A DNA stretch of 64,000 bases from Halothermothrix sp. (GTDB lineage: Bacteria; Bacillota; Halanaerobiia; DY22613): assembly GCA_016841825.1 (NCBI GenBank), contig JAENYK010000012.1, positions 62,001 to 126,000 of the forward strand, read 5' to 3'. Positions 1-64,000 of the stretch are shown here, one piece after another. The position numbers and the translations under genes are program-made. The notes beneath the pieces were generated by a model. That model saw only the letters and a program-made list of their open reading frames with translations. It made no database searches and was not told the DNA's origin. How positions within the stretch are numbered: position 1 is the stretch's first letter; each line of letters starts with the position of its first letter.

Positions 1-101
1 AAAACGGGGAGATTAGTATCGCTGGTTGGCACTATATTATTGAGACTGGTGAGGTTTTTATCTATGATAAAGAGAAAGGTTATTTCGAATTAGCCAATTA
101 A
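1..101 (+). CDS. C-terminal end of a probable beta-carbonic anhydrase (partial)
   Basis: The frame beginning at base 3 is open to a TAA at 99-101 and encodes the last 32 residues of a protein whose start lies outside the window. The tail contains GWHYIIETGEV, which resembles the C-terminal strand of beta-carbonic anhydrases (a G-x-x-Y-D/N-x-x-T-G-x-V pattern). A hairpin terminator follows at 114-165. No zinc ligands are visible because that part is missing, so the family call rests on one short motif and could be wrong. Confidence 0.45.
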   Translation, partial: NGEISIAGWHYIIETGEVFIYDKEKGYFELAN

Positions 102-113
102 AGACTAATAAAT

Positions 114-165
114 AAGCCATTGGCAGCATGATGTTAACGACACAAATCCTGCCTAATGGCTTTTT
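114..165 (+). terminator. Intrinsic terminator after the partial gene
   Basis: The arm AAGCCATTGGCAG pairs with CTGCCTAATGGCTT across a loop of about 22 nt and is followed by TTTTTG. It lies directly downstream of the stop at 101. Confidence 0.7.
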
Positions 166-192
166 GCTTTATGTATGCATATAACTTAATTA

Positions 193-280
193 AGGCTCGG
201 GCTTCAGATGGGGATTCAACTCCACCTGAAGTAGATCAAAGCAGCTCCCACTTATAGAAGTGGGAGTCATAGAATTAGAT
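193..280 (-). repeat. Dispersed repeat family 1, copy 1 (IS605-end-like)
   Basis: Read on the minus strand this begins with a TCTATGACTCCCACTTC block whose 7-bp hairpin CTCCCAC/GTGGGAG has loop TTCTATAA. A second hairpin follows (CTTCAGGTGGAG, then CCCCATCTGAAG), and the copy ends soon after GAAGCCC. The same order recurs at 25825-25937 and 42650-42761 on the plus strand. This copy lacks the final GTTCAGC hairpin seen in copy 3 and looks truncated. No transposase or tnpB is adjacent. Confidence 0.75.
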
Positions 281-378
281 ATAAAATTGTGTGATAAAGC
301 CATGAGAAAATATAGCGAATTTAGCGTAGATTAGCTTTTATTGAAAGAGAGGTAATAAAAACCGTTAGGATTCGTTAA

Positions 379-702
379 TTAGAGATCTTTGAGATGGCGA
401 TAAATGGGAGTGAACAGGTCTTCAAAAAGATTGGTTCCCCACCGGACATCTACTGCTGTTCCATCTCGTAACTCCTGAATAACAGTTAATTCATGGGTTT
501 GAGGTGAACTATGTACCCAGGTTAACTTGAATTCAGGGTTAATTTTCTGACCTTTCATTAGTTCATCCAGTAGTAATCCCAGTGCTTCATAGAGATTTTG
601 ACCAGATATGGTAGTACTGATATGGGTTTTTTCACCCTGGACTTCCATTGTGATGTAAACACCTTCATTAGATTTTTGGCATTCCAAGTTTAACAAAACC
701 AT
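379..702 (-). CDS. Conserved-looking hypothetical protein, 107 aa
   Basis: I do not recognise this family. It is a soluble, slightly acidic protein without signal peptide or membrane segment, alternating predicted strands and a helix (LYEALGLLLDELMKG). A GGAGG site lies just upstream. The three nearby ATGs are at 711, 708 and 702; only the one at 702 has useful spacing (9 nt), so I chose it, giving MVLLNLECQ as the start. It stands alone, convergent with the partial gene to its left and divergent from the Fur-regulated small gene to its right. Confidence 0.65.
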   Translation of the reverse strand: MVLLNLECQKSNEGVYITMEVQGEKTHISTTISGQNLYEALGLLLDELMKGQKINPEFKLTWVHSSPQTHELTVIQELRDGTAVDVRWGTNLFEDLFTPIYRHLKDL

Positions 703-803
703 TTCCATCATCCTCCCAACAAAAATACATTTTAAATATATGTATTAGCAAACTAAAATAAATATGAATAATGTTCTAAAAATTACGAATATACTTCATA
801 AGG

Positions 804-860
804 TTGACAAATTTGGGGGTGAGGTATAGAATTATATTTGCGATAATGATTATCAGTATC
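804..860 (+). promoter_or_regulatory. Promoter with overlapping downstream Fur box
   Basis: TTGACA at 804-809 and TAGAAT at 827-832 are 17 bp apart. At 842-860 lies GATAATGATTATCAGTATC, which matches the classical 19-bp Fur consensus GATAATGATAATCATTATC at 17 of 19 positions. The box covers the expected start of transcription, so Fur with iron should repress the small gene at 888. The same architecture recurs at 40504-40564. Confidence 0.8.
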
Positions 861-887
861 ATGATAAATATTTGGGAGGTTACAGCG

Positions 888-1016
888 ATGAAAAGTAAAT
901 TTGATCTGGTTACTGAACTGGTATCAGGGGTTAAAGGCAAAAGTAAAGAAGAACTGGAGCAGATTGCTCAAAGACTACATCAGGAGATTAATAATTTGAA
1001 TTCTCATGTTGAATAG
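888..1016 (+). CDS. Fur-box-controlled small protein, 42 aa (paralogue of 40608-40718)
   Basis: The reading frame extends upstream to 804, but that start would lie in the promoter. GGGAGG at 874-879 places the true start at ATG 888. The product begins MKSKFDLVTELVSGVKGKSK and ends in an acidic, helix-prone tail. Its homologue at 40608 shares the pattern M-(K/R)-S-K-(F/Y)-D-L-(V/I)-T-(E/D)-L-V-S-G-V-K-x-K-S-K. No signal peptide or cysteines. By size, charge pattern and Fur box it resembles the Fur-regulated basic proteins of Bacillus (FbpA/B type), which help spare iron. That is an analogy, not a demonstrated homology. A terminator follows at 1068. Confidence 0.75.
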   Translation: MKSKFDLVTELVSGVKGKSKEELEQIAQRLHQEINNLNSHVE

Positions 1017-1067
1017 GTACATATTTTGAGTAGACCAAAATAACCATAAAGCAAAATTAGAATTCAA

Positions 1068-1097
1068 AAAACAGGTCCCTGATGGGCCTGTTTCTCT
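1068..1097 (+). terminator. Intrinsic terminator of the Fur-regulated small gene
   Basis: AAACAGGTCC pairs with GGGCCTGTTT over a 5-nt loop and is followed by a pyrimidine-rich tail, 52 nt after the stop codon. Confidence 0.7.
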
Positions 1098-1282
1098 ATT
1101 TATGAGGATGACTATACCGGATAAAAATTTCTTAAAGTACTGTTTTATTGCAGGAAATATATGCCTTGATGACGAAATATTATAATGAATTTGTGGGTAT
1201 TAAGTCCTGATTTACAATTATTGGATGATGAATTTATTAGACATAATGGAATAGATAATTGAATGGAAATGGAGGAATATCA

Positions 1283-2572
1283 ATGAAAGTAGAAAAATTG
1301 GAATCAATTGATGTAAAAATAGGATTGGGTTTTAAATTAACACTTTTGTTATTGATTTTTAACTTAATATTTATGGGGTTATTATTTGCTTTAAATAGTT
1401 TTATGATAGATTTTTTTCACAATGAGACTTTGACAAATATATTTATCTTTGTCGTCTGTGCCGTTCTTTCGGGAATGAGTGCCTGGTTGATTATTCGACT
1501 TTTTTTGACTAGACCACTCGGATCTTTAATTGAGTTTGCCCAGAAAGTAGGGCAAGGAGATTTTACTTCTAGAGTAGATATAAAATCGAGAGATGAGTTT
1601 TATGCCCTGACTCAGGCTTTTCATTTGATGTGTGATAATTTGGAAACAGTAATTGGTGAGTTGAAAAAATATGCCAGTAGTTTGAATCGTTCTTTGTATG
1701 ATTTAAGTAATGGTAGTAATAATATGGAGAGTAGTTCAGAAGAGGTCGTTACTATGGTATCTAATCTGGCAGATGTAATTGCTGGAGAAAATAATCGGAT
1801 GGGTCAGATGTCGAAGTTAATCAAAGATGCTTTGAATATGACAGAAGGGATATATTCTAGCTTAAGTATGGTGGTTAAAAAAGTTGATGATACCAATCAG
1901 GTAGCTTTGAAAGGTCAAAGCCTGGTCAAAGAAGTTGAGAGAACAACTGGTGAAATGAATCAGGTTATTGGTACTCTGGAGTCTGGGATGACAAACCTGG
2001 GAGAGAGTGCCAATATTATTACTGAGGTAATGGATTTGATTACGAACATATCCCGACAGACCAATCTATTAGCTTTGAACGCAGCTATTGAAGCTGCCCG
2101 GGCCGGTGAACATGGGCGAGGTTTTGCTGTTGTAGCAGGAGAGATTCGTAATCTGGCCAATGAAACAGATAATTCCATTCATGAGATTGATAATATTGTG
2201 AGTGGAATGAAGGTTCAAATTCAAGATATGGGTCAGCGGGTTCGCAAAACTGTGAATCAGACTACCGATAATAATAAACTCGTTAATAGTTTAGTGGGTT
2301 CTTTTGAGGATGTTATTCAGGCTAATGGAGAGATCAAGGGTAAGATTGATGGAATTTATGATGCCACAGCCCAGATTGTTGAGGGGAACAAAAAAGTAGC
2401 CGTTAATCTGGATACTTTTGTTAAAGCCTCAGAAGAGACTACTGCTACTGCTCAGGAAGTGTCTGCAGTTGTAGAGGAACAGACGGAGACTATTGGTGAG
2501 ATGAATAATGCGGTTCGAAAAGTTAAAAAAGTTGCTGAGTTATTAGATCAATTTAGTGAAAAGCTGAAGTGA
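1283..2572 (+). CDS. Methyl-accepting chemotaxis protein with minimal sensor, 429 aa
   Basis: Membrane chemoreceptor that would signal to CheA/CheW. Two membrane helices (about residues 13-38 and 49-72) are separated by only about 10 residues, so there is no extracytoplasmic ligand domain; input must come through the membrane or the HAMP segment (about 72-125). The methyl-accepting domain fills the rest, with the conserved hairpin tip around [17 protein letters not shown]. The start was moved from an upstream TTG (1259) to ATG 1283, which has GGAGG 7 nt before it. Monocistronic, with a terminator at 2583. Receptors of this two-helix, loop-only type can sense membrane state or redox, but the ligand here is unknown. 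Confidence 0.92.
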
Positions 2573-2582
2573 TGAAAGAGAG

Positions 2583-2616
2583 AACCGTTTATGATCAAGA
2601 TAAACGGTTTTTTTAT
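2583..2616 (+). terminator. Intrinsic terminator after the first chemoreceptor gene
   Basis: AACCGTTTAT and ATAAACGGTT form a 10-bp stem followed by TTTTT, 10 nt past the stop codon. The 240 bases from here to rlmH show no gene. Confidence 0.85.
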
Positions 2617-2859
2617 TATCTCTATTAAATTATGTATTTTGTGGAGTGGATAACTTTTTTAAGGGGAGAGCTGCCAAATAAGCACGTAGTTCGAACGGCT
2701 GGTGCAAAACTTCTTTTGCTAAAGGATAATGTAAAACGTTGTGAAAAATTTTTTCACTATAGATTTAGCTTATTTTAAAAAAGTGCTATCTGTTTAGAGG
2801 ATAACAACTGCTAAGTCGTGTAATATATAGTATGAGAAACTCTATGGAGGTTAACGTCA

Positions 2860-3339
2860 ATGAGGATCAATATTGTAGCAGTTGGGAAGATTAAGGCAAA
2901 GTATATTAAATTGGGTATAGATGAATTTTTGAAACGTTTATCCAGATATACGAAAGTTAATGTAATCGAAGTGGGAGATGAAAAGATTCCCGCTAATGCA
3001 AGTGAGGCAGACCTGGAAGCTTTAAAAGATAAAGAAGCTGAGAAGATTTTGAAGCAAATTCCATCTAACTCCTATGTAGTAGCTTTAGACGTAGGCGGTA
3101 AGTCTTTATCTTCGGAAGATCTAGCCAGTTGGATGCAGGATCTGATGGTGCAGGGAAGAAGTGAGATAACCTTTGTGATTGGAGGAGCAGTGGGTTTGCA
3201 TCGGCGAGTAGTGAAATCTGCTGATTTTTGCCTATCGTTCTCTTCGATGACCTTTACCCATCAAATGATTAGATTGATTCTGTTGGAGCAGGTTTATCGA
3301 GGTTTTAAGATAATCAAAGGTGAACCTTATCATTTATAG
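2860..3339 (+). CDS. rlmH: 23S rRNA (pseudouridine-1915 N3) methyltransferase RlmH
   Basis: SPOUT-class methyltransferase that uses SAM to methylate pseudouridine 1915 in helix 69 of 23S rRNA on assembled 70S ribosomes. The 159-aa length is standard. The start MRINIVAVGKIK, the SAM-knot glycines in VIGGAVGLH (about 108-114), the THQM segment (133-136) and the tail GEPYH are family hallmarks. The last residue is Leu where Lys is usual (GEPYHK), a small deviation at a conserved C terminus. TGGAGG precedes the ATG. Monocistronic. Confidence 0.97.
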   Translation: MRINIVAVGKIKAKYIKLGIDEFLKRLSRYTKVNVIEVGDEKIPANASEADLEALKDKEAEKILKQIPSNSYVVALDVGGKSLSSEDLASWMQDLMVQGRSEITFVIGGAVGLHRRVVKSADFCLSFSSMTFTHQMIRLILLEQVYRGFKIIKGEPYHL

Positions 3340-3498
3340 TGCATAATAATCATCTAAGTTATAAAGGTAGTAAAACACTAACTTATCAGGTCATTTATAG
3401 AGAAAATAACGGTAGTCATCGATGAGTTATTTAAATGAGCTTATAAATGATGGAAAATTAAGTTTTAGTATAAAATATATATTTTTGGAGGGAGAATT

Positions 3499-5733
3499 AT
3501 GAAAAGAATAAATTTGAATAGAATTAATTTTAAAGTAATACTTGCCATCTTTTTATGTTCTGCAGTAATTTCTACTGCCGTGGGATATATTTCATTATAT
3601 AAGAGCAGCACTTTGATGAAAACTAATGCTGAAAAGAGGCTTCAGCTTACCGCTGAAAAAGAAGCAGAATATCTTTCTGCAGTGATGGCCAGAGCTGAAA
3701 ATGCTGTTAGTGGACTTGGAACTGCTATTAGTGCGAGTTTTGATCAGGTGGCAGCCACAGATAATAGCAGTAATTATTTTAATGAGTTTGGGAATAATCT
3801 AGAGCCAATTTTGGCTGAGTTTACCCGAATGAATAAAGGAGCGATAAATTCATACTTCTATCTAAATCCTGAGTTGGCAAATAGGCAGCAAACATTTGTT
3901 TATTCAATATTAAGTAGTAATACGAATATAGTAGAGGAAGGTGAATCAATATCAGATTCTGATACAATTTCTTCAGCAACTGTTAATGGTCTACAGAATA
4001 GCTCTTCTTCTGAGGAGAGTCAAACAGCTCAGACAGGGTCTGTCGATACTCTTGCTTCGGCAACAGTATCTGAAATACAACCTGATAGTGATATTGCTGA
4101 TGGGAATACGATAGCTTCTATAGACACTCTGATAGATATGTATGATGAGACAATTCAACAGGATAATGGTAGGTGGTCTAAAGTTTATGTTGATAAGAAC
4201 TTAAGAACTGAAATGATATCATTCAGTAAACCTGTATATCAAGGGGATACACTAATTGGTGTTGTCGGAACTGATCTTGCTTTTAACGGGTTTAGAGATA
4301 TGATTACGAAGATTCATATTTATGACAGTGGATATGCTTTTATGATGGATAAGGATTATAATTTTTTGGTACATCCCAAATATACTTCTGAGGATAATTT
4401 AGGAACTGTTGATAATGGGGGATTAAAGGGTTTGATAAGTAGCATAGATGGGAAAGATTCTGGGGTAACTGATTATACATTTATTAAAGAGAAGAGTATT
4501 ATGGGTTATGCAAAACTGACTAATGGCTATATGTTAGCGGTGACAAGTCCTCAAAAAGAGGTACTTAAAGAAATATCTACCCTTAGATTATACATATATG
4601 TGATTATTCTTGGAGGCCTATTAATTGGAATTTTGATAGCTATATATATTGGACATAAAATAACAACCCCTATTTTAAAAGCTGTAAATTTTGCGGATAT
4701 TCTTGCCAGTGGAGATCTTAAAACAGAATCCTTGAGTGTAAGAACTAATGATGAAACCGGTATTCTTACTAAAGCATTAAATAATATGCAAAATAATCTT
4801 AAAGAACTGATCAAAAAAGTTAAAGAAGTATCTAATCAGGTTACGTCTTCTTGTGAGCAGATGCTAACGTCAAGTAAAGAGATAGGAAATAGTTCTGAAG
4901 AAGTATCAAAGGCCACTCAGGAACTGTCAGCGGGAGCTGTAGAGCAGGCTGATGAGATTGTAGAAATTACAAATCAGATTGATAAACTGACAGAACATAT
5001 TGATAAGCTTGGTCGAATAAATGATAACTCTAATCAGTCCGCTGAAGCTATGAATGTAGTGGCGGGGGAAGGGCAAGTGAAGATAAACAGTGTTACAGAG
5101 CAAATGGATAAAATTGAAAAGTCTATTAAAGAGGTTGCAAGAGATCTGAACCAATTAAGTAACATAACTGATGAAATAGACTTAATTTTGAATATTATTA
5201 ATAATATAGCAAAGCAAACCAATTTACTTGCTTTAAATGCTTCTATAGAGGCTGCCCGGGCTGGTGAGAACGGAAAAGGATTTAGTGTAGTTGCAGGTGA
5301 GATTAAAGATCTGGCAGAAGAATCTTCTACTTCTGCTAATAAAATCAGAACTTTATTAGCCCAAATTAAGAATGAAGCAAAAAGTGCAAACCAAAAAATG
5401 AATGAAGGGACAACCACAATTACTGATGGAAAAACCGTCGTTACTGAGGCAAATGACTCCTTTAAGAATATTGAAAAAGCAATTGAAGTAGTCAGTGGGG
5501 GTATTCTAGAGACTAACGAAGCCTTAAAAGATGTAAAAAAACAAGCCGATATAATCGTAAAATCTGTTACTAATATTACTAATATTGTTGAGGAGAGTTC
5601 AGCAGGTAATCAGGAAGTGGCTGCTTTAGCAGAAGAACAAAATACCCTGATTGAAGAGTTGGTAAATTCAGCAGAAAAATTGACCAACACGTCCAGGGTA
5701 TTGGATAATATGATTTCTCAGTTTGAGGTGTAA
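3499..5733 (+). CDS. Methyl-accepting chemotaxis protein with dCache-type sensor, 744 aa
   Basis: Transmembrane chemoreceptor. The order is a membrane helix (about 13-33), an extracytoplasmic Cache-like sensor to about residue 355, a second helix (about 362-385), HAMP, and a methyl-accepting domain with the tip [19 protein letters not shown]. Sensor features include GVVGTDLAF and [15 protein letters not shown], typical of dCache_1 domains that bind amino acids or related small molecules. Unusual: an approximately 75-residue insertion rich in Ser, Thr, Asp and Glu (about residues 141-215) interrupts the sensor. GGAGGG precedes the ATG and a strong terminator follows. Confidence 0.93.
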
Positions 5734-5827
5734 CACAGAGGCATTAGCTCGAATCTAACTGGTTAACCTTGATAATTTTCTTTAGAAAGAGTCTTTGTTC
5801 CGCCTTGTAAAGATTGATCTGAGAATA

Positions 5828-5876
5828 AAAAGACTGTCTCAAATGGTTTCATAAATTTGAGGACAGTCTTTTTTGT
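5828..5876 (+). terminator. Strong intrinsic terminator after the Cache chemoreceptor
   Basis: AAAAAGACTGTC and GACAGTCTTTTTT pair, extended inward by TCAAAT/ATTTGA. Apart from this terminator and the promoter at 6178, I see no gene in 5734-6288. Confidence 0.88.
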
Positions 5877-6177
5877 TAGATAAGCAGCTAAGTTTAAATT
5901 AAAAGTAATCTAAACAATTATGTGTATTAAAAATATTACTATTTGGCAGCACATAACTCATGCCAATATATTAAGAGATAATAGTGACCAACAATTGGAT
6001 TGATCGGGATGGTCAGATTACTCGGGGGTTTTAATATTATAGGTAAATTCAGGTAGTGTAGGGTAAGTAGAGATAGCAGATATATGCTATCAAGCAGTAT
6101 AATAATTCAGAATTGATATAGAAGCTAACGATTTATATAAGAGCTAAGTTCAATTTGGGTGGTAGTAAGATTTCGTA

Positions 6178-6249
6178 TTGACATTGTGATGAGTAAATGT
6201 TATAATTTAAACAAGTGATTAAAACAATTGTTTAAATCATTTGTTTAAA
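6178..6249 (+). promoter_or_regulatory. Promoter and 44-bp palindromic operator of the TetR gene
   Basis: TTGACA (6178-6183) and TATAAT (6201-6206) are exactly 17 bp apart. Starting on the last base of the -10 element, a near-perfect 44-bp palindrome occupies 6206-6249: two 22-bp arms with two mismatches, each built from TTTAAACAA-like half-sites. Position over the transcription start implies repression, most simply autoregulation by the TetR protein at 6289. Confidence 0.8.
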
Positions 6250-6288
6250 TTATATACTGGATAATTAAGCAGAAAGGGGTTACTGACG

Positions 6289-6882
6289 ATGACTTTAGAA
6301 GAAAAGTCGATGCGGGAGAGAATAATTATTGCCACAATAGAGTGTATCGAGACAGAGAATATAAATAATGTTACTATTCGTAAAATTGCTAAGCTAGCTG
6401 ATGTTAATAGTGCTTCGATTAATTATTATTTTGGGAGTAAGAAAAACTTATTAGATGAGACAATTAGTTTTAGTATGAAACAGGCTTTCAATGATTTTGA
6501 TGATATTATTAAAGATCCAGACACTGATCTGCCCTCTTGTTTAAAACTGTATTTATATCATTACATAGAAGGTTTGTTTCGATATCCAGCAATTAGCAAA
6601 ATGCATTTATATGATCCATTTAATGCTAATGATTATGATGGTATAGGAATAAAGTATTTCAATGAGTTTTTAAATGAGTTTTTCAGACGCTATGGGAGAA
6701 ATCTTTCTTACCCGAATGAAGAGAAAGAGATCTTAAAATTAAAAATCGTACACGCTTTTTCTGCTGTGCTGTTTATTGGCATTTTTCCCCGGGCTTATGA
6801 TAATTTTATCTCTTATGATTTTAGTCAAATGGAGAGCCAGAAACTATATGTCGATAAATTAGTCGATCAACTTTTCAAATAG
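6289..6882 (+). CDS. TetR/AcrR-family transcriptional regulator, 197 aa
   Basis: The N-terminal 50 residues form a TetR helix-turn-helix (TIRKIAKLADVNSASINYYFGSKKNLLDE), and the remainder is a variable ligand-binding helical domain. A long palindrome overlaps its own promoter, so it is probably a self-repressor. It is followed by two small membrane protein genes and, after a terminator, an ABC exporter, a common arrangement for regulators of efflux. The ligand is unknown. Ribosome site AAGGGG lies about 9 nt upstream. Confidence 0.93.
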   Translation: MTLEEKSMRERIIIATIECIETENINNVTIRKIAKLADVNSASINYYFGSKKNLLDETISFSMKQAFNDFDDIIKDPDTDLPSCLKLYLYHYIEGLFRYPAISKMHLYDPFNANDYDGIGIKYFNEFLNEFFRRYGRNLSYPNEEKEILKLKIVHAFSAVLFIGIFPRAYDNFISYDFSQMESQKLYVDKLVDQLFK

Positions 6883-6924
6883 TTATGTTTAATATTAAAA
6901 TATATCATAAAGGAGGAACGGGAA

Positions 6925-7086
6925 TTGTTTGATGTTGTAATTGGTAATTGGGTATGGTATGTAGGGGCTTCTATTCTGATTCTACTGGGAATATTCTGTT
7001 TTGTTTATTTCCGGGTAAAGAAAACAATTGAAACGGTTTATTTACTTGGACGACTGTTATCTCAATTTAAAGGTTCTGATTTTTGA
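6925..7086 (+). CDS. Small single-pass membrane protein, 53 aa
   Basis: A small open frame starting at TTG 6925, with a perfect AAGGAGG at 6911-6917. Residues about 8-32 form one hydrophobic helix (WYVGASILILLGIFCFVYF), followed by a basic then amphipathic tail ending in LGRLLSQFKGSDF. It lies 42 nt after the TetR gene without an intervening terminator, so it is probably co-transcribed. No family recognised; small one-helix proteins of this type often assist a transporter or sensor. Confidence 0.55.
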   Translation: MFDVVIGNWVWYVGASILILLGIFCFVYFRVKKTIETVYLLGRLLSQFKGSDF

Positions 7087-7177
7087 AAAACCGGAGTCAG
7101 CTGTTATGCTTAATAGGAATATAAAACAGATATGCTGAAGATACTATTGGTATTACCAATGCAAAGGAGAAGAGTTA

Positions 7178-7618
7178 ATGAATCGGGTATATAAAGGATT
7201 GATAGCAGGAATGGTTGGAGCGGTTTTTATGCATATAATCAATCTGGCTTTTTATTATTTAAATATCGTTGAGATTCGGTTTATTGACTGGGGAGGATTT
7301 GTTTTTCTGGGTAGAGTTCCCCATACTTTAGCGGAATCAATTTATGGATTAATTATTCATCTTTTCTGGACTGGTTTAATGGGTGTTTTTCTGAGTTACT
7401 TACTTTCCGATGTTAATTCCAGATTTTCTTTATTGATCGGGGCTTTATATGCTTTTTTTATTACTTTTGTGTTTAGAGTTGTGTTGATCTTATATAAGAT
7501 TCCTATTTTTTCAGAGGTCTCTGTTACTACTAATCTCTTGAATACAGCCGTTGCCTTTATCTGGGGTTTATTGGCTGGAGAGGTATTTTTCCGACTGAAT
7601 ACACGGAGTAAACTATAA
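7178..7618 (+). CDS. Four-helix integral membrane protein, 146 aa, unknown function
   Basis: Hydrophobic protein with about four membrane helices (approximately 5-28, 55-78, 83-106 and 118-140). A loop contains FIDWGGFVFLGRVPH between helices 1 and 2. AAAGGAG precedes the ATG. The gene is probably the third of a TetR-controlled operon and ends just before a terminator. I do not recognise the family with confidence; similar proteins occur as uncharacterised membrane proteins in Firmicutes. Confidence 0.7.
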   Translation: MNRVYKGLIAGMVGAVFMHIINLAFYYLNIVEIRFIDWGGFVFLGRVPHTLAESIYGLIIHLFWTGLMGVFLSYLLSDVNSRFSLLIGALYAFFITFVFRVVLILYKIPIFSEVSVTTNLLNTAVAFIWGLLAGEVFFRLNTRSKL

Positions 7619-7636
7619 GTTAGATAAATTTTATTC

Positions 7637-7667
7637 AGAGAAGCTGGCTAGAGGTCAGCTTTTTTGT
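7637..7667 (+). terminator. Intrinsic terminator of the TetR operon
   Basis: An AAGCTG arm pairs with CAGCTT around a short loop and is followed by TTTTT, just downstream of the stop at 7618. Confidence 0.7.
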
Positions 7668-7724
7668 TAACTGTTTGAATCTACAAATCTTTCTATCCTC
7701 AGTTATAACAACTGGCAGAAGCGT

Positions 7725-7753
7725 TTGGCTTTTCACTAAAAATCGGTTATAAT
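7725..7753 (+). promoter_or_regulatory. Candidate promoter of the ABC exporter operon
   Basis: TTGGCT (7725-7730) and TATAAT (7748-7753) are 17 bp apart. If used, it leaves an untranslated leader of about 240 nt before the ATG at 7999, including a small CACTTT/AAAGTG hairpin near 7870. No known riboswitch was recognised in that leader. Confidence 0.5.
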
Positions 7754-7998
7754 ATAGTTTAATAAGGATGAGATATATTTTATTAACCTGGTAGTTGATC
7801 GAATGATATTAGTTTGATAGAAGTGTAAGATGAAGACTTTACAGAATGCTGCTTAAAAGCCCGCTACCCACTTTCCGAAAAGTGAAAGGCTATTTGAACA
7901 TGTATATGAAAATGTTTGCTTTGGCAGCAAAAGGAGCAGTACTTTCTATAAGATAAATAAAAGATAAATAAAATTAATTTAAATGTTGGGAGGTTATT

Positions 7999-8892
7999 AT
8001 GATGATAGTTGTGAAAAACTTAACGCAAATTTATAAGAGTGGCAAAGGTATTTTTGATCTCGATTTTTCAATTAAAGAAGGTGAGGCATTTGGCTATCTG
8101 GGGCCAAATGGAGCAGGCAAAACAACGACTATTAGAAATCTGTTAGGTTTTGCCAATGCGACGAAAGGTGATGCCAAAATCAATGGATTGGACTGTAGAA
8201 AGGATGCGGCAAAAATCCAGAATAGTATTGGTTATCTACCAGGTGAGATTGCGTTTTTTGATAATATGAGCGGTATGGAATTTTTAAAATTCATGGGTGA
8301 AATGCGTCATGTAACAGATTTTTCTATCCGTGACGATCTTATTGAACGTCTGGAATTAGATTTACATGGAAAGATTAGAAAAATGTCAAAAGGAATGAAA
8401 CAAAAACTGGCAATTATTACAGCATTTATGCATGATCCGCAAGTGTATATTTTGGACGAACCAACCAGTGGGCTCGATCCTTTAATGCAAAATATATTTA
8501 TGGATTTGCTGGAGAATGAAAAATCCAGAGGGAAAACGATTATGATGTCCTCACATATCTTTGAAAAAGTTCAGAAAGTATGTGATCGGGCTGGTATTAT
8601 TAAAGATGGAAGAATTGTTGCAGTTGAGGATATCCACTCTTTAAATGCGCTAAAGCAAAAAGCATATATTGTAACCTTTCAGGATCCAACAGATATTGAA
8701 AAGCTCAACAATACTAATCTTACTATTGAGAAAATATCTAGTCGGCAAGTACGGATTAAAGTGAATCAGAACTACACAAATTTTTTTGAAACTCTGGCAA
8801 AATGCAGTGTTATCGGCCTTGATTCCGAACAGCTATCTATAGAAGATATCTTCATGAAATACTATGGGAAGGTGGGGGATTCTAATGAATAA
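7999..8892 (+). CDS. ABC transporter ATP-binding protein, 297 aa
   Basis: ATPase of an ABC-2-type exporter. Walker A is GPNGAGKTT (about 35-43), the signature is MSKGMKQKL (about 134-142) instead of the usual LSGGxxQR, and Walker B with the following loop is VYILDEPTSGLDP. The C-terminal extension of about 80 residues is typical of drug or bacteriocin-resistance exporters of this family. GGGAGG precedes two adjacent ATGs (7999, 8002). It overlaps the permease gene by 8 nt, so the two are translationally coupled. Substrate unknown. Confidence 0.93.
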   Translation: MMIVVKNLTQIYKSGKGIFDLDFSIKEGEAFGYLGPNGAGKTTTIRNLLGFANATKGDAKINGLDCRKDAAKIQNSIGYLPGEIAFFDNMSGMEFLKFMGEMRHVTDFSIRDDLIERLELDLHGKIRKMSKGMKQKLAIITAFMHDPQVYILDEPTSGLDPLMQNIFMDLLENEKSRGKTIMMSSHIFEKVQKVCDRAGIIKDGRIVAVEDIHSLNALKQKAYIVTFQDPTDIEKLNNTNLTIEKISSRQVRIKVNQNYTNFFETLAKCSVIGLDSEQLSIEDIFMKYYGKVGDSNE

Positions 8893-9685
8893 AGCGTTAT
8901 TTAAAGCTACTTTAAGGGCAAACTGGATGCTTGGGTTGTTTATTGCTCTGATTATCCTAATGTATGTATCTGTTAGTATTAGTATGTATGACCCAGGCGG
9001 AACTGCTGCTTTAAATGAGATGTTAGATATGATGCCCAAAGGTTTCATGAAAGCATTAGGTTTTGATAACTTAGGATCTGATTTAACCGGATATTTGGCT
9101 GATTTTCTCTATGGGTTTATTATGATTATGTTTCCTTTGATCTATACGGCTATTACAGCGAACAAATTGATTGCCAAACACGTGGACAGCGGGTCGATGG
9201 CCTATCTCCTGACAACACCAAACACACGAGTGAAGATTGCGACAACCCAGGCAGTATATCTGATTGCTAGCATAGCGGTGATTTTTGTATTTAATGTTAG
9301 TGTAGCGATAATTATGAGTGGAGCTGTGTTTCCCGGAATGTTGGATATAGGTAAGTTTTTAGGTCTTAATCTGGTGACGTTTTTAGTTGTTGTTGCCGTT
9401 GGTGGTATCGGCTTTTTCTTCTCGTGTTTATTCGATGAGACCAGATATTCTCTTGGATTAGGAGCTGGAGTTCCAATTATCTGTATAATGTTTAAAATGC
9501 TCAGTGAGATTAGTGATAAGATAGCCTGGTTAAAGTATCTGTCTATTTATTCTTTTATTAATATCGATAAAATTTTTGCTAATGGTTCGTATGTTATCCT
9601 GGCTAGTTCGATTTTGATAGTAATCATAGGAGTACTGTACATTGTGGCTATAAGAATATTTAATGCCAGAAGTCTGTCGATATAA
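8885..9685 (+). CDS. ABC-2-type transporter permease, 266 aa
   Basis: Membrane partner of the preceding ATPase, with about six membrane helices. ATG 8885 was chosen because GGTGGGGGA precedes it and it overlaps the stop of the ATPase gene by 8 nt; an upstream GTG at 8864 would overlap further without a ribosome site. A long extracytoplasmic loop after helix 1 contains YDPGGTAALNEMLDMMPKGF, resembling permeases annotated as ABC-2 or antibiotic-efflux subunits. A terminator follows. Confidence 0.88.
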   Translation: MNKALFKATLRANWMLGLFIALIILMYVSVSISMYDPGGTAALNEMLDMMPKGFMKALGFDNLGSDLTGYLADFLYGFIMIMFPLIYTAITANKLIAKHVDSGSMAYLLTTPNTRVKIATTQAVYLIASIAVIFVFNVSVAIIMSGAVFPGMLDIGKFLGLNLVTFLVVVAVGGIGFFFSCLFDETRYSLGLGAGVPIICIMFKMLSEISDKIAWLKYLSIYSFINIDKIFANGSYVILASSILIVIIGVLYIVAIRIFNARSLSI

Positions 9686-9744
9686 GAGTTAACCTAATAA
9701 AAAAACCACACATATTGGTGATTTATAGCTATGCGTAGCATATA

Positions 9745-9779
9745 AAAAGGGAGTCTCAGAATTTGAGATTCCCTTTTTT
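9745..9779 (+). terminator. Intrinsic terminator of the ABC exporter operon
   Basis: AAAAAGGGAGTCTCA pairs with TGAGATTCCCTTTTTT over a short loop. The sequence from here to 10050 is very AT-rich. Confidence 0.85.
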
Positions 9780-9978
9780 GATTATTGTCATAGTTGTTAG
9801 GTATATATACCTATTATATAGTTGAACTTATAATAAATATGGTGTATAATGGATAAATATAATATACTTTATTAATAAATAGTTAAAATTCTATACAATA
9901 ATAAAATTTTATGTTATTAAAGAAGTAAAATTAAAATTTTTGTTAATTATAAAAATTACTTATGAAAGGAGAATATGT

Positions 9979-10071
9979 GTGCTTTTTTGTTGTACTATTC
10001 TAGCTGGATGGACAACACTTATAATTTATAAAGTTTTTCGAATATTAAAAATAAAGGGAGTGTTAATGTGA
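9979..10071 (+). CDS. Possible 30-aa hydrophobic peptide ahead of the broken chemoreceptor
   Basis: GTG 9979 lies 7 nt after AAAGGAG (9965-9971) and opens a 30-codon frame, hydrophobic in its first 17 residues (LFCCTILAGWTTLIIYK) and basic after. Its TGA overlaps the GTG start of the chemoreceptor at 10068, which could give translational coupling. The AT-rich setting makes a chance frame possible. Confidence 0.28.
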   Translation: MLFCCTILAGWTTLIIYKVFRILKIKGVLM

Positions 10072-11855
10072 AAAAAATTACAAATAAGATAATACTATTA
10101 TCAATGGTTACGGGTGTACTTATAGCACTAATGGTCGGGACAATTTCAATCTATTCCATATTTAGAATAACTAATGAAAGGATTTCTGGTATGGATTCTA
10201 TACTAAGACAAAACTACGATTCACTTATCAAACAAGAAGTTCAGACTGTTATTAGTGTTCTTCAAGGGATTTATGAGAAAAGTCAGAGAGATGAACTCAC
10301 TGTAGATGAAGCAAAAAAAGAGGGAATAGCTGTTATTAGAAGTATGAGATTTGGCGATGATAATAGTAACTATTTTTGGATAGATTCGACTGATGGTTTG
10401 AAAATAATGCAACCAATAAAGCCTCAGTTGGAGGGGGAAAACAGTTATAATGATCAAGATGTAGATGGAAATTATTATAAAAAAGAACAAATTAGTGTCG
10501 CCCTTAGTGGAGGGGGTTTTACCGATTACTGGTTTACAAAACCCAATGAAACAAACCCGTCCCCTAAGCGAAGCTATACATTGGCATTTAAACCGTTTGA
10601 TTGGGTTATCGGAACTGGGAATTATATAGATGATATAGACGCCGTTGTTTCACAGAATAAAAAATTAGCTATTGGAACAAACACAAAATTAATAAAAATG
10701 ATGCTAATTTGCAGCATCATTGTTTTAGTAATTCTGATCGTGATATCCTATTATATTGGGAAAAAAATTTCAAAACCTATAATTTATCTGACAAATTACG
10801 CAGAAAGTATTGCACAGGCTGATATAACGAATGAGATTTCAAAAGATTTATTGGAATGAAAAGATGAAATAGGGCGTTTAGCATCTTCTTTTAGTATAAT
10901 GATAAATAATCTTCGCCAAATAATTGAAAAAACTGTTGATATATCGGAGCAAGTTGCATCCTCTAGTGAAGAATTATCTGCTTCCGGTGAACAGGTTGGG
11001 GTAATTGCTAATCAAGTTAGTAATGCTATACAAAATGTGGCTTCGACTGCCGAAAACCAATCTGTTAAGATTGATGAAATAACTAAAAATGTACAGGAAT
11101 TAATGGGGAATATCAGGAGCATAGGCGAAAAATCTAATGAGATGACAAATTCAGCTAATGGTGTGATGGACAGTATCAAAAAAGGGAATCAATCCATCTC
11201 CGGTTCTGTATCTATGATAACTGAGGTGGAAGAGGATTCTATAGAGGTTGCTGATGTTATTCGTGAGCTTGGTAACAATTCTGAGAGAATTGGTAATATT
11301 TTAGATGTGATAAATGGAATAGCTTCCCAAACAAATTTACTTGCTTTGAATGCATCGATTGAAGCCGCCAGAGCCGGAGAAGCTGGAAGAGGGTTCAGTG
11401 TTGTTGCAGATGAGATAAGAGATTTAGCGGCTGAGTCTGCAAATGCTACATTTGAAATAGCTGATCTAATCCAACAGATACAAGGTAATGTCTCTCTGGC
11501 AGTAGAAAAAATGAATAAAAACAAAAGTACGGTGAAGCAAGGAGTAGATACAATTAAAGATACTGGAAGAGTATTCGAAGAGATTGAAATCTTGGCGATG
11601 AGATTGGTAGACATAATAAGGGAGGTTGCTGAGAATACAAAACAAATGACTCAAAATAGTAAGGAAGTTGAAAAAGGAATTAGTTATATTTCTTCCGCCA
11701 GTTACGAGTTTGCAGGTAATTCTGAAGAAGTTGCTGCATCAAGTGAAGAACAATCGGCTTCCACCGAAGAAATAATATCGTTTGCAAAACATTTAGGAGA
11801 GATGGCAGAAGAGTTGTTAGATACTGTAAACAGGTTTAAAATACATCGCACATAG
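10068..11855 (+). pseudogene. Methyl-accepting chemotaxis protein interrupted by an in-frame TGA
   Basis: The two open frames 10068-10859 and 10899-11855 are one gene: reading through the TGA at 10857-10859 keeps the frame and restores a standard receptor of 595 residues. The first part has a membrane helix, an sCache_2-like sensor (NSNYFWIDSTDG, then FKPFDWVIGTGNYIDD), a second helix (about 207-228) and half of HAMP. After the stop comes KDEIGRLA, where HAMP domains normally have Arg-x-DEIG, so the TGA replaces a conserved Arg codon (one change from CGA or AGA). The signalling domain with [19 protein letters not shown] is intact. Start GTG 10068 follows AAAGGGAG. A sequencing error or readthrough cannot be excluded. 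Confidence 0.85.
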
Positions 11856-11984
11856 AACGAATTTCTAATACTAGAATGCTTTCGATATGGGGATTGATTG
11901 ATCGTAAATAGAGCACTTTAAGTCAAGAAGATCATTACTTATCCTGTTATAATTAATGTAGATCAACATAAAGGAGATGGTTTA

Positions 11985-12950
11985 GTGAATTATTATACTA
12001 ATATGCAAAATGTTCTTGACTACATTGAAGGGCATATTGACGATGAATTGTCAATTGATCAACTTGCTGAGATGGCTGCTCTATCAAAATTCTACTTTCA
12101 AAGGTTATTTTTAAAGCTTGTGGGAGTTAATGTAATGCAGTATGTGCGATTAAGACGTGTCGCAAGAGCTTCTGAAGAGATTAGAGACGGGAGGAAAATA
12201 ACTGATATTGCTTTTTCATATGGATTTAATAATTTGGAGACCTTTAGTCGGACATTTAAGTCGGTTTATAATCTGACACCTACTGAATATCAAAAGAGTG
12301 ATATTATGTTGGCGCATTTTTATAAGCCTGATCTCTCAATTAAATATCATCTGGTTGACATGGGGGTACCTTTCATTGCCGCCGGGATCATGCTGGAAAT
12401 AAATCTAAGACAGCTCAAGGAAGATATTAAGCTCGCTGGAATACTGCAAAAATGTACATGGGAACCTGCAGGACAGGATAATCCGGGGATGGCCTGGACA
12501 AAATTATTTACTGTTACTGAGGCGATAAAAAATCAAAGTTCTCCCAATGTTCATTGTGGGATTTCATTTCCATCTGAAGATGGGGAAGGTTTTAACTATT
12601 TGGCAGCATTAAAAGTTGATAATTATCAGGATATAAGCAATGATTTCTATAGATATACTGTTCCTTCGGGTCTATATGCAGTATGTACATTTTCAGCTGA
12701 AAGTTTTTTTGAGCTCACTAATGAGGCTCTGGATAAAGCATTTTCTTATTTTTTGCATACATGGCTTCCCAATAGTCATTATGAGATGACAGATACTTTT
12801 GCTGTGGAGTATTACGATTATCGCAGCTTGAAAGATCACCCCTCAAAAGAACAGGTATTGACAGCTCCTGAGAATATTGTTGAGAATCCCCCTGAGATGG
12901 AGATTATGGTTCTGGTTAAGGAAAAACAGGATTTAGAGGAACGTAAATAA
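11985..12950 (+). CDS. AraC-family regulator with GyrI-like ligand domain, 321 aa
   Basis: Residues about 5-105 form a double helix-turn-helix of the AraC/XylS type (ELSIDQLAEMAALSKFYFQRLF, then ITDIAFSYGFNNLETFSRTFK). The C-terminal 190 residues resemble the GyrI-like/SOUL effector domain, usually a pocket for hydrophobic drugs (RobA and BmrR relatives). Start is GTG 11985 after AAAGGAGATGG. Monocistronic. A role in sensing toxic small molecules is inferred from domain type only. Confidence 0.88.
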   Translation: MNYYTNMQNVLDYIEGHIDDELSIDQLAEMAALSKFYFQRLFLKLVGVNVMQYVRLRRVARASEEIRDGRKITDIAFSYGFNNLETFSRTFKSVYNLTPTEYQKSDIMLAHFYKPDLSIKYHLVDMGVPFIAAGIMLEINLRQLKEDIKLAGILQKCTWEPAGQDNPGMAWTKLFTVTEAIKNQSSPNVHCGISFPSEDGEGFNYLAALKVDNYQDISNDFYRYTVPSGLYAVCTFSAESFFELTNEALDKAFSYFLHTWLPNSHYEMTDTFAVEYYDYRSLKDHPSKEQVLTAPENIVENPPEMEIMVLVKEKQDLEERK

Positions 12951-13090
12951 TGAACCGGGAGATATCTACATTCTTCTGCAATAAAAAAGGTGTTTAAAAA
13001 ATTCAGTATCCCACATGTTAGTAAGCTGAAGTCATAATTACTAAACTGCTAAAGACATGTCCGAGATGAATTGAAGGGTTTATTTTTAGT

Positions 13091-13160
13091 GCAATAACCA
13101 ACATTAAGAAGTAGAGTCAGGCTCTCAAACCTGACTCTACTTCTTAATGTTGGTTATTGC
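13091..13160. repeat. Perfect 31-bp inverted repeat (long hairpin)
   Basis: Arms 13091-13121 and 13130-13160 are exact reverse complements over 31 bp with an 8-nt loop (CTCTCAAA). The pairing ends abruptly at both sides, and no run of T follows on either strand, so it is not a standard terminator. No other copy is visible in this window. The rest of 12951-13442 holds only the promoter at 13303. Confidence 0.9.
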
Positions 13161-13302
13161 TGTCTTTTCTAATAATCTCTCATAATAAAATTATGTAGCC
13201 TGAGATATGTACATTATGGGAAAGAGATTAAAGATATTATTAAGAGTCTGATATCATTAAATCAGGACAAGGGAACAACTGTTCGATTTTTTTCTGGAAG
13301 TC

Positions 13303-13331
13303 TTGAAAAAAGATTCTGAATATGGTAAAAT
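13303..13331 (+). promoter_or_regulatory. Candidate promoter of the Panacea gene pair
   Basis: TTGAAA (13303-13308) and TAAAAT (13326-13331) are 17 bp apart, about 110 nt upstream of the first start codon. Confidence 0.5.
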
Positions 13332-13442
13332 ATAAGCAAATTAGTTGAGCTGATAACATTACTGTCCTGATAGATAACTTCTTTTTCCTCGAAGAACAGC
13401 ATACTTATATTTTACACTAGTCTATCCAAAAGTGAGGGGATC

Positions 13443-13973
13443 ATGATGGGTGATGTTATCTATATAAGTGAGATGAGAAAAGGGGGAAACAGAATGCAAG
13501 CTCAGAAGAGTTTAACGGAAGAAGCTATTCTTCAATTAGCTAAAGTAGTGCTCTTTTTCGCTAATAGTAGTTCTATGAGGTTGTATAAGACTAAACTAAA
13601 TAAGCTTTTATTTTATACTAAATTTTTATACTTTAAAAAGTTTCAAGGTAGCTTATTTGCAGGTGATTTTATTTGTGATCATTATGGCCCAGTGTTAGAT
13701 GATTTGGATTTGTATTTGGATATATTACGAAAGAATAATATTATTGATACTATCTTTACAGATTACGGAACGATTGTTGTTCCAAAAGTTAAACTAAATG
13801 AGAGTGTTTATTCCAGCAAAGAGATGTCAGTTTTACGTTCTGTCCTAAACAAATTTGACAGTTACACATCAAGAGAGATATCAGATTATTCTCATCGGGA
13901 GAGCCTGTGGTGTAATACGAAGATCAAAGAGACGATTAATTTAGAAAGGGCCATTGAGTTAAATGAACTTTAG
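13443..13973 (+). CDS. Panacea-domain (SocA-like, DUF4065) protein, 176 aa, putative antitoxin
   Basis: The core from about residue 25 to 165 follows the Panacea pattern: a first helix with LAKVVLFFAN, then LYKTKLNKLLFYTKFLYFKKF, a GDFICDHYGPVLDDL segment, and a late helix with SHRESLWCNTK. Panacea domains are known antitoxin modules that neutralise many unrelated toxins encoded next to them (PanAT systems) and also occur in proteolysis adaptors (SocA). Its stop overlaps the next gene by 11 nt. Two starts are possible: ATG 13443 after GAGGGG, or ATG 13494 after AAAGGGGG, which would remove 17 non-conserved residues. Confidence 0.78.
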   Translation: MMGDVIYISEMRKGGNRMQAQKSLTEEAILQLAKVVLFFANSSSMRLYKTKLNKLLFYTKFLYFKKFQGSLFAGDFICDHYGPVLDDLDLYLDILRKNNIIDTIFTDYGTIVVPKVKLNESVYSSKEMSVLRSVLNKFDSYTSREISDYSHRESLWCNTKIKETINLERAIELNEL

Positions 13974-14889
13974 AAATATTCTTCCCGAATATATGTTTAT
14001 TTTTTTTGCTTTCTGTATTGGGACTCTGCTGATTTATTTTTTTGGATTAAAGCGAGAATGGCATGAGTTGAGAAAACAGAGGGGTTTTGTTACAGCTAAT
14101 AATTCGACAGTACCCAGGATGAGAGAAAAGAATTTGTTGGGTCAAAATATTTTTTTAGGACCGTGTTTTCGTTTGTTATTTTTTTCTTCAATAATTTCGA
14201 TATTTATCTGTTTGTTTTACATATTTACTGTTCCTAACCTGGAATTCGATTCTGCTAAAGATATGATTGGAGGTCTTTTTTTATTTGTTTCTCTGTGGGC
14301 GATATTTTTGGATGTTTCTATAAGCAAAGAGGCGGTAATAACCAAACAACATAGTAAAGTATTTGGACATCTATATGCTTTTATCGCCTGGATTAAGGGA
14401 ATAATTTTAAACCATATTATTTCTCTTGAGAAGAAGATCTTATATGATACTGTCCGTAGGTATATTAATCGGTGGTATATTGCCTGGATGGAAGAAAAGG
14501 ATATTAAATTAGGGATTCTGATTCTCAGGCTTGATGAAAATTATCTGGACAAGCTAGTATCAAGTGAAGAGATAATGGGCTTGAAGCGAGAGATCGTATT
14601 ACTATTTGGGAATAAAGGTTTTACTCTAGTAGATTTATTATGTCGTTTTTTTACAGTAGAGATAGAGAGAAATGGCATAGTGTTTGAAGATATACTGCGG
14701 TTTCTGTACACTGTCGAGATAACCTGTATGAATCAAGACAAGTCAGATCTTCAAATGAAGCTACAAAAATGTGTTGAAAAGGCTCAAGAATATACTAAAT
14801 TACCTGAATCCTCAACGATTAGTGTGGATTCATTGGATTCAGTTTCTGCTTTGAAGAAGATGATTACATCAGCAGCAGTGGCCGAATAA
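13963..14889 (+). CDS. Membrane-anchored protein of unknown function, 308 aa, overlapping the Panacea gene
   Basis: I do not recognise a family. The first 125 residues contain three likely membrane helices (about 8-27, 65-87 and 96-117). After residue 150 comes a charged, helical cytoplasmic part with clusters such as WYIAWMEEKDIK. The gene begins 11 nt before the Panacea stop, has no good ribosome site of its own, and so depends on coupled translation. In PanAT loci the gene overlapping a Panacea antitoxin is normally the toxin, and several known ones act on the membrane. That makes this a toxin candidate, by position only. Confidence 0.7.
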   Translation: MNFRNILPEYMFIFFAFCIGTLLIYFFGLKREWHELRKQRGFVTANNSTVPRMREKNLLGQNIFLGPCFRLLFFSSIISIFICLFYIFTVPNLEFDSAKDMIGGLFLFVSLWAIFLDVSISKEAVITKQHSKVFGHLYAFIAWIKGIILNHIISLEKKILYDTVRRYINRWYIAWMEEKDIKLGILILRLDENYLDKLVSSEEIMGLKREIVLLFGNKGFTLVDLLCRFFTVEIERNGIVFEDILRFLYTVEITCMNQDKSDLQMKLQKCVEKAQEYTKLPESSTISVDSLDSVSALKKMITSAAVAE

Positions 14890-14892
14890 ATG

Positions 14893-14930
14893 TTAAGGGT
14901 CTCGATTTTAAATTCGTGACTCTTTTATTT
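14893..14930 (+). terminator. Weak intrinsic terminator after the Panacea pair
   Basis: AAGGGTC pairs with GACTCTT (one G-U pair), extended by CGA/TCG, followed by TTATTTT. Confidence 0.5.
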
Positions 14931-15013
14931 TAAAGGTAAAATTTGTAAATTTGGTGACATTTCAAAAGGGAAATCTCTCAGCCTTGAGGTGGAAGTATTC
15001 ATAACTAAATGGT

Positions 15014-15095
15014 GTTTACTTCAGTGAAGGTACAAATCACCTATTGAAATCGTTAAATTTAAGCATTGACAGCTTGTTGTTAATCCGATGTTGAT
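15014..15095 (+). repeat. Dispersed repeat family 2, copy 1
   Basis: Shares with 55001-55084 the blocks ACTTCAGTG-AGGTACA, TGAA-TCGTTAAA, and a second hairpin TTGACAG-CTTG-TTGTTAA. The first hairpin is decayed here compared with the gltX copy. It ends about 105 nt before the WYL regulator gene. Confidence 0.65.
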
Positions 15096-15199
15096 CACAA
15101 TTTTTTTAGGGTGCGGGATTTTGGTCTAATGATTGTGAGTACCATAATTAGCTTGTTCTGGATGTTTTTGAGTCGATTAGTGAAGGCAGGGGGAGTATA

Positions 15200-16099
15200 A
15201 TGAGTAATTTCCATAGAATTATCTGGATTGACCGACAGATACGTAAACGTAGATATCCCAATCGGGAGCAGATTGCTGACAGATTCGAAATCTCGGTTCG
15301 ACAGGCTGCCAGAGATATTGAATATATGAGAGATTCCATGGGTGCTCCGATTGAATATGATGCATCTAAACGAGGATATCATTATCGTGATGAAACGTAT
15401 ATCTTACCCACCCAATATATTACCGATAAGGATAAAGAATTACTTGGATATCTTGCTAACCAATATTCAAGCTATAATTATGGACATGCTGCTCATCTAG
15501 CGGAACTGTTTCATCGCCTGGCTGAAGGTGGTCATACCAATCATCCAAATAGTCTTGAGGTTCCAATTTTTGATCTGTGTGAGGTTGAAAGAGAACGTCT
15601 AAAATTATTAACCCGGGGGATCGAAGAAAGGTTAAAAGTAAAATTATGCTATATCAACCAGAAGTATCAGAAGAAAGAAGAAGTCTTTTGTCCATATAAG
15701 TTAATTATCAAAGATGCCAAAAGCTATCTGGTCGGAGTAGATGAAGAGAACTCAATACAGACTATTCGTGTAGATAGGATAAAAAAAGTAGAAGAAGTGA
15801 ATCAAATTTTTGATATAATAGCTTACTATGACGAAGATAAATATGATAATCAGGTTTTGTTCAATATGTCTAACCCTTACGAGGCAAGAATTAAACTGGC
15901 TAATCCTCAAGATATAACCCATATATCCTTTTACTCCGAGAGAATTAGTTCAGGGGAGTATATAGTCAAGTTTTATCATTCTCAAAAGTTATTGTCTGAA
16001 CTATTGGCTTATGGAGGATATTTTCAGATAAAGTCTCCTGAATGGCTAAAAGATAAATTGAAAAAAAGATTACGTAGGCTTTTGGATGGGCAAAAATAA
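15200..16099 (+). CDS. WYL-domain (YafY-type) transcriptional regulator, 299 aa
   Basis: An N-terminal winged helix-turn-helix (about 1-60: YPNREQIADRFEISVRQAARDIEYM) is followed by a WYL domain around residues 135-230, with KVKLCYINQK and the PYKLIIKDAKSYLVGVDEE stretch, and a C-terminal WCX-type extension. WYL regulators often sense nucleotides or nucleic acids. AGGGGGAG precedes the ATG. A palindrome lies between this gene and the co-oriented gene at 16188, which is its likely target. Confidence 0.92.
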   Translation: MSNFHRIIWIDRQIRKRRYPNREQIADRFEISVRQAARDIEYMRDSMGAPIEYDASKRGYHYRDETYILPTQYITDKDKELLGYLANQYSSYNYGHAAHLAELFHRLAEGGHTNHPNSLEVPIFDLCEVERERLKLLTRGIEERLKVKLCYINQKYQKKEEVFCPYKLIIKDAKSYLVGVDEENSIQTIRVDRIKKVEEVNQIFDIIAYYDEDKYDNQVLFNMSNPYEARIKLANPQDITHISFYSERISSGEYIVKFYHSQKLLSELLAYGGYFQIKSPEWLKDKLKKRLRRLLDGQK

Positions 16100-16124
16100 T
16101 TTTGCACAGCAGGATTGAAAACAA

Positions 16125-16156
16125 TGACATTATATGTCACACCTTTCTTTTATAAT
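16125..16156 (+). promoter_or_regulatory. Palindrome and -10 element upstream of the BtrH-like gene
   Basis: TGACAT-TAT-ATGTCA (16125-16139) is a 6+3+6 inverted repeat, and TATAAT lies at 16151-16156. The only -35-like sequence, ATGACA at 16124, is about 21 bp from the -10, longer than normal, which suggests an activator-dependent promoter. The WYL protein is the obvious candidate. Confidence 0.45.
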
Positions 16157-16187
16157 ATAGTAAACAATCTGATGAGAGGTGATTATA

Positions 16188-17180
16188 ATGAGTAAACAGA
16201 ATTTGACAGAAGTGAAGATGGGGGGCAACGGGTGTTCATCATATCTGGGGAGCGTTGATGGTGTTCTCACTGCAGCAAATATGTGGAATGATGATTTTTA
16301 TAAACTGGCCGGAATGACAGGAATAGCATTTATTTTTATTATTCATGAGGAGACCTGTCCCAGTTCACTGACGGTATATGACTGGCAGGAACATTTTGCT
16401 ATGATGGATCGGATTGGTGTGCAGTCTGAGATATTTCAATATTACTATAATCCTAATTTGAATACTTATAATCTGGTGCAGAACAGGGCTATCGAACGGA
16501 TCAAAGAGTCTCTTGGTCGGGGTGTGGGCGTAGTTATCTGGACACCTACACCATTATTGGAATTTGGTATTATCACTGGGTATGATGATGAGCAGGGAAT
16601 TTTTACAGTCAAAGATGTTACAGGTCAGGAAGATCCTGATCCTTTGTTGTATAGTAATCTGGGTATATCAGAAGTACCCGTACTATTTTATCAAATATTC
16701 TATGATAGAATTGAAGTTCTTTCGCATAAGACCTACTGGGAATCTCTAATCTATGGTGTTAAAGAGTGGAATAAAGAGTATCATGTTAGTCCCTATTATG
16801 GTAGTGGCAAGAAGGCTTATTTGAACTTGTTAACAGCACTAAAAAAGAGAAAATATAATGGATTTGGATTGTCCTATATTATTTTTTCTTATAACAAAGC
16901 CAAAAAATGCGCTGCTGAGTATCTTAATTTTCTTGCTACTGAGGTTAATATTTTTGCCGGATTAACAACTGCAGCAGAGCTTTTTCGGCAGGTGAGTCAA
17001 AATTTTGTTCAGTTAGCGGAATTGATTCCTTTCCCATCTGAAGAGGCGGTGGCTTCTGAAAAACTAACTAAAATTCTACAAATAGTTGAAAAGTCACTGG
17101 AACTAGAGAATAAAGCAATGGATATAATCAATAACTATATTGATAAAAATGTAGGTCAAAATGATGAGATTATCTATTAG
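16188..17180 (+). CDS. BtrH N-terminal/C39-peptidase-like protein, 330 aa
   Basis: Residues about 10-185 resemble the papain-like fold of BtrH N-terminal or C39-type domains: an early Cys in GGNGCSSYLGSV followed by a helix, and later EFGIITGYDDEQGIFTVKD, the strand-turn element that normally begins with the catalytic His. Here Glu-Phe stands at that place, so peptidase activity is doubtful. The remaining 145 residues are helical. ATG 16188 was chosen over GTG 16179 because GAGAGGTG precedes it. It follows a WYL regulator. Acyl-transfer (as in BtrH), binding or a peptide-processing role are all possible. Confidence 0.55.
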   Translation: MSKQNLTEVKMGGNGCSSYLGSVDGVLTAANMWNDDFYKLAGMTGIAFIFIIHEETCPSSLTVYDWQEHFAMMDRIGVQSEIFQYYYNPNLNTYNLVQNRAIERIKESLGRGVGVVIWTPTPLLEFGIITGYDDEQGIFTVKDVTGQEDPDPLLYSNLGISEVPVLFYQIFYDRIEVLSHKTYWESLIYGVKEWNKEYHVSPYYGSGKKAYLNLLTALKKRKYNGFGLSYIIFSYNKAKKCAAEYLNFLATEVNIFAGLTTAAELFRQVSQNFVQLAELIPFPSEEAVASEKLTKILQIVEKSLELENKAMDIINNYIDKNVGQNDEIIY

Positions 17181-17278
17181 AGATATTTTTCGGAGTAATT
17201 CTGAATTATTATCGTAAAATTAACTAAATCTTGTTAATAAAAGGTTAGTAAGTACGGCAGGTGAATAGAATTGAAATC

Positions 17279-17312
17279 AAAAGGCGATATGAGCATAATC
17301 GCCTTTTTTATT
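17279..17312 (+). terminator. Intrinsic terminator
   Basis: AAAAGGCGAT pairs with ATCGCCTTTT over a 9-nt loop, followed by more T residues. Confidence 0.85.
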
Positions 17313-17431
17313 TTTCAAAATATTTTAAAATATCTTAAAAGATCTTTATAGAATTTTTATATTTACTTTATGGCTTTTTTAAACTCACCGATTATAATGA
17401 ACTTGTCAATAACAGACAGGAGGTAATATCA

Positions 17432-18091
17432 ATGAATAAAATAAAAATATTATATGATGTGATAACAAAGATGAAGGAGAAAAAGATTACTAAAGGTGAG
17501 ATTAAGGCACTAGGCTTTATAGGTTCGAATCAGATACTGGATTTTGAAAATAAGTTTGAGAAAAACCTCGAAACAGACCAGGTTAAATTAAAAATTCATT
17601 CGGAAATGGACTGTCAGGGTAACAAGGTAAGTCATGAAAGTACTACTGAATTTGGTGTCAAAGGTTTTCATAATCAGTTTTGGAAAAGACCTGATAGAAT
17701 GAATTTACATCACTACCATCAGCATCATCATCTGGAATGCTGTGGGATGAAAGAAAAATTGAACAGGTTGGCTTTCTTTTTCGAGCTGCTCAATAATTTA
17801 CAGATAGAGGAGAAGGAGGATGGTCATCTGAATCTGGGAGTAATTATAAATAATATTCCGGAAGATCTACAAAAGAGCTTCCGGGAGAAGATGACTCACA
17901 AAATGAATCCCCAGAGTCGCGGATTACAAAAATATCTTCTATCCATGGTGAATCCAGAGTTAAGATTACACATTCGAATTAACCAGAACCGTGAAATTGA
18001 GAAAGCGGTTATTACTATGGAAGGACACCAGGAGGATGAAAACGGGGAAGATAACGATCTAAATATTCAGGTAGAGATAGATTTACATTAG
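17432..18091 (+). CDS. Hypothetical protein with His-rich segment, 219 aa
   Basis: No family recognised. It is soluble and charged, with the segment LHHYHQHHHLECCGMKEKL at about residues 91-109: seven histidines and two adjacent cysteines, suggesting metal binding. The second half is helical then beta-rich and ends in a very acidic stretch (QEDENGEDNDL). AGGAGG precedes the ATG, and TATAAT lies at 17393-17398. It precedes a two-component system but is separated from it by hairpins, so co-transcription is uncertain. Confidence 0.7.
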   Translation: MNKIKILYDVITKMKEKKITKGEIKALGFIGSNQILDFENKFEKNLETDQVKLKIHSEMDCQGNKVSHESTTEFGVKGFHNQFWKRPDRMNLHHYHQHHHLECCGMKEKLNRLAFFFELLNNLQIEEKEDGHLNLGVIINNIPEDLQKSFREKMTHKMNPQSRGLQKYLLSMVNPELRLHIRINQNREIEKAVITMEGHQEDENGEDNDLNIQVEIDLH

Positions 18092-18158
18092 TAATGTTCT
18101 AAAATGGAGAAACCCTCAGATGTAAAATTAATATAGATCTCCTCTAAAACAGAGGGGG

Positions 18159-18205
18159 ACAAAAGGGCGCCGAAATGTAAGTGTAGTGTGTGCCCTTTTG
18201 TTTGT
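18159..18205 (+). terminator. Hairpin between the His-rich gene and the kinase gene
   Basis: ACAAAAGGGC (18159-18168) pairs perfectly with GCCCTTTTGT (18192-18201). A smaller CCTCT/AGAGG hairpin sits just upstream (18140-18157). The T tract is weak (TGTTTGTG), so termination may be partial. Confidence 0.45.
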
Positions 18206-18276
18206 GCCTGATATGGGATTATGGTATAATAGAGCATAATGATATGGTGTATGACTAGAGAGGGGCGGCATGATCG

Positions 18277-19434
18277 ATGAAGAAAAGATTGATTTTTGTA
18301 TATTTTTTTGGACAAAACGGCCGTCATAAGATGTCTGGAAACCACGATCAGATGCAGCAAAAACATCGTGAGGATTTTCAGAGGTATTATCGTTATTTGA
18401 GGTTATTCAGACCAGTTTTTATATTATTTAATGTTTTTACTCTGTATCTGTTATTTATGTTGGCAGGTATTAGAACTATTGGTATTCTGGTTGCATTATT
18501 TATTATTATTAAAGAATTTATTCAATTATCCTTTCTATGGCGGATTGAAAAGAGGATTTTTGTTCCTATCTTAGAGTTGAAAAAAGGGGTAGAGGAGATT
18601 GGTAGAGGTAATTATAGTGTTCGAATAAAGGATCGTATTCCCAATGAAATTGGTTTACTCATCTCATCATTCAATCAAATGGCTGAGAAACTTCAGGAGA
18701 GTGAGAAGATGAAGGCGGAATATGAAGAGAATCGAAAATCATTAATTGCGAATATTTCACATGATTTAAAAACTCCAATCACTTCAATTCAGGGTTATAT
18801 TGAGGGAATTTTGGATGGGGTGGTTCAATCACCTGAAAAAGTTAGTAAATATTTGAAGATAATCTACCAGAATTCTGAATATATGAATAAGTTAATCGAC
18901 GATCTTTTCTTATTTTCCAAACTGGATATGGAAAAATTAGATTTTGATTTTGAAAAAGTTCCAATTCGTGAGTTTATGCAAGATGTTATGGAAGAATTTA
19001 ATCTTGAACTGGAAGAGAAGGAATGTCAATTCTCATATACCGATACTCTGGATTTCAATCCAGTAGTCCAGATTGACCGGAAAAGAATATATCAGGCTAT
19101 TCGAAATATTATCGGTAATGCTATAAAACATGGGATGAATTGTGATTTGCAGATAAGTTCACACCTGTCTGCAGAGCTTAATTCGGTGCGTCTCGATATT
19201 AAGGATACTGGCCCGGGGATTCCGGCTGAGAAATTATCACATATTTTTGAACGATTTTATCGGGTAGATACTGAGCGAACCAAGAATTTGATGAGTACTG
19301 GATTGGGTTTAGCTATTGCCAAAGAATTAGTTGAAGCTCATGATGGAACTATTACTGTTCAGAGTGTGTTAGGTGAAGGCTCATGTTTTACCATTAAATT
19401 ACCAATTTTGCAGCAGGGAAGTGATCTATCATGA
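18277..19434 (+). CDS. Sensor histidine kinase, 385 aa
   Basis: Two membrane helices (about 46-67 and 69-90) with almost no external loop, then HAMP (about 92-145), the phosphoacceptor helix with His in SHDLKTPITSIQGYIEG (about 165), and a catalytic ATPase domain with N box NIIGNAIKHG, DTGPGIP and the GLGLAIAKELVEAH motif. The lack of an external sensor places it with intramembrane or HAMP-input kinases. GAGAGGGG lies about 9-11 nt upstream. It overlaps the response regulator gene by 4 nt. Confidence 0.93.
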   Translation: MKKRLIFVYFFGQNGRHKMSGNHDQMQQKHREDFQRYYRYLRLFRPVFILFNVFTLYLLFMLAGIRTIGILVALFIIIKEFIQLSFLWRIEKRIFVPILELKKGVEEIGRGNYSVRIKDRIPNEIGLLISSFNQMAEKLQESEKMKAEYEENRKSLIANISHDLKTPITSIQGYIEGILDGVVQSPEKVSKYLKIIYQNSEYMNKLIDDLFLFSKLDMEKLDFDFEKVPIREFMQDVMEEFNLELEEKECQFSYTDTLDFNPVVQIDRKRIYQAIRNIIGNAIKHGMNCDLQISSHLSAELNSVRLDIKDTGPGIPAEKLSHIFERFYRVDTERTKNLMSTGLGLAIAKELVEAHDGTITVQSVLGEGSCFTIKLPILQQGSDLS

Positions 19435-20120
19435 AACAGATATTGATTATCGAAGATGATCAGAATATAGCTGAGTTAGAGCGGGATTATTTACAATTGA
19501 ATGGATATAAGGTGGAGATTATTCAGGATGGAGCGGAAGGATTAAAAAAGGCGCTGGTTGGAATATATGATCTGATTATTGTCGATCTGATGCTGCCTAA
19601 TAAAGATGGTTACGAGATCATTAAAGAGGTGCGGAAAAAGTTAGAGATTCCGATTGTGGTTGTTTCTGCCCGAAGCGAGGATATAGACAAAATCCGTGGA
19701 CTTGGCTTTGGGGCTGATGACTATTTGACCAAACCCTTTAGCCCTGCAGAAATGGTCGCCAGGATTCAATCTCATATTAAACGGTATGAGCGTCTGTTGG
19801 GAAAAAATATTACTACGGGGATTATTGTGCATCGGGGGTTAGAGATTCATACTGGTTCCCGTAAGCTTTTTTTGAATGGGAAAGAAGTACAGCTAACGAC
19901 AAAAGAATATGATCTGCTGGTTTTTCTTGCATCTAATTCGAATATTGTATTTAGCAAAGAACAGATTTTTGATGCTCTCTGGGGCGAAGATTATTATGGT
20001 GACACTGCCACGGTTGCAGTGCATATTCAAAAAATTCGTAAGAAGATTGAAAAAGACCCATCCAGTCCAGAATATATTGAAACTGTCTGGGGTGCGGGGT
20101 ATCGTTTCAATTCTTTATAG
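19431..20120 (+). CDS. OmpR/PhoB-family response regulator, 229 aa
   Basis: A receiver domain (acidic pair EDD near residue 8, phosphoacceptor Asp in IIVDLMLPNKDG about 52, Lys in YLTKPFSP about 101) is joined to a winged-helix DNA-binding domain (about 130-228: LTTKEYDLLVFLASN, then VHIQKIRKKIE and ETVWGAGYRF). The ATGA overlap with the kinase gene makes the two a coupled pair. Targets are unknown; the exporters and membrane genes nearby have their own regulators. Confidence 0.95.
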   Translation: MKQILIIEDDQNIAELERDYLQLNGYKVEIIQDGAEGLKKALVGIYDLIIVDLMLPNKDGYEIIKEVRKKLEIPIVVVSARSEDIDKIRGLGFGADDYLTKPFSPAEMVARIQSHIKRYERLLGKNITTGIIVHRGLEIHTGSRKLFLNGKEVQLTTKEYDLLVFLASNSNIVFSKEQIFDALWGEDYYGDTATVAVHIQKIRKKIEKDPSSPEYIETVWGAGYRFNSL

Positions 20121-20308
20121 AGAAACGCTGGTTTTTTTGCAATTATAAAATACTAGCTAATAATTATAAATTTGGATAATTATAGATAATCCTCAGAGTA
20201 TCTGCATATATTATGATTGATATTAAGGTTAAATATTTATTTTGATTAATATTTAAGCGAATTTCATATTTTTCAACCCTTAAATAGCAAGGTTTTTAAG
20301 CATAAAAA

Positions 20309-20570
20309 AATGACTTCACCCCTTTTTTATAGAAAATATTTAGTGACCAAACTAAATAAAAAAGAAAGGATGTGAAGTCATTATCTATTATTTTACAATA
20401 ATCGTTGATTTAATAGATTTTTAAAAAAGACTGTCCGATACGATACTATGTGTCCGCCAAAAAGGAAAAAACTTAATTCCGAAAAGCGATATTTTCTTCT
20501 TCTTAAACATTTTGGTGGAAAACTTCGGGCTGACTTTGGTGAAACAGACTTCATTGAATAAAAAGTAATA
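20309..20570 (+). pseudogene. Possible decayed transposase start with terminal inverted repeat
   Basis: AATGACTTCAC (20309-20320) and GTGAAGTCATT (20372-20382) form an imperfect inverted repeat. From the second arm a frame reads VKSLSIILQ and, after several stops, KKLNSEKRYFLLLKHFGGK before ending near 20569. The broken frame next to inverted repeats looks like an insertion-sequence remnant, but I cannot assign a family. Confidence 0.3.
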
Positions 20571-21530
20571 GAGTGTGGGCACTATCGAAACTTTATCTTT
20601 ACCATACAGTAACATAGGCTATATTTAATGTAATGGTGAAAATCTAGAGTGTTTATTGATTGGCCTAAAAATATTTTTACCACACAAGGGTAATTCAAAT
20701 AAATATCTTGATTTACTAATTTATTTACAGCTATTGCAACAATACAAGAAAATAAAAAGCGTAATGTTATAAAAAGTTTACCTAGCATTTTAATATGATT
20801 AATTTTCTATACCTTATTGGGAAACCTGTTACCTTCATCTAGTTCTATAAGCCATTCTTTGATCTGCTCATTGGAGATTTGCTCTTTGGTCAATCAGGAA
20901 TAACCGGGAATAAGTATCCCTGGATTTATTTTCATAGTAAGTGGATGGGGCAAAGTATAAGATAAGGGTAACTATCTACCCTTTATGTACCCGTCTGTTA
21001 ACTGTTCGCTACTGAGGATTTACTGAATCTCACAGATCTTTAAAATTGCTAACTTTTTTCTGCTCGGAGCTTTTTAAGTATATCATTTTCTTCGCTGATT
21101 TTTCCAACTGATGACAACTGTTGAGTACTTTTTGTCATTACTTTGAGGAAGTGATTTTACTGAACCATGTTTGCGTGTTTTTTCAATCAAGAGTATATTA
21201 TATGTTTAGAAACTTTGCAACAGCGAGCGGCTAAGGTTGCAACTTACTTCGCAATATCCATCTGTCACTTGCTTAAATTTCATTAGAATAATTTTTTGTT
21301 TTATTGATAAAATACCTTTTGATTACCATTATCCCATAATATATTATTTGTCTTAGTTGATTAGGAGACTATATGTATATAAATATTCGACATAATAATT
21401 CTAATATGGTATAATTATGTATAATATATTGAAAAGCAAAGAAAGGAGGACTGGGTTTAATCATAATGAGTAATGGGAAATAACGCGAAAATTGGCGGGA
21501 ATACTTTATATGCTTAAAAGCATGTCGTGA
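20571..21530. other. AT-rich region without a recognisable gene
   Basis: I find no open frame with a ribosome site or recognisable product here. On the minus strand near 20820-20885 a short coding-like stretch reads LTKEQISNEQIKEWLIELDE without a start, possibly a gene fragment. The region joins insertion-sequence debris on both sides and is probably accessory DNA under decay. Confidence 0.4.
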
Positions 21531-22070
21531 GGGTGTAAAATAAAGTGTGTAAACTCCAAAATATGCTATAATTAAAATAACAATCAGTGGGAGGTCACAC
21601 AATGACAAAAGAACGCAAACAGATGATTAAGGAATTTATCGATACATTCGGTATTGAAAATGTTGACGATCTTAATGATGCTTTAAAAGATCTATTCGAA
21701 TCTATATATGCATTCAACTTATATTGATGCTATGTTTGTATCTGTCAAAGACAGTGTCAGGGCCACAAAAAAAGCTATTTACACTGTGGTTGGCATTGAT
21801 CTCCACGGACAAAAGGATGTGCTAGGGTTGTGGATAAGCGAAACCGAAAGTGCACATTTTTGGTTATCGGTTCTAGATCAACTAAAAAGTCGGGGAGTTC
21901 AGGACATGTTGATCGCTTGCATGGACGGTTTGAAAGGTCTGGAGAATGCCATTGAAGCAGTGTATCCTCAAACCAAAACACAACGCTGTTAGTCTACAAT
22001 CAGCTTTTGAAAAGCTGAAAGAAACCTGAGGCAGCAGTAATCCTCTGGCTGTCCGCGTATGGGGAAATTA
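21531..22070 (+). mobile_element. Degenerate IS256-family element with deleted transposase
   Basis: A terminal-repeat-like GGGTGTAAAATAAAGTGTG begins at 21531. GGGAGG and ATG 21602 start a transposase (MTKERKQMIKEFIDTFGIE). Near 21700 about 130 codons are missing and the frame shifts. The frame then resumes at YIDAMFVSVKDSVRATKKAI and LHGQKDVLGLWISETESAHF, the catalytic core region of IS256 (mutator) transposases with its first Asp. It stops at a TAG after TQRC, and a last scrap (PLAVRVWGN) reaches about 22070. Not functional. Confidence 0.8.
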
Positions 22071-22074
22071 TGCT

Positions 22075-22256
22075 TTACATCTCTTAAAAAGGATAATAGC
22101 GGAGAATTCTTTTTTGATAAATCTTTGTGTAATTTAATAAAAGGAGATATAAAAAACAAATTAGGTCATTATGTTTATATCAAAAAATATAAACCAAAGA
22201 TGTTTCAAGAATTTTATATAAATAAATATAAAGGTGATAATAATGAAAAAATATAA
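22075..22256 (+). pseudogene. 3' remnant of an unknown gene truncated by the IS256 fragment
   Basis: The frame from the IS256 junction reads KKDNSGEFFFDKSLCNLIKG and ends in YINKYKGDNNEKI at TAA 22254-22256. It has no start with a ribosome site; the ATG at 22059 lies in IS256 sequence. Its stop overlaps the exporter start by 14 nt, so it was probably the gene upstream in the same operon. In peptide-export operons that position is often a maturation enzyme, but the fragment is too short to tell. Confidence 0.4.
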
Positions 22257-23895
22257 GAATATTGTCTCATTTTTGAAGCCATATATTAGACACCATAAGC
22301 TTGAATTCTTTTTTGTGATGATATTATCGGTGATTCTTTCAATTATTCAATCATTACCTGCAAAATTGACACAGCTAATTTTTGACAAAGGTTTTGCAAA
22401 TAAGAACCTCCGTTATATTATAATTTCTGCTTTATTATTATTGGTACTACAACTAAGTAGAACAATATTGTCATTTTTTATAGGAAAAAAATATATGATA
22501 CTTGGACAAAAAATCTTAAAAAAAATAAGAAGTGAAATCTATAGAAAAATATTAAAACTACCTATGGATTTTTATACCGAAAATGAAAGTACATATGTTA
22601 CCGTAAGAACTAAAGAAATAAATAATGCTTCCGAAATTTTTTCTCCATCATCTTTTGGAATCATCACAAGTATATTGGATTTTATTTTTATATCAGTGAT
22701 ATTGTTAGATCTAAGTTGGAAAATATATTTAGTATTATTGATACCTGTACCGTTACTTTTCCTGATTGTAAAACAAGGCTCTGCAAAATTAAAAAAACAG
22801 TCAGAAGAAGTCCTTGAAAAAGGATCCAGACAGACAACTATGCTTAATGAAAGAATTAAAGGACTGGAGTTTATCCAAACAAATTCAAAGGAAGATCAAG
22901 AATTAAGCAAAATTAATAAAATTGATGAAGATGTGGTTGAGACAAAAATAAAGCAATCATTGTTGATGAAAACAATCTCTGAATCTATTGGAATATTTAC
23001 CTTTATTGCACCAGTATTACTATATATTTTTGGAGGCATATTTTTCATGAATAATGGTATAACAATAGGTGGAATATTGGTCTTTTCCATGTATATGGGC
23101 AGAATTTACAGTCCATTTTTAACTATTTCAACACTGTCATTAACAATCGAGCCTGCGTTAGTTGCTATAGAAAGAATTAATAAGATGTTTTTTTCTGAGA
23201 CAAAAGATTTACAAGAAATAAAAGGACAATTGGAATTTGATGAAAAAATAGAAACTGTAGCCTTTAAAAATGTATCATTTTCTTATGATGACAATAGGGA
23301 GTTACTTAATGATTTATGTTTTAAAGTTAAGTCAGATACTGTTTTTAATATAAATGGGGTAAATGGATCGGGAAAAACTACGGTTTTAAAACTATGTATT
23401 GGATTATTAGAACCAGATAAAGGGGTTATAGAATTTAACGGTAAAGATATAAGTAAATACAAATCTGAAAGCATAAGAAAAAGATTGGCAGTAGTAAGTC
23501 AAAAGACATTTTTATTTAATGATACCATTAAAAATAATATTATTTATACTGTAAATAGTCCTAATGATGAGCATATCAAAGAACGATATGATATTATTGC
23601 TGAATTAATCGGTATTGAAAAGATTTATGAAAATCATAATGCCAATCGGGATATGAATATTGGAGAGAATGGAGTTAAGTTATCCGGTGGAGAAATTCAG
23701 AAAATTGCCATTGCACGTGCACTGATTAAAGATGCTGATCTGATTATATTTGATGAAGCAAGCGTTAATATAGATAAAGAGACAAATAAAGTTATCAAAA
23801 AAATAATTACTGAACAGTTGAAGCGCAAAATTATAATTATAGTCGATCACAGTGGGTATTTTGATGATATTTCTGATAAAATCCTTTATCTTTAG
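22243..23895 (+). CDS. ABC exporter, fused membrane and ATPase domains, 550 aa
   Basis: Half-transporter of the type-IV exporter fold: six membrane helices (about 20-290), then a nucleotide-binding domain with Walker A NGVNGSGKTT (about 371-380), signature LSGGEIQKIAIARAL (about 482), Walker B DLIIFDEAS and the H-loop His in VDHSG. It works as a homodimer or with a partner. GGTG precedes the ATG weakly, so coupling to the upstream gene is likely. Base composition is far more AT-rich than the flanking core genes and IS scars lie on both sides, pointing to acquired DNA. Such exporters carry peptides, bacteriocins, lipids or drugs; the substrate is unknown. Confidence 0.93.
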   Translation: MKKYKNIVSFLKPYIRHHKLEFFFVMILSVILSIIQSLPAKLTQLIFDKGFANKNLRYIIISALLLLVLQLSRTILSFFIGKKYMILGQKILKKIRSEIYRKILKLPMDFYTENESTYVTVRTKEINNASEIFSPSSFGIITSILDFIFISVILLDLSWKIYLVLLIPVPLLFLIVKQGSAKLKKQSEEVLEKGSRQTTMLNERIKGLEFIQTNSKEDQELSKINKIDEDVVETKIKQSLLMKTISESIGIFTFIAPVLLYIFGGIFFMNNGITIGGILVFSMYMGRIYSPFLTISTLSLTIEPALVAIERINKMFFSETKDLQEIKGQLEFDEKIETVAFKNVSFSYDDNRELLNDLCFKVKSDTVFNINGVNGSGKTTVLKLCIGLLEPDKGVIEFNGKDISKYKSESIRKRLAVVSQKTFLFNDTIKNNIIYTVNSPNDEHIKERYDIIAELIGIEKIYENHNANRDMNIGENGVKLSGGEIQKIAIARALIKDADLIIFDEASVNIDKETNKVIKKIITEQLKRKIIIIVDHSGYFDDISDKILYL

Positions 23896-23952
23896 TTCTC
23901 ATTAGCATTGATAAAAAATGGTTGGTTTTGGACAGGATTAATAGTGAAAGAG

Positions 23953-23977
23953 GATGTAAATTATTTTGTGTAAATGG
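23953..23977. repeat. IS256-like terminal inverted repeat
   Basis: GATGTAAATTATTTTGTGTA continues to TGG at 23977 and resembles the end seen at 21531 (G-TGTAAA-TA, then GTGTAAA). It lies just beyond the exporter gene. The stretch 23896-24195 holds no gene. Confidence 0.4.
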
Positions 23978-24194
23978 TTTTTCTTAAGATGAAATTTCTA
24001 AGTTGAATTCAGTATTATTATGGCCATAAAATGGACATAATATTCATGGCTCTGTATCATCAAAAGGTTAGGACAGTGCTGGAGAGTAACCCGAGCGTCT
24101 GATGAGATTCTGCCAGGTATAAACTTCTATACTATCCGTCTGTCTTTTTTATACCCGGGAGATTTTTAAGCGTTAAACTCATGGGGCGAAGCCC

Positions 24195-24845
24195 CGTAAT
24201 TAACTATATTACCAATTCAGGTTGTAGTCTGTCACTGAAGTACACTGCCATCTGGGATAAACAGATCTTCCAATCTCTGATTGGCAGAGTCCATTTTCGG
24301 GATATATCCAGAGTAGCCAGGTAAATAATTTTTGTCAGAGCTTCATTTGAGGGATACGCAGTCTTGGTTTTCGTTACTTTTCGAAGTTGTCTGTGATATC
24401 TCAATTGTATTTGTAGTATAGATTATTCTTCTTATTTAGTACAGATATTTTAAATATGCTGTTAACCCCAGCCAGTTAGTCGTCCATGATTTGATGACGA
24501 TAGAGTATTTTCTTCCCCATTTTTCCTTAAACTGTTCAAATGCCATCTCTGCTTCTGTCAAATTTAAAGCTTGATATACTTCCTGAGATCGGCCATTAGT
24601 TTTTTCTGATCTTTATAGGACACGTATTTTAAGGTGCCACGAATCTGATGAATAACGTATAGTTGTATCTCGATTTTTGGAAACGCAGCATTTATGGCTT
24701 TAGAAAAGCCAGATAAACCATCCTTACAAGCAATAGGGGTATCCTCTACACCTGGATTTTTCAAGTCATTGCAGACTCCAAGCCAAAAACTTGAACTTTC
24801 ACTTTCACCAATCGCATGAATGGTGATCTCCCTATTAGTAGTTCT
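24195..24845 (-). pseudogene. Decayed IS256-family transposase, central and C-terminal parts
   Basis: On the minus strand, fragments read in order: EITIHAIGESESSSFWLGV, then PIACKDGLSGFSKAINAAFP, VIHQIRGTLKYVSYKDQKK, and after frame breaks LTKIIYLATLDISRKWTLP with RDWKICLSQMAVYF. These match successive regions of IS256 transposases (the DGLKGF, HQIRN and NISKKWTMPI motifs). The N terminus is missing, replaced by IS3-type sequence at about 24845. Confidence 0.8.
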
Positions 24846-25178
24846 TTCTTAAGCTTTCTATTCTAGGCTTTAAGTTCTAACAATCTTTTAGCAGTAGAAT
24901 CTTTAGGTTCACTACTATCTTTTACCCACCGTCTTAGAGAGGGCTGAGATACTCCCAGATCTTTGGATACTGAACTTATTGATCTACCTTTTTCTACTAT
25001 CATTTTTACAGTACTGGCTTTGAATTCATCATCATAATATCTATTTTTATAATTACGAAAGATTACAGAAGAAATTAAACAGCCTTAGTCCGATGGAAGT
25101 TCGAGCCAAGGCTGCCTGAGCCATTTTATTTTTTATTGTGTTTACTTGACAGGGTACAGTTTAATTTGAGACACTCCC
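24846..25178 (-). mobile_element. IS3-family remnant: left end plus OrfA fragment
   Basis: The minus strand begins with a terminal-repeat-like TGTCTCAAATTAAACTGTAC (about 25173 downward). A frame follows that reads YYDDEFKASTVKMIVEKGRS, SVSKDLGVSQPSLRRWVKD and KRLLELKA before a TAG, the helix-turn-helix and leucine-rich tail of IS3-type OrfA. OrfB is absent, and the element is cut by the IS256 fragment near 24845. Confidence 0.75.
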
Positions 25179-25183
25179 TTTTT

Positions 25184-25441
25184 TTACACATTAGCGATAA
25201 TCTTTCGGATACTCTCTTCTGAAAGATGAAAGGTATCCATAAGATCTTCAATTGATTCACCATTCTTATAGAGTTTGTATATCGTGCGATTTCGTTTTGT
25301 AAATACTTCCCTGGTACCATTTAGTTCGCCCCAGCTGGCCCGGGAATTCTTAGGTATATAAATAATTTGTCCCTCGACATATTTTTGTAGTTCCATAAGA
25401 AGATGGTCTGGCAGAACATCCTTTGCATTGATATAACCCAA
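25184..25441 (-). CDS. CD3324-family (Mor-like) DNA-binding protein, 85 aa
   Basis: The sequence MGYINAKDVLPDHLLMELQK continues to VEGQIIYIPK, then NRTIYKLYKNGESIEDLMDTFHLSEESIRKII, the pattern of the CD3324 family: a short N-terminal module and a C-terminal helix-turn-helix. The start is TTG 25441 with AAGGAGG 9 nt upstream. It has a strong promoter and a palindrome just downstream of the expected transcription start, consistent with autorepression. These proteins are widespread in Clostridia without known targets. Confidence 0.82.
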   Translation of the reverse strand: MGYINAKDVLPDHLLMELQKYVEGQIIYIPKNSRASWGELNGTREVFTKRNRTIYKLYKNGESIEDLMDTFHLSEESIRKIIANV

Positions 25442-25540
25442 CGATGAAAACCTCCTTATTTGATTGATAGTCGAATGAAAAAAATTTGTTGATTTTCACC
25501 GTAGATCACCTCCTTATCTTAAAATCAAATAAAAATAAAT

Positions 25541-25592
25541 AGTAAACATTTACTGTTAAACTAATTATACTTCTTCATATTAATATAGTCAA
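25541..25592 (-). promoter_or_regulatory. Promoter and operator of the CD3324-family gene
   Basis: On the minus strand TTGACT (25587-25592) and TATAAT (25564-25569) are 17 bp apart. The palindrome AGTAAACATTTACT occupies 25541-25554, around the start of the transcript. Confidence 0.7.
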
Positions 25593-25599
25593 GCGTGGA

Positions 25600-25627
25600 A
25601 AAAGGGAAGGTGTGCACCTTCCCTTTC
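25600..25627 (-). terminator. Perfect 12-bp terminator hairpin upstream of the CD3324 promoter
   Basis: AAAGGGAAGGTG and CACCTTCCCTTT pair without mismatch over 2 nt; TTTTTCC follows on the minus strand. Before it on that strand lies an AAGGAG site with a 10-codon frame (MINDKRCLSS, 25642-25674), so a short leader-like transcript may end here. Confidence 0.65.
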
Positions 25628-25824
25628 TGCCATTATTATGAGGATAAGCACCTCTTATCGTTGATCATTGTTCCTAATCACTCCTTTCTTTCAAGGATTG
25701 CCGGCTAATTACATTTTACCATGATGAATATGTAAAGGAAAGGTAAAGTTTTTTTATAATAATTTTGTACCACATTGAGTTATGATTCACCAAACTAAAT
25801 AAAAGGATAAATTTAATATTTTAT

Positions 25825-25937
25825 ATCTAAATTCTATGACTCCCACTTCTATAAGTGGGAGCTGCCTTGCTCCACTTCAAGGTGGGGTTGAATTCCCATC
25901 TGAAGCCCCTGGTTCAGCTTCAATTGATCGAGTTCAC
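25825..25937 (+). repeat. Dispersed repeat family 1, copy 2
   Basis: Same order as the other copies: TATATCTAA, TTCTATGACTCCCACTTC, the 7-bp CTCCCAC/GTGGGAG hairpin, a CCACTTCAAGGTGG block, CCCATCTGAAGCCCC, then GTTCAGCTTCAATTGA and a final GTTCAC. The terminal hairpin is degenerate compared with copy 3. It lies about 100 nt upstream of the gerA operon start. Confidence 0.75.
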
Positions 25938-25966
25938 TAAAAATTTTTCACTAACCTAATATAGTA

Positions 25967-25996
25967 TGATTACAGTTAATTTTAGTTATCATATAA
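25967..25996 (+). promoter_or_regulatory. Sigma-G-like promoter of the gerA operon
   Basis: TGATTA (25967-25972), 17 bp, then CATATAA (25990-25996). The forespore sigma-G consensus is TGAATA and CATACTA, so the matches are 5 of 6 and 6 of 7. Expression in the forespore is what a germinant receptor requires. Confidence 0.6.
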
Positions 25997-26034
25997 AGTA
26001 GTAAAGGTAATTATAACTTGAAGGAAGTGACATA

Positions 26035-27282
26035 ATGCGTAATTTATTAGTTTCTCTTAAAAAAATATATAAAAATTTAACTAAAGACACGGGAATGTAC
26101 TCTGAAGTGCAGCGGGAAATCGATGAGCAGGAGGTAGAAGTTCAGGGAGAATATGAAGAAGATTCAAGTCAGGTTTTGCTCGTTAGTCCAATTCCCAGAG
26201 ACAAACAGCGTCAGATAAGAGGAACCAAATTACAGTTTTTTGAGAGATTAGATTACAATCTAGGATTAATTAGAGAAAGAATTCCCGATAAAAATCTTAT
26301 ATTTGAAAAGTTTGTAGTGGGTTCAAGGGGTAAGCGTGTTGTTGTAATAGCTTATTTGAAAGATTTAGCTCATCCGGGAATAGTTAAGGAGGTAAAGCAG
26401 CGTATCAAGCAGATTAAAGCTGAAACCGTTCTTGACAGTAGTTATATTGAAAGAAATATTGAGAATTCCAGACTCAGTCCATTTCCTCAGCTTGAACACA
26501 CTTTGCGGCCTGATATGGCGGAATTAGCTTTATTTAAGGGAAAGGTATTAATTTTGACAGCTGAAAATCCAGAAGTCCTGATGGCACCAACGACTTTTTT
26601 TGACTTGATGGATGCCCCGGAAGATCTTTTTGGCCGTTGGTTTGTGGCGGCCAGTTTTTTTAGGATAGCCAGGTTTATAATGTTTCTTTTGGCTGCTACA
26701 TTACCAGGCTTTTATATTGCACTGACCTCTTATAATCCCGACCTAATTCCGACAAAATTAGCCTTTTTGATAGCTTCTGCCAATGAAGGTACCCCTTTTC
26801 CCATCTATTTTGAGGCTTTTTTGATGATGGGAGTGGTAGAAGCTGTTAGAATGATAATGATAAGATTCCCCAATGAAATGGGGAGTACTATAGCCCTCTT
26901 TGCCGGGGTTGTTCTGGTAATTGCCGGGTTACATGCTAATATTATTGGAGCGCCAATTGTAATTATTGTGACTTTAACAATTATAACATCCTTTGGTATA
27001 CCGAGCTTTGATTTACGTTTGTCAGTACGAATTACACAATTTTTTACGATGATTATGGCGACGGTATTGGGATTATTCGGTTATGCAATTGCGTTTTTTT
27101 ATATAGCCATACATTTAGTGACGTTAAAATCCTTTGGGATTCCCTATATGAGTCCATTTGCTCCAATAGAGGGTAGTGGTTGGGGGCATGATATTCTAAG
27201 GGAAGATATCAAAGCAATGCCGCTGGATGAGACATATAAAGCAAGTACAAAGAATTTGGAGAAAGAAAAAGGTGAAAACTGA
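26035..27282 (+). CDS. gerAA: GerA-type germinant receptor subunit A, 415 aa
   Basis: Inner-membrane subunit of a spore germinant receptor. The recognisable parts are FERLDYNLGLIRERIPDKNL, the SPFPQLEHTLRPDMAELALF segment, and a membrane domain of about five helices (about 215-390). Most GerAA proteins have about 480-500 residues; here the N1 subdomain in front of the QIRGTKLQFFERL region is missing or replaced by an acidic 40-residue segment. It overlaps the B-subunit gene by 1 nt. GAAGGAAG precedes the ATG. Confidence 0.92.
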   Translation: MRNLLVSLKKIYKNLTKDTGMYSEVQREIDEQEVEVQGEYEEDSSQVLLVSPIPRDKQRQIRGTKLQFFERLDYNLGLIRERIPDKNLIFEKFVVGSRGKRVVVIAYLKDLAHPGIVKEVKQRIKQIKAETVLDSSYIERNIENSRLSPFPQLEHTLRPDMAELALFKGKVLILTAENPEVLMAPTTFFDLMDAPEDLFGRWFVAASFFRIARFIMFLLAATLPGFYIALTSYNPDLIPTKLAFLIASANEGTPFPIYFEAFLMMGVVEAVRMIMIRFPNEMGSTIALFAGVVLVIAGLHANIIGAPIVIIVTLTIITSFGIPSFDLRLSVRITQFFTMIMATVLGLFGYAIAFFYIAIHLVTLKSFGIPYMSPFAPIEGSGWGHDILREDIKAMPLDETYKASTKNLEKEKGEN

Positions 27283-28400
27283 TGGTTAAGAAGATGCGAG
27301 ATTTGGTAAAAGATAAATTTGATGTTAGAGTTATAATTACAGTTATCTACATGACAATGGTTGAGTTTGAACTTTTTAATTTTGCTCAGACAGTTGTTAA
27401 TATCGCCGGCAATGCAGCATGGATCTCAATTATTCTGGGAACGATATTTGTTTCTATCAATACGTATATTCTCTCAAAGTTGGCATTGCGATTTCCGGAT
27501 GAAAATTTTTTTGAATATTGTCAAAGGATATGGGGCAAAACCCTGACCAGAATTATTGCAGTAGGATATTTTCTTTATTGGTTTTCGTTTATCAGCCTAT
27601 TGTTAGAGAGTTTCAGTAAAGCAAATCAGACTCTCTTTTTGCATGAAACCCCTTTGATTGTCCCGTTAATTCTGTTGATTCTCGGTGCTATCTGGCTAGT
27701 GGCCTATGGTATGGCTCCAATAATTCGTTTTTTTCAATTGATGTTGCTATTTGTTATTCTGCCTTTATTATTATTAATAATTCTTTCCATAAGAGAGATT
27801 AGATGGGACAGTTATCTTCCAATTCTGGGTAATGGAATTATTCCAATTCTTAAAGGAGCACTATTTTATGGAGGTGTTTTTCAGGGACTGGAGATCATTC
27901 TTTTTATAACTCCTTTTCTTAATGGTAGAAAAAAACTCATTAAAATGTCCCTGATTGGGGTTAATATTACCAGTCTTATGAGTTTGATCCTGGCTACAAT
28001 CTCTATAGGCATTCTGGGAGTGCAGGGGATCAAAGAATCTATCTGGCCCGGGATGGATACCGTGGGTATTATCCAGTTACCGGGATTTTTGATTGAAAGA
28101 TATGAACTATTTTTAACTATGCCCTGGTTGATAGGAATTTTCACAACTATTTGTATTTTTCTCTACTTATTAGCATACGGAATTGTCCAGGTTTTTGGTT
28201 GCCAGTTCCGAAAAGGAATTATATTTGCCGTAGGGGTCTTAGCAGTTGCAGCAACATACTTTTGTCCAAATCTTGCATGGTTAATGAAGATGCGCATTGG
28301 GATTACCTATGTTACTTTTGTATTTGGTCTATTTATCCCACTACTGACTTTACTTGTCGCAGTCGTAAAGAAACAAAAAGGGAGTGAAGTGAATGAATAA
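27282..28400 (+). CDS. gerAB: GerAB-type germinant receptor subunit B (APC-fold), 372 aa
   Basis: Polytopic membrane protein of the endospore-germination permease family (PF03845), related to amino-acid permeases and thought to hold the germinant site. About ten membrane helices; the first contains VIITVIYMTMVEFELFNFAQ. The start codon shares its A with the TGA of the A subunit (TGATG), and the end overlaps the C-subunit gene by 8 nt, so the three are translationally coupled. Confidence 0.93.
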   Translation: MVKKMRDLVKDKFDVRVIITVIYMTMVEFELFNFAQTVVNIAGNAAWISIILGTIFVSINTYILSKLALRFPDENFFEYCQRIWGKTLTRIIAVGYFLYWFSFISLLLESFSKANQTLFLHETPLIVPLILLILGAIWLVAYGMAPIIRFFQLMLLFVILPLLLLIILSIREIRWDSYLPILGNGIIPILKGALFYGGVFQGLEIILFITPFLNGRKKLIKMSLIGVNITSLMSLILATISIGILGVQGIKESIWPGMDTVGIIQLPGFLIERYELFLTMPWLIGIFTTICIFLYLLAYGIVQVFGCQFRKGIIFAVGVLAVAATYFCPNLAWLMKMRIGITYVTFVFGLFIPLLTLLVAVVKKQKGSEVNE

Positions 28401-29511
28401 AGGGAGATTCAAGTTTTGTTTGAGTATGCTGCTGTTGTTCTGCCTATTGACAGGCTGTTGGGATGTATTAGATATTAGCAAGCGAGCTTTTATTACAGCA
28501 ATTGGTCTGGATAGAGCTGCTGATCCCGAAAATAAATATAAGGTTACCTTTGAAATTGTTAATCCATTTATGTTAAATGACCCCAATTACGCAACAGCCA
28601 ATATTGTTCAGACAGTAGAAGGTGATAGTATAGGAGAGATATTAGAAGTCTTACAGGCGAGAATTAATCGCCCGCTATCCCTATCCCATCTCCGGGTGCT
28701 GGTTATCGGAGAAGAGCAGGCCCGGCAAGATTTTCGGGATGTCTGGGATTTTTTTCACCGTCATCGGGATGTACAACTACGATTGAGGTTATTGATAGTA
28801 CAGGGGGAAGATGCCAAAGATATTATAGAGACAAAACCTCTTTTTGACAAATATTTAGCAGAGGAGTTGGTTTCACTAACCCGTGTTAAGCCATTATTAT
28901 CATATGCTAATGTAGCATCTATCCATGAGGTATATAGGAGGCTTGCCGAATCGGATGGGAGAGGGTTAGTCTCAAGAACAATTCTTACTAAAGATGATAG
29001 TATTGTTATCCATCATGGTGGTGGGGTTTATAATAACTGGAAGTTGATCGGTTGGTTGAATAAGGATGAGATACAGGAAATCAATTGGATTCTGGGTAAT
29101 GCTAATGCTACTATAGATACAAAAATTGGTGAGGGAATATATTCCTTTAATGTTGACAAAAAAAGCTGCATGATTAAACCTTTTTATGAAAATCAGCAGG
29201 TAAGCTTTGATATAATGATAAAAATAGATGGTAGGTTACTACAACAACAAGGGGAACATATGGATATGACCCAGACAGGGAATATTATAAAATTACAGGA
29301 TGCTTTTTCCAGGAATGTTAAATCTCAGACTGAAGCAGCAATATCCGAAGCCCAGAAAAACTATCGGGTAGATTATCTTTGTCTGGATAGCTCTTTTCAG
29401 AAACATTTTCCGGAAGTTTATAAAAATTTGGATTGGGAAGAAATATTTCCAAATATACCGGTTAATGTGTCTGTAAAGACTAATATTACTCGATTCGGGT
29501 TGGCACCTTAG
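28393..29511 (+). CDS. gerAC: GerAC-type germinant receptor lipoprotein subunit C, 372 aa
   Basis: The signal peptide ends in a lipobox LLTGC at about residues 19-23, followed by WDVLDISKRAFITAIGLD, the standard mature start of GerAC proteins. The C-terminal domain (PF05504) contains GRLLQQQGEHMDMT and later YRVDYLCLDSSF. The lipoprotein is anchored on the outer face of the inner spore membrane. Last gene of the operon; a long perfect hairpin follows. Confidence 0.95.
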   Translation: MNKGRFKFCLSMLLLFCLLTGCWDVLDISKRAFITAIGLDRAADPENKYKVTFEIVNPFMLNDPNYATANIVQTVEGDSIGEILEVLQARINRPLSLSHLRVLVIGEEQARQDFRDVWDFFHRHRDVQLRLRLLIVQGEDAKDIIETKPLFDKYLAEELVSLTRVKPLLSYANVASIHEVYRRLAESDGRGLVSRTILTKDDSIVIHHGGGVYNNWKLIGWLNKDEIQEINWILGNANATIDTKIGEGIYSFNVDKKSCMIKPFYENQQVSFDIMIKIDGRLLQQQGEHMDMTQTGNIIKLQDAFSRNVKSQTEAAISEAQKNYRVDYLCLDSSFQKHFPEVYKNLDWEEIFPNIPVNVSVKTNITRFGLAP

Positions 29512-29531
29512 AGGAATATAAGACAATAAAC

Positions 29532-29581
29532 AATTAGAACTAAGCGGGGTGGTTAATTGACTGCCCCGCTTAGTTCTAATT
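29532..29581. terminator. Perfect 18-bp hairpin between convergent genes
   Basis: The arms 29532-29549 and 29564-29581 are exact reverse complements (AATTAGAACTAAGCGGGG on the left). The right arm contains the stop of the convergent MMPL gene. T tracts are poor on both strands, so it may work through stem strength or as a 3'-end protector for both operons. Confidence 0.75.
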
Positions 29582-31757
29582 AAAGTTTGGTTTTACGCAA
29601 CATTGTTGGTAAGAATGAGAGACTTAAAAAGACCCCTGCAATCATTGCTCCCCACATCAATACTGAAACATAGAGATGAATCCGTAGAGGAGATAACAGT
29701 AGAGCACTAAGTCCGATAGCTAGTCCAAAAGCATTGGCCAAAATAGGACGGGAAGTGTAAGAGTATGCTTTATCGGTAGCCTCGGCAGAATTGTACCCTT
29801 TTTTTCTGAAACTCATCCAGATTGAGGTAAAATGAATGGCATAGTCAATCCCAACTCCGATGGTAATGCTAAAGATGGTTGTAGTAAATACATTAAGGGA
29901 AATTCCCGATAGTCCTAAAAATCCATATAAGAAGATTACAGTACAGCCGATTGGTAGTAGAGATATCAAAGTAGGTTTAATTTTTCTCAAAGAAATTAAC
30001 AGAAGGATAAAAATTAGAATGAATGCCAGAACGAGGCTTTTAGCCTGATTATCTATCATATTTTGATTGAGATCTCTCATCAGATACTGTACACCAGTAA
30101 CTTTGATTTCTAAGTCGTCGTGAACTTGGTTAAAAGTTTTGATTCGCTGATTGATCTGATCTAAAGTTTGGTTACGCAAATCACCAGGGAATACCATTAT
30201 CCTGGTTACCTGCTCTTTTTGGTTAATTAGTTGACTGGTTGGATCAGATTCCAATCTAGAGAGCAGAGAACTGATCATATTAACCTGTGTTAATTGGGTC
30301 GGATAAACTGAATCTTTTAGGTTTAAAAATAGAGAATAGATTGTAGAATAAAAATCATATACACTTATAGTTTTCCCCACATATTTACTGTTAGTTAAAT
30401 CTGTTTCCAGAGCCAGGAGTTCTTTAGCATATGCGGGATCCAGGGGATTGTGCTCAGTTTTGATCTGCAAAAATACAGGAATACTACCCTGATTGATTTC
30501 CATGATTTTCTCAAAACCTTTGTGTACCTGGGTATAATTTTTGTATAGCATTAATTGATTAAATTCGGTATTAACCAGTTGAAAACTTAGAATGGATCCA
30601 ATCAGAACTATAACTACTATCACTACTGCAGGTCTACCCCAGAGTTTTTTAATAGCTATTGTCAAATTTTCTCGATGTGTATTAGGTCTTTTAAGAGTTA
30701 TTTTACCGGTTAAAACTATAGGCAGAACATACCAGGTAGCGACTCCAGCCAGAAAAATACCTGTGGTTGCAAAGATTGCCAGGTCTTTAATGGCATTGGT
30801 ATTCATTACAAGCAAAGAGAGAAAACCCGCCATAGAAGTTACTGTAGTAATAATCATGGGGATGCCGACCATTCTTAAAGTTTCGACAATGCTTTGAATT
30901 TTATTTTTACCATCACTTCTTTCTTCTTGAACATGGGATATAAAATGCAGTCCGTCAGCACTTCCAATGACAATGGTAAAGACAGGAGCCAGAACTGTTA
31001 CAACCGAGACCTTCTGTCCAAGCCAACCAATAATCCCTATAGTCCAGAGAGCGGCAATTCCTGCTGGAATAATGGAAAGAATGGTAGCTTTTAGAGACCC
31101 CATCTGCAATCGAAAGACTGAAAGAATCAGCACAATGGCAATAGGAGGCAAAAAACAAAGAATTAGTAGAACATAATCAATTATCTTCTGCTGCATGTAT
31201 AAATCTCCGGAGGCATAATAGGTAATCTGGTGATTTTTCAGATAGTCTTCGATAGAGTTTAAATCTTTCTTGCTAAAGTTTTGATCGGGAAAGAGAGTAA
31301 AGATTCCATAAAGATGTCCTTCTTTTTTTACAAGAGGGGAAAGCTTACCGATTTTTTCGTAATAATTCTCCAATTGCTGTAGATTATCCTGATTAATATT
31401 GTCTATATTAATTGTTTGAATTCCGGCCATCACTACTTGTGGAGCTGGGCCTTTGATTTGCTCGACATTATCCATCATCTCTAAAGATGATTGAAAATCT
31501 CTAAATTCTTCTAACCTTTCGACAGTCAGCTCAGGGGTGTCGTCTTCCAATAAAAACATAATTTGATCAGAAGTTTTAAAAGTTTGATTCATCTCGTCGA
31601 GAATGTCTTTATACTGAGATCGTTCAGGCATAAAAATTTGAAAATCAGAACTAATTTTTATTTTAAAAATACCAATTAAGGATAATAGATTCACTAATAT
31701 TAGAATGATAAATAATTGTTTACGATGTTTTTGCACAAATTCTACATATCCATGCAT
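29580..31757 (-). CDS. RND-superfamily MMPL/HAE3-type exporter, 725 aa
   Basis: Large membrane protein with two repeats of one helix, an external domain and five helices (about 12 helices in total). The first repeat has GSADGLHFISH in helix 4 and the second TIGVGIDYAIHFTS, the conserved Gly/Asp motifs of the MMPL/RND proton pathway. Gram-positive members export lipids or hydrophobic compounds. The gene lies 3 nt downstream of a TetR gene on the same strand and is regulated with it. Confidence 0.9.
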   Translation of the reverse strand: MHGYVEFVQKHRKQLFIILILVNLLSLIGIFKIKISSDFQIFMPERSQYKDILDEMNQTFKTSDQIMFLLEDDTPELTVERLEEFRDFQSSLEMMDNVEQIKGPAPQVVMAGIQTINIDNINQDNLQQLENYYEKIGKLSPLVKKEGHLYGIFTLFPDQNFSKKDLNSIEDYLKNHQITYYASGDLYMQQKIIDYVLLILCFLPPIAIVLILSVFRLQMGSLKATILSIIPAGIAALWTIGIIGWLGQKVSVVTVLAPVFTIVIGSADGLHFISHVQEERSDGKNKIQSIVETLRMVGIPMIITTVTSMAGFLSLLVMNTNAIKDLAIFATTGIFLAGVATWYVLPIVLTGKITLKRPNTHRENLTIAIKKLWGRPAVVIVVIVLIGSILSFQLVNTEFNQLMLYKNYTQVHKGFEKIMEINQGSIPVFLQIKTEHNPLDPAYAKELLALETDLTNSKYVGKTISVYDFYSTIYSLFLNLKDSVYPTQLTQVNMISSLLSRLESDPTSQLINQKEQVTRIMVFPGDLRNQTLDQINQRIKTFNQVHDDLEIKVTGVQYLMRDLNQNMIDNQAKSLVLAFILIFILLLISLRKIKPTLISLLPIGCTVIFLYGFLGLSGISLNVFTTTIFSITIGVGIDYAIHFTSIWMSFRKKGYNSAEATDKAYSYTSRPILANAFGLAIGLSALLLSPLRIHLYVSVLMWGAMIAGVFLSLSFLPTMLRKTKL

Positions 31758-31760
31758 TGT

Positions 31761-32375
31761 TTATTCCTCCTTTACACCATTAAATAAAATATCTATGAGA
31801 GCAGTAATCTCTTCTTCAGGGTTGTATTCTCTGTTCTCATCTGCCATGACTACATTTTCAAAAATAAAGGAGAAGATCATTGTTCCAACAAAAACTTTAC
31901 GTAAAAGATAATTATCAATATCTTTCATTTCTTTTTGCGCTTTGCCAATATTGAAGATTTTATCAGACATTTCTACTATGGCGTACCATACCTTATCTTT
32001 GAAAGCGCGTCGAACACTATCATTGATCATCATCTCCTGAAAGATTACTCTCATAGCTGGAGTGTGACGTTGAAAGAAATTGATTCTCTCTATTAGGATC
32101 TCTTTTAGCAGGCTGGCTACTGGTTGATCCGTGTTTCGCTCAAAAATTTGTGGAATGGATTCATTTAGTGCGTAATTAACAAAACTATCAAGGGTTTTTA
32201 AAACGATCTGTTTTAATAGTTCTTCTTTAGAACCATAATATTTGAAAAGAGTAGCTTCAGACACTCCGGCACTTTCAGCAATCTCCTTTGTGGAAGATGC
32301 TGAATAACCTTTTGCAGCAACAATCTCCATCGCCTTTTCAAATATTATCTCTTTTGTCTTTTGAGATTTTTTCAT
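31761..32375 (-). CDS. TetR-family regulator of the MMPL exporter, 204 aa
   Basis: N-terminal helix-turn-helix KEIAESAGVSEATLFKYYGSKEELLKQ (about 28-54), then a helical ligand domain. GGGAGG precedes the ATG. A palindrome overlaps its -10 element, so it likely represses itself and the exporter gene that follows 3 nt later. Confidence 0.93.
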   Translation of the reverse strand: MKKSQKTKEIIFEKAMEIVAAKGYSASSTKEIAESAGVSEATLFKYYGSKEELLKQIVLKTLDSFVNYALNESIPQIFERNTDQPVASLLKEILIERINFFQRHTPAMRVIFQEMMINDSVRRAFKDKVWYAIVEMSDKIFNIGKAQKEMKDIDNYLLRKVFVGTMIFSFIFENVVMADENREYNPEEEITALIDILFNGVKEE

Positions 32376-32394
32376 TGAAATCCTCCCCTCATAA

Positions 32395-32446
32395 TAGTGA
32401 GTGAGTCCTCACTCACTATAATACTTCAAAACTTATCTTTTGTCAA
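32395..32446 (-). promoter_or_regulatory. Promoter and palindromic operator of the TetR-MMPL operon
   Basis: On the minus strand TTGACA (32441-32446) and TATTAT (32418-32423) are 17 bp apart. TAGTGAGTGAG-TC-CTCACTCACTA (32395-32418) is a perfect 11-bp-arm palindrome touching the -10 element. Confidence 0.82.
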
Positions 32447-32527
32447 TATTATTGTGTGAATTTCAAGAGAACATATGAGTGGTGGAGCAAAAGTATCTAT
32501 ATTATCTCTAAAATATTGTTTTTTTAA

Positions 32528-32607
32528 AATTGTACCCTAATTGTATCCAAAAATATATCTTGAATAAATACAATTTATATAGTATAATGACATTGATAAA
32601 TACAATT
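32528..32607 (+). promoter_or_regulatory. Promoter with four ATACAATT half-sites (vitamin B6 operon)
   Basis: TTGAAT (32560-32565) and TATAAT (32583-32588) are 17 bp apart. AATTGTAC and AATTGTAT at 32528 and 32539 are 11 bp apart (one helical turn), and the reverse motif ATACAATT occurs at 32568 between the promoter elements and at 32600 after the start. This looks like a multi-site operator for an unknown regulator not encoded nearby. Confidence 0.55.
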
Positions 32608-32626
32608 ATCCCAAAGGAGGATCTTT

Positions 32627-33169
32627 ATGAACGATACAATTGTTGAACAAAGAACATACACTACCACTAAAACACAAGACATAGTACTCTCTGGGATCTT
32701 GATTGCTCTGGTATTTGTAGCTACTAAGTTTATTAATATTCGATTACCAGTATCAATTAATGGTGGTTTAATTCATCTGGGGAACACTATGTTATTTATG
32801 GCAGCTATTGTATTTGGTAAACGTAAAGGTGCATTGGCAGGAGCTTTTGGTATGGGTTTATTTGACGTATTATCAGGTTGGATGGCCTGGGCGCCGTTTA
32901 CTTTTGTGATTCGCGGAATTATGGGTTATCTAATTGGTAGAATCGCCTGGGTAAGAGACTTTAGAGGTGGGAATCTCTGGATGAATATGGCTGCTATTAT
33001 TGTAGGTGGTTTATGGATGCTGATGGGTTATTATATTGCTGAAAGTCTTCTTTATGGTAATTGGATTAGTCCAGTGACCTCAGTTCCCGGAAATATTATT
33101 CAAATAGTGGCTGGAGCTGCTTTAGGATTGCCCCTGATTGCAGCGTTAAAAAAATCTAAAATTATTTAA
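32627..33169 (+). CDS. ECF transporter S component, 180 aa (possible vitamin B6 uptake)
   Basis: Substrate-binding membrane subunit of an energy-coupling-factor transporter, with five to six membrane helices. Typical features are ATKFINIRLPVSINGGLIHLGNTMLFMA and GKRKGALAGAFGMGLFDVLSG; S components of this type use the shared EcfAAT module encoded elsewhere. The next gene, 24 nt downstream, encodes a pyridoxamine:pyruvate aminotransferase-like enzyme, so a B6 vitamer is the best substrate guess. AAAGGAGG precedes the ATG. Confidence 0.8.
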   Translation: MNDTIVEQRTYTTTKTQDIVLSGILIALVFVATKFINIRLPVSINGGLIHLGNTMLFMAAIVFGKRKGALAGAFGMGLFDVLSGWMAWAPFTFVIRGIMGYLIGRIAWVRDFRGGNLWMNMAAIIVGGLWMLMGYYIAESLLYGNWISPVTSVPGNIIQIVAGAALGLPLIAALKKSKII

Positions 33170-33193
33170 CTTTTCGAAAGAAGGTGCTTTAGG

Positions 33194-34324
33194 ATGAGAA
33201 AACCTTTAATTATGACTCCTGGTCCGACTTATGTTCATGAAGATGTCAGGAGGTCTTTAAGTGCAGAGATTACGAATCCGGATATAGATATGGATTTTTT
33301 TGATTTTTATAAAGAGACCTGCGAACAACTCCAGAGACTGCTGAATACACGGAAAGATGTTTTGATATTGAACGGAGAAGGTATATTGGGTTTGGAGGCT
33401 GCCTGTGCTTCCCTGATAGAATCGGGTGATAAGGTCTTGTGTCTGGATAATGGAATCTTTGGTAATGGTTTTGGTGATTTTGCAAAAATGTACGGTGGAG
33501 AGGTTGATTATTTTAAATCAGATTATCAAAAAGGCATTAATATTGGGGAATTAGAGAGATATCTTGAAAATAATCATGATTACAAAATCGCCACTGTAGT
33601 GCACTGTGAAACACCTTCTGGCATTACCAATCCTGTCAAAGAAATCTGTCCTGTATTAAAGAAATATGGAATTATAACCGTGGTTGATTCAGTTTCTGCG
33701 ATCGGAGGAGAAGAGTTACAGCCCGATCAGTGGGGGATGGATATAGTTCTGGGGGGATCTCAAAAATGTCTGTCTGCCCCCCCGGGGATAACTTTTTTGA
33801 GCATTAGTGCAGCTGCCTGGGAGAAGATACTGGCCAGAAAGACACCGATTATTGGGTATTATGGGAACCTATCTTTATGGAAAGATTGGTATCAGAAAAA
33901 ATGGTTTCCGTACACTCAGCCGATTAGTGACCTGTATGGTTTTAGAGTGGCTGTTGAACGAGCAATAGATAAAGATATGATAGCAAGACATGCCAGGATT
34001 GCTGCTGCTGTCAGAAAAAGTTTGGTAGATGCTGGATTGACACTATATCCCCTGGATAGTTGGTCAAATACAGTTACTGCGGTGAATATTCCGGAGAGTA
34101 TGGATTTTGAGATAATTTATGAGACTATGCTAAAAGATTATCAGGTCATGATAGCTGGATCTTTTGGTTTTTTAGAAAATAAGGTAATTCGGATAGGGCA
34201 TATGGGGGAGAACTGTTATGAAGAGAAGATTTATCTGACTCTAAAAGCATTAGATCATACTTTTCGGGGAATGAAGATCGAACTGGAGGAGGAATTGCAT
34301 AAACTGTTTATTGCATATGTCTAG
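33194..34324 (+). CDS. Class V aminotransferase, probable pyridoxamine--pyruvate aminotransferase, 376 aa
   Basis: PLP-fold enzyme with the Lys in GGSQKCLSAPPG (about 196). Several segments match my recollection of the pyridoxamine:pyruvate aminotransferase of Mesorhizobium loti rather than serine-glyoxylate enzymes: ILNGEGILGLEAACASLI, CETPSGITNP, and WFPYTQPISDLYG with a terminal RIGHMG. That enzyme converts pyridoxamine and pyruvate to pyridoxal and alanine. The ECF S component before it supports vitamin B6 salvage. If the specificity guess is wrong it is an alanine/serine-glyoxylate-type aminotransferase. AGAAGGTG precedes the ATG. Confidence 0.75.
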   Translation: MRKPLIMTPGPTYVHEDVRRSLSAEITNPDIDMDFFDFYKETCEQLQRLLNTRKDVLILNGEGILGLEAACASLIESGDKVLCLDNGIFGNGFGDFAKMYGGEVDYFKSDYQKGINIGELERYLENNHDYKIATVVHCETPSGITNPVKEICPVLKKYGIITVVDSVSAIGGEELQPDQWGMDIVLGGSQKCLSAPPGITFLSISAAAWEKILARKTPIIGYYGNLSLWKDWYQKKWFPYTQPISDLYGFRVAVERAIDKDMIARHARIAAAVRKSLVDAGLTLYPLDSWSNTVTAVNIPESMDFEIIYETMLKDYQVMIAGSFGFLENKVIRIGHMGENCYEEKIYLTLKALDHTFRGMKIELEEELHKLFIAYV

Positions 34325-34401
34325 AGTTATCATAGTAATACTGAAGATTGTTCAATCTCTTTGCGAAATACCTGGCAATTGGATTTAACAATAAGATGAA
34401 C

Positions 34402-34442
34402 ATCCCCCACTAACGTCTTTGAAAGATATTGGTGGGGGATTA
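34402..34442. terminator. Hairpin between convergent aminotransferase and helD genes
   Basis: ATCCCCCACTAA pairs with TTGGTGGGGGAT over an inner TCTTT/AAAGA hairpin. Confidence 0.7.
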
Positions 34443-34451
34443 TTAATTATC

Positions 34452-36716
34452 TTAAGAGGGGTTTGTTCTTAATTCAACGAGAAATGGCGATAATTCATCC
34501 GTATAATAAAGGTTTAGACTATGCAATGCTCTGGTGCAAACTGTGTATAACAGGTTAATTTCTTCGTTCTGGAGATAGTTGTTCTCCCCATCGGTATAGA
34601 CCAATACGCCGTCAAATTCCAGACCCTTGGATAGATATGAGGGGATGATTACCGGGACTTCACGGGTTAGCTTTTGATCATCTTTATTGATAAGTTGAAT
34701 ATCTATATCTGTTTTTAGTAAATTGTAAATTTTTTCACTCAGGGCGGCTGTCTTACAGATAATGGCGATAGATTTGTATTTTTTATCGAAACAGTTTTTT
34801 AAACCATTGATTAGAACCATTTTGACTGATTCTTTATCAGGGATGTGAATAATCTCAGGTTTATCTCCCTGTCGGTTAACGGCGTTAATATTCTGCTCAG
34901 TTTTGAGAATTGATTTGGCAAAGTTGGTAATATCGGCTGTTGAACGATAACTATTTTTTAGATTAATCATTTTTACGCTCTCTGTGCCAAGTATTGCAGC
35001 GATGCTCTGGTAATCATTGATTCCCATATATGAGTATATCGATTGATTCATATCTCCCAGGAGGGTAAGGTTACTCCCGGGAAAGAGTTTTTTAAAGATT
35101 TCATACTGAAAAGCAGAATAGTCTTGAGCTTCATCAATTAGTACGTATTTAATTCCTTTTCTGATATTGTGATTACCTTGCAATGTTTCTTTAAAATAAA
35201 GGAGTGGTGTGACATCCTCATGGGGAATAATGCCTCTGGCGAAAGAGTTAAGAGTTTGGGTACAGATAAGATCAAAATTATCTGGAATTATAGTGTCTTG
35301 AGATAACTGCAAGAATAATTCTCTGTCCTTAAAGAGATCAAGATACATCTCCGGGATATTGTAGGAGAGCATTTGATCTACTTTTTGTTTTACTGGCCTA
35401 ATCTCTTCACGCATTTTTGTCATACAGAGTCTGACTTTTTGCTCCATAGTATAACCAGGCATTTTGCCCAGTCCTGTAAATAATTGTTTGAATCTTCTTT
35501 TCTTAAATGGTTTTAATCGATAAACAAAACGTCTTTTGATCTTACGCAGTGCTTTGGCAAAGGGTAAATAATTGCTGTTCCGCCAGATGCGTTCCAGTTC
35601 TTCTCTGGAGACAATAATCTCATCTTGACAGATCAGGTCTTCAAAATGAATTTTTGTCTGTTCAATTAATTGGATGTAGTGTTTGATTACCTGAACATAG
35701 TCAGAAGAAGCTTTATACCTGGCGCCATTAAATCTGATCTGATAGGCAGTTTTATCTTCGGGTTTATTTAAAAAATATTCAAATTGAGTTTGTAAATCCT
35801 CAACCACGAGTTGGTTACCTAGCACATCTTCTGCGTATTCCTGAAAAGTGACCTGGAGCATATTCTCTTCACCTAACTCTGGCAGGACATTAGAGATATA
35901 ATCACTAAAAATTTGATTAGGGGAGAAGATCAGAATATTATCGGAGTTGATGGTGTTACGGTATTTGTATAGCAAATAAGCTATTCGATGTAAAGCAATG
36001 GATGTTTTGCCGCTTCCTGCAGACCCTTGAACGATCAGGAGTGTGTGCTCATCGTCTCTAATAACTTTGTTCTGCTCCTGCTGGATACTGGTGACAATAT
36101 GTTTCATTTTACCACTGGCATTTTGGGCCAAAATTTTCTGTAAGATCTCGTCGTCGATTTTAATATTGGTGTCAAACATATATTGCAGTTGGCTCTGGAT
36201 AATTCTGTATTGCCGTTTGAGCAAGATTTCACCTTTAATAGAACCAATGGGGGTATCATATTCAGCTCTACCAGGTTGATAGTCATAAAACATACTACTG
36301 ATTGGTGCACGCCAGTCATAGATTAAACAGTTGTCACTCTCATTAAGAAGAGTGGCTATACCAATATATATATATTCAATTTCATTTTTTGCATCTTCGA
36401 TAAAAGTAAGTCTGGCAAAGTAAGGGCTTTGATGCATTTTTTTTAGTCTATTAGCCTGGATGTTATAGAAATTCTTATTAATAATCTGAACTCTTCGCTC
36501 TTTGAGAAATTGGTTAATCTGGATGACCATATCAAGATCTGTTTCATAATCTCCGGTTGGTGCAGATGTATCTTTCCACATGTCTTTGTTCAGGGTTAAG
36601 ACTTTTGCCCTGAATTTTTTGGCCTGTTCTTCACTTCTAGCTAACTGAGATTCAATAATGCTTAAAATCTGCGCTAACCATTTCCGTTCTTTTGCCCATT
36701 CTGCTTTAGTAAACAT
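34452..36716 (-). CDS. helD: HelD-like RNA polymerase-recycling ATPase (UvrD/Rep superfamily), 754 aa
   Basis: Superfamily-1 ATPase. The N-terminal coiled coil (about 1-110) reaches into RNA polymerase in HelD proteins. CLIYDWRAPISSMFYDYQPG (about 150) is the HelD-specific insertion region, Walker A is GSAGSGKTSIALHR (about 230), Walker B lies in YVLIDEAQDYSAFQ, and motif VI-like ALHSLNLYYTD lies near the C terminus. In Bacillus, HelD pulls stalled RNA polymerase off DNA. Length is close to the usual 770. An upstream candidate small RNA and palindrome lie on the other strand. Confidence 0.93.
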   Translation of the reverse strand: MFTKAEWAKERKWLAQILSIIESQLARSEEQAKKFRAKVLTLNKDMWKDTSAPTGDYETDLDMVIQINQFLKERRVQIINKNFYNIQANRLKKMHQSPYFARLTFIEDAKNEIEYIYIGIATLLNESDNCLIYDWRAPISSMFYDYQPGRAEYDTPIGSIKGEILLKRQYRIIQSQLQYMFDTNIKIDDEILQKILAQNASGKMKHIVTSIQQEQNKVIRDDEHTLLIVQGSAGSGKTSIALHRIAYLLYKYRNTINSDNILIFSPNQIFSDYISNVLPELGEENMLQVTFQEYAEDVLGNQLVVEDLQTQFEYFLNKPEDKTAYQIRFNGARYKASSDYVQVIKHYIQLIEQTKIHFEDLICQDEIIVSREELERIWRNSNYLPFAKALRKIKRRFVYRLKPFKKRRFKQLFTGLGKMPGYTMEQKVRLCMTKMREEIRPVKQKVDQMLSYNIPEMYLDLFKDRELFLQLSQDTIIPDNFDLICTQTLNSFARGIIPHEDVTPLLYFKETLQGNHNIRKGIKYVLIDEAQDYSAFQYEIFKKLFPGSNLTLLGDMNQSIYSYMGINDYQSIAAILGTESVKMINLKNSYRSTADITNFAKSILKTEQNINAVNRQGDKPEIIHIPDKESVKMVLINGLKNCFDKKYKSIAIICKTAALSEKIYNLLKTDIDIQLINKDDQKLTREVPVIIPSYLSKGLEFDGVLVYTDGENNYLQNEEINLLYTVCTRALHSLNLYYTDELSPFLVELRTNPS

Positions 36717-36786
36717 TGAAAGCCCCCTTTATAATCTTGATTTAGCTGGAGCCAGAAAAATTAGTGAAAAATCACTATACACCCCC

Positions 36787-36815
36787 TTGACAAGAACTGA
36801 TTCTTGTGATATATT
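36787..36815 (+). promoter_or_regulatory. Plus-strand promoter with internal palindrome upstream of helD
   Basis: TTGACA (36787-36792) and TATATT (36810-36815) are 17 bp apart. ACAAGAACTGATTCTTGT (36790-36807), a 7-bp-arm palindrome, fills the spacer. It points away from helD into a region without a coding gene. Confidence 0.55.
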
Positions 36816-36821
36816 TATAAT

Positions 36822-36928
36822 AGGGGTAAACTATAACGTTTTATTTTCCTGACATTCGTTTTTAGTATACCATAAGATAAAACAGATAGCAAGACTATTT
36901 TTAGAATCTGATAGCAGGTTCTTTTTTT
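36822..36928 (+). ncRNA. Candidate small RNA of about 107 nt
   Basis: Bounded by the promoter at 36787 and the intrinsic terminator at 36903-36928 (AGAATCTG pairs with CAGGTTCT, then TTTTTT). No start codon with ribosome site lies inside. It is divergent from helD. The rest of the gap to 37149 holds only a second hairpin at 37099. Confidence 0.4.
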
Positions 36929-37098
36929 ATGGATAAAGAATTGGGCATTGAGGTGGATAATAGAGGAACAAGGTCATAGGTTTTAAATAGGGAGCGTAAT
37001 TCTGAGTAGATGTAATACTTTGAGATTAAAATATTCAGAGAATTATGCTGGGGGAGAGCAGGTTGATTCGAGAAGATTATTTTAGAGAGAAATAATTT

Positions 37099-37136
37099 AA
37101 GGGATTCATCCCATGTTTGGGAGAATCCCTTTTTGT
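37099..37136. terminator. Hairpin terminator downstream of the FMN-binding-like gene
   Basis: AAGGGATTCATCCCA pairs with TGGGAGAATCCCTT. The T tract (TTTTTG) is on the plus strand; on the minus strand the tail is weaker. Confidence 0.6.
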
Positions 37137-37149
37137 GTTATAAGTAAAA

Positions 37150-37701
37150 TTAGATTTGAGGTGCAATATAAGTATCAAATACTAATAAAATGTTTTTCAG
37201 TTCAGCAAACATTAAGTTACAAGAGATGGTAGAACCAGCAATCAGGTCAACTTCAGTAATGAAGTCTCTGTCTTTAGTCATACCATAGAATCTACTCAAA
37301 TAGTCTTCGTCTTTCATCTCGGGATGATGTTCATTAGCATCCAATGGATACCACTTTTGAAGAGTACCATCAGCATTAACTACAGCGATGAAGTCTTCTG
37401 GATGTTGGTAAATTACCAGGTTAATCCAGGTGCCATAACCAAGAACCTCACCAGATTTGTCCATCAAAGGAACAAATACGTATTTGTAAGGGTTTCTTTC
37501 AGGAATGATAACGTCACCAGCTTTGTTAGCTCGAGCTAATTGCTTTAAAGCCATTACGTAATCATCGACAGTTCTTTTGGTAGTGAATTCAGTATTCTCC
37601 TGACCATCACCAACGATCTCCATGGTTGAGGCGAATGCTAAACCAGAAATCAGGAGACAAACAACTGCGACCAATACGATACTAACAACTACTTTCTTCA
37701 T
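37150..37701 (-). CDS. Secreted FMN-binding-domain-like protein, 183 aa
   Basis: A cleavable signal peptide (about 1-25, ending near LAFAS) precedes one domain. Segments YKYVFVPLMDKSGEVLGYGTW and, near the end, ITEVDLIAGSTISCNLMFAE resemble the FMN_bind domain (RnfG/NqrC type), in which FMN is attached to Thr or Ser of an S/T-G-A-T-like motif. Here the motif is AGST, so the attachment residue is probably this Ser or Thr. The protein would act outside the membrane in electron transfer. AAGGGGGAAG precedes the ATG. Monocistronic. Confidence 0.6.
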   Translation of the reverse strand: MKKVVVSIVLVAVVCLLISGLAFASTMEIVGDGQENTEFTTKRTVDDYVMALKQLARANKAGDVIIPERNPYKYVFVPLMDKSGEVLGYGTWINLVIYQHPEDFIAVVNADGTLQKWYPLDANEHHPEMKDEDYLSRFYGMTKDRDFITEVDLIAGSTISCNLMFAELKNILLVFDTYIAPQI

Positions 37702-38099
37702 TAATTCTTCCCCCTTTTATGATTGTTAAATGTTTCACTATTTAAAATATACCATATTACTAGGAATAAGTCAAACCAAATTTTAATTAAAAAATATATG
37801 TTTTATAAATCCACAATATACAATATATATAAATTAATGGTAACGAATAATTGACTAATATAAGCTATAATAATTAATTTTCTATCTATAAACCAATAAT
37901 AAATTAAATTATGGTAATATAAATTAGTTTTACCTCAAGATTTAAATAATTAACCGTACAAATTATGTCATATTAAGGGAATTAAATAAAAAAAGATTGT
38001 GAACTATTCAACAAAATTTTTCTCTCCGTTTATAGTTGATTAACCTGAATGTAGAGATTATTTTGGAATTAGTGGTAATTTGTGTAGTTAGTTTATAAG

Positions 38100-38138
38100 A
38101 AAAGCCATCAAAAACTTTGTCAGTTTTAATGGCTTTTT
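38100..38138. terminator. Terminator hairpin at the end of purA
   Basis: AAAAGCCAT pairs with ATGGCTTTTT across a 20-nt loop that contains a second short stem. The 37702-38099 stretch is very AT-rich and shows no gene. Confidence 0.7.
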
Positions 38139-38151
38139 GTCTGGTATTGTT

Positions 38152-39435
38152 CTATCGAACTATCAAATTCTCACGGGCAGGTCCAACGGAGATAAATTTA
38201 ATAGATACACTACATAACTCTTCGATTTTTTCAATATACTTTCGGGCATTAACAGGTAAATCGGCATATTTTCGTATCCTGGTAATATCTTCCTCCCAAC
38301 CCAGTAAAGTTTCATAGACTGGTCTGGCTTTTATTAATTTTGCATAGAGGGGAAAAGTAGTAGTTAACTGTCCATCAATCTCATAATGGGTGCAGATTTT
38401 TAATTCTTTTAAGCCACTTAGGACATCTAGACAGCTGACAGTCATTAGTGTAGCATTCTGGAGTTGACAGCCATAGCGAGTAGCTACTGCATCAAAGTAG
38501 CCAATTCTTCTGGGGCGTCCTGTTTTGGCTCCAAATTCTTTGCCGACAGTTCTAATTTGATCAGCCAGAGGGCCATGTAGCTCAGTGATAAACGCACCTT
38601 CTCCCACACAGGTAGAGTATGCCTTGGTTATTCCAATGATTTCTTTCAGGTAACGTGGATTGATGGGAATAGATGCGCAGGCATATCCCGAGAGAGTAGA
38701 GGAAGATGTGGTATATGGATAAATACCATGGTTAATATCCCGTAATGCTCCCAGTTGAGCTTCTACAAGAATATTTTTGTCTTCTGTTATCAGTTTGTGG
38801 ATGATCGGTTGAATATCGGTTATGAAAGGTTTTAGTTTTTCTCCATATGTGAGTAACCATTGATATATTTCTTCAATATTCATGTACCACTCAGTAGATT
38901 GTTCACCATAAATTTTCTGGATTCTAAGGTTGTTGTATTCGACTACCTCTGTCAGATGTTCTTTTAAATATTTAGGATGGAGTAACTCTCCAACCTGGAT
39001 TCCTTTTTTTAAATACTTATCTCCATAGACAGGAGCAATTCCACTCATAGTTGATCCATATCTCTTGTCTTTTAAGCGTCTATCTTCCAGGCGATCCAGG
39101 AGGGGGTGAAAAGGCAGAATCAAGATAGCACGATCAGAGATTAAGATATTTTTGTCAATATTTAAACCATGAGCTTTTAAATCTGTAATTTCCTTACAAA
39201 AAGATTCGGGGTTGATTACAGAACCAGACGCAATAATGTTTAGTACATTATCATAACAGATGCCAGAAGGAACATTGTGAAAGGCAAATTTACCCCGGGC
39301 ATTGACGACGGTATGGCCAGCATTGTCTCCACCCTGGTAGCGTATGACACAGTCTGCTTGAGCGGCAAAGTAATCTACCATTCTACCTTTGCCTTCATCT
39401 CCCCAGTTTAAACCGACTACCGCTTTTATCATCAT
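38152..39435 (-). CDS. purA: Adenylosuccinate synthetase
   Basis: GTP-dependent ligation of aspartate to IMP in AMP synthesis. Catalytic P-loop-like GDEGKG (about 12-17), NAGHT (about 38-42), the IMP/Asp loop TGRPRRIGYFDAVATRYG and base-binding VGPAREN near the C terminus are present; length 427 is standard. Several hallmark residues are shifted from the usual bacterial form (GAFITE for GPFPTE, VGPAREN for VGPDRE-type, EAQLGALRDINHG for the GAQGTLLDIDHG-type segment), so it is a divergent PurA. It is divergent from a LysR gene. Confidence 0.92.
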   Translation of the reverse strand: MMIKAVVGLNWGDEGKGRMVDYFAAQADCVIRYQGGDNAGHTVVNARGKFAFHNVPSGICYDNVLNIIASGSVINPESFCKEITDLKAHGLNIDKNILISDRAILILPFHPLLDRLEDRRLKDKRYGSTMSGIAPVYGDKYLKKGIQVGELLHPKYLKEHLTEVVEYNNLRIQKIYGEQSTEWYMNIEEIYQWLLTYGEKLKPFITDIQPIIHKLITEDKNILVEAQLGALRDINHGIYPYTTSSSTLSGYACASIPINPRYLKEIIGITKAYSTCVGEGAFITELHGPLADQIRTVGKEFGAKTGRPRRIGYFDAVATRYGCQLQNATLMTVSCLDVLSGLKELKICTHYEIDGQLTTTFPLYAKLIKARPVYETLLGWEEDITRIRKYADLPVNARKYIEKIEELCSVSIKFISVGPARENLIVR

Positions 39436-39507
39436 AAATCATCTCCTTGTATTTTTCTTACAATTTAAGTATAATAGAGAAGAAGACATTAGTAAAATTG
39501 ATATTAA

Positions 39508-39522
39508 TTATATCTGATATAA
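39508..39522. promoter_or_regulatory. 15-bp palindrome in the purA-LysR intergenic region
   Basis: TTATATC-T-GATATAA is a perfect 7+1+7 inverted repeat just before the LysR ribosome site, a plausible autoregulatory site. The core TATCTGATAT also appears at 40904 and 43715. Confidence 0.45.
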
Positions 39523-39535
39523 GGAGGAATTATTA

Positions 39536-40414
39536 ATGCTTAATCTTGAGCGATATCGTGTTTTTTATCATACTGCCAAAGAACTGAGTTTTTCTAAGGC
39601 GGCTGAAGGGCTTTTTATTTCTCAGCCGGCGGTTAGTCAGACTATTAAACTGTTAGAAGAAGAGTTGGGAGGACAGTTATTTTTACGAACTTCCCGGGGA
39701 GTGCAGCTGACCAGAGAAGGGGAGGTGCTATTTAAGTATATTGAACAGGCTTTCAAATTAATTGAGACAGGTGAACAGAAGTTAGCAGATATTCATAATT
39801 TGCTGAGTGGAGAGATTAAAATTGGAGCCAGTGATACGTTAAGTAAATATTACCTTTTGCCTTATTTAAAGATGTTTCATGAGAGATACCCCCAGGTGAG
39901 AATTCAGGTGACCAACCGAACCACTCCTGAGACTGTAAGTTTGTTGAAATCAGGGTATGTGGATCTGGGAATTGTCAATCTTCCGATCGAAGCAGAGCAG
40001 GTTCTAATAAAAAAAGTTATGACAGTGCAAGAATGTTTTGTTGTCGGGGATAAATATAAAAAATTGGCAGCGGAAGAGCTGTCAATTCATGAATTGGTCA
40101 AATATCCAATCCTTTTATTAGAAAAAGGTACAAATACCCGGAAATTTGTTGATGAATATGCTGCCCGGAATGGACTAATATTAACCCCTGAGATTGAATT
40201 AGGAAGTATAGATGTGTTGGTTCAATTTGCCAGAATAGGTCTTGGAATCTCTTATGTGGTCAGAGACTTTATTCAAGAAGATTTAAACCAGGAGAACTTA
40301 TATGAAATAAAAGTTAAAGAGAAGATTCCTCAAAGATCAATTGGAATAGTTACTTTAAAAGATATACCATTGTCAAAAGCGGCGGAAATGTTTATTAGTC
40401 TACTCAATTTATAA
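39536..40414 (+). CDS. LysR-family transcriptional regulator, 292 aa
   Basis: Winged helix-turn-helix at residues about 5-62 (FYHTAKELSFSKAAEGLFISQPAVSQTIKLLEEELG) and a periplasmic-binding-protein-like effector domain (about 90-290; GEIKIGASDTLSKYYLLPYLK). AAGGAGG precedes the ATG. It is transcribed away from purA, but nothing shows that purA is its target. Effector unknown. Confidence 0.95.
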   Translation: MLNLERYRVFYHTAKELSFSKAAEGLFISQPAVSQTIKLLEEELGGQLFLRTSRGVQLTREGEVLFKYIEQAFKLIETGEQKLADIHNLLSGEIKIGASDTLSKYYLLPYLKMFHERYPQVRIQVTNRTTPETVSLLKSGYVDLGIVNLPIEAEQVLIKKVMTVQECFVVGDKYKKLAAEELSIHELVKYPILLLEKGTNTRKFVDEYAARNGLILTPEIELGSIDVLVQFARIGLGISYVVRDFIQEDLNQENLYEIKVKEKIPQRSIGIVTLKDIPLSKAAEMFISLLNL

Positions 40415-40503
40415 AATATTAGAAATTGGTTATATCATATTGAATATAATTATAATAATATATTAACATATTATAAAAGATAAAAATTTTTTGTTTAGAA
40501 AGG

Positions 40504-40564
40504 TTGACAAAAGCGGACAAGAGGAGTATAATTAAATTGTAAATGAAAATGATTATCAATTTCA
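40504..40564 (+). promoter_or_regulatory. Promoter with Fur box, second small-protein gene
   Basis: TTGACA (40504-40509) and TATAAT (40527-40532) are 17 bp apart. GAAAATGATTATCAATTTC (40545-40563) matches the Fur consensus at 15 of 19 positions. Layout and spacing copy those at 804-860. Confidence 0.78.
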
Positions 40565-40607
40565 GATAATTAATAAATTCGAAATCACTTATTAAGGAGG
40601 GAAAAAC

Positions 40608-40718
40608 ATGAGAAGTAAATATGATTTAATCACTGATTTGGTGAGCGGTGTAAAGAATAAGAGCAAAAAAGATCTGGATGCTCTTGCAGGTGAAATATAC
40701 AAAAAGTTATACAATTAA
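40608..40718 (+). CDS. Fur-box-controlled small protein, 36 aa (paralogue of 888-1016)
   Basis: ATG 40608 has AAGGAGG at 40594-40600. The product begins MRSKYDLITDLVSGVKNKSK and ends in a basic helix. About 14 of the first 20 residues equal those of the 42-aa protein at 888, and the promoters match too, so the two loci are duplicates of one iron-regulated unit 40 kb apart. No known function; iron-sparing regulation by analogy to Bacillus Fbp proteins is a guess. Terminator at 40823. Confidence 0.78.
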   Translation: MRSKYDLITDLVSGVKNKSKKDLDALAGEIYKKLYN

Positions 40719-40822
40719 GATGACTTTTTGCTGATTGCACAGGGATATAATTTAAACCATGCCCCTTAACATTCTTTATCTGACCAGGGTTAGTTTTTGG
40801 CCGATGGTCAGATGAGGATATC

Positions 40823-40860
40823 GACCCATTATCTTCAAAAAAGATAGTGGGTCATTTTTA
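40823..40860 (+). terminator. Intrinsic terminator of the second Fur-regulated small gene
   Basis: GACCCATTATCTT pairs with AAGATAGTGGGTC (one G-U), followed by ATTTTTATT. The rest of 40719-41022 shows no gene. Confidence 0.82.
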
Positions 40861-41022
40861 TTGGTAGAATGGTCATCCTTGTCTGTACTAAATTTTAGAA
40901 TATTATCTGATATAGCACAGTTATTTATCCAGTTCTTTTTACTTAAATGTCAATAAATTAGCAGGAATTTTAGTTCGTTAAGCGAAATTAGGATTAAGAA
41001 CCTTAGATAGGAGGTAGCAGGC

Positions 41023-42180
41023 ATGAAAGCGATTATTAACGGTAAGATCTATACGATGACTGGTGAGATCATTGAGGATGGTGTTATTTTAATTAGTGAT
41101 GGTAAGATAGTTGCTCTCGGTAAGGAATTGGAGATTCCCAAAGATGCTCAAGTGATCGATGCCTCGGAGAAAATTATTACTCCCGGAATTATTGATGCCC
41201 ATACTCATCTGGGGATTACTGAAGAAGGCGTTCAATGGGAAGGCAGTGACGGTAATGAGGTATCTGGTCCGGTTACTGCTGAGATGCGGGCGATTGATGC
41301 AATTAATCCTGCGGAAGAGGGATTGAGGGATGCGTATTCTCATGGGATCACTACTGTAATGACTGGCCCTGGTAGTGCGAATGTAATTGGTGGCGAAAAT
41401 CTTGTGATCAAGACTTATGGTAAAACGATTGAAGAGATGATTTTATCTAATCCCTGTGGTATTAAAGCCGCTCTGGGTGAGAATCCCAAGCGGGTGTATG
41501 GAACCAAGAATAAACTTCCGGTTACCAGAATGGGAATTGCGGCATTATTGAGAGAGGCTTTAGTGAAAGCACAGAATTATATAGATAAGATTGAATATGC
41601 TAATCAAGAAGGTAAACCGGTTGAACGTAATCTGGCGGATGAAAGTATGGTTAGAGTTTTGAAAAAAGAGTTACCTCTGAAAGTTCATGTTCATAGATTA
41701 GATGATATTTTGACAGCTATCCGGATTGCAAAAGAATTTGATATTAATATTACTTTAGAGCATTGTACAGAAGGTCATAAGTTAGTAAAGGAGATTTTGG
41801 CTTCAGGTTATCCGGCAATTGTTGGCCCATCATTCAGTAGTCGTTCTAAAGTGGAATTACGAAATAAATCTTTTGCTACTGCCGGAATCTTAGCTCAGGC
41901 CGGAATTAAAGTTGCCATCACCACAGACCACCCGGTTGTGCCAGTACACTATCTACCAATATATGCCGGACTGGCAGTTCGGAATGGTATGTCGGAACTT
42001 GATGCTTTAAAGGCTATTACTATTAATGCTGCTGAAATTTTAGGTGTAGCTGACCGTGTAGGTAGTCTTGAGGCTGGTAAAGACGCTGACCTGGTCATCT
42101 TTGATGGTCATCCTTTGGGAACAATGACCAATGTATTAAAAGTATTTATTAATGGAAAAGAGGTTTTTACCAGAAACTAG
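41023..42180 (+). CDS. Amidohydrolase (imidazolonepropionase/dihydroorotase-like), 385 aa
   Basis: Metal-dependent TIM-barrel hydrolase: N-terminal composite-domain strands (IINGKIYTMTGEIIEDGVIL), the metal motif DAHTHLG (about 58), HVHR (about 222) and LEHCTEGH (about 247) histidines, TTDHP (about 305) with the catalytic Asp, and the C-terminal GSLEAGKDADLVIFDGHPL. The full ligand set is present, so it should be active. Substrate unknown; related proteins act on cyclic amides or aryl dipeptides. AGGAGGTAG precedes the ATG. Followed at 34 nt by a VOC gene. Confidence 0.9.
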   Translation: MKAIINGKIYTMTGEIIEDGVILISDGKIVALGKELEIPKDAQVIDASEKIITPGIIDAHTHLGITEEGVQWEGSDGNEVSGPVTAEMRAIDAINPAEEGLRDAYSHGITTVMTGPGSANVIGGENLVIKTYGKTIEEMILSNPCGIKAALGENPKRVYGTKNKLPVTRMGIAALLREALVKAQNYIDKIEYANQEGKPVERNLADESMVRVLKKELPLKVHVHRLDDILTAIRIAKEFDINITLEHCTEGHKLVKEILASGYPAIVGPSFSSRSKVELRNKSFATAGILAQAGIKVAITTDHPVVPVHYLPIYAGLAVRNGMSELDALKAITINAAEILGVADRVGSLEAGKDADLVIFDGHPLGTMTNVLKVFINGKEVFTRN

Positions 42181-42213
42181 TTACTGCTGAATATAAATTT
42201 AGGAGGGATAAGT

Positions 42214-42582
42214 ATGCATAAAATAGAACATATTGGAGTAGTCGTCAAAGATGCTGAACGTTCGATTAATTTTTATTGTAAAGGATTGGGGTTCAAAGTT
42301 ATTGACGATCATCAGGATGAAAGAACCAGGCTAGTTTTTTTAGATTTACAGGGCCAGGTAGTGGAATTGATCCAATATCTAGATGGGCACAAGGAAGAGA
42401 GAGGTATGGGGATTGTAGACCATATTGCTTTTCGGGTTGAAGATATGGAATCTGCTTTAGAGAAGGTTTTGGGTCTGGGATCTAAGTTATTGATGGATGC
42501 TCCAAGACAGGTTGGTGACAAAAAAATCATGTTTTTCACCGGGCCAGATGGAGAACGGTTAGAGTTTTGTGCAAAAGCTTAG
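42214..42582 (+). CDS. VOC-superfamily (glyoxalase I-like) protein, 122 aa
   Basis: One vicinal-oxygen-chelate domain: IEHIGVVVKDAERSINFYCKGLGF, GQVVELIQYLDG, VDHIAFRVEDMESAL and GPDGERLEFC place metal-ligand His5, Glu51, His70 and Glu118 (approximate) as in lactoylglutathione lyase and methylmalonyl-CoA epimerase relatives. AGGAGGG precedes the ATG. It probably forms a two-gene operon with the amidohydrolase. Substrate not predictable. Confidence 0.88.
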   Translation: MHKIEHIGVVVKDAERSINFYCKGLGFKVIDDHQDERTRLVFLDLQGQVVELIQYLDGHKEERGMGIVDHIAFRVEDMESALEKVLGLGSKLLMDAPRQVGDKKIMFFTGPDGERLEFCAKA

Positions 42583-42649
42583 AGATTAGAGAGGCTGTGA
42601 TTATTTGTCATGGCCTTTTTATATGTCACTGTGTAAGGTTGATGATTAT

Positions 42650-42761
42650 ATCTAAGTTCTATGACTCCCACTTCTATAAGTGTGAGTTGCCTTGTTTTAC
42701 TTCAGGTGGGTTGAATCCCCATCTAAAGCCCCGAAGTTCAGCTTTAGCTGAACGGGTTCAC
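42650..42761 (+). repeat. Dispersed repeat family 1, copy 3 (most complete)
   Basis: Contains TCTATGACTCCCACTTC, the first hairpin (here GTGTGAG with one mismatch), TACTTCAGGTGGG, TTGAATCCCCATCTAAAGCCCC, then a perfect 8-bp hairpin GTTCAGCT-TT-AGCTGAAC framed by CCCG and CGGG and ending GTTCAC. The last hairpin with the sequence CTTTAG in its loop is typical of right ends of IS200/IS605-type elements. A spurious 67-codon frame runs across it. Confidence 0.78.
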
Positions 42762-42830
42762 TTTTGGTAAGGCATTTTCTGACGACGATTATCCTACTCT
42801 AACAATTTTAGTAATACTCATTACAGAAAA

Positions 42831-42862
42831 TCAGGACTGGAGATTTAATACTCCAGTCCTGA
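42831..42862 (-). terminator. Terminator of trpP
   Basis: TCAGGACTGGAG and CTCCAGTCCTGA form a perfect 12-bp stem; TTTT follows on the minus strand, 20-50 nt beyond the trpP stop. Confidence 0.85.
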
Positions 42863-42880
42863 TGGCCTGCTATTATTAAG

Positions 42881-43390
42881 TTATTGAGTTTGTTCGATAA
42901 ATTTTTTGCTCTGGACTATTGTAGTGAAAAGAATAGTTCCGGCAAAAGTATTGATTAGTGCTGCCGGTAATACTACTGTAAGGATTAAGGTCATCATCGG
43001 ACCTGGTAAGCCAATGATTATGGCTGCAGTAGTTAAAAAGATTAAACCACTAATAATTGTTCCGATACCATTGACCAGTCCTACCAGGATAATATTTTTA
43101 CGAATATTTAGGGTATTGATGATAACTACAATCAGGGTTGTAGTTAAGGTTTTATCGACCAGATTTGCTATCTGTCCACCCGGAAAGCCGGTAGTCAGGG
43201 CAGTAAAGATTCCGGTAGCCAGTCCCGCAATGAGTGCCAGCTTAAAATCTCGTTTTAAAAGAATAATGCTAAACAACATTGCCAGGGAAAAATCTGGCTT
43301 CATCCCCAAAAGAATGGGTGGACATAGGGAGTGAAGAACAAAACCTATAGCCAATAATAAACCAACCTCAGTAAGATCTTTAATTTTCAT
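42881..43390 (-). CDS. trpP: Tryptophan transporter TrpP
   Basis: 169-aa membrane protein with about five helices. LHSLCPPILLGMKPDFSLAM, TGIFTALTTGFPGGQIANLVDK and LVNGIGTIISGLIFL with GLPG match Bacillus TrpP (YhaG) closely. It imports tryptophan. The leader carries long arrays of GAG/TAG triplets, described separately, the hallmark of translational repression by TRAP when tryptophan is plentiful. Monocistronic. Confidence 0.92.
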   Translation of the reverse strand: MKIKDLTEVGLLLAIGFVLHSLCPPILLGMKPDFSLAMLFSIILLKRDFKLALIAGLATGIFTALTTGFPGGQIANLVDKTLTTTLIVVIINTLNIRKNIILVGLVNGIGTIISGLIFLTTAAIIIGLPGPMMTLILTVVLPAALINTFAGTILFTTIVQSKKFIEQTQ

Positions 43391-43394
43391 TTTT

Positions 43395-43589
43395 CTAATC
43401 TCCTCTCAGCTCAACTCAGCTCTGCTAAATTTTCAATTTTTTGCTTCTGGATCTCAGCTCAACTCTTTGAGGTTTACAAACCTCGTCTCAACTACTAGCT
43501 CATTCTCAACTAATCTGACTCAGCTCAACTCCTTCCTTTATTAAAGATACCTTTTTACTATTATAAAAAATTGTTTGGTATCTTGTCAA
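43395..43589 (-). promoter_or_regulatory. trpP promoter and TRAP-binding leader
   Basis: On the minus strand TTGACA (43584-43589) and TATAAT (43560-43565) are 18 bp apart. The leader RNA has a distal array of about ten GAG/TAG (one CAG) triplets at 43482-43531, a GAGGTTT-GT-AAACCTC hairpin (43469-43484), three triplets at 43453-43465, and a proximal array of seven at exactly 5-nt period (43395, 43400, 43405, 43410, 43415, 43420, 43425). The proximal array covers the Shine-Dalgarno sequence and ends 5 nt before the ATG. TRAP, an 11-mer, binds such triplets spaced by 2-3 nt. Confidence 0.85.
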
Positions 43590-43765
43590 GCCAATTTGTG
43601 ACTTAAAATAGTATTTTATTCTGGAAAAAGTATAATTATTCTTCAGCAAGGCAATAACAGCTTAGGGGTTTCATCTTATGTAATAAATGTTGGAGGACTA
43701 TTTTATCTTCAGGATATCTGATATAATAATCTTTGATGAGAATGTTATTGGGAGGGAAATGTTAA

Positions 43766-44653
43766 ATGAATCAGCAGATGCAAGCAATTATCTATCTTGG
43801 TTTTGCTACCCTGGCTTTTAGCTCGATGGAGTTGGCTGGAAAGTTTGTCGCCACTGAAATGGCTCCGTTACAGGTGACATTTCTTAGATTCATGATCGGT
43901 TTTTTATTACTACTTCCTTTTGCTATTCTGGAAAAGAGAAGAAAGAGGATTACTTTAACAGGAATGGATATTCTCTGGCTGGCTGGTCTGGGTATTTGTA
44001 ATATTACTATAGCTATGGTTCTGCTGCAGCAGGCTGTGACTACCATTCCTGCATCTTTGGCGGCAATTATTATTAGTTCTAACCCCATATTTGTGGTGAT
44101 CTTTGCGGGAATAATTTTGCAAGAGCAGATAACTATCAAAAAAGTTATCGGCCTAATTGTGGGGATTTTCGGTCTGACTGTGGTTACCAATATCTTTAAT
44201 ACAGTCTCCACTGTGGATATTCCGGGACTGATATCAGCTGTCGGTGCTGCAGTGTTTTTCGGATTATATACGGTATTAAGTAAAAAAGTGGTTTCTAGAT
44301 TAGGAGGAATGATTACTAATGTAGGATCTTTTTTCATCGGCAGCATGTCGTTACTGGTTATCCTGTTAATTAAAGGTGAGCCCCTTGTGGCAGGTTTAAA
44401 CCGGTCTACTATCTGGCCAATCCTTTATTTGGGTTTTGTAGTCACAGGTTTTGCCTATTTAACCTTCCTACGTGGTTTAAAGTTGATTGATGCCAGTAAA
44501 GGTGCAGTAATTTTCTTTTTTAAGCCGATTGTAGCTTCTTTTTTGGCTTATGTAATTTTGCATGAGACTATTGGAGTTAATGTTCTGGTAGGTACTATTT
44601 TTGTCATAATTGGTTCAATGATTATGGTGTTGGGAGCTAAAAAAGCGATTTAG
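43766..44653 (+). CDS. EamA/DMT-superfamily transporter, 295 aa
   Basis: Two EamA repeats (about 6-140 and 152-290), ten membrane helices in total. SSMELAGKFVATEMAPLQVTFLRFMIG and, in the second half, FGLYTVLSKKVVSRLGG with KPIVASFLAYVILHE are the paired drug/metabolite-transporter motifs. Likely an exporter of amino acids or metabolites. GGGAGG precedes the ATG. It is divergent from trpP but separated by its own control region; no direct link to tryptophan is shown. Confidence 0.92.
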   Translation: MNQQMQAIIYLGFATLAFSSMELAGKFVATEMAPLQVTFLRFMIGFLLLLPFAILEKRRKRITLTGMDILWLAGLGICNITIAMVLLQQAVTTIPASLAAIIISSNPIFVVIFAGIILQEQITIKKVIGLIVGIFGLTVVTNIFNTVSTVDIPGLISAVGAAVFFGLYTVLSKKVVSRLGGMITNVGSFFIGSMSLLVILLIKGEPLVAGLNRSTIWPILYLGFVVTGFAYLTFLRGLKLIDASKGAVIFFFKPIVASFLAYVILHETIGVNVLVGTIFVIIGSMIMVLGAKKAI

Positions 44654-44783
44654 CACAGTTTATTGATTTCTGAAGTGCTAAACCCTGATTGAATCAGGAT
44701 GAGTCGAGATAAATCTTCTAAAAAAGGGCATTATAGATAATGACTTATCCTACTTACACAAGATAAAACAGGAGGAGATACAA

Positions 44784-54824: not shown

Positions 54825-54870
54825 AATCCTGAAACTTGCCGCAGAATAGGCAGGTCTCAGGATTTTATTT
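54825..54870 (+). terminator. Intrinsic terminator of the flavoprotein gene
   Basis: AATCCTGA and TCAGGATT form the outer stem and TTGCC/GGCAG an inner one; TTTATTT follows. Confidence 0.7.
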
Positions 54871-54959
54871 GTCCAGAAGTCTTAATTATAGTCGATGAAT
54901 CAGGCGGCTTTCTGGATCGAGAGTTTAATCCTCAAGAGGATGGTTAAACTAACTAAAAA

Positions 54960-54989
54960 TTGACACAAGAAAAAATTTAGTGCTATAAT
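54960..54989 (+). promoter_or_regulatory. gltX promoter
   Basis: TTGACA (54960-54965) and TATAAT (54984-54989) are 18 bp apart, so transcription starts near 54996, right before repeat copy 3. Confidence 0.8.
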
Positions 54990-55000
54990 AGTGAAGAAAA

Positions 55001-55084
55001 GTTTAACGACTTCAGTGGAGGTACAGATTCTCCTCTGAAGTCGTTAAACTTAAGGAATTAACAGTTCGCTGTTAATGCGACTTT
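55001..55084 (+). repeat. Dispersed repeat family 2, copy 3, forming the gltX leader
   Basis: Hairpin I has perfect 15-bp arms GTTTAACGACTTCAG (55001-55015) and 55035-55049, with an inner GGAG/CTCC extension. Hairpin II is ATTAACAG-TTCG-CTGTTAAT (55057-55076), an 8-bp stem with a UUCG tetraloop. The gltX ribosome site AAAGGAGG follows within 10 nt. This is the least decayed copy. Confidence 0.8.
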
Positions 55085-55099
55085 AAAGGAGGTAGAGAA

Positions 55100-56536
55100 A
55101 TGTCTGAGGTAAGAGTTCGTTTTGCTCCAAGTCCAACAGGTTATTTGCATGTTGGAAGTTTAAGATCTGCTTTATATAACTATCTTTATGCCCGAAATAA
55201 TAATGGAAGAGTAGTTTTGCGAATTGAGGATACAGACAGGGAACGGTTGGTTGAAGATGCTATTGAAAAGATGATCTCCACTTTCAAGCGGGTTAATATT
55301 GAATTTGATGAAGGGCCAGTTCAAGGTGGAGACCATGGACCATATATTCAATCTGAGCGGTTTAACCTATACCAGAAGTATGCTGCCCAATTGGTTGAAT
55401 CTGGTCATGCCTATTATTGTTTCTGTACCAGGGATGATTTAGACGAAATGCGTAAACAGCAGTCAGAAGCCGGTCAAGATGTCAAATATGATAAGCGTTG
55501 TCTTCATCTTCCCAAAGAAGAGGTAGAAAAGCGCCTGGCTGCCGGGGAACCATACGTGATCCGTTTAAATGTTCCTGCAGGACGGGTGATCACTTTTGAT
55601 GATTCCATCCATGGTCCTACCAGTTTTGAAACCGACTATATTGATGATCAGGTATTGCTCAAATCTGATGGATTCCCTACATATCACTTAGCTGTTGTGG
55701 TGGACGATCATCATATGGGAATTACCCAGGTTTTACGTGCTGATGAGTGGATTCCCAGTACTCCCAAACACATTTTGTTGTACGAAGCTTTGGGGTGGGA
55801 ACCACCACAGATTGGTCATATTCCTCTTCTAATTAATACTGAGGGCAAAAAGTTAAGCAAACGGGATGGCGATGTGTCAGTAGAAGACTATCTGGATAAA
55901 GGTTTTCTGCCAGAGGCTCTGGTTAACTATCTGGCTTTAATCGGTTGGAATCCGGGCAATGACGAAGAGTTCTTCTCTTTAAACGAGTTGGAGAATCTGT
56001 TCACATTAGAGAGGGTTAACGATTCACCGGGGGTATTTGATGTAGAAAAACTTAAGTGGATGAATGGTAAATATATTCGCTCCAGAGATATGGCTGAACT
56101 GGTTGAGTTGGTTAGACCATATGTGGAGAAATCTGATATAGCTATTCCCGAAGATGAAGAGAAGTTTAGATGGATGGTTGAAGCGATTCATGAGGGACTG
56201 GAGTATCTGGCCCAGGCTCCAGAGAAATTACGGATCTTCTATCAGGATGACTTCGCAGTAACTGAACCTGAATCTCTGGAGTTGTTACAGCTGGATTCTT
56301 CAAAACAACTATTTACCATCTTAAAAGACAAGGTCGCAATTGTGGATAAATTGACTCCAGATGTGATGAAGGGTCTGCTTAAAGATGCGGGAAAAGAGGC
56401 AGGTGTTAAAGGGAAGTTACTCTTTATGCCAACAAGGTTGGCTGTAAGTGGTAACCAACATGGCCCAGATTTGATGCTCTTAATCTGCGGCATGGGTAAG
56501 GAGCAGGTGATTAAGCGATTAGAGCGTTGGATTTAA
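55100..56536 (+). CDS. gltX: Glutamyl-tRNA synthetase
   Basis: Class I synthetase, 478 aa. The HIGH-type motif is FAPSPTGYLHVGSLR (about 7-21), the KMSKS-type motif KKLSKRDGDVSVEDY (about 253), with LVNYLALIGWNPG after it and an all-helical anticodon-binding domain (about 320-478). It charges tRNA-Glu, and tRNA-Gln if GatCAB is used. AAAGGAGG precedes the ATG. The leader is a structured repeat, not a recognisable T-box. Confidence 0.97.
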   Translation: MSEVRVRFAPSPTGYLHVGSLRSALYNYLYARNNNGRVVLRIEDTDRERLVEDAIEKMISTFKRVNIEFDEGPVQGGDHGPYIQSERFNLYQKYAAQLVESGHAYYCFCTRDDLDEMRKQQSEAGQDVKYDKRCLHLPKEEVEKRLAAGEPYVIRLNVPAGRVITFDDSIHGPTSFETDYIDDQVLLKSDGFPTYHLAVVVDDHHMGITQVLRADEWIPSTPKHILLYEALGWEPPQIGHIPLLINTEGKKLSKRDGDVSVEDYLDKGFLPEALVNYLALIGWNPGNDEEFFSLNELENLFTLERVNDSPGVFDVEKLKWMNGKYIRSRDMAELVELVRPYVEKSDIAIPEDEEKFRWMVEAIHEGLEYLAQAPEKLRIFYQDDFAVTEPESLELLQLDSSKQLFTILKDKVAIVDKLTPDVMKGLLKDAGKEAGVKGKLLFMPTRLAVSGNQHGPDLMLLICGMGKEQVIKRLERWI

Positions 56537-56612
56537 CCACATTTTACGAGAGAAGTTTCCCGATTTTGATAGCGGGAGTAGAAATAATTAAATCGTATTT
56601 ATTATTGTCCCA

Positions 56613-56640
56613 GGGACTCCCGATCAGGAGTCCCAAAATT
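56613..56640 (+). terminator. Terminator hairpin after gltX
   Basis: GGGACTCC-CGATCA-GGAGTCCC is a perfect 8-bp stem followed by AAAATTTTTG. A weaker TCCCG/CGGGA hairpin lies at about 56558-56577. Apart from these, 56537-56869 shows only possible argS promoter elements (TATAAT at 56778). Confidence 0.7.
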
Positions 56641-56869
56641 TTTGAATTTAAACTGTTTTAGCTCTGTCAGTTCTTTATAATAATCATTAACTTTCCCGGG
56701 AATTAATAACCTGGGGGTCAGTATTAGAGAAATAATTTTCTTAAAGACTTGTAAAATTATTTCAAATAAGTTACACTTATAATAAAGTTTTTTTAATACA
56801 TATGACTATACGCTTGAGGTGAACTAATACTATCTCAGGTATAATCAACTTTAAAGGAGGGGGAGTATA

Positions 56870-58570
56870 ATGCAAGAATTCAAGCACGAGATTGCCCGGA
56901 TGTTAACTGATAAACTTCCTGGGTCAGATATTGATTTTGAAGGATTGATGGAGATTCCACCAGACCCCGCTATGGGAGACTATGCTTTTCCATGTTTTCA
57001 ACTGGCTAAGCAGCTGCGCAAGAGTCCGATTAAGATTGCTGAAGAGTTGGTTGGACAGTTAGAACCTAATGGAATTGTTTCGGAGATCAAACAGGTTCAG
57101 GCTTATGTTAATTTCTTCATCAACAAAGAAGAACTAAGTCGTAAGATTTTGACCCGGGCTCTTCATCATCCTCTGGACTATGGTGCACAAAATATTGGTG
57201 CCAACAAGACAGTTGCAATCGACTTTTCTTCACCGAATATTGCTAAGCCCTTTAATATAGGGCATCTACGTTCGACGGTAATTGGTGGGTCGTTAAAAAG
57301 TATCTTTGAGTATTTGGGTTATGAAGTTCAGGGCATTAATTATCTGGGAGACTGGGGTACTCAGTTTGGTAAAGTGATCTGTGCCTATGAAGAATGGCGG
57401 GACGAGGTTGACTTAACTCATGAGCCAATTAAACAGCTTTTGAAACTCTATGTCAAATTCCACGAAGAGGCTGAAAAAGATCCTTCACTCAATGAAAAAG
57501 CCCGGGAATGGTTTAAAAGGTTGGAAGAAGAAGATCCGGTTGCTTTAGAACTCTGGGAAGACTTTAAAGATATAACAATTGAGACTTTAATTCAAGTATA
57601 TCACAGAATGGGTATTGAGTTCACAGAGTATTCTGGTGAGAGTCGCTATTTTAAAAAGGCTGAACAAGTGGCAGATATGCTAGACAAGAAAGGTCTGTTA
57701 GTTGAGAGTGAAGGTGCGATGATCGTAGATCTAAGTGAATATGATATGCCACCATTTCTGGTCAAAAAGAGTGATGGTACTACCTTATATTCATCCCGTG
57801 ATTTAGCTGCAGCCATTGATCGTTATGAGCGGTTTGGTTTTACCCAGTCTCTGTATGTGGTAGGACAGGAGCAGACTCTGCATTTGAATCAGGTTTTTAA
57901 AGTACTGGAATTATTGGGGTATGACTGGGCTGAACGCTGTACCCATGTGCCTTTTGGTCTCTATCTTTTTAGTGGCGAAAAGATGGCGACCCGTAAAGGT
58001 AGAATAATTTATCTGGAAGATGTCCTTGATGATGCGGTAGAACTAATTCGAGAGATCATCGAGGAGAAGAATCCAAACCTATTGGAAAAAGAACAGGTAG
58101 CAGAAATGGTCGGGGTAGGTGCTGTACTCTTTGCTGATTTGAAGAATACCCGGATTAAAGATGTTCAGTTTGATTATGATAAGATACTTTCCTTCGATGG
58201 TGAAACTGGACCATATCTTCAATACACTCATGCCAGGATTAATTCATTGTTGAAGAAAGCCGGGAAAGAGATCGAAGTGGACCAAATTGATTTTGGTCTC
58301 TTACAGGAAAATGAAGAGAAAGAAGTGGTTAAAGCTGTAGGATATTTTCCGGACAAGATTCAGGAAGCAGCAGAGAAGCTAGAACCATCTATAATTGCTA
58401 AACATCTGATCAGTCTAGCGGCAGTATTCAATACTTTCTACAATGCCCATCGGGTTATTACCGATAATGAGGAAGTGAGCAAGGCAAGGTTGGCTCTGGC
58501 ATTGGCGGTGAAGATTACTCTCAGTAATGGGTTACGATTGTTGGGAATCAAGGCTCCTGAACAGATGTAA
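56870..58570 (+). CDS. argS: Arginyl-tRNA synthetase
   Basis: Class I synthetase, 566 aa. The N-terminal additional domain (about 1-115), the HIGH-type motif in SSPNIAKPFNIGHLRSTVIGG (about 122-142), LGDWGTQFGKVI, and the KMSK-like motif GEKMATRKGRIIYLEDVL followed by a DALR anticodon-binding domain (about 448-566) are all present. AAAGGAGG precedes the ATG. A terminator follows. Confidence 0.97.
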   Translation: MQEFKHEIARMLTDKLPGSDIDFEGLMEIPPDPAMGDYAFPCFQLAKQLRKSPIKIAEELVGQLEPNGIVSEIKQVQAYVNFFINKEELSRKILTRALHHPLDYGAQNIGANKTVAIDFSSPNIAKPFNIGHLRSTVIGGSLKSIFEYLGYEVQGINYLGDWGTQFGKVICAYEEWRDEVDLTHEPIKQLLKLYVKFHEEAEKDPSLNEKAREWFKRLEEEDPVALELWEDFKDITIETLIQVYHRMGIEFTEYSGESRYFKKAEQVADMLDKKGLLVESEGAMIVDLSEYDMPPFLVKKSDGTTLYSSRDLAAAIDRYERFGFTQSLYVVGQEQTLHLNQVFKVLELLGYDWAERCTHVPFGLYLFSGEKMATRKGRIIYLEDVLDDAVELIREIIEEKNPNLLEKEQVAEMVGVGAVLFADLKNTRIKDVQFDYDKILSFDGETGPYLQYTHARINSLLKKAGKEIEVDQIDFGLLQENEEKEVVKAVGYFPDKIQEAAEKLEPSIIAKHLISLAAVFNTFYNAHRVITDNEEVSKARLALALAVKITLSNGLRLLGIKAPEQM

Positions 58571-58589
58571 AATAGCAATATTTAATGAA

Positions 58590-58626
58590 AAAGTTATTGG
58601 AAATTTACTCCAATAACTTTTTTTAT
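58590..58626 (+). terminator. Intrinsic terminator of argS
   Basis: AAAGTTATTGGA and TCCAATAACTTT form a perfect 12-bp stem followed by TTTTATTTG. Confidence 0.88.
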
Positions 58627-58867
58627 TTGATTTCTTAAAGGCTAATTCAATTTGTCTATAAAAATTGTTGCAGAGACTGCTTATCATTTAAAATAAGTCT
58701 AAAATAAGATTATTGGAAATTTATGATTTTTCATTGACAAGGTTAAGTTTAAGATTTAATACAGCGCTAGTGATGGATAATGGTTGTAACAAAAAAATAA
58801 AAAAATATTTATATTCTCTTTACTTATTATAACTGAGTATGATACAATAAGTGAAAAGGAAAACGAA

Positions 58868-58890
58868 AACGTCGTACGATAATAACGAAC
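58868..58890 (+). promoter_or_regulatory. IclR operator copy 1 (upstream of the iclR-type gene)
   Basis: First of three 23-bp elements sharing AACG, two variable bases, GT(A/G)CGATAAT, two variable bases and (C/T)GAAAC-like or CGAAC ends. It sits between a weak promoter (TTTACT 58819, TACAAT 58843) and the IclR start codon, fitting autorepression. Confidence 0.6.
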
Positions 58891-58905
58891 AAAAGGATGA
58901 TGACA

Positions 58906-59688
58906 ATGCAAAAACAAAAGAAATCTAAAAGCAGCCTCATTCAATCGGTCGATAGAGCCTTACAAATCCTGGAGACTTTTTCTAGGGAAAAAAAGGAATT
59001 AGGGGTAACAGAGCTCTCAAATATATTAGGATTACACAAAAGCACAACCTTTGGACTTCTTGCAACCCTGGAGAATAGAGGATTTGTAGATCAAAATATA
59101 AGTACTGGAAAGTACAAGCTTGGGCTAAAACTATTTGAACTGGGGAACTTAGTGAAAGATAGTATGGAGTTAAGAGCTATAGCATATCCTATTTTAAAGG
59201 AACTAGTTGATAAATATGAAGAAACTGTCCATCTGGTAGTTCATGACAAGGGCGAGGTAGTATATATAGATAAGATAGATAGTAATAGTGCAATAAATAT
59301 AAACTCCTATGTAGGAAAACGAAATCCAATGTATTGTACAGGGGTAGGGAAGTGTTTATTGGCATATATGGATGCAGAATATGTAGAAAACATATTGAGC
59401 AGTGAATTAAAGGCTTATACAGCTAATACAATAGTAGACCCTGAAAAAATTAAGGATGAATTAGTTAATGCCAGATTAAATGGATATTGCTTTGACAATG
59501 AGGAAATAGAAGAAGGACTTAGATGTATTGCTGCACCAATAAAAAATCATCTGGGACAAGTTATCGCAGCAATAAGTGTATCGGGACCTTCAATGAGAAT
59601 GACTGATCAAAAGTTTGACCTATTAATAGAACCAGTTAAGGAAACCACATTAAAAATTTCTAGACAATTAGGATATCGGGGCGTTTAG
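58906..59688 (+). CDS. IclR-family transcriptional regulator, 260 aa
   Basis: Winged helix-turn-helix (about 10-70: VDRALQILETFSREKKELGVTELSNILGLHKSTTFGLLATLENRG) and an IclR effector domain (about 80-258; YCTGVGKCLLAYM, FDNEEIEEGLRCIAAPI). IclR proteins often control aromatic or organic-acid catabolism. The start was placed at ATG 58906, 9 nt after AAAAGG; in-frame ATGs at 58897 and 58900 are possible. Three matching operators flank it and precede the downstream operon. Confidence 0.92.
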   Translation: MQKQKKSKSSLIQSVDRALQILETFSREKKELGVTELSNILGLHKSTTFGLLATLENRGFVDQNISTGKYKLGLKLFELGNLVKDSMELRAIAYPILKELVDKYEETVHLVVHDKGEVVYIDKIDSNSAININSYVGKRNPMYCTGVGKCLLAYMDAEYVENILSSELKAYTANTIVDPEKIKDELVNARLNGYCFDNEEIEEGLRCIAAPIKNHLGQVIAAISVSGPSMRMTDQKFDLLIEPVKETTLKISRQLGYRGV

Positions 59689-59709
59689 ATTTTTTTACCA
59701 CAACATCAG

Positions 59710-59732
59710 AACGGTGTACGATAATATGAAAC
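59710..59732 (+). promoter_or_regulatory. IclR operator copy 2
   Basis: Begins AACGGTGTACGATAATATG and ends AAAC at 59732, just downstream of the regulator gene. Confidence 0.55.
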
Positions 59733-59977
59733 AAAACTAAAATTATACATGATTTTGTAATATAGAGAAGTAATAGGTTGAATATGCTGGGACAGATAAA
59801 TCCATGATAACGTTTTTAAGCTATTCGCTATTTTTATCTAAGATAGAGGTTAGAGAATTAGAGATAGAGAACGGAATTTTCTAAAATTTCCTTAAATTAA
59901 TAATGTGTGTATTAATTTATATTGAGACGATTTTTGGAGTAGATTACAATACTCCATAAAAAATCTATTAATTAACG

Positions 59978-60000
59978 AACGCAGTGCGATAATGGCGAAC
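59978..60000 (+). promoter_or_regulatory. IclR operator copy 3 (upstream of the catabolic operon)
   Basis: Begins AACGCAGTGCGATAATGG and ends CGAAC at 60000, seven bases before the ribosome site of the first operon gene. Position implies control of that operon. Apart from operators, 59689-60019 holds no gene. Confidence 0.6.
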
Positions 60001-60019
60001 AAATTTGAGGAGGAAGCTT

Positions 60020-60814
60020 ATGAAGGATATCAGAGATATTATTTTTAAGGATATTATTGATAAAAAATTTGAAGCAGTACTCATTCCGGAACGGGATGGA
60101 TGTATTGCCGGTGTCAACGGTGCATACAAGCAGGCAGAAGAGATTGGTATCGAGTTGGAAATCTTTAGCGAGGATGGAGAGAGAATTGATCAAGGGAAAC
60201 CTATTGGCAGAATAACTGCTACCCCTAAAAGGATGGCATTGGCGGAAGAAAAGATTATTGGAACTCTAGCCAAGTTTTCCGGGATTGCAACTGCAGCTCG
60301 CCAGGCTGTAGAGCTTTCTGAAGGGAAGGTAGAGATTGTATCAGGGGCCTGGAAAAAGATGCCTCCGGCTATAAAGGATGGAGTCAGAATGGCTATAGTA
60401 GCCGGAGGAGCTTCTTTTAGAATTACCCAAAACAATATGATTTATCTGGATAAAAATTATATTAAGATGCTGGGTTCTATTCCGAAGACGTTAGATACAG
60501 TAAAAGAGTTTACTGGGCATACCAGGGTGATTCAAATCAGGGGGAAGCAATATTCTATAGAGGAAGAGACCAGACAGGCATTAGAAAATGGTTGTACTCT
60601 TCTCATGGTGGATACAGGAAATATTGATGATGTCATTCGTTGTTCTAATCTTGTTAAGGATATGGGGTTAAGAGATATGGTGAAGATTGCTTTTGCAGGG
60701 GAAGTTAAATTAAATCAAATAAAGGATATGGCTGACTATGATATTGATGTATTAGATATAGGCAAAGAAATTGTTGATGCACCATTGCTAGATATAAAGC
60801 TTGATGTTAGATAA
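60020..60814 (+). CDS. NadC/ModD-like phosphoribosyltransferase-fold protein, 264 aa
   Basis: Shares the quinolinate phosphoribosyltransferase fold: ERDGCIAGVNGAYKQAEEIG (dGvlaG pattern), AEEKIIGTLAKFSGIATAAR (ER-x-x-LN...SGIAT), a GG after MAIVA, and MVDTGNIDDV near the place of the usual DN. Key catalytic motifs of true NadC are absent: TRKT-x-P is replaced by GAWKKMPPAIK, and the HR pair by FRI. It therefore may not make nicotinate mononucleotide. GAGGAGG sets the start at ATG 60020. First gene of the IclR-controlled operon. Confidence 0.75.
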   Translation: MKDIRDIIFKDIIDKKFEAVLIPERDGCIAGVNGAYKQAEEIGIELEIFSEDGERIDQGKPIGRITATPKRMALAEEKIIGTLAKFSGIATAARQAVELSEGKVEIVSGAWKKMPPAIKDGVRMAIVAGGASFRITQNNMIYLDKNYIKMLGSIPKTLDTVKEFTGHTRVIQIRGKQYSIEEETRQALENGCTLLMVDTGNIDDVIRCSNLVKDMGLRDMVKIAFAGEVKLNQIKDMADYDIDVLDIGKEIVDAPLLDIKLDVR

Positions 60815-60835
60815 AAATTTATGAGGGGTGAGAAT

Positions 60836-61762
60836 ATGGGACTAAATCTTTTGGAAAAAACAGAATTATGGGTCAATAATATAACCCTTGATAATACCAA
60901 TCTTACAGAATTGGCAGCGACTACAGCTAAAGTATTAGGTTTAGAGAGTAGTAAGGTTTTAGTGGTTGATGTGCGCCCCTGGCATATCACATTGGATATT
61001 CTAGAAAAAGATATTCCCGAAGAAAATATTATGGGTAAAGAAACTATACTTTTGGAAGAACTCTCTAAACTAAAGGGAGTAAATATTACCGATGAGACCT
61101 ATATTCACTCAAATGGGATTCTGGGGATGATCTGTCTTGATGTAGAAAATCCAAAGGAAATCATCAATACGGTTGAAGCAATGACCAATGAGATGAAAGA
61201 AAAAATTGCTAAACGTGCTATTGTATTTCCTACAGGATTTGAATTAAAGCAAAATCTGATAGAAGATACTAACACTCCATATTTAAAAAGCCGATTAGAA
61301 AAAGAAGGATATAAGGTTACTGTGGGAGACATTATTGAGGATGATATTGATGATATGGAATATAAGCTTTCAGATGCTATTTCCAGAGCCTATGGACTTG
61401 TTATCACTACTGGAGGTGTAGGGGCAGAAGATAAAGACAAATCTGTTGAAAGCGTGTTAAGGATCGACCCCGATGCAGCAACGCCTTATATTGTAAAATT
61501 TAAGCAAGGGACAGGACGTCATGTAAAGGATGGTGTAAAAATTGCCGTAGGTCAAGTCGGTCTCACATATATTGTCGCCTTGCCGGGACCCAATGATGAG
61601 GTAAAAATTGCTTCTGAAGTGCTATTGAGTTGTTTACAAAATAATTTCAATAAAAATCAAATTGCGCACCAAATATCAAATGCATTGGCGGAAAAACTAG
61701 CAAAGAAGAAATTTCATCATGAAGTAAATCATCAAGAAAGCCATAATCATCACCATCATTAA
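60836..61762 (+). CDS. MoaB/CinA-like molybdopterin-binding-domain protein, 308 aa
   Basis: The second half (about 125-275) has the MoCF fold: RAIVFPTGFELKQNLIEDTN, LKSRLEKEGYKVTVGDIIED and the GLVITTGGVGAEDKDKSVES segment with T-T-G-G-x-G, as in MogA, MoaB and CinA. The N-terminal 120 residues are unassigned. The C terminus is naturally His-rich (HHEVNHQESHNHHHH), a possible metal-storage tail. GAGGGGTGA sets ATG 60836 as start. It lies between the NadC-like and hydratase genes. Its link to the pathway is unknown. Confidence 0.78.
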   Translation: MGLNLLEKTELWVNNITLDNTNLTELAATTAKVLGLESSKVLVVDVRPWHITLDILEKDIPEENIMGKETILLEELSKLKGVNITDETYIHSNGILGMICLDVENPKEIINTVEAMTNEMKEKIAKRAIVFPTGFELKQNLIEDTNTPYLKSRLEKEGYKVTVGDIIEDDIDDMEYKLSDAISRAYGLVITTGGVGAEDKDKSVESVLRIDPDAATPYIVKFKQGTGRHVKDGVKIAVGQVGLTYIVALPGPNDEVKIASEVLLSCLQNNFNKNQIAHQISNALAEKLAKKKFHHEVNHQESHNHHHH

Positions 61763-61803
61763 ATTTATTGTGAAAATTCCAAAAAGAGAGGAGTTTGTGA
61801 GAT

Positions 61804-62577
61804 ATGGATTGTAAAAAGGTAGCTGAAAATCTATACAAGGCTGAAAAGGAATCCTTTCAAATTAACACTATCAGTACTGAAAATCCCGATATGACCGTAG
61901 AGGATGCTTATCAGATTCAACTTGAAAATGTAGCCAAAAAGGTTGCAGACGGAGAAAAAATAATTGGCTTGAAGGTAGGGCTGACTAGCAAGCCCATGCA
62001 AAAGCTTCTTGGGGTTAATGAACCTGATTATGGTCATCTTACTGATAAGATGCTATTGCCAGAAGGAGTAGTTTGCCTCATGAAAGAGCTAAATCAACCA
62101 AAAGTTGAAGGTGAACTGGCATTTTGTCTTAAGAGACCACTCAAGGGGCCAGGAGTTACAATTGCAGATGTTTACAATGCTACTGATTGGGTTGCTCCTG
62201 CTATTGAAATTGTAGACAGCCGGATAAAGGATTGGAAAATTAAATTGGTAGATACTATTGCGGACAATGGCTCCAGTGCAAAGCTTGTTCTGGGCAGTAA
62301 AATGACTAAAATCGAAGAAATAGATATGAGATTGATTGGAATGAATATGGAAAAAAACGGTGAATTATTAAGCAGCGGTACTGGTGCAGAGGTTTGGGGT
62401 AATCCAGCTGCTGCAGTTGTATGGCTTGCAAATAAGCTGTCTCAATTTGATATTGAAATGAAAGCAGGAAGCATAATTTTATCCGGTGCAGTTACAGCGG
62501 CAGAAGCGGCTAATTCGGGAGATGTTTTTACAGTTAGTTTTCAAGGTATGGGAAGTGTAACAGTAAAATTTGAATAA
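61804..62577 (+). CDS. 2-keto-4-pentenoate hydratase (MhpD/DmpE family), 257 aa
   Basis: Adds water to 2-oxopent-4-enoate to give 4-hydroxy-2-oxovalerate. GLKVGLTSKPMQKLLGVNEPDYGHL (about 54), the metal-binding E-x-E pair in VEGELAFCLKRPL, APAIEIVDSRIKDW and NGSSAKLVLG match the family. GAGAGGAG precedes the ATG. It precedes genes for the next two steps in reverse order of action (dehydrogenase, aldolase). Confidence 0.92.
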   Translation: MDCKKVAENLYKAEKESFQINTISTENPDMTVEDAYQIQLENVAKKVADGEKIIGLKVGLTSKPMQKLLGVNEPDYGHLTDKMLLPEGVVCLMKELNQPKVEGELAFCLKRPLKGPGVTIADVYNATDWVAPAIEIVDSRIKDWKIKLVDTIADNGSSAKLVLGSKMTKIEEIDMRLIGMNMEKNGELLSSGTGAEVWGNPAAAVVWLANKLSQFDIEMKAGSIILSGAVTAAEAANSGDVFTVSFQGMGSVTVKFE

Positions 62578-62610
62578 CTTATTTATATAGTATTGAAAGG
62601 AGATATTTTC

Positions 62611-63492
62611 ATGGAAAAAGTCAAAGTAGGGATTATCGGACCGGGTAATATTGGATCTGATCTGATGTATAAAGTTATGAGGAGTAAGAACTTAGAAATG
62701 AGCATGATGGCAGGAATAGTTGAATCAGAGGGTTTAAAAAGAGCTGAAAAGCTTGGTTTTAAAACCTCCATTAGAAGTGTTGATGCAATCATCGAAGACC
62801 CTGAGATAAAAATTGTTTTTGAAGCGACCAGTGCAAAGGCTCATGCAGCAAATGCACCATTATTAAAAAAAGCGGGGAAAATCGCAATTGATTTAACACC
62901 TGCTGCAATAGGACCTTATGTAGTCCCTTGTGTAAATCTTAACGAAGTATCAGCTCTAGATAACTTTAATATGGTCACCTGTGGCGGACAGGCTACTATT
63001 CCTATCGCCCATGCTATTAATCGGGTGGCTGATTCAGAATATACAGAAATTGTAGCTGCGTTATCTTCAAAAAGTGCAGGACCTGGAACGAGGGCAAATA
63101 TAGATGAGTTCACAGAAACTACTTCAAAGGCCCTGGAGGTGGTAGGTGGAGCTGATAAAGCTAAGGCTATTATTATTCTTAATCCAGCTGAGCCGCCAGT
63201 TATGATGACCAATACTGTTTATTCTATAGTAAGAAATCCGGATGAAGAAAAGATCATTGAATCTATTAATTCAATTGTAAAAGAAGTGCAGGAATATGTG
63301 CCGGGATATCGTTTAAGAGTTCCTCCAATTGTTGATGGGAATAAGGTAACTGCTATTGTTGAGGTAGAAGGAGCAGGAGATTTTCTGCCAAAATATTCTG
63401 GAAATCTTGACATTATAAACTCTGCAGCAATTGCTACGGCTGAAAAGATAGCCTATAGCATGCTTAAAAGGGAGGGCAAAATAAATGACTAA
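62611..63492 (+). CDS. Acetaldehyde dehydrogenase (acetylating), DmpF/MhpF family, 293 aa
   Basis: Oxidises acetaldehyde with CoA and NAD to acetyl-CoA; family members form a channelling complex with the aldolase. Rossmann motif [20 protein letters not shown] (about 5-24), catalytic Cys in [13 protein letters not shown] (about 126), and NDE-like [17 protein letters not shown] are present. GGAGATA precedes ATG 62611; the ATG at 62593 lies upstream of that site. It overlaps the aldolase gene by 8 nt. Confidence 0.95.
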
Positions 63493-64000
63493 ACAAAAAA
63501 TTAACATAGTTGATACCACACTTCGAGATGGCAGTCATGCTGTTAGTCACTCATTTACCGTAGAACAAGTGGAAGCCATTGCTGGGGGCCTTGATAAGGT
63601 AGGTACAAGCATCATAGAAATAAGCCATGGCGATGGGATAGCAGGGGCATCTATCAACTATGGTTTTTGCCAGACCAATGAGATGGAGTTAATTAGAGCT
63701 GCCAGAAAAGTAATTAAAAATTCAAAGTTGGGTGTACTTCTTATCCCGGGAATTGGAACCATAGAAGATTTGAAGGAAGCAAGGGAAGATGGAGCAGAGG
63801 TAGTTAGAGTTGCAACCCATGTTACAGAAGCTGATACTGGTATTCAGCACATCCAGGCTGCTAAAGATATGGGGATGATGGCAGTTGGATTTTTAATGAT
63901 GTCTCATATGGCTTCTCCAGAAAAAATTTTAGAACAGGCGAAGATTTTTGTTGATGCTGGAGCTGATTATATAAATATTGCAGATTCAGCCGGGTATATG
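63485..64000 (+). CDS. 4-hydroxy-2-oxovalerate aldolase (DmpG/MhpE), N-terminal 172 residues
   Basis: Splits 4-hydroxy-2-oxovalerate into pyruvate and acetaldehyde. The start [20 protein letters not shown] has the TLRDG motif of the DRE-TIM family, followed by [29 protein letters not shown], and [17 protein letters not shown]. The gene continues past the window edge. Its start overlaps the dehydrogenase stop by 8 nt, fitting the two-protein channelling complex. Confidence 0.95.

Follow-up and report, generated by a model that had tools for sequence, protein, structure and literature searches.

The leader of the tryptophan transporter gene trpP in a Halothermothrix sp. genome carries 20 non-overlapping GAG/TAG triplets between its promoter and the ATG at position 43390 (read directly, minus strand), the highest count among the ~115 trpP leaders examined. 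TRAP is a ring protein that senses tryptophan, and comparison of sequences indicates that it very likely represses translation of this gene. Our preferred reading, held with modest confidence, is that the leader belongs to a TRAP-responsive, monocistronic uptake gene, at which a proximal ring would block the Shine-Dalgarno sequence and a distal ring would tighten repression.

Organization of the trpP leader

Positions refer to the window, i.e., the whole 64,000-nt stretch of DNA analyzed. The region from promoter to start codon (43589-43390, minus strand) and the gene that follows comprise the following features:

43560-43589, minus strand: sigma-70 promoter, TTGACA-18-TATAAT, 12/12 consensus bases
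43534-43547, minus strand: small predicted 5′ hairpin, UCUUU-AAUA-AAGGA, 5 pairs, directly 5′ of the distal array
43482-43531, minus strand: distal putative TRAP array, 10 GAG/TAG triplets within a 50-nt stretch, roughly the circumference of one ring
43469-43484, minus strand: hairpin GAGGTTTGTAAACCTC, 6 bp with a UGUA loop, between the distal and middle blocks, read from the sequence
43453-43465, minus strand: middle block GAG TT GAG CT GAG, 3 triplets, likewise read directly
43428-43452, minus strand: A/T-rich linker, 25 nt, triplet-free, likewise read directly
43395-43427, minus strand: proximal putative TRAP array, 7 triplets at an exact 5-nt period, spanning the Shine-Dalgarno sequence
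42881-43390, minus strand: trpP, tryptophan transporter of 169 aa (Pfam PF17099 TrpP, E 6.2e-46)
42830-42863, minus strand: predicted intrinsic terminator downstream of trpP, 13 pairs

From 5′ to 3′, the blocks thus follow each other as 10 triplets, hairpin, 3 triplets, A/T-rich linker, and 7 triplets. The preliminary description of this DNA had reported about 20 triplets in two blocks of a leader at 43395-43589, with a hairpin after the distal block and seven proximal triplets at exact 5-nt period across the Shine-Dalgarno sequence. Direct reading bears out the count, the hairpin, the distal ten, and the proximal seven (43427-43395, with the Shine-Dalgarno sequence AGGAG inside at 43404-43400), but adds the three triplets 3′ of the hairpin. 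The range given there does hold the array, but it also takes in the promoter (43589-43560), the RNA leader itself being ~163 nt (~43553-43391).

Start-to-start spacings in the distal block are irregular (5, 5, 9, 5, 6, 4, 3, 5, 5), and two of its triplets abut without a spacer, so that not all ten can be used simultaneously; its last GAG is part of the stem of the central hairpin. Three copies of a 16-nt unit, which share the core GAGTTGAGCTGAG, are present at spacings of 48 and 66 nt, and these repeats suggest that the array may have grown by local duplication. The predicted 5′ hairpin is weak here (z 0.0 over the first 45 nt), and stronger in relatives.

No intrinsic terminator was found within the leader between 43560 and 43390, and a TRAP transcription attenuator was accordingly rejected as a class for this element. 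A T-box leader (RF00230) was rejected as well, the Rfam scan of the window having returned no match. The terminator right after the gene suggests a monocistronic unit. A perfect 8-nt inverted repeat, AAGATACC/GGTATCTT, with its arms 25 nt apart (43544-43584), flanks the trpP −10 box and is a possible operator. Divergent from trpP lies an EamA-family transporter gene (43766-44653) whose product is weakly similar to YddG, an exporter of aromatic amino acids; in the sister genome, the 1.5 kb preceding trpP showed no counterpart.

The array against chance and the rest of the genome

Both the regularity and the density of the triplets exceed expectation. The longest exact 5-nt run is 7, whereas none of 100 first-order Markov shuffles of the window gave a run above 4. 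The trpP leader is also the 170-nt stretch of the window richest in triplets, with 22 when overlapping ones are counted; the shuffles held at most 17. When the leader itself was shuffled, at least 20 triplets arose in 0.055% of trials and the exact run never exceeded 5. Across the 5.08-Mb genome, the pattern KAGNN repeated five times occurs only in this leader. Four repeats gave scattered matches, at or below the number for a reversed-pattern control and none like the leader array, and seven repeats with up to 3 mismatches returned the leader plus two dubious sites; a second TRAP array was not found with any of these three patterns. The second TrpP of the same genome, a paralogue, has no triplet array.

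TRAP and tryptophan biosynthesis in the genome

The genes for TRAP and anti-TRAP had been named beforehand as companions to seek. A canonical mtrB, which encodes TRAP, is present (PF02081, E 3.5e-38), whereas rtpA was not found: a search of the genome with the B. subtilis anti-TRAP returned weak matches only (best E 0.011). Two of these, adjoining stretches of a single 382-aa frame, resemble DnaJ-type zinc repeats, to judge by length and repeat structure. In alignments to PDB chains, the encoded TRAP is closest to solved Bacillus TRAPs, and the segments FHHSEKLD and AIKVRG, which we take to contain key RNA-binding residues, are intact. The tryptophan-loop region reads GDAT here and GADT in a solved Bacillus chain, one residue different, at positions that vary across the class.

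Unlike B. subtilis, this genome yielded no match to trpE (TIGR00564), trpC (PF00218), or trpA (PF00290). Since the assembly is 99.7% complete, the organism is probably a tryptophan auxotroph, and TRAP therefore appears to be retained for a single visible target, the control of uptake. The assembly has an estimated contamination of 4.72%, and trpP and mtrB lie on separate contigs (188 and 386 kb); each has a close counterpart in the sister genome (G001). The combination of mtrB present and trpC absent is shared by other genomes of the class, e.g., G001, G021, G030, and G039.

trpP leaders of relatives

The comparison covered 35 Halanaerobiia genomes and 79 contig loci, including Bacillaceae and Clostridium, with some leaders in both sets. 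In most leaders of the class, triplets lie over the Shine-Dalgarno sequence or start codon, many beyond shuffle expectation, and a split into distal and proximal blocks is frequent; the comparison with relatives, which the preliminary description had proposed as a check, thus finds the triplets in most members, but three (G010, G011, and G012) show no excess. Many related leaders hold just 7-11 triplets, so that one ring would suffice there. The sister genus leader has 15 triplets between −150 and +20, arranged as a distal 6, a proximal 6, and isolated ones. No equivalent of the central hairpin was seen in that leader, and the hairpin was dropped as a candidate conserved element. In a MAFFT alignment of three leaders, the distal block was unaligned and the proximal register shifted.

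Halanaerobium leaders follow a recurrent plan, with a strong promoter, often a 5′ hairpin, a distal block of 3-6 triplets, and, beyond an A-rich linker of ~12-14 nt, 4-7 proximal triplets that extend into codon 2. The Halothermothrix leader shares with them a strong promoter and a distal and a proximal block joined by an A/T-rich linker, the proximal one lying over the Shine-Dalgarno sequence; promoters as strong as its own precede many orthologous leaders. Halanaerobium leaders differ in having about half the triplets, a proximal block that often enters codon 2, and a marked 5′ hairpin (over the first 45 nt, most have z values of ~−2 to −4.5, but G018, G020, and G028 are near 0). In five of them (L062, L065, L066, L068, and L069), this hairpin takes the form AAGCTAAT-AGAG-ATTAGCTT, near the RNA start and before the distal triplets, and resembles the stem-loop at the 5′ end of the trp leader in B. 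subtilis. Four Halanaerobium genomes carry tandem trpP pairs (L074, L075, L076, and L077), with a separate triplet array for each copy.

Other leaders depart further from this plan. Within family f9, which lacks mtrB, trpP is preceded by T-box leaders (RF00230) in G041 and G045 (L046:1060-1319 and L049:1058-1324). These represent leader-RNA control of the same gene, presumably sensing uncharged tRNA, and an apparent swap of regulator. The G015 leader (L045:2200-1970, minus strand) has distal triplets, an intrinsic terminator (ACCGTAACAGGCTTGTTACGGT and then a T run), and a proximal block over the Shine-Dalgarno sequence, and looks like a combination of attenuation and translational control. 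The most regular array found, in the trpP leader of Bacillota MAG STF2_155 (L168), is a run of 10 triplets, each exactly 5 nt from the next, that covers the Shine-Dalgarno sequence and start codon. Long exact-period TRAP-type arrays also lie close to mtrB, no more than a few hundred bases away, in G048 (C14:62594-62651, 12 triplets) and similarly in G046, G047, G053, and G054, with tryptophan biosynthesis genes close by on the same contig.

Comparison with known TRAP targets

The B. subtilis trpEDCFBA leader bears a 5′-end array of ~11 triplets that TRAP binds on the nascent RNA, with a 5′ hairpin ahead of it. The Halothermothrix leader likewise has a 5′-end array preceded by a weak predicted hairpin, but differs in lacking a terminator/antiterminator, in controlling a transporter gene, and in carrying a second block over the Shine-Dalgarno sequence. 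Another parallel is B. subtilis trpP (yhaG), at which, according to two sources (PMC11255114; PMC4347634, citing Yakhnin 2004), TRAP binds the translation initiation region and blocks ribosome binding; the gene family is the same, and the triplets overlap the initiation region in both. Unlike in Bacillus, there are 20 triplets in three blocks rather than at most 11 (15 Bacillaceae leaders), which agrees with the earlier expectation of more triplets than in Bacillus, and the proximal run is cleaner (an exact run of 7 triplets against 6 at most) and accompanied by an added, full-size distal block.

In the literature searched, TRAP targets are described as one site of ~9-11 triplets. We took a translational target to be ~9-11 (G/U)AG triplets, mostly with 2-3 nt spacers, overlapping the Shine-Dalgarno sequence or start, and this genome offers such an array with Shine-Dalgarno overlap, an intact TRAP, and a target in tryptophan transport, namely a member of the TrpP family (PF17099). 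In a partial body of literature, neither TRAP in Halanaerobiia nor leaders with two rings turned up as the subject of a paper, which is weak evidence of novelty. What appears new relative to Bacillus is the longest array of the ~115 leaders, in a genome where TRAP is apparently kept for uptake alone.

Proposed mechanism and alternatives

Translational repression is very likely because the proximal block occupies the position of the B. subtilis trpP TRAP site, the target is TrpP, mtrB is canonical, start-site triplets recur across the class, and T-boxes stand in for them in two leaders of the mtrB-less family; the TRAP control put forward in the preliminary description is therefore well supported. 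When tryptophan is plentiful, tryptophan-loaded TRAP rings would wrap the leader RNA. The proximal ring would engage the seven exact-period triplets and probably the three middle ones, with the A/T-rich linker looped out, for a total of 10 contacts, and by covering the Shine-Dalgarno sequence would stop trpP translation. The distal ten would most likely hold a second ring, loaded first on the nascent RNA, which could tighten repression through higher local TRAP occupancy or through TRAP-induced early termination. When tryptophan is scarce, TRAP would be released and uptake would rise. Early termination by TRAP without an attenuator is documented in B. subtilis, at the trp leader (PMC3913778); as there is no terminator within the Halothermothrix leader, termination by the distal ring would need to be terminator-independent. 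A separate distal-ring role is made feasible by the G015 leader, in which a terminator lies between the distal and proximal blocks.

How many rings take part is less certain. Two rings, on 10 and on 3 + 7 triplets, are the best-fitting reading of the array, to which we give an even chance, because each set approaches one 11-mer ring; the size of 11 is assumed from Bacillus, although a TRAP of 12 subunits is also known (PMC3184956). Alternatively, a single ring could bind a split site, partly on distal triplets and partly on the proximal seven; the RNA between them would be looped out, and the surplus triplets would provide alternative registers. The Halanaerobium split arrays, which total ~9-11 triplets, would suit one 11-mer ring with a loop, but one ring could hold only about half of the 20 triplets, and the distal block by itself is already about as long as the circumference of a ring; we regard this looped single-ring site as unlikely here, though still a serious contender. 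The additional sites might also do no more than increase affinity.

Less probable again is a situation like that of Bacillus trpP, in which only the proximal block works, its seven triplets perhaps joined by the middle three, and the distal block is a drifting by-product of local duplication. This would account for the three copies of the 16-nt unit, and for the irregular spacing of the distal block and the failure of that block and the central hairpin to align with the sister genus, features that also count against our preferred reading. Yet the sister genus has a distal block too (6 triplets), such blocks recur in the class, and a block of ten should bind TRAP however it arose. That the triplets merely reflect purine-rich sequence, with no link to TRAP, is highly improbable: GAG/TAG is common in A/G-rich leaders, and mononucleotide shuffles of this one yield ~8.5 triplets, but the exact run of seven and the density exceed shuffles, the gene encodes TrpP, mtrB is present, triplets are kept in orthologues, and the mtrB-less family has two T-box leaders. 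We thus retain the TRAP-responsive leader with a blocking proximal ring and a tightening distal ring. The fuller picture, a tandem switch in which distal and proximal rings act together in an organism that has lost biosynthesis and uses TRAP solely to regulate uptake, is more tentative, and we place it a little short of even.

Implications

If true, a two-ring leader would provide a test of whether TRAP rings can act jointly on one RNA, and could give a sharper response than one ring. At the level of the genome, the evidence hints that TRAP may outlive its namesake biosynthetic operon, as a dedicated regulator of transport, and such auxotrophs would offer a natural setting in which to study TRAP in this role.
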